A program made the position numbers and the translations under genes. Below the pieces are notes generated by a model. The model worked only from the letters and a program-made list of their open reading frames with translations, did not search any database and was not told where the DNA came from. From the NCBI GenBank assembly GCA_030141605.1, contig JAQGDQ010000006.1, positions 1,185,501-1,249,500 of the forward strand: DNA of 64,000 bases, read 5' to 3'. Origin of the DNA: Tubiluchus corallicola (lineage: Eukaryota; Priapulida; Priapulimorpha; Priapulimorphida; Tubiluchidae). Position 1 is the stretch's first letter. Each line of letters starts with the position of its first letter. Below, one piece after another: positions 1-64,000 of this stretch.

Positions 1-40
1 TGCTTTTAAAATGTATTGTCTGCTGAATATCGGTAGAAAA

Positions 41-863
41 GGCATGGTAAAAACGGCACAGGGTAAATGGCACAAATGAAAAACTAGGTAAAAATGCCAC
101 ACTTAGTAAAGTTTGGGGTGATTGTGGGGCGATAATTATTTTAGCTTAATAGTTATTTTTACCTCTGCCAAGGAAGTTCTGCTTTAATACAGTTTGTTTG
201 TTTGAATGGTTGTTTTTTGTTTGTTGTAGTAGTAAACTTGACCCTACACCACGTACAATAAACTTTTGTCAGGCACACAATGGAGGTTTCAGAGGGAGTA
301 TTTAGTATTTCTTTTTTATTATCTCTACCAGGACAAACAAATACGACTTAGTTTCAGGTTCTGTTTTGAGAAATTCTCGCTCGTAAAAAACTGTGTAACG
401 CTGTTTTTAATGTGCATGTTATATTTGTATAACTATAAGCTCACTTGGTATACGTATGTATGCCAGTCTGTTACCATTGCCAAAATTAATGGTTAGAGAA
501 AGGAAGATAAACACTATGTGGAATATTCATGAATTAGTGATTACAATTCAGTTTAATGAACAAAGTATTTTGTGAGTGTTTTGAAAGTCTATTTAATACC
601 AATACAGGTACGTTTTTGAATACTTGCTTGTTTATCTTGTTTTACGTTTTTTTTTAGTCTGCCAGACAAATAAGCTTAGGATTGTTCGTCTTTGGCAGAG
701 ATGTGCTTCCTATTGAGATCGTTCTGGTTTTATTATAGAAATTAATTGCACCGAAATAACATGTGCCATTTTTTCCTACTTTTCCATTTGTGCATTTTTC
801 CTATGCCATTTTTACCTACTTCTCCATTTATGACATTTTTTCTTGCACCATTTTTACCATGCC
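41..863. mobile_element. Inverted-repeat non-autonomous DNA transposon (copy A)
   Basis: The left end (41-100) contains several spaced copies of a motif like GGTAAAAACGGCACA, and the right end (about 763-863) contains the same motif inverted, ending in TTTTTACCATGCC against the left GGCATGGTAAAAA. The reverse complement of the whole interval aligns by eye with 27929-28895, including the middle, so these are two copies of one family. There is no transposase-like reading frame, so it is non-autonomous. I could not define a target-site duplication, so the exact outer ends are uncertain by some tens of bases. The superfamily is not assigned. Confidence 0.72.
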
Positions 864-1765
864 CCCTCTTTGCCATCTGCTTTGGAAATTCTGCAGTCTC
901 TGCATTCAAAAAAGTACATAAAGCAGTATGATATTGCTAATGATAAACACTGCATGGTGTTGTCATAAGTGTTTAGAAATCTCTTTCATGACCATGGGTT
1001 GAAGCAATAGATAAGATGAGTTGTGTTGTATATGATAATTATAGTTTCACTTGTTTATTATTATGCTAACTTTATGTTTAGAACAGCTTTAATTAGGTGC
1101 TCACTGTTCAGTGCCATATATTATCAAAGGTATCCATGTTTTTAAGATGAAGTGGTTTTAAAAGTCTCTTCATTCAAAGTATGAAGTTAGTGAAATGTGT
1201 AAATTGTATTAGAAGGAAATCACTATTGTAAAACTTAGAACTAAACCAAAATGAAAGGAGATGAACTGTCAATTGCTAAACTTGGATATAAACAAAGAAC
1301 CCTTGATGATGAGCTTATGACCTGCAGACTACACAACCTTTTGTCATCAAAGTGTTCTTATAATTCAACCCTCACATAACTCACCAATACCAATGTGTCA
1401 GATTTTTAGTATGTTCATGCTAGAGTAATATGTAATTAATTAGACTAATTGTTGTAATTGATTTAATAACTGGAGTAATCAGTACTTTCTTTTGCAGGTT
1501 TATAAATTAATGATGCAATGATTAATAAACCAAATGCAGTTATTAATTTTTTAAACCAATGGAAAGAATTGTGCAACTACTAAAAAAGCTTGGGCTAAGC
1601 TTGGATATTGAGGAGGATCTTGATTGCAAGTTTGTAATGTCTGAAACCAAAACTCACTGTTTAATTTTGGTCTTAATGCAATTACTAAAAACATGCAGAC
1701 TTATCCATCATTTTAGTGGTTATTCTGTCATATTAGAAATTGATAGTGATACTGCCTACTTTCAG
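864..1765. other. No exon seen; probably MED10 intron
   Basis: AT-rich sequence between the transposon copy and the first recognisable MED10 exon. I looked for the conserved N-terminal MED10 segment in all three forward frames and did not find it, so the start exon probably lies left of the window. The open frame starting at 1559 does not resemble MED10 and overlaps the exon in a different frame. Confidence 0.4.
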
Positions 1766-4761
1766 CCATTTAATGGTGTCTGGTCTCCAAGAGATTGACA
1801 AGCTGAAAGCTCAACTACATGATGTGCAAGTGCCTTTAGAAGTTTTTGAGTAAGTAACTTATTCATCGAGTCCAATAGATATCTATATAATTTAAGACAA
1901 TTCATTTTACCTTGATACAGAGTTACAATCACACCACTTAATTAAAAATGACTTGACATGTTTTTTATCGAACTTTGGGCATCATGGTTCCATTCAAAAC
2001 ACTGTAAGTATCAAGGACAAGAGACGAGTGATTATAAATACAATTGATTATATTTACAAATTATTGCAGTTGTTGTGTATAGGTCTATAGTAATGAAAAT
2101 TGAACGTTATAAGAGTAAAGTAATCATAATCGTAAGTTCTTGCTTACAAGTAATTTTTTGACATCTTTAGTCGGTTACTGTCTAGCAGTGTTTCTAAGAT
2201 AAAAATGCGAATTGAAATTAAACAATGACACTGCACAACTGCTACTCGTCGATAATTCATGAGTTATTTAGTATCAGAAATTATACTTTCCAGGTTTTCG
2301 CTATATAGCATAATTAGTATTTAGGTGAAAGAAGTCATTTCTTTGAAAAGAAAAGAATGGCCAAAATGTTGTCACTTGGCTATTAGTGTAATTGTAATTG
2401 TTATTACAGTTGCCAAAGCTGAGCACTTTGCTGTAATTAAACATAATTCATTTGAAATAAAATAAGCCTGTAGCATCTGAGGCATTAGCTAGGGCAGAAT
2501 GTTATTCTTTTGGTTTGTCACTTTGGTGTATTGAAAAAGTTTTTTGTTGGCACAGAAGAACGATTCAAGATGGTTTCATAATGTGTTTTTGTGAAAATGT
2601 TTTATTTTTGAAAAGTATAATTTTGGAATATTTTGCATTTGCTGTGAGTGTTCTTCCTTTAAGAATGATGTTTCCATTTGAACTAAAGTCGATAAAGGAA
2701 CTATTATAGCTACTATGCATTCGAGGAAGCCAATAGAACAGCATTTGAGAGACAATATAATTTTTCACTGTGGTGGGATCTTGTGCCCTGTTTGTAAATT
2801 ACAAAGGAAAGCCTAGCAGCGTGTTATCAGAAATGATCAAATTTCACGTGTAAAAGTTACTGTAGCAATACTTTGATGCTAATTATGGCTCAATGAAGTA
2901 AAAAAATAACAAACGGCTAGTAATTATTACAACAAAAGTTTGAAAACAACATTGCCAATATCTAGAAAACTTGGCAGTGAGCACTAGGGTGAGCATGATA
3001 ATAGAAACACTATAAAGTTTTTTCACAGAATATTTAAAAGAAGTTATGTGTACTTCATTAGCAATCTGAATTAAAGAAGTTTATTCAGATTTATGAGAGA
3101 GTTATTTTAGCCTGCCCCTAGGCAGCGTAATGATTAAATCATGCTGACAGTGTGCTGAATCTTGTGACATGGTACATGTATCTTTCACATCAGAAGAAAT
3201 TCTATGTAAGTTTGCACTATAAATGGTTGATGGCGGTCACCATGGAATCATTCTTACGACAAGCTAAAACCACATGGGTGGCAACTGTCCCATAACTCAG
3301 AGTATAGTATTGGTTGAATTGCTCTGTAATTTTTACTTCATTTCAGTGTTTATCAAGTTTAACTGTTGCCTATATTCTTGTTTACGTAGATACATTGATC
3401 AGGGTAAGAATCCTCAACTTTACACGAAAGATTGCATGGAAAGAGCCCTGCATAAGAACGAACTTGTAAAAGGGAAAATTGATGCATACAAGGTGAGAAA
3501 CTTCTGATTTTATTTGTAGTAAAACAAGCTTTTGTCACTGTTGAGTTGGTGGTATTAAAATACTAATAAGTATACATATTTTGGAGGTTTTTAATACAAT
3601 TATAAAAAATCAATATTCGCATGTAATTTTGCCCAAGTGTGAGAATAACGTTTAAGGGAATAACAGCTTGCTGTTCAACAGTTTTAATATACATGTTTTA
3701 CAGCTGCTTACGTTGTTACTGGTCACCAATATTAAATAGCGAGCTTTTGAATTTTTGAGTGTCGGGACTTCTGGATGCAAAAAAATTATTTAAAATCATT
3801 ATTGACTTTGTGCCTATGAAAAAATGTTTAATTTTAATCTTTTAGTAAAACAAAGCCTCTAAAACTAATATTCTTTTATTTTACGTTTATTTAAGTACAT
3901 AAAAAGTACCATAGAATAATAAACAAAGCATAGTTAAAAGTCACAAAAAATATTTCTGCAAGACAAATAAAAGAAATATTTACATAAAACACAGAGAATT
4001 AGTAAGCTAAATTTTTAAAAAAGGGTTAGCAAGTGTATGTTCCCAATGAGTAAATATATTCAAAGTTAAAATGATATCAATATTATGAATAAAACTGTGT
4101 ATGAATTGCTTGAATTTAAAACTCTCTGATAAAGGCTAAAGTGATTTTGTATAAAATGATTACAGCAATTTTCAGCGCATATTCTCGATGCTGTAGTGCC
4201 CCTATGATAAGCAGAAAACTTCGTCAATGCAAAATAGTAGGCCGCTTTTAATTTCCTTATAGTACCAACATTAAAAGTGATCTAAAGGTTAGAACAGTAA
4301 AAAGTTGAACAATAAGATTTAAACAGAACACGATTGATATCAGCAGAGCAAAAACTAAAATTTCTTCAAAGAATATTGAATCTCATATAAAAAAGGAGCA
4401 ATTGATTTAAAATATCAGCATAATATAAAATAGTGATACATTACTATGCGTATTACTTGTAAATTAATAGTGACGAGATTAATTTACTTATTACTAGAAT
4501 AAAATCTTGTGTGTATTACTGTAACATTCACTGACAGTTTTATGCTGATTGTTTTCTAATTGTTAAAAAGTAATCTCTAATTTTATCATGTATTTCATTT
4601 TATTGTCTCTCATGGTGCTAGTTGGTTTTATTAAATGTTATTTTCAGAGATTTAAAGATCTGTTAGTGGAAGAACTAACTCCTGTATTTCCAAGTGAAAT
4701 GGCCAAATACAGGGCTTTGAGAGGTGAAGAGTATTTCTACGATCGACCCGATGAACGGTAG
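1766..4761 (+). CDS. MED10: Mediator complex subunit 10 (3' coding exons)
   Basis: Three coding exons: 1766-1849, 3390-3492 and 4648-4761, with AG/GT borders and continuous phase (the Glu codon is split across the first intron). They encode about 99 residues of a protein that is normally about 135. The first exon holds VSGLQEIDKLKAQL, the second EYIDQGKNPQLYTKDCMERA, and the third runs to EMAKYRALRGEE and a TAG stop. These are the conserved core and C-terminus of MED10, a small subunit of the Mediator middle module that links activators to RNA polymerase II in the nucleus. The N-terminal exon or exons are missing and probably lie off the left edge. The C-terminal tail after RGEE (YFYDRPDER) differs from the vertebrate ending. 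An AATAAA at 5971 is a distant possible poly(A) signal. Confidence 0.92.
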
Positions 4762-7700
4762 CATCGACCGTTACTTAGTCTGCACCATTTTATGATGATT
4801 CTGTAAATTAGCAGCTATATGAAGTGCGAAAAGTTTGATGGGTTCATCACTGTATGGTTACAACTCTGTCATGACTTTGTCTACCATAAGACTAAGTTGA
4901 GGCCTTTTAGTGTTTTTATGCGGAATGTGGTTGGTGCCTGTTAGTTTTGAAATTGTAATGTCATTGAAATTCCTTAGCTCTTTGTACTCTAAACTGAAGC
5001 TATTATGGTACGTTTCAGTTTTACTAACTTACTTAATTTATGTGGAAAAAGTGAAAAAACTTATTTGGCCATGTGATGTGGTGGATCTTAATTTTGCTCA
5101 TAGGCATTGAATATTCAGATCACCTAATTTTTTCCCGAATACAAAAATCCGATAAACTTTTGTTGAATTCACTAACGATTAAATTGAACTTTCGGTATAC
5201 CAAAGTTATTTTTCTAATATTTGGTGAAAATTATATTAAACAAACTGAATATTTTCCTATAATGCTTATCAAAATTTTTCCGAAAAAAAGCTGATAGTAA
5301 ACAGCAAACGTGACGCAACAGTTAACGTTCTATTTCTGTTTCTGTAGATTACTCAAAAGAATTTGATGGACTGTCAGTACACAAGTCTTGTGAATTCGCG
5401 AAAGTACAGCTGTATTCGCATTTATAAATGAAGCAGTCAATGAGAACTTGAGCTAGTAAACAATTTTGTACTTTTGCTTACATACTGATTTGTTAATTGT
5501 ACAAAATAATTTAAACAGCTTTTGAAAGAACTGGGGCTGCTTTTAAAACACTTAATACTTTACTACATAACCATTAAAGAACACAGATTTAGTAATCCAA
5601 ACAATTTTACACAGCTCACCAGTTACCACTAACTTAAAGCTATAACACGTTAGAGAGTTTTTAATTCTTTTCAGTTATAATTACAAGAAAATTCGGTTCA
5701 GTTTTTGTAAGACAATTCCGTTCAACTGCGGTTCAGTATTCCAATTTAACTTCATATTTTTCGGAGTTTGGTCCAGTAGTGCCCAAACATGAAAAAATTG
5801 GCTTCGGTTCAGTTGATAAAAATGTGCCTTTGCTGCACCGTTACGTGCTCATGCCTAATTATTTTATGTATTTATAAAAGAGTTTTATCATTTACAATTT
5901 TCCACTGCACATGCTAATTTCTTTTCTTTTTGTTGCCACTATGCAAGAAAGACTATGGAAATTAATATTTAATAAATGGAGTACCTATGACTTTATATTT
6001 TTGATGTGCATGATTACTGTCTACTATGTTTTTGATTCGAAATGAAATTGTTGCTATTATTAGGCATGCGCTGACTGCTCAGATTATAGTGAGTTCCACT
6101 GCTTTATTTGCAACACAGTCGGAAGCTATTTATGTGCAAAGGTTGACGTGTTTGGTTTGACAAACATGTTGACCCTGGAACGAGTTTTTTGTAACTCCAT
6201 CTGTTTTGAATAGCAATACAACCTTTATTTATGTGCAATAGCCACTTGAGCAAAATTTTGAGGAAATAACACTCTAGTGATCTTGATAAATAATGCTAGT
6301 AAAATAAAATTATTACTATAGGATGTCTCTCCCTACGCTAAGGAAGTAAAGTTGCTATGTTTCATTATAAATAATACCCTACAAAATGAGTAGAAAAATG
6401 TAGCTAAACAAAACTATTTCATGAATACTAATCATAAGTAGTAAGAAACAAGATTTTATTGCGCTTGTGTAGTCAAACAGTCATATCTCAGCAGTTAACA
6501 TCCTTACCACTGAACATTGTTATTACTGCATAGAACACTGCTATGTGTAAAACATTTTCGCCTTCAAAATTGAAAAGTTGGACATTCAATATAACATTAC
6601 ACAATATTTATATAGCTTCTATACTTAAGGCTTTAAGGCGAAACATCTTAGAAATCTTAGACATCTGTAGTATCAAACAATCGCTGCACTTCTTAGAAAG
6701 TGGACTTTCTGTTCAGGAAGCCAGCTGGGTTTTGTGGTTTTAAATGTGGAATTTTTAGTTCATGCACAAGTCATGTACAAAAGACTGATTATTCTTGTAA
6801 ATTGTCTAAAAAGAATACACATACTTTATTCCAATGTGCTAAACAAGATTGATAGGCCTGTTTCATTTGCTGTAGGGAGGCAAATGTTTATTTTTAAAGA
6901 TTGAAAGCACTTTTTTGTCTGCTGCGGTGGTCTGCAAGGAAACTGGCGCCTTTAGTCTAAAGTGTTATTTGATAAAGACAAATGATTCTATTATAGCTGT
7001 GTATGTTTTTTTCTTGGAGCATAAAAAAGCTGCATGAGTATGCTGTAAAGCTACTCTGTTGCAGCTGTTCATTGTTGAGATGCCTAAACTGTGTTTACAT
7101 CCATTAGCAATACAGAAGTAGTAGGACTGTTTACTAAAAGGAAGGCGGTGTTGTGTTTTATGTGAGTAACAATTAATATATTTTTTTATTTATGGTGGCA
7201 ATAACTAATAACCTGTTCATCAATTTCTGGTAAAACTACATAACCATATTCACTAACGCTCTTTGTTAGCAATTATTCCAGTAAGTACCTCAGCACTTAC
7301 GGTGTCAGTAGCGTAATAGTTGAACAAGCATACTGTTTCTTTATTTTGTTGGACATTGATAAAAATGAAACAGTTCTTTCTTTAATATTCATTAACTTGT
7401 AGTGATTATGTCATTTGCTATTGAAATGAAGTAAAAAACTTGTGATGCATGAAAAATGCTTTAAAATTAATTTTGTGCAGTGATTGCTGTGCCAGGATTG
7501 ACTTTTTTTTGCAAAAGACTCATTCTTGATAAAGCTGTAATAAATTTTTATCTAATTATTTATGTGGGCTGTGTGATCATATGAGCCACTTGATTATTTG
7601 ATTTATGTTTCCATAAAAAGCATTAAAATGCATTAAGGCACTTCATTTATGATGATGTTGTTTGATCAGCTGTGAGGCATTTATAATTGGCTAGTTTTTT

Positions 7701-9674
7701 GCCCAGCTGTTTTCAAGAAACCTTGCCTTAGGGCATGTTTATCCATTATCTATGCTTGTTTATCAGACTGTCGTCTTGGAATTTACAGAATCTTTTAGCA
7801 ACCTGATTTACAAGGTTCTGAGCTGCTTGTAGAGAACTTTTCCAATTTTTCAAGAACAAAAATTGAGCTCTTGGAACGGGATTTAATAAACTTGGTGAGT
7901 ATGTTATCAGTTATTGCCACTACAGTACCATGTTTTTTGGGTTTATTATTTGTTTAGTACCTATTAAACAACATCGAATCTGTTTAGAATGTCAAATTAC
8001 GGTTGAGTTGTACACTGTAGAGCAGTCATTTAGATACGATGTGAAGAAAAAACAAATGCAAACCCCCCTTTTTAACTGTGGGTCTTTGTTTCCGGCAGCT
8101 CATCGTCACATTGCTTTCAGTCAGTCTTTCCTATACAATAAATAAATTCGGCTTCATTAGAGTTGGTTTTGAAGCAGGAATGAAATACGGCACTTTATAT
8201 ATAAATAACTAAAATTGCAGTGCACTGCCTGAAGTTAAAAAGGATGTTTGCACTTGTTTTTCTTTTAAAATTGCTTGCAGTTTTGGTGTTCATCTTATAC
8301 CATTGCTAAAGAACGTAATCTACTTTTAGTGCTTCATACAGTGGCAGTCAATAGTTTTGTTTGTATATGTTTCTTAATGTTCTTGTGCTAATTAATTTAA
8401 ACTTCAATCTGCCTAACAGCAGAGTGATAAATTTTTGGGGCACCTGTGCATCAATATCATATAGCATGATGTAAAAAGTCTTTGGCAGTGAAACTTGTTT
8501 CTTGTGTTTCTTATTGCTTATTGCTCCCTAGTTATAAGTATTGATATTCGATATTGCAAGGCAATAGCCTTTTTTGTCACACGTTGCCTCACACAGTTAA
8601 CTTGAGAGTAGATGGTGTTTTTAAAGCTTTTGTAAAATTGACAGGTGCATCACTGAACAAAGTGTAAACTTTGGCAATTTCTGTAAGTCACAAATTTATC
8701 TATAGTCAACAAGTTATGGGTAAGTTAGACTTTTATCTGCATAATTTAATGTTAAACCATTTTTATTTAATGTGGTTTTAATGGAGTCGTAAATATTGCT
8801 AATGAATTTTGAAAAAGCTGAAAGAGTAGAACATTTAAAAAATTTTCATTGTACTCATTCTGGTATGCTTTTCATCTTAGTTTCATCTTAGAGATATACA
8901 GTTTACCAGTAAAAATTCGGTATAGTCTAAAACTGAAAGTGTTGAATATGTTAGGACAAACAAAGAGCGGAAGGCAGGGTCAGCTTATGACCTTCTGGGC
9001 CCCTAGGCTAATGGTATACCCTCAGACGATGCCACCCTTTAACTTGCCCGCTCTCGTCTTGAATATTTTTGATTTGTGATATATCTTAGTAACATTTATA
9101 TTCATTGATCTAAACTTATTGCAAATTCTTTGAATAAATTAGAATACCTATCTTTTATTTGTCAATAAAAATATATTTCAAGAAATACCACTATTTTACT
9201 ATTTATTGCAAGCCAAATTAGCCGATGTTTCAACACAAATAGTGAAAAAATAGGTTTATTATGAAATATTACCAAAACTTGAGTGGCGCTAGACTGCAGC
9301 CTATACCAGACTATAGGACCATCCATATAACCATATAATACCACATAAAAGTTTAAATTTTATGAAAGGCAAATGAATGAAAGACACATTATGCAGGTAT
9401 AATATTTATATGTTTCGTCCAGATAATCAATAAAATCATGAAAAGGTTGTGTTTAAGTTTGGAGTGTCTTGCCTTTTGTTCTGCTTGCCACATGATGCTG
9501 TGCAAACTCTAACAGGATCTTCTTTTATCTATTGAATATACCTTTCCTGGAAAGCTTTTACAACTTTTTATGCATTCCTACTCAAAGATTCATTTATAGT
9601 TGTGCTGTCAAGTGTCTATTTCACATTGCTATCATTAGTAAAATAAAGTATTCTAAATCCATTGTCAATTGCAG
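4762..9674. other. Intergenic spacer between MED10 and transglutaminase
   Basis: AT-rich sequence with only short frames, none recognisable. It should contain the MED10 3' UTR and, towards the right, the first exon or exons of the transglutaminase gene, which I could not pick out. Visible features are a cluster of CGGTTCAG-like motifs at 5693-5813 and a short more GC-rich patch near 8960-9060. Confidence 0.45.
5693..5813. repeat. Cluster of CGGTTCAG-like motifs
   Basis: Four variants of a TTCGGTTCAG/CCGTTCAAC-type word occur within about 120 bases, at roughly 5693, 5727, 5739 and 5803. The spacing is irregular. It may be the decayed end of a transposable element or chance. Confidence 0.3.
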
Positions 9675-12600
9675 CAGATCAAGAAATATTGGAAATAGAG
9701 AAGGTTGATTTTGAAGCTCTTGTTAACAGTGTTGATCATCACAGCGAACACTATGATTTGCTATTGGAAGAAACAAAACCCATTCTTAGACGTGGGCAGA
9801 TATTCAAAATGGAGGTACCACAAGCTTGTTTTTAGCTAGATTTCGTGTTATTAGTCATTTCCCTTAAATATTGCAAAAAAAAAATTAACATAAGCATGAT
9901 CTTATAAATGACTGATTGGTGGCCTAAGCTACATTCCTCTAGAGCTATGCCCGACCTCTAGGCACAAAGGCGTTACTTACATAACCAAATACATGTAACT
10001 GAAATAAAAAACACACTTTTTATGTGTTTCGAATTTTTATGTGAGGTCTGCTGACTTTGAAAACTGATCGGGTGTCGTTGTCTAGTAAACTTTTTGAACT
10101 GGATTTTGTTATACTATTGCAATTACCAAAATAGTTTTAATTAATTATTCATTTCAAATGCTGCATTAATGTTTCACTTAAAGTCTTAATTGATATTCTT
10201 TTATGGTTACTTTCATATCTGTTATACGCTGAGGAGTAAGAAAGGGAAGCGTCGACAAAGGATAATGATCCCACGCACAAGTGCGAGAAGGCGCGTAATT
10301 CTTCTGGCCTTTAATGACTGTTAATCAATAATTACTAATCCAACTTCAGCAATTAATTAAGGCTTTCAAACTACAACAGAATCGCTTAGTTAGAGATCAT
10401 CGAAGCTGACTTAATTACTGAGTACAGTTTAGGAAAAAAAAGCACTTGAAATGTTATGATCACTTGACCGTATGTGTATTGTAGCGCTTGCTGGCTCAGC
10501 AGTCTGATAATTTTGGCCGAAAGAGTTTCTAAGTAAAAAGAATCCAGCCCAGTTTTTCTGAACCAAAGAAACCGACTGATCTGTTAACATTTATAATTTC
10601 ATGTGAAGAAGACATTTTGGCAAATTATAGAATGGCTCTGCAAATTTTACTAACAATTGCCATTTATATAGTTAGCTGTGAAAGGTGTTTCAGTAAACTT
10701 AAATGAATCCTTACATATTTAAGTTCAATGACTCAAGTACGATTGAGCAACTTGGCTGTATTAAGCATTGAAAGGAATCTAATTAATTCCTTAAATTTCC
10801 ACAGCATGTATGAATCCTATTTCCATAATGCACATTACTACTGCAAAATCTAGCAAAAATACATTGTTTTGTTATAACTTGTAAAAATATATGTGTTGTA
10901 ATGGACCTAACTAGTTTGACCCTTTCGTTGGGAAAAATTTTGTTGGTTCAGGCATAAGGCATATTTTCAGAATTATCAGGAACGTAGCAGAAGTTTATTC
11001 TGCACACTGTGATTTTGACAATGTGATTTTTAAGAATAGTGAATGGATAACCAAAATGATTTGTAAACTGTTCAAGCACACTTATATGTTTTAACTTTTG
11101 GGTTTGCAGTTTTGATATTAGGAAATGTTCAAATGTTGTAAAAGGTGTGAAAAAGATGGTATCGATGTTCGGGTAACAAGCCACTAAACAAATGATAGAA
11201 ACATTAACTAAAAAGTAGGATGCCAAGTCGTTCTTGACACTCCCCCCCCCCCCCCCGTGCCAGAAACACTTGCTATGCCATTTGCTATAGGTTTCAAGTC
11301 GAGTTTATTGCATTCGGCACCTCATTTAGTACTTTCATAGTGTTGTCAACTTTATGTAACTGATGTATGCGATTACCTGCTGCTATTTTCTTGCAGTTTT
11401 GATATGCATTTGTTTTATCTATAGTGTGTTTCATGGCTTTGTGTATCATCTCTTACTGGTAACATGACAGTAAACATGTCTCGTGAATATTTTTAGGTAT
11501 TTGGCAAAAGGGACTTCAATGATGCTATAGACATCATTCGTTTAGCTTTCTCATTTGGAGCCAAACCGCGGCAGGCCAAGGGTACAAAAGCAGTATTCAG
11601 GGTAGCCACAAAGGCCACCGAAGAACTGACGCCATCTGATGTATGAATGTTACATTAGCTGACTGCTATTTTATTTTTTAACTACAACAATACAAAACAT
11701 AGATATATGTAAACTACATTTTTTAGTAATAAAATAAGCAACTTCTCGTAGTAGGCCAAAACAGATTGATGGTTTACATTGTTTCATGGTGCTTGGGTGC
11801 ACTCAGATCTCAAAGATAAATGTTGTGTTTTGCAGTGGGGAGCACGAGCCAGGATTATTTCAGGGAAAAAAGTCTCTTTCAATGTTATGATACCTGCCGA
11901 TTGCCCAGTCGGACATTGGAAGTTGGAAATAATCACTAAACATCAAGTAAGGAATGTGTGCAGTTTTTGATATTTTGCTGTGAGCCATTTTCACATGAAT
12001 GTAAATGATTAATGATATTTTTAAATAGGAAAACAGGGTTTTGGAATCCAGATGTCTAAAAATTGTGGTTAGTTACTTTTCTTAGGAGAATAGATAGGCT
12101 AAAGGTTAAAATACTTCGTGGTAATACTGCAGATAAAACATTATTTTGAAGCAGTGTCAGAATATGCTAAATTGGTGACTTTTTTGTTTGTCTTGTATTT
12201 TTTCATGCATTGTCTTAACAATACATTATCTAATTCATTTCAGAATGATCCAAAAAAGAAGAAAATTTTCTCTGCTAATGAGTCTGTTATCATCTTATTC
12301 AATGCATGGAGTAAAGGTTAGCATATTTATTACCTGTAAAGTAAAGAATTTGCACTGATAGAACAACTACTGCTAGTTAATGATGGCTAAATTGATTGCT
12401 TACATCACTTATATTGGACAATTAATTTTGTCTTAATATTTTAGTAATCCTTGTTTTTCTGCATAATTTCAGATGATGCAGTTTATATGGAAAATGAGGA
12501 AGAAAGGGATGAATATGTTTTAAATGATGTCGGAAAGATTTGGTGTGGTACAATGAAACGCCTTAGAGAGCGAGCGTGGAATTTTGGACAGGTATAAAAT

Positions 12601-15600
12601 TTTTTTATAAAGCTTTTGTACATGTTTTTATTCAAGTTATTGAATATGGCACGCATAGCAAAGTAAACTTTCATACAATGAAGGCTACTACCCAACATGC
12701 TATGATTAGCATGATTTATGATTTGCTTTCTATGATTAGTCAGGAGAGTGAAATGAATAGTTTATAACTTTTAATTTTTTTACAGATTTAGTTACTTCTA
12801 GTTGGGTGAAGTATATATAAATATATAAAGTTGTGGTTGCCTTCTAGCAGAAATAAATTTGGTCTGTGTCTTGGATTTTTTGTTCATAATTTGGACTGTA
12901 GTCTGCATTTTGCTAGTTCAGCAAAAATGGTATGACTGTGTTGCAGTTGCCAAAGGAAAGCAGTTTAAAAAACAAAGAAAGCTCCATTCAGTACTTTCAA
13001 ATTCAATCTTTTGTTTAAACTTAGTAGACCACAATTAGTTGATAGTTTATTCCACTGATGCAGTAGACTGATTTCCAAGTAAGTATCACGTAATGGTATG
13101 TGGTAATATATTACCTACTGACATGTGTCTAGTAACTCACTTATCGGATTTACATACAGTGTAAGTTACAAGATTTATAAATTTGCATTATCATATATAA
13201 GCTATATTAAAATTATTACATGTGTTATTTACAGTTTGAAGATGTGGTGGTTCTAGCAGCAATAAAGTTACTGGATGTTTCTAAATTGAATGATGCAGCT
13301 AGAGGTGATCCTATTAAAGTTGTAAGGACAATCACTGCAATGGTATGGTGCTTTATTAATGTTGTAATTAGAATTTCATGATTTTACACAGCAATAGTTA
13401 TTGTTTTTCTGTCCATTGTTTGGGTGGGTATCTGTGGCTATTACGCCCTTGGCTCTCCTGTTATAAGGCTCTTTCTTTTATTTTCTCACTTGTTGTTAGA
13501 CATTTGCATATGTTTATGTTATTTCATATTTACCAGGTGCAAAATTTTGGGAAAACTTAGCATTCCATACTAGACCCAATTATTGAGAACTGTGTAGCAT
13601 TAGTTTTTTTCAGTGAGGTGACCAATTTCATTTGTTTTATGTAAAAGAAATTCCCGCACATTTCAATACCGCCATATCCATTATTTATGTAAGCTTTGTA
13701 GGCCACATTTCTTAAAAGAAAAGCATAAATTTGAGAGGTTATTTGGCTCTTTTTGTTTTCCCGTGTCTTTTTTCCAATGTGATTATTCATATTGTGCCAA
13801 GTTAAGCTATTTGAAATACACTAGTGTAATCTGTATGTTACTGAAAATTCAGTACTTTACAGCTAATGTCTTGATTGCATTTAATTTCTCTCACCTGAGC
13901 ATATTATTTTGTAGTTATTTGTTTTTATTCAGTTGTTTTTATTGACATAGGTTAATTCAGAAGATGATGGAGGTGTTTTGCAAGGTAATTGGACAGGCGA
14001 ATATGATGATGGTGTTCCACCAAGTAACTGGCAAGGTTCTGTCGAAATTCTACAACAGTGGTACGAAACAGGAAATGTTGTTAGATACGGCCAGTGCTGG
14101 GTTTTTAGCGGTGTGGCTACAACAGGTAACTATCACTTTGCAGATTTATGAACTTGTGTACTTATTAATTGTTACTTAACAGTTTCTTGGAAAATTTGAC
14201 ATTTTTATTGGAGCACATTGAATGTAAAATTGGTAAATTTGTTTTTTTTTTACATTTTAAATATCAACTTGAATCATTATTATAATAATTTTAGTGATGA
14301 GGGCACTTGGTATACCTGCTCGTTCAGTTACTAATTACTCATCAGCACATGACACAAACAGCAACATCACCATAGATGTTCATTATGATGATGAATATTC
14401 AATGATTGATGAACTAAATGACGATTCAATCTGGTAAGATCGCTTGTTCTAGTCATTATATAATACTTAGCCTTAACATGCTTGTTTGCTTGATTCATGC
14501 TAAGAAAATACTTTTTCATTATATTTTCTACTGCATTTGATATAAATGTTTAGCCGTGCATCATTTGAAAAAAGATTTTGAAAACTATTGTTGTTACTCA
14601 TACACATGTATGACTACATGTACAATTATTTTTATGGTAACAAATTGTAATTGCCATCAGTTGAGTATACTTGCAGAAGATGGCGCTAGGATCTGACTTT
14701 AAAATTTCCGTAGTGCGTGTACATTGGCATTAATTGTCAATTTGTGCTTCACTCTGCACTGACGTTTTGAGAGGGATGGCATGCACTCACATGTCAGGGT
14801 CTCTTAAACAGGTGTTATTAATAAATTTTAATTGCGTTCAGTGAAGTTCCTTCAATTTGTAATAAATGTTTTGTTCTTTATTCTGTGAGTTCTGCATTAT
14901 TTTGCAGTCCCAAACTTTTACCACCAGCGAGTCAACATACTGCAAAACAGTTAAAAAATTTGAAAATATTATTTGCTCTGGGTATTGGTATTGATCATCA
15001 AACTATCATTTTTAAGGTTTTACTGTTTCAAGTGGGTCTGTATAAGTGCACAATAGGCCTGTAATGATTACTGTAATGCTATAAAAGCAAAGGTTATTTC
15101 ATACATTTACTGAGTTGGTACGGCAATGTTTTTATAGGAATTTCCATGTATGGAATGAGTGTTGGATGACAAGACCTGATCTTCCTGCTGGTTATGGAGG
15201 TTGGCAAGTAGTTGATGCAACACCACAGGAAACGAGTGAAGGTTTGATACGCTCATCTTCAAGGCACCTATGGTCCCAAACTTTGAGGGACTCCAGATTT
15301 TTAGGGTCTAGTGTTAAAAAAATTTTATTATGATTATTCTCAAAAAATGCATTTCTTTTCATGTTTCATTTGTGCCACATAATTTTGAGTAATGTAATGC
15401 CTATAGACCAGCCAGCAAGTTTTTCTTTCTTTACTTTTCTTGGAGGTTGTCAAAGTTTTGGAGCAGTAAATGCAATCACTCTCCAGATTACACTGAGAGT
15501 ACAAGCTGTTGTAACACGCCACAAACAGTTACTGAGTCAGCCGAGTCAAGCAAATACTGATTTTGCTTTTATAAATGAAAGATAACATACAAGTTCAGTT

Positions 15601-18600
15601 TGCACAATTAATACATAAAAGGCATTACATCACAAGTTGTTGTGCAGCCTTTTTAGAATATAAGCAGTATGCAAATATATTGTAATTACCAGTAACCACC
15701 ATTACCCCATATTGGTGCGAAGAGATTAATGTTATGTTGCAAACGAATTATGTTGGAAATATGGGATATAATCAACCATTTTGTGGATGACTGGGACTCA
15801 ACTATAAGCCTGTGGCATCTGTATATCTTAATATGCCCCTGTTTATCTTTTCTGTAGTTTGGCAATTTTGTAAATGTACAAATGTGCAGTTTCTGCATAG
15901 TGGTAACAATTAACATTATTGTCAGCATATCTTCTTCAACCTCAAGGAGTTAAAATATGTTGCTAGACCACACACTTTGGTATTATTATAAACTACTTGC
16001 TGCCTAATATTCCTATGACTGTATGACTTACTTTGAGTTGTGTGGTCTCGATTAATTATCTTGATATTAAATAACAGTTATTTTTATAGGAATCTATCGT
16101 GCTGGTCCAGCATCTGTGGCTGCTATTCGTAAAGGAGAAGTGAATCATTTGTTTGATGCACCTTTTGTCTTTGCTGAGGTCAATGCTGATATTATTCATT
16201 GGAAATATGAAAATGATGATGATGATTTACTTCAGTTACAGACAGATCCTAATGTGTGAGTAACTTTTTTCTTTTGGTACCATCACCATAAGTGTCAACA
16301 TATATTTGAAATTTATGAATCTATTTGTGCATCTGTTTTGACAAATATCAAGGGAAAATTGTTACTAACAGAAAAAATTTGTGTGTTTTCACACAGGGTT
16401 GGAAAAATGATCAGCACAAAAAAGCCAGGCCCTGTTGAGAAAGGCAAAGATGACAGAGTAGATATAACAAATGCGTACAAGGGTGTTGAAAGTATGTTTT
16501 TCAACTGGAAAATTATATGCTTTATATTTAGTCATCAGTCATCAGACTGAGTGTTTGTTTTATGTCTAATTTTCAAGGCGCTAGATCTCCATTGTAGATC
16601 TCTAAGATTCTAGGTATTCGTCTTGGTTAGCAGTTGAGACCCTCTAAGGGTGAATGGTGCTGGTGTGAAAGGAAGTAATTCTGCCCTGTTATGATAATTT
16701 GTTATAAGATAATATATGATTTATGATTTGTTATATGATAATATGTTAAGCTATGATAATTTATGTTAGAGAGATGGACGCAAAATTTTGTCAGTTATTT
16801 TACATTTTTATGTTTAGACACTGATGCAGAAAGGCAGGCTGTGTTAAATGCTTTGAAATGTGGACATAGCACTAGTAGATTTGCTTATAAGCAATCTAAT
16901 GCAGATGTGCGATTTGCTCTAGAAGATAAGGTTTGTTGTTTGCTGTTTTACTATTAATGTTAAATAAATATGTCTAATATAAATAACATTAATATAAATA
17001 TTAGTGTTAAATAAATAAATAATGTTATAAATAATGATAAATAAATATATAAAGATTTGGTAGACGTCAGTGCCCGAACAATTTTTACATGTCATGTAAA
17101 CAGATCAATGTAACTATGATTTTAATCTGAAAGATAATATTTTTATGGTTGTTGTTAAAACTACATTCATTCGCAAATTGTGGTTCTGGTTGTTTTTTCT
17201 CAGTTTTAATAAAACAAACACTACTCCACTGTTTTGTAGTTGTCTGAAATGTTTTATATTATATTAATACTGTATTACCTTTTAGGATGACGTATGTATT
17301 GGAAAACCATTTTCACATGAACTTAGTCTCTGGAATGAATCGGGCAGTGAACGTAATGTGGCTATAACTATGAGGCTGGCAACTACTTACTATACTGGTA
17401 GAATATCAAAGAAAATTAAGGAAAAAAAGTTAGAAGTGAAGCTGAAGCCACAAGAAGGTTCTTTATACATTATATATATTACAGTAGCATGAAAAATCTG
17501 AACATCAAAATCACCATACACTGTTCTATTAAGAAACATGTGTTAACTATTGTAGTTATGATATATAGGTATTTTCTACATTTTGGTAAACAAATAATAT
17601 ATAAGTGCAAGTAATAAAACAGTTAAATATTCAATTTTAATGTGCAAAGTTTTATTGATTTTTGCCCCTAGAAACACACCTCGATGCTTTTGCATTATTT
17701 CCCATTGAAACATTTTATTGAAAAGCTAGAATCAGTGAATGATTTTAACATTTGTCACTTGAACAAGCACAAGCTATCATGTGCTAAAGTTTTGAAGATT
17801 CTGTTCATACAACAGCACCTTTTTTGTGGGTGCTAGGAAGAGATCGTGGTAGTAGCAACTTATTTTCAATCAGCACACCTCAAACTCTGATTCTTATTGC
17901 ATATTTTTGCTACATAAGAATATCATAATTTAAGTTTTACCAAACTCTGTTTTCTGCATTGGTGCAGCAAGGGTAGAAAATAAGTTACACATAGAAACTG
18001 GTATGACTGACAAGAAGAAAAGAATTCCCATAATGCAGTTTGCTTAAAATTGATTGTAAGAATAACTTGTATTTCAAAACTTACTTAACTTGGCCTATGA
18101 TAAAGTGAACAGCTTGAGCAGCTCATGCTAAAAGTGTTATTTTGATATGGTTTTTATTACGTGATAGTTTGTAGGCATAAAAATCAATAAATGAAAATTT
18201 TTGCATGTGTGCAAATCAAAACTGCAAATAAGTTGGCTTAGTTAAAGCTGTGTTACGAAGTTTCAAAGTAGAGTGCACGAAAAATTGGGTCCTATATAAT
18301 TTTTTTGTTTTTCATAAAAGTGTCACATTCTAACATGAAATTGCTAGCAAAATGTTTCAGAAATACTAAAAATTAATTTAATAAATCGATTTAAAAAATT
18401 AATAATCCCTTCAACTGTTCTCTGCCCAAATATCATTATTTATTTGGAATGTTGAAAAACTAGCATTTTTAAATTCCGATAGCAGTTGTGAGGCCATTTG
18501 TCTTACGGTTTCTTCTGATATCAAGCCCAGATCCTCGTCTGGAATCTATTAGATTTAAGCTTAACTTCAAGGTTCTTTGACCATATTAACCACTCTTTCA

Positions 18601-21600
18601 TGTAGTTACTAAGGTGTTTTTGTACGAATGAGAAAAGCAACTGCAAACTTTTACAGCAGTTTTCTCAAGAATACTTTTTTTCAGAAAGCAGCACGCACCT
18701 CATCTTTGGCATAGATTATCTCAGCTTAGAAATAATGTAGAGTGATAATCTTGTATCATGAAAATAATGGAGATTTGGGGCATGAGAATAATTAAAAAAT
18801 TCCTATTTATAAATGTTTTTGCTGTGCAAGTGCACATTTCTTTGAAAGATCATGTTAATTGGATGTTGAAAAGACAGATGTTAGTTCAAGAAACATTGTT
18901 TTTGTTATATCTTAAAATGAATTGTGTGTGTATGGTATGTCACAGATACGTTGCTTAGCTTTAAAGATGATTTGAAAACGTGACCTGTTTTTAGCCATTG
19001 TAGTTATTGTATTTAATGTTATAAAAATGTGTTTTTATTTTGAATAGATCACATAGTTAAATTTTCTGTCACACCAGAAGAATATTTTGATGCTCTGGTG
19101 GACCAGGCTTCATTTGAATTAAGTGTCTGTGCTAAAGTTTTGGAAACAGAGCAGTACTTCTGCAAGAGCGATGATTTTAGACTTCGGGCTCCAGACGTAA
19201 TTGTTACAGTAAGCTGTTGATCTTTTAAAATTATTATTATGCATCTTAATGCAAAATCACTAATTACTAATTAGTGGCAAATTAAATAAGTTACTGCTTA
19301 TCAGAAGTTAATAACATCACTGCTTGAATGTATTTTTCAATTTTCAAGTGCGAAAGAAAATGTCAGTCTTCCCTGTATGCTAGTTCAGCCCAAGGCATTC
19401 TGATTGCCATATCACTTCCACAAACTGTTACCCACTATGAACAAATAATTCTTTTTAATAGTATGACTTAAAGGTGATTAGAAAAGCATCATAATGTTTC
19501 AAATTGTTAATCAAAATCACATTGCTATGACTATTTTAAATCATATTTTAGAATAACTGTAAATAAAGTATTGTTTTTATTGTTATTTTTTTAAGGCCGC
19601 AGGACCATTTCAATCCCAAAAGCCGTTCAAAGTGACATTTTCATTTGAGAACCCATTGCCAAGCACACTTCATCAATGTCACTTCATCATTGAAGGCCCA
19701 GGAATACATAAACCTAAAAAGATTCCTTGCAAGTAAGTTTAAATGTTATATGATAGTTTTGCACTCTGATAAGTTTTTAACATGTTATTGACAAAAATGT
19801 TGTAGTACGTTATGGAGTGTATCTTGCCATAGCCACTCATCGTCTTTTGAGAGAATGATGCATTTTCAAAGACTTGAAACTTACTAGGTGAGGGAGTCAC
19901 ATGGGAACTACTACAAATTTAATTTTTGGCATATTCTAGCCCTGAGGCAGTGTCTGAGTCTGGAGGGACATAGTATAAGAATCTTCGTAACCAGACGAGC
20001 GATGCATATCGAAGTAGCTTAAGTTAGAATTTCGACATGGAACTTGGGGTCTGAGGCTGGTTCCAAGTTTTGTGACCAGTGTTACCTCTGTGGTGCATTA
20101 CAGAGGCTTAAAACTTTATGTGGTGAGGAACCCTCGTTTGATGTAGTGAAAGTTTGACTATAGGTGTGATTTTTATGTGGAAGTGGAGCTATGAATGGCA
20201 GTGGTTTTCGAAATTTTAGTAAATGACTCCAGCCAAATGACAAGTTACAGAAACAATAAGAAAGATACTGTAAGTTTGACTTTCAACGTGGTCTGCTTTT
20301 GTGGATTGGTCTGGTAGCAAGTGTTGTTCAGGTTTTTCTAAACAATTTCCGTTAAACAGTTGTAACAATAATGTTAATTGTTTGAAAAACGACCTTGGAA
20401 AGTTTGAACATCAGCATGATCCACAGTTAGGGAGGGGCCATTTGGGTAGTGCCAGCTGCTCTGCTAGGTGTTTCTTGACATACAAGTACACATTGTATTT
20501 ATGCACTGCTATATAAATTACAATGTCTAGCAAGTTGAAATTACGGGAATCCTTGTCCAATATTGACAGAATTATTTTCGTGTTAATCAAACGATACGAG
20601 AAAAAGTTTACAATGATTAGTATTAATCTTGATATTGATAAGCAAACTGACATTGACCAGTAATTTGGCTGATCAGTTGATCTGGTCATTTTGAAATTGG
20701 CAGCTGGTATATGTAAATAACTAAACAGCGCATTTTGAGCCAACTTCTAAAGCACGCCACATACTTAATAACCATAGTATAATGATATAATACTAGCTGA
20801 ACTGCTCTGTCTCTTGTACTGATGCTAAATTTTGATACAAATAATTTTTTGTGATTTCTGTAGCGTGTTTACTATTTTTGTGATGCACTAGATATTTTTA
20901 AAATAAAGTGACATCATGTTTTAATAAAATTTTAATCTAAACTTGTGGTGCCTTCTACTTCGTTTTTTTTTAAAATTACACTTAATACGAAAAGTGGAAA
21001 TCAGAACTTGCACCGTCATTTGACTGGTTTTAAAAACTTTTAATTTTTATATCATATATTATTTACTGCATATATTATTAATAAGTTTAATTTAATGAAG
21101 ATGCCATGTACCATCCACATTTAGTTGGGTGAACCTTTGTTCAGCCACTCATCTTTTCAAGTTTGCATTCTGAATAGTGCATTGTTTTAATATATGAGTG
21201 AGTGAAGAAGCTTTAATGAATAAACTCTCGACTAAGTGAGTAAGCACCATACTTCTCTACATTACACTACTCATATGTGAATTTCAAAGACAAAGACGGT
21301 TTTCATATACCTTTTGTTCAAGTACATCTAATTGTTTAGTTGTAAATATTTATGGTGCCTACTTTAATATCACAGTTGCTTGCAATATGCCTTTGGTCTC
21401 TTTCTACTGAGTTACTTTAAGCGAGACTTTATGTGTAACTAACAAACAATTGCTACGGCTTCACAAGAGTTAGGTGTTGGTTTCACTACAAAACTTTTAC
21501 TGAAGTTTTACATTGTAGAGATGTTGGCAAGTAAATAAATTAATAAAAAACAATGTAATTTGCCTTCCTATTCTGTCTCATAATCACTGGTATGCAGGCA

Positions 21601-22456
21601 AAGGAAATTTTTGTTATTTATGTAATGACAAACTAAGCATAATCATGGATAAAAAATCTAAACTATTTGATACTGCTCATGTTTGTCTGTTTTGTAACCT
21701 TTTGCTTTGTGTTTTGATCGGACATTGCATAGTATTACCAATACTATGTAATGTGAGAAACTACTATCGAATGTATAACATTTTATAAGCATACATTTCC
21801 ACATTTCTTGATCTATACATGCCAATGCTAAAAAATATAAAAGCCTCTAAATAAGTATTACTCCATTCCAACAAGATTAATACATGCATATTTTCATTTT
21901 AAAGGTTAAAACGCGTGTGTGGTTGTAAATGAAATATTAAATATTTAATGAGATAAAGTAGGACAATAAAGGTGTAATGCAGATGCTAAACACATTTAGT
22001 CTGCAGTCACACTCTACTGTGGAGATTTAATGGAAATCTTGTAGGAATGCAGTAATTACTTACAAACTTGTGATAATTGGGAAAATACTCCTCATGCATT
22101 ACCTGCGTTCATTTTCTTTAGAGGGTGAGGCTTGTCTGACTATTTACTAGAATTTGAACAAAATAGCATCTTGTGGATTTTTATCGAAATTATTCACAGC
22201 ACAGAATTTGCCATTGTCCAATTACTAAATCTTTGTCACTAAGTTTACTGATTGTTAAATTTAACAGAGCACACGTGAATGTACAATTAATTAATTACTG
22301 ATATTTATTCACAGAGATGTTGAAGGCAATGAAACAGTCACAATGTCATATGAGTGCATTGCAAAAAGACCCGGTAAGAAAGTTATTCTTGTGAGTTTTG
22401 CATCAAAACAGCTGGACGATGCTGATGGATATACAAACATTGTTGTCGACCAGTGA
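9675..22456 (+). CDS. Transglutaminase (protein-glutamine gamma-glutamyltransferase)
   Basis: Sixteen exons: 9675-9814, 11497-11640, 11836-11946, 12244-12316, 12473-12591, 13235-13342, 13951-14125, 14295-14433, 15138-15241, 16090-16255, 16397-16491, 16818-16930, 17286-17457, 19048-19208, 19596-19732, 22315-22456. Phases agree at every junction and give about 699 residues, close to the usual size. Domains in order are the N-terminal beta-sandwich (LRRGQIF), the catalytic core and two C-terminal beta-barrels. The catalytic triad is complete: Cys in RYGQCWVF (codon 14095-14097), His in [10 protein letters not shown] (15145-15147) and Asp in WQVVDATPQ (15214-15216). Calcium-site segments (SAHDTN, EVNAD, DAERQAV) are present. 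The enzyme cross-links proteins through Gln-Lys isopeptide bonds in a Ca2+-dependent way, as in clotting, cuticle or matrix sealing. The opening exon starts inside a codon, so a short 5' exon is missing. Donors at 15242 and 17458 are weak. An AATAAA at 23001 is a possible poly(A) signal. It belongs to the animal factor XIII/TGM family; the exact paralogue is unknown. Confidence 0.95.
11242..11256. repeat. Poly(C) run
   Basis: Fifteen consecutive C residues in the first transglutaminase intron shown in this window. It is an unstable homopolymer and the length may be a sequencing artefact. Confidence 0.8.
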
Positions 22457-24039
22457 AATTTCTAAGCCCTTGGTAAAACGAAAATTGTCTTTAAAGTAAG
22501 CATCTACAATGTTTCGTCTGATTGTTTTTGCAGTAAAATCTAATGCAGCTAGCTTAGGTTTGCATTGGTATAACAGTTGTTTTAGAAAATGAACTGAAAA
22601 CCTTATTAAAACATGTTTTGTACAATGCTAATGCATTTACTCTAAGTAATGTGTGTATAATAAGCATCCGACTATGTATTAATATGCCAAGTATTTTTAT
22701 AATGTTTAGCCATTTAGAAAGTTTAAAGGTAATTGGACTGAAGTTTTTTAACATTAAAACTAAATACAGTTAGTATTTGGTAGAAGTTTTAAAGACTCAG
22801 ATATTATGATTTTGTTATAACTGTGAAATCAGAAATGTGTCGGAAATGACACATCAAGAGCAACAAATTTAAACTTACGTTAGCTTTACTTTGAAATCAA
22901 CAGCATTGCAAATTACTTTTACAATTACTAGCTGATGCATTTGTGCAGCTCGCCTGATTGGATAACCAACAATGTTCTAACTTTTTCTCTAAGCTTTCTA
23001 AATAAATACCAGCCTATACATGTTGATTTTGTCATTCAGCTGTCTGATAAAATTAGGATTTTCTTTCTTTTTTGTCCAAGACAATTTTTGGTGATGCTGA
23101 GAAATGACCTGGTGACCTAGTTTTATCAGTAGCATCCATAACATGTATGTGAAATTATCAGGTGTGATTGTCAGGCAAACTGTTCGCACAACTACTATTT
23201 TAGTTTAGACATATTTTTTTCATTTTTTGGCTGTGATAAAGTTAAAAATAGGTATCATCCATATGCTAATGTATGCCAAATTTTAACAGTGTGACATATG
23301 AATTAACAGAGTTTGAACACGATCACTGACGTTTGCTATTTTCTTGACCATTTCTGTCTTAATATACCTATGTGAGTTGAGCTGATATGATAAACAACTA
23401 ACCACCATTCAGTACTGCTCTTTTTGTTATTTCAAGTAAAACTTTAATGGAAAAAAGTTCAAAATACAGTGTATTTTGAAGTATTGTTCATGCAGGTTGT
23501 ACAGTCACTTTGCCTATTATTACATTGTTATATGCTCTATAATTAGAGTAGTAAGTAAATCTCCACCCAAAAAATGGTGGTTATTGATTTTGTCATTTTT
23601 ATATTTCCACATGTTGACATATACCATTAACATTCTGGCATGATTCATTGCACCCTTTATGTGAATTCCCTCTGAATAACTTCAAACTCATAAGACAGAA
23701 GACAATGTTGCACAAAGAAAAGCAAGACTTGTACCACTCCCTATCCGAGGCCCATCCCCTTCCTGCAAAAGTTGTTCTATGGTTTGCTAGTTATAATAAT
23801 GTGAGTAATGCCATATTGTAAGCTATGACACACTGCATTACAATTTTAACACACCACAGTTTTTTTACAATTAGCAATTACTTTTGTTTTACTTAATCTG
23901 TAAGAGTAAAGCATAAATTCTGTTAACAATCAATTTACATTTATAAGTATGTTAAATTACATAGCTTATACAGCTTATCGCATTACTTTATTTTGGAGCG
24001 GTCTAGCATTTCGTTGTGGTGTATTAAGACGTATTTGTG

Positions 24040-24420
24040 AACATACACCTTCATGTTCATTTCAACAATTTATTTGCTCATGTATGCACAGACATATAAC
24101 AACATTGAACATTTGCTAATAGCATGCCTAGCTAGAGAGGCATTAGTTCATTTAGTTACAAATGTCAAACGATAATCTGAAGATCTGTTACGGTTTATGT
24201 AAAATGTATTTAACAGTTTTAGATTGATCTACTTTAGACAGAAGAATAAATGACAGTATGTTTGTATTTGGCTTTTTATGTGTGCATGAGCATATATGTA
24301 TAGAGATATAACAACATCAAGCATCTCATAATAGCATGCATTACTCTATAATTAGTTCGATTTAGTAACCCGAATGTCTAAACAGTTATTGTATAATCCA
24401 GTTTTAACTTTTAAGGTTAT
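24040..24420. repeat. Diverged ~212-bp tandem duplication
   Basis: The blocks around ATATAACAACATTGAAC (24091 on) and ATATAACAACATCAAGC (24303 on) are followed by matching segments (AATAGCATGC, then AGTTC...TTTAGT, then AATGTC) in the same order. This gives two copies with a period near 212 bases and many substitutions. No gene content was seen. Confidence 0.5.
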
Positions 24421-24659
24421 CTGTTATTTAATCCTCCTAACTTTGCAATAGTGCTCTGCTGAGAAAGGAAATCTCTCAATTCCCATCCTAATTCCAATCC
24501 ACGAACAGGTATGTGCGAAGCCGTGATAAAAATATCTATATACAGTTATTGATAAAATAATTAACATTTTATTTCTACTCTAAAGACATTTATAATACAA
24601 CACTTAACAAGCAGCTAATTGTGAACAACACCATTGCTCGAAGGCTACAGTAACCATAA

Positions 24660-24711
24660 AATAGTAATAGTATATGTAGTAATAGTAATAGTAATAGTAT
24701 AATAGTAATAC
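24660..24711. repeat. (AGTAAT)n simple repeat
   Basis: Imperfect run of AGTAAT/ATAGTA units in the spacer downstream of the GST stop codon. Confidence 0.6.
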
Positions 24712-24924
24712 TATGGAATTGTGCTTCTGCGTGCTTTTTATATTTAGAACTACATGTACTTTAATAACTGAAATTTATAGTACTGACATAACTAGTATAT
24801 AATGGTACTTATACTAATTTAACAATTTGAATATGTTTTATATAATAAATGTAATATATTTTACAGTTTTAGTTCGAGGTGCTTCACACAAGAATGAATA
24901 GACTTCATGTTTGTACATAACTTC

Positions 24925-29644
<4,720 letters not shown>

Positions 29645-31440
29645 TTTTATCCACGTAACTACTACCAAGATACAGAAAATCTTTTTTGTTAAATTACCTA
29701 GCTATTGTTTAGTCGAGTTAGTATACTATACGTGATTTTAAAACAAGAATCTAAGCATTAGTTTAGTTTTTATAGGGCTCGGCAGTCATTTTATTGTGAA
29801 GTGCATACATTTATAAAGCAGTGCGCATGGGCTGTCGCGCGATACTAGTCACGTACGTAATTTTTTGCTCTGTTATTATTGTTAATAATTCCGGATTTTA
29901 TCAAAATATTGTTTCAACGCAACAGACGACAATAGTACGCTGTTAGTGGTAATCTAGTTTTTTTTAAATGAGGTGGCACTAAGGTTTAGGGTGGACAATG
30001 AAGGGTGTCTGGTATGCAGTACTGTGTGAATTTGAGAGTGACATCTGGACAGAGTAGGGGCTTCGCGAAGCACTGTACTCTCCTCGCGTGGTCCTAACGC
30101 AAGCAGCAAGAGTGCTATAAACTGTCAACTCATTTCCTGCTTTTTAAAGGTTAATCTTAGGCCTAAATGATAACAAACAACTTAGTATTTTAACTCTTTT
30201 TTTCACAGATTTTGACTTAATTTTCTAAATTAGTTCTAGGCTAAGCATATATCAAGTATAGTTACTTCAATAATTTCTTTCTAATGAATTTTGAGTATAG
30301 TTTGCACTTTCTGAAAGCATTAGCTTTTCCATTTTTGAAGTTAGGCCTATTTGCACTTTTTAAATCATTGCGGAATGGCTAGAGGTGTGTGCATATTAAA
30401 TGTAGTTAAGCAGTGCTGAGCCTAGTCAGTAAATGAATAATTGTCAAAAAGCTGCTGTTGTTGTGAAATTGTATCTACCATATTGTGTTAACTTCTTACC
30501 CCATTGAAGGATCTATAAATATGGCTCTTGATTAGAATTTGATGCAGGAACATAGCTTTGTTGATTACTACATTAAATTTCAGAAGGCTTGATTGCTCAA
30601 TAATTCATGGTGTAATGCTATGTTAACAGCTTAGTCACTGGAGTAACGTAAAACGGACTAAGCGAAATATATAATAACTTACACGAAATTAGAAATTTCT
30701 GCGCTTAAACTAACCTGTTGTCATTTTTTTCTTTTTTACAACCTGCTAAACAATAGTGACTCGTTAATAACAGCTCTTACTGTCAGCTTTTTTCTAGAGA
30801 CGTCTTTAGACCACTGTGTGTTACTACTGAACTGGGTTCCAAGCAGCATGTAGGCTTCAAAAGTATCAGAGATCCTATTCATCACCCAAGCGGAGATGCG
30901 AATTTTTATTACAGTTTCCGAAGGCATTTTTATGTGCAAATTCAGACTGATTTTGAAGAATGTAAGACCTTGATGATGTACCATATGTTGTAAATAAGTA
31001 AGTTTGCAAAATACTTTAAAACGTACTTGAAAAGCATTAGCTGTACTTTGCTAACTCGCATATTCCCATATTCCTGCATCATAATAATGTAACCTACCTC
31101 CGTATCAAGTATCAAGGTCACACTGTTCGCGTGTTATATAGCTGTCAAGAATTTTTAAATAAAAAGTACTACACGATTTTTTGTCAAAATCTAATGTGCA
31201 GGTGCTTCAGTGAAAGTTCATTGGTTATAATTAACAGCTTAATACCAAGATCTCTTATCCAAAATAAGGAGGGAAGAAGAAAAGAAGCCGAACCTCGAAC
31301 CCTGGTCAGGTTCATCGATGACTTGTGTGATGTAAAAGACTGTGTTGTCTTTACAAGTCTTCTTTTAATATTATATTGCATCAGTTTTACACTGTCTTCT
31401 ACCTCTTTGTAATAAAAAACACAGGCCTAATAAACTTTCA

Positions 31441-31620
31441 TTATCATCGTCATCATAAGATTCTTCTTTATGCCGTAAGTAATGAGGCTTGGTCAGTTTG
31501 CCAAGTACAAAATTGAGGTACAGCCACTACGAGTGGGACAATCTTCTCGGTTTGCATCGTGCACCAGTTCTCGATCACTTTTCGAGCAGACTTCGATGCC
31601 ACTAAAGCAAATTTCCAACA
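31441..31620 (-). pseudogene. Unidentified coding-like fragment
   Basis: On the minus strand a frame of about 40 residues reads KSARKVIENWCTMQ and then CTWQTDQASLLTA before a TAA. It is followed by a GATGACGATGATAATG tail, similar to the GAT-rich 3' tails of the LINE fragments near 49.6 and 50.97 kb. The upstream part is interrupted. It may be the extreme 3' end of another non-LTR element. I do not recognise the protein. Confidence 0.25.
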
Positions 31621-33714
31621 TTTGAATGCCCTTTAGTAATTTGCGTAAGTTCAGACTCAGTATCAAATAACACGGTTGACTCGAGCTTTCGAGTTTAAGA
31701 ATTTTCTACAAACACGATTCAGTGAACGAAAGGAAAATGATTAGTATGTGACTGATTTATAATAACGTTTTGAACGAATCAGTAATTCTAGTAGCCAATG
31801 CATGCACACCAGTGATCAGATCTGAGAAATTTGGCAGCAAAACTCTTAATTACAGGTAGTTCAAAATTATGAACAACAGTAATTATTTTTCACGCGAAAT
31901 GAATAAGACTGACGAAGAATTTCGTTTTGGCGCAGCGTGTACAAGGTTTCATTGATGAAGTAAATGCAGCTAAAACCTATGAAGCAAACTTATTAATGCT
32001 AATAAACAGTACGCTTTGTGTTAAGCTACTATTATTTTCAAACTGCTTTATAGACAAACTCAGATAATACTTATTTACTGTAAGTGGGGACAGGGAAAAC
32101 AAACTGCGTTCAGTGGATTGTGTGTGTGTGTGTTCAGCTGCAAAATTGGGTATTGCCGAATTTGATTAGCATAAGGATAGGTGACCAGTGGAAAAACTGT
32201 TTCTGATCAATTTCATGTGTTATATTGCATTCGGGTATTTCAGGTGCTAAGCAAGATGCACATGAAACCTGAGACACCTGTACTGGTTCAGCTTGTTCAG
32301 GGTACTGTAGCCAATTAAGTTACGGTCGCTTCACAACAACTTTTATTAAATAAGCCTGCTGCTGAGTGCTGAATCACAGTTTGCAATGTGCTCAGTTATA
32401 TGAAAAATATAACAATTATCGGTCGCGTAAGTCGTAACTGCAGTTTCTCTGACAAAAGTCCATAAAACACTAGCTATTTGAAATAGGTAGTAGATCATTC
32501 ATACTGAACTTTTTGAATACTCGCATTTTTTAGAGACTCGAGAATGCTGCAACTACAATTTCTAGTCTCTATCACATCTTTGCGACCATACATGGAAGAC
32601 GAATAAAAAACAGTAAGTTTTGAACTCAGATACCAGTGTGTAGATTAGTGACAGCATTAATTTGGAGTTTTGTGTACGTATATCGCGACATTGGAGCACT
32701 TTCAATCTGCGGTTTAGAAAAAAACAGCCATTTGCTAAATTTTAACAACTTTTATACTGAGCCTGTCTTCACAAAATGCCATGCCACTGTTAGAAATTTG
32801 GATAAAGCGGCATAGACAGCTGAAAACTTGGTGTAAGTCAGTGAAATTTCAAAACTTGACTTGCTCCATCAGTGGTTAACCGGCTCACAACATCACAAAT
32901 TGAAGCCTTTCCTTGTATTACGGAATTTTCTGGTTCAAACAGCACAGTTTTGAACCTGAGCCAATTCATAATAACATTAGTTCTTTTTGCCTTATTTAAA
33001 CAAAATATTCAGTTAAATTAATTAACGAGTGACAATTAGCTGTCTGTATATCATACTCTTAGTTACTGTTTTTTGGTAAATTTGATAACATTGTGTCTCT
33101 ATGCATAAAAACGTCTACTGTTTCAGATGCAATGCCCGAAGTTTAATTACTTTCTAATTACAGTAATAATTATACAAAAGGTTAATCACGTTATGCAAGC
33201 GAGATGACCAAGACAAACTTATATAATACAACTGATTTTATACCGATACTCCTCGATCATTCTTAACTATGACGTAGCCTAGAAAGGTTAAATTTAAATA
33301 AGATAAAGATACAAAGAATTAAAATGCGAAAAAACACAAACTAATTTTTCCTTACCAGTACATTGTAGCATCTATTTCCAAAAATATATCCTTCTTGCAT
33401 GTGTAAATATTTAGTTATGAAGGAATGATACTTAAAAAATCATTCATGTTATTATGTCAAATTTTTTTTTTGAAAATAAGTAGGTTATGTCTAGAATGTT
33501 GGCTCAGCAAGAGTAATATAAACTTTTCCATGGACTTATCTTAATTTCCATAAACTGTGCTATAGTAATATAATAATTATTATATGGAAAGGACTTGACA
33601 AATGGCCATGTGGAAAGCTACAAGCAAAAAAGTGCAAGGTAAAGCACCAGCACTAGCAGTTTATATTCCAACTGCAATAGGGACTGTACCAACAAAAAGG
33701 AAAATAATAAATAA

Positions 33715-33719
<5 letters not shown>

Positions 33720-33779
<60 letters not shown>
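33720..33779. repeat. (TA)n-(GA)n compound microsatellite
   Basis: A TA run (33720-33745) passes directly into a GA run (33746-33778), upstream of the LINE remnant. Confidence 0.92.
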
Positions 33780-33782
<3 letters not shown>

Positions 33783-33929
33783 CAAAAAGTTCAATTATTA
33801 TCTTTTTTGGTGAAATTATCTAGTCCTGCTAAATGGTAATAACTTTTAGTGGTAGTAACTAGAATGAACTCTATATTTTATACAGTTTAAATTATAACAA
33901 AAAAACTAGTGGTATAAGAACTTAAATCA

Positions 33930-34944
33930 TAATATGCAATGCACTATACATGCTGATGACACACAAATCTGCGTCACATGCCAGGAAAATAGAGCTCCAG
34001 TCAATCAAATTGAAGCATGTTCGGTGAAATTTGACTTTGGATGAATGACAACAAACTTGCCCTTAAATGACGGCAAAACAAAATTAGTTCATTTCTTTAG
34101 TAAATTTCAAGGAGCTTTTCCTGATATCCCTCAGTGTTTTGTAGAGATTGGTGACATTAGTGTCGGTAATTCTCAAACTGTAAAAAGTCTTGGAGTAACT
34201 TTTGACACTTTTTGTACTATGTCAGAACATGAAGCAAACCTTAATCAGCCAGCATCATTGGCATTGTGGAAAATTGGAAAAATCAGACATATTCCCAATG
34301 CCAACCACCAGACAGCTGAAAAACTCATACATGCTTTCATAACATCCAAACTTGATTATTGCAATACTTTACTTTTTGGACTCCCTGAACATGAAATTGC
34401 AAATTGCAGTTAATTCAGAACTCTGCTGCTCGTCTCATTACCAAAACTAGAAAATATGAGCACATTACTCCTATTATAAGAGAGTTAAATTGGCTGCCGA
34501 TAAAGTTCCGAATTCAATTTAACATTCTTTGTATTAGCTACAAAATACTACATGGTTTGGCACCTGCACATCTTACAGATTTTTTGATACGCCGTAACAT
34601 AAGCCAAACACTTCGCTCTAATGCTAATGAATAAATTAATTTGCATTCAGCCAATTCCTAGTACAGTATTCTATGGTGAAAAGGCCTTTTCTATTTGTGC
34701 TCCGCAACTCTGGATGGAATAACTTACCTGTTGCTATACGTTCTGCAAATTGATTAGATTCTTTTAAACAAAATCTTAAAACACATTTGTTTAGATTGTA
34801 CTTTTTATGATGAATTATTTTATTTTTTAATGTCTTTTAAAATTTTATGTATTTTATGAATTTTAAATGTATTTTATTGTTCAGCGTGCTGAGATTTTAA
34901 ATGATGTAGTGCACTATATAAATAAATTTTACATTACATTACAT
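33930..34944 (+). mobile_element. Non-LTR retrotransposon 3' remnant (CR1/L2-like)
   Basis: The left part reads HADDTQICVT, a decayed form of the reverse-transcriptase YADD box. It continues through a frame with DGKTKLVHF, KSLGVTFD and SKLDYCNTLLFGLP, then after a frameshift near 34404 LIQNSAARLITKTRKYEHIT and LNWLPIKFRIQFNI. This is the familiar C-terminal RT region of CR1/L2-like LINEs. The 3' end has TATATAAATAAATTTTACAT and an ACATT tandem tail (to about 34944). A stop near 34042, the frameshift and the missing 5' part show that it is dead. Confidence 0.85.
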
Positions 34945-35165
34945 AAAGCCTCTCATTTGCACACCACTTTGAATTGTGGTTTTAGTGGTGGCAGCTAATA
35001 TAAGCTCTAGACACAAAGTCAAAATTAAAACAAAAAAAGGAGAAGTACATAAGCCTCATGGTACATACACCATTTTGAATTCTGGTTTTGAATTTTTACA
35101 AGATAGAGGTATAGCAAAACAGAACATACGCATCAATTAATAACTATGTTCAGCTGAAACACTGC

Positions 35166-35965
35166 TTAAAATTCTTCTTTATTTATATAAGAATGCATAA
35201 GAGGTGGTAAACTCAGTGATCGCGGCTTGCGAAACAGCTTGGAGAACATATACGATGCTTCTCGATTAGATGCATTCCACGATCTAGGCTCTGTCTCTGA
35301 AACTTTTGTATCACCGCCTTCGTGTATGCATTTACGGAATGAAATGTTTCGTGCACCACTAAATACAGATGAAGGAGAGAAAATATCAGAACAATCTACA
35401 GAAGAAAAACTTGACTGCTTATCAAGAGTTGAGAATGGAGAGTCTGGTGGGAGAGCTTCGCTATCAGTTTTGTTGTAAACTTGTTTTGAAGTAGTCCTGC
35501 CCACAGAACATGTGTCCCTAAACGCAAAAATCTTCATAATAAATTTCCTTGTACTTTGACTGGATGCAGAACATTCAATTATGATAAAGCAGTGCAAATA
35601 TAGGTGCCTCAAAATTATTATGGCGAAAAGTACTGATGCTATGCATCTTACAAAAACTACTTGATGGCACACAAGTTACAAATAGTTGAATCTATACGTG
35701 TAACAAGAATTAACCAATAAATTCATTACATGTCTTCTGTCATTTATAAAGAAATTTCTTGAAATGCAAAAAGTAAAAGCACATAAATTCAAACAATACC
35801 TGGTTGTATGTATCGGTAATGTTGTTAGCATATTGTGGATTGCTTTGTATTTTGCAGAACTTGCTTCCTGCTCCTGTACACAACATAAAAACTTTTGTTG
35901 AATCTAAATGCTAATCGCTGTTTTATAATAAAACTTTTTGTGCGCGCGAGAGAGAGATCAAGAGC

Positions 35966-35999
<34 letters not shown>

Positions 36000-36731
36000 T
36001 TTGATTTTGATTTACTTCTTTATTTCAAACTTTCGTTCATATATATACAACAAAAATACAAGTAAATAAACGACACAAAGCACACAATGTAAACACAACA
36101 CAAAACAACATTACAAAAATAATAATAATAATAACATTTCGCATTGCTTCATTCATTATATCAATGAAAATGTAAAAATTAAGCATAGAATTTCATTCTC
36201 CAAATCTTTCTTATACTGGAAGTAAATAAAGTATCACTAGCGAATATCGTTCTACACAACAAGTTTTTACTGTTTGAAATTCTAGTATCCAGACTGTAAA
36301 TGCTTTTCCTGTAAATAACATCAAAGTACACTAATTTATGCATCACAGAAATGTCCCTGGCACTGTGATCGAACTGATAATTGATAAATTTTCGCATTGA
36401 TTTATTATGAGCAACCTTAAGTTTGTTCAGATTATATTATGAAAATGCTGCCAGGTGGCTATACAGTAGAAGCTATTACAATAAGTATTGAATAGACGTG
36501 GTTTTACAGCATTGGTGCAATAGTAAAATTTACGGCATAGCTTATTTGCTCGAGAGTAATAAATGCCTACTTGTCGTATGATATCTAGATCGTCTCTGTT
36601 GTCCCTAGAAATGATGTGACCAAGATATTTTTCATTATCACAAGGCTCAATAACAGATCCAGCTAATTTAACTGTTCCGAACTCAAAGTTGCTCATAATG
36701 GAAGACATTATAGTCAGAAGAAAAACTAGTC

Positions 36732-36818
<87 letters not shown>

Positions 36819-39800
36819 AGTAGTTATTTAATTTTTATTTTTTCCTCATTCTTATATTTTAAGCCACTTCACAGAGCATTCCAGATCTCTGTCCATGACA
36901 CAGAGAGGAGAGATTCCCTAATAAAAAGAGAAATTTTCATTAGTAAGCAAGACTTACAATCGGCGTTATTTCTGATGATGCAGAAGCTGTCCTGTGTTGA
37001 TGCAATTCGGGATGTAGAAGCTCTACACATCTGTAACATTCCTCATTATAATGGAATGTGTCACCGTCAGATTTAGTATCAGGGACTGAATGACGTGTTG
37101 AATGCAGATTAATACCAAGAAATTTAGCAATGCTCCCCTTTATCTGATTGTATGACTTTGTTACATCACCTGTTGTACAAAAAGCTATACAGTAGCTGCC
37201 TGTTAATTATATGAATGAATGGCTCACACATGTAAAACTCTTCAAAAAGTATAGCAAATTCGATCAATGAACTAATACACATACAAAATAAATCAAACAA
37301 TCAATCAAACAAATAAATAAAATAAGCAATATATACGAAATAAATCAAACAATATATAAACCAGTTGTATATAAAAAAAAATCAAACAATCAATCAAACA
37401 AATAAATAAAATAAGCAATATATACGAAATAAATCAAACACTATATAACCCAGTTGTGTTTTTGTATTATCACTAGCATTCAACAAATGACTGAATAAAT
37501 GGTGATAATAACAATAAAAGAGTAGCTTTATTCATACTTGTATCTATGACACTTTGAAAAACTCCAGTCTCTCCGCGGTTCAGATATTCTACCCTCTCCA
37601 TAAAAGTGTTCCATTGAGCTTCGGGGGTTAGAAAATCTGAGGCTTTTAAAATTGCTTTGTGTGTATTTGCATCTAAAGGCATTGCAAGAATGCAGTGAGG
37701 TTGATAATGGGTTTTTTGTAAACTTAGAACTCCCTGCAGAAACATTATATACAAAATTACAAATATGCATCACTAGAAGTGGTTGTTTGAAAAAATATAT
37801 TGAATAAAAACATTTATTACACCAAAGCTAGTTTTACCAGTACCTCCAACCAGTTTCACACATATTTGATATATAAATTGATAAACTGACTGGTTTTGGA
37901 ATGCATACAGAATTGTTCTATAAACTCATTCATGAGCCACTGTCATGTTTAAGGAGGTTTACAAGGGAAAAATCCATGCAATAATATGAATTCAAACCTC
38001 GCAGCTGCATGTTCCAGACCTTTCATGAATCATCATCATAAACTTTCAGCTTTTTGTAATTACAGTTATAATTGTTCCACATGCAAGTGTAATGGCTTCC
38101 AAGTAATACCTGGTAATACATTTACATAGACATCTGCCAATGCTGCAGTAATTACCAAATAATTAGATTAATTTTGTATGCAAGTCAGAACATGTCACCA
38201 ACTATTTTAGACACTGATTTTGTGCCGTAAAATTCTGTCTGCAATACTACTTTATATGAAAGCCATCAGTTTTGTGCATGTACAATATACTTCAGAGTTT
38301 GAGGGCCACTGTGACTTACTATTCACCCTGCGTCCTTCTTAACTTTTTATCTGACACATCACAAAACTGTGAAGCAACAGACATCTTAGGAGAACCAGCT
38401 GCTTGCAGTTTTTGACTGTCTGGCAAGAAGTTTTGTATAGGAAATCTAATAATGTTCTCACGGTATACACTTTGCTGCGCTCACCGTATCACATACTGAT
38501 GGAAATACAATTCTCATTTAAATACTCTCTTTCTGATTTATGGCTGAGGTGATAAATACATACCAGTAATGGCATGGCAGTAATGCAGGCTTTATGTTCA
38601 ATCGCTGAATGTTCGATAGAATCAAGTGAGAGACCATAATCGAAACCCAATTCAGTGTAAGTACAAGCAAACAGTCCCTGGAAGAAATATAACAACACAA
38701 TTGTTGCAAAAAGTAGAACATTATAACAAATTACTAAACTTGTGTAGGTGTTATCATCTTAAAACGCCAAGTGTGTAGACGAAGATATGTATCATAACAG
38801 ATGACAGTGCCTAGAAACACTTTTCTCAGCAGCTGATCATCCATGTTTGAACAGGCTCAGCAAGGATATTACATTTTAATTGTAAACCTGAATTACACTT
38901 GCAGCCCACTGGTAATAATGGACTCAATTGTAAAATCAGTTAGACAGCTAAAGGCAGCAAAGCAGAAATATATCACTTGCAAACGAAAAAATAAATTCCT
39001 TACCGACTGGAGTAATGAATCAAAAACAGCATTTGTGACGTGAACTGCATGAACATAGTTATTATTGTCAGGCTCTGGACGGGTGGTGTGTAGTACACTA
39101 TGAGGAAAATATAGGAAATACATAGTTAAAATATTGTCTGTCTTATCAACAAAGCAGTCTCATAGGTAAAATCACTAATAATTTCGCATTTTCTAATACA
39201 GCTCAAGTACGTCTTTTCATACAAAACTCATACATGATGCTGACTCTTAAAATATCGACCACCACTATAAATGCCCTCCAAGAATTAAATGAAAATAAAA
39301 GAGCAATATATGTGTTAACAAAAAATACAGAGTAAATAGTTTAATAAACCAGTTCAAGATAGAGAGCTGTAAAGTTAACATACCCAACAGAAACATAGTC
39401 GCGCAAATCTCGTGAAAGGTTGTATAAGAAAACATCTCGTTGGGAGCTTGCAGGACTCACAATTACTATGACAGGATGAGGTGTGTGGATAGATGTAGTA
39501 GTGCTGCAAAAAACAGTTTCTGTAAGCCAACTTATACCTGTATGAATTCAGATCCAAATCCACTAGTATGACCATGTTTGTTACTTGACTATGCCATTAA
39601 ATACAATCTCAGCTTTTCAATCAAACTATTGTCTGAATCCTAACCTCAGATGTCTACCCAACAAGTTTTGAGATTCTACACACTATAGTTTTCAAGATAT
39701 TCAATACTGTGACTCAAAGTAACTAATGTCCTGTGTCCTTGACCCAAGGACATTGTTTACGACATCGCTATAACTTCTTGCAAGTCTAGCCTCTGCATTT

Positions 39801-42800
39801 ATGAATTAATATGAATCAAAAAAGTGGATGCATAAGAAAACTCGATGGCTAACATAAAAAATAAAAATCAGAGTAAGAGTTCTCTTAGATCCACAGTGCT
39901 CATGGATAACAAAGAAGAGTAAAGCATCAAACAACATTTCATAAAATGTTTTGCATTAGTATAAAGAACTAACCTACAACACCAGTCTACAATTCCAATA
40001 AACAAAACCAAAAATTTTACGAATTGCTTGTAAAAACATCATTACAGGTACATCAGCTTCCTTTTCCGCCACTAAGAAGTTTAGTAGATGTTAATACCAG
40101 TTTTGCAAACAGTGCCAATAATAGTATATTATATACATAACGTTTTGACAAAAAGTACTTAACTATTAAAAGAAGTCATCAAAGTCTGAAGCATGTTTCA
40201 ATTTTACCACTCTGAACACCACTTTTAATTACTAATTTGAGAAGCTCGGGATATCAGAAAAGCTGAATAGTAATGTTTAAATAATTTCCAAACAACATCA
40301 ACAGTCTGAAAATTATTCTTCAATAAGCTTCTTATAAAAAAGTAGAGTAATTTGTTTTACTAAGCCAGTGAATTCTGCACTACTAATAGTTTATATGGAC
40401 ATCTTTTTTTTAAAAAAATACTATAAGCAAACTTGCTTTAGTTTTTTAACAAATGACCAAAAGCATTACATACTTAAAACAGCTGCATATAGCAGGCCAG
40501 TACAGGAATTTGAAGTATCAAGTTTTACATATAACTACCCTCAAAACATGAACTCTGCATGAAGTGAGATGCATGTGTTGCTGCAGAGCACTTCAATTAG
40601 TTAAATGATCAGATTCAAGTACGGTATAATAACATTACAGCGAATGTGCTAGGAACCCAGAAAAAAGTACTCTATAACCGGGGCACTCAGTTAGCATAAG
40701 CAGCTAATCATATGACGGGCACGTATAAATAATAAAATTGTATAAATAATGTGCAATGAAAAAACGTGTCGCTTCATAGAGGAAGTGAAGTACTTGCACA
40801 AGATGCTAACAAGTAGCAATGTTTTTTATGTGTCTTCAATAAATGAATGAATGAAATTGATGAATGAAAAATCAATGAACATTTCAGATTAGATTGCATG
40901 TACGTGTAATCTATGGTACATGTTCAGTTGTAAATTTGTTCAGTAAAGTCCAACTCAGTTTGAAATGTTCAGTAAAGTCAAAGAGTCAGGTGACTGCAGT
41001 AAGATTCGTCACTTGATGAGACATCTTGGGAGTGCACTGCCAGTGTCTGAACAAAAAAAAGCTGGGTGCCAAGCTGCTGAGTGATTCATTGTTGTTATAT
41101 AGGTAGAAAAGAAAATGATTTTTCGACAAAACATGTTAACAACTCCGCATGCTGCATACCCAACAACTTTTTGCAGGACCAGGAATGACAGGTTACATTT
41201 AACTGTAAATTAATTTGCAGCTGGCAAATGTAAAGTATGTAATAAAAACTTATAAATATATAGTAATATACAGGCAATGGGGTCTGACAAAAAGTCTGTA
41301 ATACATAATAATCAAGTACGCTGTATTCAAAGCTATTATAGTAGTTAAATGCATTTTGGTGGAAAGTTTGTTCTTTTTTTGCGAGTTCACATTAGCGGTG
41401 TTTACACAATAAACCACATTTGCCATAATGCTGTTATACTGCAGTAGCTTATACTTTTCTTGATTAAATGAAAACAGGTTGATTCTTCATATCCTACCCC
41501 ATTTTGAAGTATGGTTAGAAGTATACATTTTAATAACTATAATAATGCGAAAGCATTTCTGATAATTAAATAATAGGTTAAAAATTTAATCAACAGCGGT
41601 TAAGCCCAAGTGATGGCATCCCAAATCAACAAAATTTTCAACACTACAAACATTCCATGAGCATGTTGGACGTGTTTGCAAATGTGCTACTGTACCACAT
41701 TCAGCGTGATGTACAAAAACTCCGCAAATTTTAAGTTCACTGTCATGTTCACACACGAGTTCCAAAACATGTATACTATGTCCGCTCTACACCTCTGAAA
41801 TGAGACGTACCAGCATCTCTTTTTTATGGTATGCATTTCCAAGATGCAGGCGCTAGTGCCCATCTAACTAGCAAATGGCGAAATGCATGTAACAACAATG
41901 AACTAGCCACATGAACGAGAAATTATGTTTCAGCGATAATAATTCTTTCACAGAGGTCATTGCAGAAGAAACAGCATGTTCCTTTTAAATATCTTATAGA
42001 GTAGATTTTTTTGAGCTATAGTTTAAGACTGGGTTTGGCTTCCCTTTAACAAGATTTTAAAGCTGCACTAAATGCTCACTATAATTATGAATTCTTAAAA
42101 CTTTTGAAATTTTGCAGAAAGTTTGCTAATAGCAAACACTGGAAGAGCAGTTACTGGGAAGCAATGTTTATTACCTTTTGCGCAACGTTTGATTTTGCAG
42201 CCCAGAAAATAGTACATGTGTCATGTGATCAGTTGCAGCAGTAATCTCCAAAGGTGGATCATACATGTTAACTGCTAACACCTGAAATTTGCATAGAGAA
42301 AGATGTCTTTATTCTTTTTACCACAAATGAATTCCTACATAAAACACCGTCATTGCAACAGAACAATTATATTTAATAGATGCAGTATCAAGGTAACAGA
42401 GAGCAATTGAACAGATATGTCCTCTTTATTAATTACGCATAATAACACAAATAATAGCACCACTTCTACTGGCTATTTTCACAATAACAAGCAGGTCACA
42501 AACCAGCCATGGCAATCTTTGAGCTAAGTATGGATTGTTTATGTCAATTAGGTTGAGAATACATGAAATACATAAAGTCAGCAAAATAGAAAGTACCTTT
42601 TCCTCTACTGTACACCTTTCTTTATCTAATATTGATAGGTGGGGTATTTCAAAAATAACAGACAGTCTATAGTCCTCCACTTCTTGAATAGGATTTCTGT
42701 CGAGATTCAACACACGCAGGAGTGATAGCTCTCGTATAGCCACTATGTCATCTAAGTTTTCTATCTGGAACAGCAAACAAGATAGTGACATATAAATAAT

Positions 42801-45800
42801 GTTATAAAAATGAGATATAGATGAATTATTGTACTCCTTCAAGTAATAATCCTCTACTGACTGCAGTCAATTGCCTGCCAATAATTTTTTATTTATTGCT
42901 TGCTGAAGCCTGATGCTGATAGCAGTCAGTAAAATTATTTCTAAAATAGAGTACTTCTACAATTCTGAACAATTAAAAACCAATTCAAGATTTTGTCTAA
43001 CCGTACCTGATTATTTTCCACTAGAACAGTCTCCAGGGTCGAGCAGTACTCAAGGCCTTGCAAGGTTTTAATTTGGTTGTCCGATAAGTTAATTTCCTAT
43101 GAAAAACAAATTGTTATTAACAAACTCACAATGGCTTACTTTACAAGTACATGCTGTATTAGTGTATCTATATAAGTATTTACTTTATTTTGATATATAT
43201 ATATATATCAATTTCTCGCTGCATTTGCATTTATTGGTGCTATTACTGCATAATGAGTTTCCACTGTAACACTAAACCCATATATTTATTTTAAAGAGAT
43301 ATTCAGCAGGCAACTGACTACCCCATAAACGTCTGAAGATACTTTACACAACTGCATGACATTTGGATTATGATAAAGGACATGGCCATTTAGACACTGG
43401 GACACTTTGACAAGAGACATTTGGGTACCAATAAAATTTAATGTTATACCTCATTTTTTATTTTTCTTTATTAAATTTTTAATTATTTACTATAATTTCC
43501 TAATTCTCAAAACACTTTTTTAAGAATGATGACTTCGCTAAATTAAACATAGGCAGTAATACATGATATAATAAAGGCAGTCAATAGACTTTGCACTTTC
43601 TTGTTTTTAATCTTAATTCAGTATTTTATGTGTAGCCTTAAAAAAGAATGAAGCAGAAGACACTGCAAATTTGCAATAGCATTTTAATAAAATATGACAG
43701 CATTCCATTTCAAAAATATCTAGTGCATCATAAAAACAACAGTAAGTCATAGAAATAACAAAAACAATCTATGCACTTCAAAATTTAGCCTTAGTACAAC
43801 TAGTGCTGCAATTTCACTGGTATTATTTCACAGTACTATATTCATTAAACTGTTGGTGTGCTTTAGAAGAAATTGACATAGAATGTGTTATTTAGTTCAT
43901 TAATTACTTATAACTAACTAGATCAATTAGTAGCCAAATAAATTTTTGTATGCTTAATAATTTTTAATATTAATTTTAATATTAAGATTAACCATAATTC
44001 TAAGCATTTTTGCTATATTTCTTGTCAAATGCACAATAATACTATGTGTCAACAACAATGTTTCTACAAGCGTTAACTGAATTATACTATTTGCCTTTTT
44101 CTAGTTTTAAAGGAGTTCCAGATCACAGTCACCTACTTTTTTTCTTACAAAAACTTCAGCAGTTTTAAAATTTACATCAAGTAGTGGATGAGGATTTTCA
44201 CAATAATTTTAGCACAAAACAAACTGACATAATGTAGTGTTGCATTATTTACCCAAGTTAGCCGCAATTTGAGCACAGGCGTTGGTGCCAAAATGTCTCA
44301 CGCGCAAGTGTCTGGCACTCAAACGGTGTGCCCAAATGTCTTGTTCCCATCGATAAAGGAGCACCTTACACAAAATATGGATGACCCCTCATCAACAACA
44401 TACTGTCATATTTCACAGAAATTAAATTTTAAGCAAGACTGTATCAGATAACAAGAGAGACTAACGTACCCGCAGTGACTGTAGTCTGCACAGATTTTCA
44501 ATCACTGTGATTTTATTGTGTTGCAAGTCCAATATCCTGAGAAAATGCAACTCTGATGGAAGCCCTTTTATCTTCTCAATATTATTGAAAGCCAGACAAA
44601 TTTCACTTAAGTACTGACATTCTGATATACCAGTAATTTTATTAATGCTGTTATGTGTCCAATTTAGGAAAACAATAAAATGCATGCAAAAAGTGTTATC
44701 TGAAAAAAGACTGTGCATTGAGCAAAAATCCCTGTTGTGATTAAATTAAACAATAAAAACGAAAAAGGATATTGTTCAGGTTAAGCTTTTGAAGGTATTT
44801 ATGCTTGGAAAGATCATCAATGTGTGTAATATTGTTGAACGAGAAATCCATGTCCAAAAGCGAAATTGGATTGATGTCTGGTATAGACTTTAAACAGTTG
44901 TGGGATGCATTAATTACCAAAAGGTCCCTCATGGAATTCAATGCTGAAAGATCTAGAGCAGAAATGAAAATACAAAAGTATAATTATGTATATTTTAAGT
45001 GCACAGTAGCCATACATCAGAAAATTCCCAACTGTTAGATCACAGTTAGCATTCATGTGAACTATCAGCCACATACAAACATTAGACAAAGTTACTAGAA
45101 AGCAGCTATTCTACCATTAAGAAACGCCGACTTTTATCAGTTTCTTTCATTGCCAATTATCTACCATAATCCACAGTGCCATAAGGCAGCGTAAACACAA
45201 AATGGACAATAACTGGACAAAAAAATTTTCATCCTGTGTTTTGGGGGTACAGTTAATCAGTATTGCAGAGGTAGCCTCAACACAACTACCCATCAAACGA
45301 TCTGAAAAAACTGCACTCAAGAAGGTACGTTTTTCAATACAGGATGTCCGACTGATTTAAAAAGTCTTATATATATATAATATATATATATATTATCAAG
45401 CATCCTTTATTCAGCTAAAGTACACAAATTCAATAAAGTACTGAAATAGTGAAACCAAAATGGAATTAAACAAAACCTGATAAGTAATTTCCAGAAACGT
45501 CGACTCTCTGCAGAACACGGTACTTGGATAGCAATGTGATGTCTCGAAGATTCAAATCCTACAAAAAAACTAATAATACAATAAACACAAGATTTTAAAA
45601 TACAAAATTCAACCAAATAATGGAAATGTGAAAGTTTAGACAGACCTTTAAACCAGAAACATGTAAATTACAAATTCAATAGCATTCGTGAACACTAAAC
45701 AATTGACACAGCCCCTTGTGATTAATGCATAGCTCAGCAACAAACACACTAATTTGTAATGTCTGCTTATTCACTTAGAATATAATTACCACCATGTAGA

Positions 45801-46223
45801 TTTAGAATCCAATGTGGATAGGTATATCTAAATCTGCAATAATTAGCCAATTAATTATATTAATATTTTACATCATTTACTTAAAGTCTAAGTCAAGTAT
45901 ACATCATTTACTTAAAGTCTAGTTTAAGTCAAGAGCAATTTATAAATTTAGTTGTAACCTCAATTCAAATTTATTAATTATCGCATCCATAATTACAAAA
46001 TTTTGGAAACCAAACCAATTATTTTATTATAACAATATTGTACAAAACAAATTTATACCTGTGCCGAAAAGTTGAGATATGTAAATTGAAAACCATTTGC
46101 ACTCGGTCCAAGATGACTGAGACCATCATTAATATGTTCACGTGTGAGTCTACACCCCATGCTTAAGTCAGTGTCAGAAGATGCCATATGATCATCATAT
46201 TTTGTTTCAAGAACCACACTCAT
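35166..46223 (-). CDS. LRGUK: Leucine-rich repeat and guanylate kinase domain protein
   Basis: Fourteen exons (minus strand): 46223-46059, 45558-45477, 44952-44773, 44654-44470, 43096-43007, 42764-42597, 42281-42175, 39503-39384, 39097-39004, 38677-38564, 37733-37538, 37169-36958, 35873-35800, 35517-35166. All phases agree, giving 712 residues. The order matches LRGUK: an N-terminal segment (GLSHLGPSANG), seven or so leucine-rich repeats (DVSGNYLSDL, DLQHNKITVIENL, EINLSDNQIKTLQGLEYC), the LRR cap (VLNLDRNPIQEVEDY), then a guanylate-kinase-like domain (HPVIVIVSPASSQRD, LHTTRPEPDNNN, FDYGLSLDSIE, HCILAMPLDA) and a serine-rich tail. In mammals LRGUK acts at the sperm manchette and basal body. 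Here the Walker A Gly and Lys are absent. One LRR intron is AT-AC. Exons 13 and 14 are less certain; exon 14 could start at other nearby AGs of the same phase. A LINE begins 22 bases upstream of the ATG, so a non-coding 5' exon is likely. Confidence 0.9.
35947..35999. repeat. (GA)n microsatellite, left half
   Basis: Interrupted GA run directly left of the LINE fragment at 36001-36733, in LRGUK intron 13. It has the same strand composition as the run at 36735-36812. Confidence 0.9.
36001..36733 (-). mobile_element. Non-LTR retrotransposon 3' fragment
   Basis: On the minus strand the frame from 36708 reads CDNEKYLGHIISRDNRDD, IRQVGIYYSRANKLCRKF and VKPRLFNTYC, the C-terminal RT/thumb region of a LINE. 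After a frameshift near 36420 it continues with MRKFINYQFDHSARDISVM and SSIRKIWRMKFYA. The 5' part is missing. It is bounded on both sides by GA microsatellite inside LRGUK intron 13. Confidence 0.82.
36735..36812. repeat. (GA)n microsatellite, right half
   Basis: Nearly pure GA run of about 78 bases directly right of the LINE fragment. Confidence 0.95.
37290..37455. repeat. ~89-bp tandem duplication
   Basis: The block starting ATCAAACAATCAATCAAAC at 37292 recurs almost unchanged at 37381, including AAGCAATATATACGAAAT and the CAGTTGT ending. It lies in LRGUK intron 11, just downstream (gene sense) of exon 11. Confidence 0.85.
44655..44772 (-). other. U12-type AT-AC intron in LRGUK
   Basis: In gene sense the intron starts ATATCCTTTTT, the consensus 5' splice site of minor-spliceosome AT-AC introns. 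It ends TTTTCCTAAATTGGACAC, with a branch-point-like TTCCTAAAT (consensus TTCCTTRAY) about 8 bases before the terminal AC. Splicing here joins LQKLNLN, a split Asn codon and NSINKITGIS, restoring an LxxLxLxxNxI repeat in register. No GT-AG alternative near the exon end keeps frame and spacing. Length is 118 bases. Confidence 0.8.
45869..45930. repeat. 31-bp direct repeat
   Basis: ACATCATTTACTTAAAGTCT at 45870 recurs at 45901, followed in both copies by AAGTCAAG. It lies in LRGUK intron 1. Confidence 0.8.
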
Positions 46224-46244
46224 TTTGTTAAACTATAACCCAGA

Positions 46245-48127
46245 AAAAAATCAAATCAAATCAAATCAATTTATTTCACTCCAGCAATACATATATAATA
46301 ATAATAGTAGTAGTAGTAGTAAATCTCCAGTAGTTATAATATAACTTTTGAGACAAATAGTTCTTCGACTGTCATTGCGACAAATTGCACATACAATAGA
46401 TTGTCATCAACACCTAGGTGACTCCACTGGCAAGTTTTCTCACTATAATATGTAATCCAGCATCCTTGTTATAGGCATGTTCCAATTAGCACGGTGATTA
46501 AATTTCAATGGATGATGTTCATAGTGTCTATCTAATTTTGATTTAAATAAATTTACAGATGTTGCTGTTCTCACATCACAGGGCAATCTATTCTAGATTT
46601 CTGGCATCGTACAAGAAAAATAGTCGTATTTACCAGTTTTGAGCGTAGTTCTTGATTTATGAAGAATAGGACCTGATCTTGCTGTGCGATGTACTTGTAA
46701 TTTAACAGGACAATCATCACAGCTGTAAACTCCAGATACATATTTGTATACATCAATTAGTTGGCCACGTAAACGTCTAAAAGCTAATGTAGTTTAACCT
46801 TTTTGTTTTAACTGACTTTCATACGTCAAGTTCATTAGTTCCGGTAACATATTGAAAGCTCTCATTTGGACAGTTTCGACTGGGTCCACTATATATGCTC
46901 TAGGACTATTCCAAATACTACTTCCATACTCCACTTTTGATCGCACAAATGCCACATATAGAAGCTTGAAAGTTTGCAGATCTAGGTATTTGAAATTCCT
47001 CCTTATTAAAGCATTGTTTCATTTGGCATTCTTTATGATTTCTGCTATGTGATCTTTAAAATTTAGTTTATTATCAAGTAATAATCCAAGGTCTTTCTCA
47101 CAAGCACTAAAGTCCAATTCTGCCGGAATGCCACTTGCATATACATTTTGTATTTATACTCATATCCTGCTCCCACAGATACAACCTTACACTTGTTGGG
47201 ATGGAACTGCATACCATTTTCAACTGTCCAATCACAGAGCCCTTCTAGATCCAATTGAAGATCATTACAGCTGGTAAAAGAATCAGATTCAGACCAGATT
47301 TTGCTGTCGTCAGCAAAAAGACGAAGAGAATTTCTCACACAACTAGGCAAGTCATTTATAAATACCACAAATAAACACGGACCTAATACCGAACCTTGCG
47401 GTACACCACTAGTAATCAAGGACTCAGTCGATTTGTAACCATCAACACACGTACATTGACTTCTATTTTCTAAGAAGTCTACTATCCACTGTAAAACTGA
47501 ACCAGTTATACCACAATTTTTAAGTTTTGCAAACAGAAAGTGATGAGGTACAACATCAAATGCCTTTTTCAGGTCCAGTAATATTATATCAAAAGGCTTT
47601 TTGGCATCTTTTAACTCAAACCATGCATCGTAACATTGTAACAGTTGGGTAACCGTTGTTCTACCCTTAACAAACCCATGTTGTTATTCACAAATAATGT
47701 TGTATCTTATCAGATGGTTCATTATATGCTTCCGCATGATTTTTTCTGTCACCTTATTAATTGTATTTAGTAAGCTAACTGGCCTGTAGTTCGATGGATC
47801 TGACTTGTCCCCTTTTTTATGAATGGGAGTGACCTGTGCCACCTTCCATTGTCCAGGTAACTGACAATCAGCAAAAGACCTATCCAGTAAGGTGTATATA
47901 GGCTTAAAAAGCACAGTTCTACATTCATTTAAAATACGTGAATGGTAACTATCTGGAGCAGATTTGTTTACATTGAGATTTTGTAACTCAAAAAGCACCT
48001 CTTCTTCAGTTATGAAAACATTGTTGATATCAGGATTTGTTGCACTGTAGTTACTTCATAGTCAGAAGCGTTGGGACTGAATACACTAATGAAAAAATCG
48101 TTCAAAATTTGTGCCTTCCCCTCTATA
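46245..48127 (-). mobile_element. Non-LTR retrotransposon, 5'-truncated and decayed
   Basis: Gene-sense order from 48127: KAQILNDFFISVFS; then VNKSAPDSYHSRIL, GQWKVAQVTPIHKKGDKSD and NYRPVSLLNTINKVTEKI (RT fingers); HGFVKGRTT; KKAFDVVPHH; then SGVPQGSVLGPCLF and LRLFADDSKIW (RT palm with FADD); and thumb/C-terminal segments such as SKVEYGSSIWN. A stop near 47690 and several frameshifts make it non-functional. The 3' end carries a TTTGATTTGATTTG tail (46252-46275). It resembles Jockey/CR1-group elements; the exact clade is unresolved. It sits immediately upstream of the LRGUK start codon, in the same transcriptional direction. Confidence 0.88.
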
Positions 48128-49020
48128 TTTAAATAAATAAGTATAGGTAAAAAAACATAGATGAAGTCAAATTAACGTAATAAAAGTTGCTCTATGACAC
48201 CAACAAAAACAATAAATATCAAAATATTGTAATTTGCAAATAAGCCTACTGGAATAATTTTTTTAAGAAAAGTTCTAGTTTTAACTGGAGTTTTTCAAGA
48301 ACCTTCTCTACTTCAATTATGTAGGCAATCAATCTAACACAGAAGAGCTAGGAAGATCTAATGCACGACACAAAACATGTGTTGCAGCCACCAGGGCAAT
48401 GGAAGCGCTTTTCAGAGGTTGTCACACGTTGGGGTAATATGGACTTTGGATCAAATTTTGAACTTGCTCTCTTACAAATATTTGTACAGTTTGTCAATAA
48501 AATGTTAAACTTAAAGTACATCCTAAGTTGCAAAAGAAAATTTTTTTAGTTTTACTTGTTAGAGAGACACTAAGTTACACAATTCTTGAATTAGTACTAT
48601 TACTGTATTTTTGAGTTAGATTTTCTCAATACACTTTAAAAAGCATTGTTATTTAGACAAAGGTCATCCATTGATGTAATCCAAAAACTAGTCAGAAATT
48701 TCCACTTCGTCGTCTTGAAGATTTCATCATCTGATATTGATTATTGTATCTTCGGATTACACGGTACCATAGTAATATTAAGATCTACTACTATTATATA
48801 AATCTACGGTTACGTAATAAACTATTAAAAAGGTGTATTATTTAGTGAAGAAGCCATCTTAGCTTACTTTATTCAAATCACAGTGTAATCTTTCATTTCT
48901 TTTTCCTTAGCACCGCGGCACAGCAATCAAAAGTTTAATTTCGCAGTTGCCACAGCAACCACACCTAGCTTTGCTCACAAGAAAAAGCAAGGTTTCTTCT
49001 CTTTCTCTAAACTTATGGTT
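48128..49020. other. Repeat-poor spacer, probable LRGUK promoter zone
   Basis: No coding frame was recognised. This is the first non-repetitive sequence upstream of LRGUK beyond the LINE, so the LRGUK transcription start and a non-coding first exon may lie here. It contains an X-box at 48946-48959. Confidence 0.4.
48946..48959. promoter_or_regulatory. RFX-binding X-box
   Basis: GTTGCCACAGCAAC fits the X-box consensus GTNRCC-N(0-3)-RGYAAC exactly and differs at two central positions from the palindromic ideal GTTGCCATGGCAAC. RFX factors use such boxes in promoters of ciliary genes. It lies about 2.7 kb upstream of the LRGUK ATG and 2.9 kb upstream of the N6AMT1 ATG. LRGUK is the more likely target given its flagellar role. 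Confidence 0.6.
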
Positions 49021-49029
49021 AACAGTTAG

Positions 49030-49610
49030 GCTAGTTAAAGACCGAAGATAATGGCATTATCAGCTTACTCAAAACTCACAAAAGTTTTTGAGAATAGGAA
49101 GATTTCTTTGGAAACAAAAATTAGAATATTCTCAGCCTTAGTTGAAACTGTATTTCTGTATAACTCTGAACTCTGGACATTAAAAGCAAAATCATAAAGC
49201 TGAAATCGATGCGTTTCAAAGGCGAAATTACAGAAACATTTTGGGTATTAGATGGCCAAAAAAATTTCAAACAAAGATCTAGATGAAAAAATAAAAGAAG
49301 AACCTTGGACAAGAAAAATAAAAAGACGCCGTTTAAGATGGATTGGGCATATGTTTAGACTACCTGATGATATTCCAGTGAAGATAGCTCTTGAACAAGC
49401 CATAGAACCAACTAAAAAACCTGCAGGAGGACAAATGTTAACATATTTAGATTTTGCACAGAAAGATTTAAACACTTCAGCATTGATCCTCAGAAATAAA
49501 TGCACTTGAGGCATTGCACCAAGCAGGGAGTCCTGGCATAGGGAGGTGAGCAGAATCATGTCCCTGGACGTATGATTCATTGGATGATAATGATGATGAG
49601 TTAGGCTAGT
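49030..49610 (+). mobile_element. Non-LTR retrotransposon 3' end fragment
   Basis: The frame reads AYSKLTKVFENRKISLETKI, FSALVETVFLYNSELWTL, then RRNYRNILGIRWPKKISNKD and KIKRRRLRWIGHMFRLPDD. This is the typical C-terminal end of a LINE polyprotein (RRxRWIGHxxRxP). The normal stop region is followed by a GATGATAATGATGATGAG tail at about 49583-49600. Frameshifts occur near 49195. Confidence 0.85.
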
Positions 49611-49849
49611 AAACTGAGAAACTTGCAGTTAACTAGACGCATAGCCGTAAAATGACCAGCATAAGGACTGTAGACTTCAAAACTTACAGAAAGTGTGAAG
49701 CCAGTGGCTTATCAGCACCACTTCTGCAAAAATACAGAAACATGGAAGGTTGCGGGTGACAGGGCAGCACAGTGTGCTGATATCTGAGAGTAAAAGACTA
49801 AGTAAAAGATATGCTAAAGTAAAAGATATCTGAGACTAAAAGAGATGCT

Positions 49850-50990
49850 AAAAAGGTGATGTTGAGTATATGTGACAAAAACATTCCCAGAAGCTGGGGG
49901 ACAGAAATTAGAGACATTGCAAGTATGTATTGTTTAGATGGAAATGCTGAAAGAATGCAATGCTTATTGAAGTATCTAGAAGTAAAACCTGTGAAAAAGT
50001 GTGATGATATCACAAAACTGAGATTTATGAAAAATAGTGTGGAAAATTGGGAACAGGCAAAAAACTTATGTGGTGGATTGTGATGAAGAAACTGCATATG
50101 AAATTACTGAATGGAAATTAAACATAATCAAATTAAAATGTACAGTCAACCTCGGATATAAGGGACACCTCCGGACCGAAAAAATTGTCCCTTAATCCGA
50201 TGTCCCTTAAAGCCAAACTTAACCCGGCATCGTCACTTTCTGCGATGGGCCGTGGTAGTAAGTCACACCTTGCGCTCTGTTCTATTTCTTTCATCCATTA
50301 TGAGCATCCACCGGCGTTACCCTTGCCACCAACTAACTACCCACATCATTACAGCCACAAGACCCGGCCATAGTCCAAGGGAATATAGTTGGGCCCGCGA
50401 GGAGTCTCGGCATGGGCTTTTAGGATGTAAAAAATATTTGATCATAAGATCCCTTATATGCCAGGTAGTTTACCTGGGTTTCTATTATGCGGAACCTGAA
50501 GATATTGTCCCATATAACCGAAAGTCCCTTATATCCGAGTACCTTATATATGAAGATTTTTATTATAAGGAAAAACGATACAAAAATTCGGGACCAGTGT
50601 TGGTGGTCCCTTATAAGCAAGTACCTTATACCCGAGTGTGACTGTAATTATGAAAATAAGTGTAAGGATGATTTAATGTGTCCACTGTGTGTGAAAGAGT
50701 GTGATACGACTGAACATCTGTTGAAATGTGAAGTAAGAGTCACTAGTAAGAGTCAATGCTTGGATCAGACAAGTGATAAAATTTAGACAAATTATGGGGC
50801 TCAATGTAGATGTGTAAGAACAACAGTGTGACAGGATACAGTTTTCTTTTTGGCTTTCTCGTTTATGATGTGGATATACAGATACATAGAAATATTAGAA
50901 CAGCCACTGTGAATCGCCATGGAGTAAAGTGATCAGGGGTCATGTCAAACAACATATGACTGCAGAGATTATGATGATGATGATTACATT
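49850..50990 (+). mobile_element. LINE-like fragment split by a pogo-type MITE
   Basis: The left part (to 50140) encodes SICDKNIPRSWGTEIRD, KCDDITKLRFMKNSVENWE and, after a frameshift, AYEITEWKLNIIKLKC. The right part (from 50647) continues NYENKCKDDLMCPLCVKECD and TEHLLKCEVR, a Cys/His cluster (CPLC-x3-C-x4-HLLKC) common near the C-terminus of LINE proteins. A GATTATGATGATGATGAT tail lies at 50968-50986. The two halves belong together once 50141-50646 is removed. The exact family is not recognised. Confidence 0.65.
50141..50646. mobile_element. pogo/Tigger-type MITE (~506 bp)
   Basis: Ends are TACAGTCAACCTCGGATATA on the left and the inverted TACAGTCACACTCGGGTATA on the right. The flanking TA dinucleotides fit the TA target duplication of the Tc1/mariner-pogo superfamily, and the CAGTCAA-CTCGGATATA sequence resembles Tigger/pogo termini. 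Internal CCCTTATA-type words near both ends echo the inverted repeats. Short open frames inside do not encode a transposase, so it is non-autonomous. Confidence 0.85.
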
Positions 50991-51039
50991 AGTAAAAATA
51001 ATTAACATGTAAATATCAATATGCCAATGAAGTGTTTTT

Positions 51040-51750
51040 TGGCAAAGACAAAAGAAGAAATTTGGGACATTAAACAAGCCGTGCTAGTAAAGCTCAAAGA
51101 AATGAAATTAAAAGTAAATGAATGCAAAAGTGAGGAGTTTCACATTAATAAACACAAAGGCTATGAATCCTAGAAGAAATGTAAATATCTTAGCAGTCTG
51201 TTAGGCACTGAAGAAGAGGTCAAAAGAAAGAAAATATTGGAATCAGCTGCTTTCTCAAAACTTAAAAATATCTTCAGTATAACAAGAATATTGGTCTAAG
51301 TGAGAAACTTAGGATCTTCAACACTTACATATCTTCCATTTTTCAATACAACTCAGAATTGTGCACCTTTAAAGTAAATAATCAGTTTGAGATTGATGCT
51401 TTTCAATGATGTTTATACATATCATTATTGTAAATAAAATGGCCAAATGTTATAAGTATAAAGGTTTGTACAACAAAGCCAAAAAAAATTACCAGGAAAA
51501 TAAAACCTGAAGATTTAACTGGATGGGTCATGCTCTGAGATTACCAGAAGACAGACCACTTATTAAAGCTTTCCATGAATCTGCTCAACAACTAAAGAAG
51601 CCACTGGGAGATAAATTGCTCACATGGATGGATTTCTCACAAAAACACCTCAATAGAACATTTCTAGTTTTGAAAGATGCTTCATGGTGGAGAGTAGCAA
51701 AAGAATATATTGTTTGGCAGCAGAAAATGGACGGTCCATACCAGAGCTAA
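51040..51750 (+). mobile_element. Non-LTR retrotransposon 3' fragment
   Basis: Frames in order read KKCKYLSSLLGTEEEVKRKK, ESAAFSKLKNIFSITRIL, LRIFNTYISSIFQYNSELCT and, from 51523, GHALRLPEDRPLIKAFHESA with WMDFSQKHLNRTFLVL. This parallels the fragment at 49030-49610 and is probably a diverged relative. Several stops and frameshifts are present. It ends about 120 bases before the N6AMT1 start. Confidence 0.78.
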
Positions 51751-51877
51751 TAAATTTGATATAAGGCTGTGTTTCTAGCTGAACATTAGATTGACAAAAG
51801 TCTGACATTGTTTTCAGTGTTTATGCACTAAAGAATGTTTGTTTGTCAGGCAGACCACACAAATGTTTTGCATTGCT

Positions 51878-54800
51878 ATGTTGCCAACTCCAAGGTTTTC
51901 ACATCTGTCTCATTTGGATTATGAGCATGTGTATGAGCCAGCTGAAGATACTTTTCTACTCATAGATGCCTTGGAAAAAGATGCTTCCACAATCAGAAAT
52001 CAAAGGTAAAATGAGATGTGTAAAAAATTATTTGTACTTTTTGGCAGTGCTGGGTGGTAAGAAATCATAAGTTTCTAGCACCATGTCACTGTTTCAAAAG
52101 CAGATAATGTAACGTTTGCCACAACCCAATAACATAACTTTGTAATCACTTTCATTATTTAATTTTGTCGAATGCAGTCACTCGAAAAGCATGGGTTTAC
52201 ATAAGTTTAAAGTATGGCTTGAATAGAACTATCTAGAATAACCAGTTCTAAATGAGTCATTCTACAGTAAAAAGTGTTCAGCATTGTTAAAACAGTATAA
52301 TTATATAACTGCCTCTTCTAATAATGTTCAACATTAACAAATTTTAATACTCATTACTCTTTAATGGTTACTGTGTTTCTATTTAAGTTGATATGATAAT
52401 TTTGTATTTCACTAAAGCTTTAGTGCTCGCCGATTTAAATACTGAAATAGTGCTCACTGTTTCAGAGAGCAAGGAAAACAGGATCATTTTTAAATAACTG
52501 GTCAAATGGCAGTCAATTTTGCCTTATGGTACAAAATATCTATATTACTAAACCTTTTATATAGCAAAAAAAAATCGATAGGGTTTTTCATACATTAAAT
52601 ATTAGATCTATTAAAAATTTGGTTTAAGCGTTAGATTTCCAATCTTACTGGAAATCGCTGACACAACTTTTCATTGCCACTTTTTGCAGTGAATTCATGA
52701 CACCTGCCGCTTATTGAATTACACATTGATTTGCCACATTGATCAGTTGATAGAAAGGTAGAACAAAAACTGGTCAGTTGAAAGTTCATTTCACTGATAA
52801 TACAGATAATGGAATCTGTTTTGTCAGTTTTACTAGCATTATCTTATTTGTAACTGTACTTTAATTTACAAAAATTACTTATATTTACTTGATGTTTATT
52901 TTGTAGGCCTCATCTGTGTGTTGAAATTGGTAGTGGTTCTGGATTGGTGATCACATTCTTAGCTTTACTGTTAGAAAGGAAAGCCTATTTTATGTAAGAA
53001 TGAAGTCTCTTGAGTTTGTATGTAAGAGTAATAAAATTCTATATTGGTGTTTATTTGTGGCTACATTGTAGAAGACCAGAAAATTTTTGTTTAATGTGTT
53101 GCAAGTATTGTACAAATTTTTCATTTTTTTTTACTTGCCAATGATTGCTTGTATAAATAGCAAAACATTAAAAAAGAAGTACAGTTTAACACCATTATAG
53201 CAAACATGGTTTGTTGGATACACACCAGTAATTCGAACTCACAAAAAAAGAACAAACTTTCGATATTTATTTAACTAGTCTAATAGCTTTGAATGCAGCG
53301 TACTTGGCTATTGAGTATTGAGGATTTTTTGTTGGGCCCTTGTTTGAGGAGTTTTTATTGCATACCTTTGCCAGCCTTTTGCAAATTAATTTAGAGTTAA
53401 ATTAACCCGTTTTCTTTCTGCTCCAACAAGTTGTTGGGATGCATCATGCGGTGTTACTACATGTCCTGTTGAAAGGTTATTTTGTCTGCTAGCTGTATAA
53501 CAACAATAAGAAACTCGGTGGCTTGTCAGCGAGCTGGTTTACGTATTCACACTGGCAGTTCATTCCTAAGATGTTTCATCAAGTGATGAACCCTATTGCA
53601 AAAACTCTTTATACAAGGGGCAAGCAAAAATTTTGTGCAGACAAAATTGACTATCCTTTTTAATTCTCATTGACTTTACTGAACACATCACGTAAATTTA
53701 CAACAGACTGTGTACACTCAGTTTTATATGAAACATTAATTAATTTTGGTTTATTGAGGTTATATAAAATTCTTTTCACTGAATTTGAATGTAGTGCAAG
53801 GTAGGTGATAACATCTTCTAAAAGTACTTCACATCCTCTATGAAGGCACACATTGAACGTTGTTTATACAATTTTATTAATTGCTTGTCCTTCTAGTAGT
53901 CATCTACATATTATTTGTCTTATTCTATTTCTGTTATATGCTTATGGAGTCCCTAGCAGGTTCGCTATAACGATGTTATACTACGATTTAAATTTGCTTA
54001 ACCTACAGTTGCAGATTTAGTAACTTCTGTAAATTACTACACCCAGGCTGCAACTTACAATTTTTGTCAAACATAGTGTCACTTTTTGTGATATCACTGC
54101 AGAACTGTCAGTTAAGATATTGGATACTGGAGCATATTGGCTAGCTTTTAAAGCTTGGTAGCTGCTAAACTTGCATTGCCTAATCTTGTATTCTTACTTT
54201 GGCATCTTGTAAAAGTGTTTTTCATCTAGCTGCATTCAGTTTCATTGCTACCTTATATATACCTGAACAGTTAGCAGGCTTGTGTGCCTATCTTTTCACT
54301 TATTAAATGTCACTGTTTTCAGAACTGTTCCTTCTGAATGCTTACAAATAGCTGCCAATACTATATTGACAAGCATTATTTTATGTTTAAAACTGACTTG
54401 CATGTAACCCTATTTATGACTGTAATAGTTTGAATTTGTAATTGCAGTTTTAAAATTACCTTTTTCAGATGTACCGATATTAATGAAAAGGCTTCTAAAG
54501 TGAGCTTGCTGACAGGAGCCGAAAATGGGATTCATTTAGAGCCTGTTGTGACTGACTTGGTAACTGATATATCAATTTTTTTATCTAGGTTGAATATAAG
54601 TTAAAAACAATCAGTTTAAACTTTTTGTTGAATGTTTGTGGTTACTTTTTTGGCATTTATCAGTATACATCAAAAGTTTGGGGGTAAATACTGTACTGAG
54701 TTAATTTAAGAAGTCATCAGATTAATTCAATTCAGTGAATTAATTTTATTTTTCTCCACAAAATACAACAATTTCTGTAAATTTATAATAAAAAATTATG

Positions 54801-57800
54801 TAACGGAGAAGGGGTAGCAAAGGGACCATACAGTCATCAGTTCAGCTGCTCCTATGATGATAATAACTTGTTGCAACATATTACTTTATTTAGGGTATTT
54901 ACAGTTGATGTTTTGAAAAATAAACCATAAAAATAACAAACAATAAGTCTCTGTATAAAAGTGCAAAACAAAAATGTAGACCTTGGGCAAGAGAAACAAA
55001 ATAATAATCGCGATCAAACTGAAATACAACAAAAACTAAAATAATTTGAATTTTTGATCCACTAATGTAAACAAGCCTCAAACAGAATTCAAAGCTATCA
55101 GACTCCATTAACGTAAGCTTCCTTGTACTTGCGAATTGTTTTTATGTTATGTTGCCTTTCTAAATTAGAATTGAAGTTTAGATAACTCTTGAGTCATGAA
55201 ACTTTGTGTTAAAAATTTCAGTTAGTGTAGTGCCAATTATGCTTTTCCTTGATCATGGTTAGATTTTGATCACTTGTTTTCTAGGTATTAATCCACTAAC
55301 AATCACCAAAAAATCTATGCCAAACACTGTTCACTTTGACATATTGTGTAGCTTTTTGTTGACTGGGCTTACTTGTAACATTATGTGCACATGGTGATTA
55401 CTATAACCTCTACATTTAACTGGTAAATAATAGTCAGGATCCAGTGGCGTCGTGCCATAGGCCCCCCCCCCAATTTTTTAGAAAATGTCAAAGAGAGAAA
55501 CATGAGAACTCGACGGCAAATTTATTTCCGACTTTTTGACACACAATAACGGGCCAGCGCTCCATAAATGCGAACAGTATGAGCGTTTCGGTACAGTAGC
55601 CCAATAATATTTTTTATCATTAAAGTTTGTCGCTGAGTTAAATTATTCTGACTGTTAATACCTGCCTGACCAGATGTGTTTACCTGAAAGTCAGGATGTA
55701 GTTAATTTGTTTGCATGTAATCTATTCAGGAGGCAGGCAGGAACAGTTAACAAAGCAGCTCGTTGAGATAGTTCTGCGTCGGATTCCTGACACCTAATAC
55801 ATACTTAATTAAATTTTAATTTAATTTTAATTAAGTTTCCGTTGCTATAGCTTTAAGTTAAATGCCAGTTGGGAATAAATAAATCGTTTTTCTTGCATGC
55901 AAAATACTGTGTTTGAATTCAACATTATACATTTTTAAACAGTTAAGTTCCGCCATTATATACAGTCGGGCCCCCCTAATTTTTTTTGGTGCACGATGCC
56001 CCTGTCAGGATCCGGCCCCATTCATCTAAAAATGCTAAATGTCTCACTTCAGCATGTCAGTTAAATTGTGTGGTAAGTGACATTTGCTCTGCTCTAATTA
56101 GCTTTTCCAATTTGTAATCTGTTTTTCCCTATCGAGTTTCAGAGTGCAGTATCATTTCTGGATTCTCTGCTATTTAAGTATAAAGATATAAATAAAGTAT
56201 CTCTCTTTTCAGTTAATATGCACTAGCTAAGCATTTTTTGGGAACTGAATTTTAAATGTAAAATAGATCACCAACTGGTGATTTTGATCTTTTAACCTCA
56301 GGTTGCTGATCACTGAACTCATAAACACCGCGCTTAGATGTGTTTTGTAGTTTGCACACAGGTAAACAAATTTGATTCCTACTAAGCTGAAAATTTGGAG
56401 GCCATTTCTTTAGGCCACAAAATCATTTTATTTTTATAAAATGTTTTGCCAAAAATGCACCAAAATTCTAAACAATAAGCATTCAAATGAAGCCATAATA
56501 TGTTATTTAGCATGCAGATTGATTAAACTAAAAAAAATCTGCTTTAACATTCACATAAAATGTAAATATAAACTGCAGTCTTTTTTTATGTTAAGCTCGA
56601 GGCTATGGAGGCAAATCTGTATGGTCAAATTGATATCTTACTCTTCAATCCCCCTTATGTGGCAACACCCAGTGATGAGGTATGGTTTGAATAGTCTACA
56701 CTATTTATTTAATATTGTAATGTTATCAGTTACAGCTTATTGTTGACTGTGACTGAATAAATATTTAAATGCATTTGAGAGCTATTAAAATCAACCCATT
56801 ATGAAGTACATATGTATATGTATTTGTAACTAGAGGTGTTTTTAATACTTTACTCTAGAGGTTATAAAAGTATTTGGTTGATAAACGGTGGTACAAAGCT
56901 ACAATCACATTTCCCGATTTTAGTCTTCCCAATTGAATGCTTGCTTTTTGAGGGTCACTCGCTATTTTGAATTCAGAAGCACCCTTTATTGCGCCTCTTT
57001 CCCACACTTATCAAAATTGCACTCGGAAAATGCTTAGTTGCTAGTGATTTCGGAGTCGCCCATCAGGCGAGTAACAATTCAGTGTTTGGAAAGCAAACCA
57101 GTGAAATCACTAACTAATAAATGACTTAGTAAATTAACAAAATAACTCTAAAAATACAAATAACCTCCAAGAATAACTCCAAAAGTAATTTTTCTTTCAA
57201 ATTATTGACTTCTTTTTCACATGTTCCTAGTCTCTAACTCCAATATGCTGTTAGTGATGAGACAAATCTACAGCAGAATGAGACGAACTCTGCTAGTGGA
57301 CAATCAGCACCATTCTTAGTCATTCACTGTGCTGCTCATAATACTGATCCCCATGATACCGTTTCAGTTGTACTTGGTCGTGTTGGTTACTGGACTCAAT
57401 ATTTTAAGAAATGGTGTATTACTTTATGGTGTAGAATACACTTTCAGAGGCAAATAGCTTTAATATTCATCAAGTTATGTGCAATTATACCTTATGATAG
57501 AATAGCTAGATAACAACACTATCAAATTTATATGATGTTTAATACATCAGGTTAAACAAGGCCATCATAGTTATCAAGTGATTCAGTCTACAAAAATGAA
57601 AATTTTTAAAAGCACGCCAACAGCTTTTTTTACTCCCATGCATATTTTAAAAGAAAAGCACTGCCTATTGAAGTGTTTATTAGACTTCTGGTAGGTATAT
57701 TCTTGATTATTGCTTTCGCCAAAAATGAAATGTTTTACAGATACGTGTACACAGTTAAATGAATTATGCAGTGGTCTTAGAAGTTTCTTTCATAATTACA

Positions 57801-58661
57801 TTTTTTTTAAAATATTGTTTAAATAATTTTATGGTTTGAATATGTATCTTCGAAGAAACAGTTACATGATGTATGCTTGAAGTACATATTGACAGTAAAG
57901 AGTTATTTAGTTGTTTGAATGTGCAGGTTGGAAGTAAAGACATCTCAGCAGCTTGGGCAGGTGGTGTTAATGGCAGAGAAGTGATTGACAGACTTCTTCC
58001 CAAAGTGGCAAAACTTTTGTCACCATCGGGGATTTTCTACTTGTTGATTAGTAAAGAAAACAACAAACGTATGTGCAAAACTTAAATTTCAGCTTGCATA
58101 ATTTGCTACAGTAGAATGCACTTTTAGAATACTGTCAAGTTGTACTATCCTTCTCCAAAATAATGTTGTGCTTTTTATCTTTCTTTTCCAAGAGAAGAGA
58201 GCTGCGTTTCTATAAATGCTACAAGTGCAGCATTTTGCTGGATTGTAGCATAAAATTTCTGTAAACATTGACCAATGTTTATTTAATAAAGAGTGTCAAA
58301 GACTTTTTATAAGCTTGGTTTCACAATGATTACTCACCCCAAAAAGGTATTTATCAGGGTATTGGCAATGAGAAAGGTTTAGTTTCAAAAAAGAGTGTAC
58401 TAAAAATGGAAAATCCCCAAAAAGGCCCCCCTTATTGCATCATATTTTAAGCAAAGTTTTACAGAAGTGATCAGCCAAAGTTATTGTGTTGCTGAAGAGA
58501 CTTTAAATTATAGCCTGTAAAGTACCTTATTTTGTATTTGTATGCTTTCAGAAGAAATATTTAATATGCTGAAAGAACAAGGATTACAAGTGACAACGTT
58601 CTTGTCGCGGAGGAGTAGTTGTGAACATCTTTCTGTACTGAAAGTCACTCTTTCAAAATGA
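51878..58661 (+). CDS. N6AMT1: Methyltransferase N6AMT1 (HemK2/KMT9-alpha), complete
   Basis: Six exons: 51878-52005, 52907-52993, 54469-54559, 56596-56679, 57927-58068, 58552-58661. All phases agree and give 213 residues, essentially the family length. Key motifs are [16 protein letters not shown] (residues 19-34), the S-adenosylmethionine loop VEIGSGSG (about 48-55), CTDIN, the catalytic NPPY (120-123), [18 protein letters not shown] and the C-terminal LSVLKV. The family forms a heterodimer with TRMT112 and methylates the Gln of the GGQ motif of release factor eRF1; histone H4K12 methylation is also reported. It acts in cytosol and nucleus. Start: the first ATG in frame, [20 protein letters not shown], agrees with the family. 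An AATAAA lies 37 bases after the stop. Intron 3 contains a hAT element. Confidence 0.96.
55434..56012. mobile_element. hAT-type non-autonomous transposon with 8-bp TSD
   Basis: The element 55442-56004 starts CAGTGGCGTCGTGCC and ends (inverted) CAGGGGCATCGTGCACC. Both ends carry a C/G-rich run followed by AATTTTTT. It is flanked by perfect copies of TCAGGATC (55434-55441 and 56005-56012), the 8-bp duplication expected of hAT elements, whose termini often begin CAGTGGCG. No transposase frame was found. It lies in N6AMT1 intron 3. Confidence 0.88.
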
Positions 58662-58698
58662 CAACAAAACTGAAGTCTTGAAACATGATATAGGCACC

Positions 58699-58704
58699 AA
58701 TAAA
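58699..58704 (+). terminator. Probable N6AMT1 poly(A) signal
   Basis: First AATAAA after the N6AMT1 stop codon. A very short 3' UTR would result; another AATAAA near 59225 is an alternative. Confidence 0.45.
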
Positions 58705-59264
58705 CAACAGGCATATTAGTTGCCAAGCTGTTACAATAAGTAGTCTTGAGGAGACGCTCTCACCATATTTCATGAGACTGCAAATAATACTTTCCTTCCC
58801 GTTCAGCACTGATGCTACAGCCTGATGTTGTTTGAAGAATGCTATATTAAGTTATCTGAGAAGACATTTTCCCGTCACATGTGAATGGAACTTGTACGAG
58901 AATGGCATACTTGGTGTGTTATACTCTTTCATTAAAATGCACTGCAGTGCACTAGAAGTATTACAGCATTTGGAGCGATATGTCCTTAGTGGCAAACGTA
59001 ATGAGCAAAATAGAACAAGTTGTAATTAATGCACAAATGTAAAAACGAACTTTGAAATATTGATTGCAAAAAGTATTGGAGCTGGTGAAATTTACTATTG
59101 GAAACAAAAGAAATGTGAAAACTGCCAGTGCTAAAACTTAAGCGTGTGGACCTGAAATCCAACATGAAAAATCTGCAGGCTTTTGCTTTGCATGTTTATA
59201 TGTCTGTTTGATGTTCGTATGTGTAATAAATTCCTTTGTCATTTCAAGTAAGTCTTGCAGCTAG

Positions 59265-59410
59265 GAGAGAAACCTTGGCCATTTGCCTCAGACAACATAT
59301 ACTCTGTGAGAATCTGTTGTCATTCAGATTAAACCCTACACATGTACATGAAATCTAACTCAATACCAGTAGGGAAAACCTCAATCATTTGCCTCAGACA
59401 ATATGATTGG
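59265..59410. repeat. Partial ~106-bp tandem duplication
   Basis: ATTTGCCTCAGACAACATAT at 59281 recurs as ATTTGCCTCAGACAATATGA at 59387, each preceded by an AAACCT-containing segment. Confidence 0.6.
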
Positions 59411-61410
59411 TTGAGTACATCATTTCAACCAAAGAGAAAGTGTTTCAGCACATAATAATGGTCATGCAGTTGCTCACTACAGTAACACAGAAAAAAAGTT
59501 GAAGATTCTTTCCATATCTGTAGCTACAAAACTGCATTCATGAGAAATTATCTTAAATAAAATCAGTTACATAATGCAGACTTGACAACTCTCTTGCGTT
59601 AGGCAAAAATTGCTTATTTTTATTTTTTTGCCTTTATTTTTTTGATATTTTGTGTTCAATACAATAAAAGGTCCACATTTCTAATGTATCAATTTGCCCC
59701 TTGAAACCTCTGCCAGGGACGATCCAGATAATGCCCGAGCTGTCTACATTTCACTCATTTTTACATCAAATGGTTGGCACTTGGCAGATCTGATGAATGA
59801 CAAACTTTGTAATACATTAACAGTTATGTTTCCAATAAATAAGTATGTTAAAACTTGCTTGATCAAGAATGACATTAATTTACATTGCCCGAAATTTAAT
59901 GAGTAAAAATTTTAGAATCTCGTCATGTATGACAGATCCAGAATTATCTGGAAAATAATTTCTAGATCAATTCAAGGATTTTGAGGTCATGATAAAATAT
60001 TATATTAAGTACAAGGAATATTTGCTGTTGAACACCCTAGTAAGCATTCTTATGATTGTATCACGCTCTGATAACCCACCCAGTATTTGTTTATATGGCT
60101 ACTATAGTGCTATTGGTCAATATGATCTCATTTATTTTGCTTACAAAACGTATTTGAAGACCGAAGCAAATAAAAGTTACTAAGCAATAGCCTATAACTT
60201 GTCATGCGCCTCTGATTATTGGTTTAGTATCAGTTTTGTTAAATTTTCTGTAGAAACCTTTCACATCTGAGAATAATACAAAAAGCTGAGGATGCATGAG
60301 ATTGGAGAATTCTGTGTAACAGTGAGTTAGGTGTCAAATATGCGAGTCCCTTGGAAAAAAACTTGACAAGGAAAGTTTTATGAAAATCTCAGTTGCAAGA
60401 GTACTTAAGAGGCAGGGAATACGTACCTCACACACAAATACTACAAGTAGTGTACATATGATATTTACACAGTCAAAACTCTCAACAATTAAAGTCTGCA
60501 GAAGAAAATATTTTTTACGTATGACAATTAGATTTGTCGCCTTTAATTATTGTAGCCACTTTTGTTATAGTACTATTGTTACATTAGCTAAACCTGTATT
60601 TTGTGAAACATTAAATATTTGACTGTTTATCAGGCAAACGTGAGGTGCGTACAGCTATATGTCAACAAAAAATATAGATTGTTATTAAAGAGACATCCAT
60701 GACGAGTATGAGGCTCTTGAACTGAAATGCTTAAATTCTATTGTTCTGTGTTAACTGCTGAACACATGGATATGTGAGTAATTAAACGTCAATGCAACAA
60801 ATGGCCAACAATTCTTTTTACGTCAATCAAAATCACTATATCTTTTGCACATGCAAGATGTATTATCTTACCTGCATCTACATCTGTGACAGTCACCATT
60901 TACAGAAACTGTTAAAACTATCAAATATTGATGTTCAGTGCATTAGTCGAGTATTTCCGAGAAAACTACAAAGCATTTTTCAACTTGTGTAAGTCGAAAC
61001 TTAATTTGTCTAAATTTCATCGTTCTGTTAAACAGTGATGGAAAATAAGTCTTGTTCACCACAGATTTAAACATCTAACACAGTAAATATTGACTTGTTG
61101 CCAAAAGAGCTGACACTAAATCTATTGGTTATTATAGAATAAATTTGTTAGGTTCACGCGTCTCTACAAAATAAAGTCCCATGAATTTGGCTTAATTTTT
61201 TTACAAAATTAACATATCTTTAAAAGTAAATACGTTGACAGTATTAAACACAACACAAAGTAATCTTAATGTTAAACATTAAACATTAACTATTTTTATC
61301 TTACATCACACACATATACAGAGCAAACAGCATTCGAGCCATAACATTAGAACTGTTACTATAAAAACAAATACTGTATTAGAATATATAAAAAAGATAA
61401 GACTTGTCTG

Positions 61411-63528
61411 TTATGAAAAGGTGATACCGCCTCCTGAATATTCCAGCCTCTGTAAAAAAATAATATTTTTTACTAGTGTGGTTTGCACAAGTAATGCGAC
61501 AAACATACAGACAACTGTTCTGAAATAATAGCCTCCAAGTTAATGAAGTTTGCAATACTTTCCTTGGTGTGCACCAAGATTCCAGTGTATTCACAGATTT
61601 TGGATGCACAATTTCAACAGGTGAGTGGCAATCAGAAGGCTCATAAACAAACATTTTTGAAATTTTAAAACAGAATTATCTGCCCTGGAAATAACCAGCT
61701 TTTTTTCTTGAAAATGTATAATTTATTTCCCCCGACCCCACCTCGTATACTTATCAATATGTGTTACCAGGTAAAATCACAAGGAAATTCACCTTTTATT
61801 GAATGGATATAACTAAAACATGCGCACTAACTATACAACATAGTAATATAAAATGCACCTGCTGTGGTTGAACAAAAGCTAACCAGTCCGATGTATGTGT
61901 AGGTAATAACCCCATAGACTGACATTTATATAAGGCAAGCGCTATTCCTGCTAAATTTCCTATAAGATATACGAATCGTTGAATCGGAGCTTGACTGCCC
62001 TCTATTGTTTGAAAAGCTGAAAAAATTCATGGATATTATGTCCACAGATCAGCCTTCAGTTGATTTGTCGCACAGCTATGCAAAATGTAATATTACACAA
62101 ACATGTCTTTCTGGCACATAAACAGTAAAATTAATTTTGTATAACATGTAATAAACAAAAATTGCATTGTTAATTTTTATTCATCACTATGAAACTCAAG
62201 CGACCTTTTGTTCCATTGTATCATACAATGCACATTATTTGCATATTGGGCAGACACAATTCACAAAATTCAGTCAAATTAAATAAAGGCTGAGAATTTG
62301 TATGTGGAAACCATAGTCAGCTGGGAAGAAGAAACTTTAATGCCATAGTTTCTGTAAGTCTGAAAGATAATATATGACCATTTTTGTTGTAACTACAAAA
62401 TGGTTACCTAATTTGACTAATCTTAGTACAACTGTGCTCAGCTTGTGTGAGTCACACTTTGCTGCAAAACGAAGTTAGTAAGGGGTATGTTTAGTTATAA
62501 ATTTACAGCTGGCCTCTATAATTTATTAATCGTATAGAAGGTTAACAGTAGATCAGAAATTGTATAATGTTGCTGTTCTTTACACAATTTCCTTAAATGT
62601 TGTTCTTTATTGTAATTCTGACTGAAACCAGCTGCCGGCATTTTGGCTATAAATTGTGAATATCTTTACAGCTGGTTCAATTGTATTCGGAGAATTCAAT
62701 TTCTATTTGGCTTAACTGGATTTATTATGTATTGCTATGAGCCTTGCTTAGCTGCTGAGCATACGTCATCTGTTCACATACACTGTATTGTATGCGGTGT
62801 GTACAGTATAATACAGTAATTTCTAGAAAGACATACGTAATACGTAGAATTATCTGTAAGTTGTAGCAGTCTGTCTGCAATTTTCTGGAACCTTCTCTAA
62901 TTATATAAACAAGATCGCCCACAGAGATAATATAACAGTGCAGATTAAAAGAGTTGTACATGTAAAGTGTTTTTATTGGGTGAATTTTGTAAATTTGATT
63001 TTCACGTGCATATGTTTTATAATTGCTACTGATATACTCGTTATACTTTATATTTATTAATACACGTGTTTATTATTTGTGCATTGTGATAATTATATTA
63101 GTTATTGCTAACTTATTTTGTCATTAATGACATTACTGTTCTCCACAGATATTGCTTTCATACAAATATTTAATAATAATTTCAATGACAGTAAAAATAA
63201 ATAAAAACCATCTTGTATATTGGTTTCATTTGCCAAAAGGGATCTATTTTATTCTCTGTCTCTGTGGTTTAACACATAACAGTACATCAGCTATTATATA
63301 ACACTAATTCATAAACACATGTATCTTAAGTGTAAGGTGTAAGCTTTACAGGCTCAATATACAGAAACACTTACTTGATTGTAAAGAGAACAAGGTTTTG
63401 ATTGGTCTAAATAGCATCATTCCTACCATCATAATAGGAAATATTGAAATGGTGTTTCCAGCCATGTACATAATAAACAGATTCATTGGCAACTGTTTCA
63501 ATGGTCCTAGAGCAATATCCCAAGATTT
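61411..63528 (-). CDS. EMC4: ER membrane protein complex subunit 4 (3' coding exons)
   Basis: Three exons on the minus strand: 63528-63375, 62016-61859, 61449-61411. Phases agree (Thr codon split across the first intron), giving 116 residues of a protein usually near 180. The first holds [33 protein letters not shown] and MLFRPIKTL; the second [18 protein letters not shown] and [13 protein letters not shown]; the third [12 protein letters not shown] and a stop. EMC4 is a membrane subunit of the EMC insertase, which helps put tail-anchored and multipass proteins into the ER membrane. Hydrophobic segments are visible at [19 protein letters not shown] and [15 protein letters not shown]. The 39-base last exon is very small. 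The N-terminal exon or exons lie beyond 63540 or off the right edge. Confidence 0.95.
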
Positions 63529-64000
63529 CTGTAACAAAACAACAAAACACTGTATCTTGCACCACTGAAAATATAACATGCTACAGCATTGTTTTGCACT
63601 AAACCAAGTTCTAACGAATTAACTAGGTGAAAGCTTGAAACTGCATTAAATCCTCACTAAATTAAGCACACTGAAACACAAATTACAGTATTACTGTGAC
63701 CACACTTTTGTTTTTGTAAATTTGCATCTTATATCATCAAAATTTAAAGCAGAAAGCTTCAGCAATAAAATTGTGATAAGTGCTCATGTAATTAGTAAAA
63801 TGAAATTAAACTTCCAAACACTTCAAGCTTGGGCGCACTCATTTTGAACAAAAAATGGCAGCATCCAGTGACCGTGCAATATAAACACTTATCCCATCAG
63901 ATGTTTGAGTGAACTTCTTTTGCAGATACAGTCACAACTACGAGAAATCCAAAATATTAAACGAGAGAGTATTAATACTATTTTTTGTTTTTTGATGAAT
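63529..64000. other. EMC4 5' intron or upstream sequence
   Basis: No match to the conserved EMC4 N-terminus was found on the minus strand here, so the first exon is probably right of the window. Nothing else recognisable. Confidence 0.45.

Follow-up and report, generated by a model that had tools for sequence, protein, structure and literature searches.

The donor and the branch site are the defining signals of U12-type introns (PMC3584512), and they are printed in PMC2831892 as the nearly invariant 5' splice site ATATCCTT and as TCCTTAAC, respectively. The distance from the branch to the 3' splice site has its optimum at 11-13 nt, and splicing may use either of the A residues in the consensus branch site (PMC3584512). 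Minor introns have been reported in ticks, horseshoe crab and fly (PMC10639083) as well as in the honey bee (PMC2831892). According to PMC10639083, they are relatively enriched in arachnids and the horseshoe crab, their loss is extreme in Diptera, springtails and most Acari and less so in Ixodida ticks, two copepods have apparently lost them completely, as have some midges, in which little evidence of them is left, and tardigrades give no evidence of them.

We analysed a 64-kb stretch of DNA, referred to as the window, and describe an interruption of the leucine-rich repeats (LRRs) in an orthologue of LRGUK. On the minus strand, the stretch 44772-44655 has a probability of roughly 95% of being an AT-AC spliceosomal intron of the U12 type.

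The interrupted repeat and its gene

LRGUK is an axoneme or sperm-type gene. The features on which the analysis draws are as follows.

44773..44952, minus strand: exon bordering the AT-AC intron on its 5' side (LSALNSMRDLL...QKLNLN and one base more); open frame, preceded by the acceptor TCTGCTCTAG, aligns to the LRGUK chain of 9ijj
44655..44772, minus strand: AT-AC intron, very probably U12-type, 118 nt, phase 1; sole U12-type donor among nine pattern-keeping joins
44762..44772, minus strand: U12-type 5' splice site ATATCCTTTTT; 8/8 positions of ATATCCTT
44662..44670, minus strand: branch-site candidate TTCCTAAAT; one mismatch (8/9) to TTCCTTRAY, 6/8 to the printed TCCTTAAC
44655..44656, minus strand: in-frame AC acceptor; open frame, register kept
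44648..44651, minus strand: competing acceptors AC (end 44650) and AG (end 44648); out of frame from donor 44772
44470..44654, minus strand: exon bordering the AT-AC intron on its 3' side (NSINKITGI...LCRLQSLR); frame open, ends at the donor CTGCGG|GTACGT
43007..43096, minus strand: LRGUK exon (EINLSDNQIKTLQGLEYCSTLETVLVENNQ); GT-AG flanks
42597..42764, minus strand: LRGUK exon (IENLDDIVAIREL...CTVEEK); GT-AG flanks, Pfam LRR_9 at 24.9 bits (cut-off 30.5)
42175..42281, minus strand: LRGUK exon (VLAVNMYDPPLEITAATDHMTHVLF...); AG before, GT after

The intron begins with ATATCCTTTTTC and ends with TTTTCCTAAATTGGACAC, and if it is left unspliced, a stop is encountered in all three frames. Its excision gives ...KYLQKLNLNNNSINKITGI... 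with the LRR in register, and the joined stretch 44952-44470 without the intron reads LSALNSMRDLLVINASHNCLKSIPDINPISLLDMDFSFNNITHIDDLSKHKYLQKLNLNNNSINKITGISECQYLSEICLAFNNIEKIKGLPSELHFLRILDLQHNKITVIENLCRLQSLR, a series of leucine-rich repeats sharing one register. The codon split by the intron (A|AT) is that of the second asparagine after LNL, with CTGAACA on the upstream exon and ATAACAGC on the downstream one. Minor introns tend to avoid phase 0 (PMC10639083), and the phase 1 position of this intron is in line with that tendency.

We compared the product of five exons, namely the two flanking the intron and the three downstream, with the PDB. The best match was the LRGUK chain of 9ijj (160.7 bits, E 3.5e-46), the next-best match reached 101.5 bits, and the alignment to the LRGUK chain has no gap at the AT-AC junction. 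An earlier note on this DNA had placed a minor-class AT-AC intron within the LRRs of LRGUK and had stated that the join restores a repeat in exact register and phase. The second statement is borne out by the open joined frame and the gap-free LRGUK alignment, while the first is supported by the motifs, the register and the LRGUK match taken together. The name LRGUK depends on the five-exon product, because the two flanking exons alone put LRGUK sixth (60.5 bits), after other LRR proteins.

In the remainder of the gene, the three whole introns (44469-43097, 43006-42765 and 42596-42282) have GT-AG ends, the acceptor ahead of the 44952 exon is AG, the donor past 42175 is GT, and an upstream LRR piece lies near 45558-45478. 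For the guanylate kinase part, a presumed LRGUK fragment used as the query matched locally and weakly, at 37745-37542 (E 8.8e-4) and at 38677-38567 (E 3.1). Pfam gave no match for three pieces of this part, and two minus-strand frames out of three across 35000-48500 likewise had none. With so faint a guanylate kinase part, the LRR block and the VEEKVLAVNMYDPPLEITAATDHMTHV stretch are what the name LRGUK is based on.

These weak guanylate kinase pieces, three of them with no Pfam match, are what a degenerate gene copy might leave, in which case 44772-44655 would be an insertion and not a working intron. However, the five exons that were checked are open and have usable splice sites, and their product matches LRGUK at 160.7 bits, so we regard a degenerate copy as having a practically negligible chance. 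A literature search by titles and abstracts, with supplementary intron lists outside its scope, found no report of a minor intron in LRGUK. In a scan of viral contigs for relatives, the pattern matched 34 times, but none of these matches was confirmed as a relative.

Several other features were observed in the window. Upstream of the visible LRGUK exons, 46794-48055 (minus strand) carries what we take to be a LINE-like element, whose reverse transcriptase was matched by Pfam RVT_1 at about 47824-47177 (E 1.2e-31) and has an in-frame stop separating two of the pieces. Glutathione S-transferase exons lie at 25211-29701 (minus strand), with five of the seven top solved relatives named Delta class, and a long GA/CT microsatellite at 25463-26030 accounts for six long open frames that read SLSL or RERE runs. 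The Delta class is typical of arthropods, and by themselves these exons would suggest an arthropod host. Two EMC4 exons were found at 61796-62026 and 63346-63618 (minus strand; Pfam EMC4, 58.2 and 79.7 bits). The plus strand has a transglutaminase-like exon at 15085-15333 (Pfam Transglut_core, E 0.011, under the cut-off), which probably belongs to a longer plus-strand gene, and two exons at 51806-52009 and 57870-58085 which, we presume, resemble the N6AMT1/HemK2 methyltransferase; the exon at 57870-58085 had no match in Pfam.

Uniqueness of the join and its splice signals

Joins were enumerated with donors from 44800 to 44740 and downstream exon starts from 44725 to 44620, leaving at least 30 nt between them. 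Among the 2032 stop-free joins, the repeat pattern was kept in nine, each of which removes 118 nt. These nine comprise one AT-AC join (44772-44655), one AT-AT join and seven with other ends, and a U12-type donor is present in the AT-AC join only. The AT-AT join (44770-44653) was rejected despite its intact repeat pattern, as its donor ATCCTTTT does not resemble U12 sites. From that donor there is also a second AT-AC join (44770-44650, 121 nt), which is open but lacks one residue; it was rejected for the same reason.

The same enumeration bears on whether the stretch is instead a major-spliceosome intron that uses GT-AG or GC-AG sites, with a merely coincidental AT-AC match. Three GT-AG and two GC-AG joins do keep the frame open, but the repeat pattern is kept in none of the five, and GT-AG or GC-AG ends are absent from the nine pattern-keeping joins among the 2032 stop-free joins tried. 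Scoring against LRGUK covered two of these five, both of them GT-AG joins from donor 44760. They reached 139.0 bits (insertion) and 136.1 bits (deletion), a loss of 22 and 25 bits with part of a repeat inserted or deleted. Such an intron is thus very improbable here.

The donor of the AT-AC intron agrees with ATATCCTT at every one of its eight positions, so the proposal in the earlier note that the 5' end fits the U12 AT-AC consensus was confirmed exactly; the T run of the donor extends to +11. On both strands of the window, ATATCCTT was observed 4 times against 2.86 expected from dinucleotide content, and ATATCCTTTTT once against 0.14 expected. It is the position at an exon end, not the bare 8-mer ATATCCTT, that exceeds chance: there are nine pattern-keeping junctions, and therefore about 2e-4 exact donors are expected at them by chance.

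For scoring the branch site, we used TTCCTTRAY, a form of the U12-type branch site. Strings with at most one mismatch to it number 58 in 128 kb, and requiring one within 8-20 nt of a particular acceptor contributes a factor of about 0.6%. The combined chance of donor and branch site is about 1e-6, a value that assumes independence and uses ranges picked after the site had been seen. At the three further exact ATATCCTT sites in the window (plus strand 26383, plus strand 33386 and minus strand 38869), no coding exon end was recognised. The first of them opens a second AT-AC-like triplet (26383-26432, plus strand, 50 nt), which consists of an exact donor, a branch string with at most one mismatch and an AC end, has no evident coding context and is likely due to chance.

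In the LRGUK intron, the preferred branch A lies 8 nt from the last intron base, or 9-10 nt if an earlier A of the run is used, distances that fall below the 11-13 nt optimum. The branch point described in the earlier note as near-consensus stands as such with respect to TTCCTTRAY (8/9); its agreement with TCCTTAAC is lower (6/8), it lies 8 nt from the AC, and better-spaced acceptors, out of frame, adjoin.

Alternatively, excision of the AT-AC intron could fall to the major (U2) spliceosome, for which such introns are known: AT-AC ends also occur outside the U12 type (PMC3584512). U12-type introns have no distinct polypyrimidine tract, and the 3' end here is fairly T-rich, with pyrimidines at 10 of the 17 positions from -20 to -4 (four other acceptors of the gene have 11-14 of 17, one of them offset by one base). 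However, with a donor that reproduces the U12 8-mer exactly and a near-consensus branch site, we see very little chance that U2-type excision applies.

Proposed splicing and the tandem acceptors

Going by what the literature reports on these motifs, the LRGUK AT-AC intron would be a substrate of the minor spliceosome. In the proposed mechanism, U11 would pair with ATATCCTTTTT and U12 with TTTTCCTAAAT, after which U6atac would replace U11 at the donor. The minor spliceosome would then join ...CTGAACA to ATAACAGC..., restoring the asparagine codon (A|AT) in the middle of an LRR. On the same footing, we infer that the host keeps a working minor spliceosome, which the earlier note had presented as shown by the intron. 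Within the 64-kb window, there were no Rfam matches at the gathering score.

The 3' end of the intron presents three acceptors in close succession. Measured from the branch A, the second AC lies at 13 nt and the AG at 15 nt. Of the AC acceptors tried with donor 44772, no other than that at 44655 gives an open frame. Using the AC at 44650 or the AG at 44648 with this donor breaks the frame: counted from the split codon, codons 2 and 3 downstream are stops in the join to 44650, and codon 13 is a stop in the join to 44648. According to PMC3584512, the choice of the 3' site by U12-type splicing is error-prone and AT-AG terminal pairs seem to be disfavoured.

If the 11-13 nt spacing rule is valid in the host, some misspliced LRGUK RNA is predicted. 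The best-spaced site of this AC/AC/AG series (8, 13 and 15 nt) does not keep the frame, and minor splicing here may even routinely yield some premature-stop LRGUK transcripts, either as noise or as dosage control, although we consider this improbable. Spaced as they are, the three acceptors make the intron a modest natural experiment on 3' end choice by the minor spliceosome.

Comparison with known minor introns

The LRGUK intron adds one more well-supported minor intron, in this case in an invertebrate LRGUK, and serves as a sequence-level pointer to a minor spliceosome kept in the host lineage. Minor introns have already been published for several arthropods, and therefore this case changes no general view. 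Given the enrichment and the losses that the PMC10639083 survey reports, retention in the host lineage would be informative about that lineage and not surprising.

The LRGUK intron shares its AT and AC ends with U2-type AT-AC introns, but differs from them in that its donor is the extended U12 motif. It resembles the animal U12-type AT-AC introns, as described in PMC10639083, PMC3584512 and PMC2831892, in its ATATCCTT donor, its TTCCTTRAY-like branch site, its AC end and its position away from phase 0. Unlike those introns, it has a short distance from the branch to the AC (8-10 nt) and a tandem series of acceptors (AC, AC and AG) with a single in-frame site, the first.
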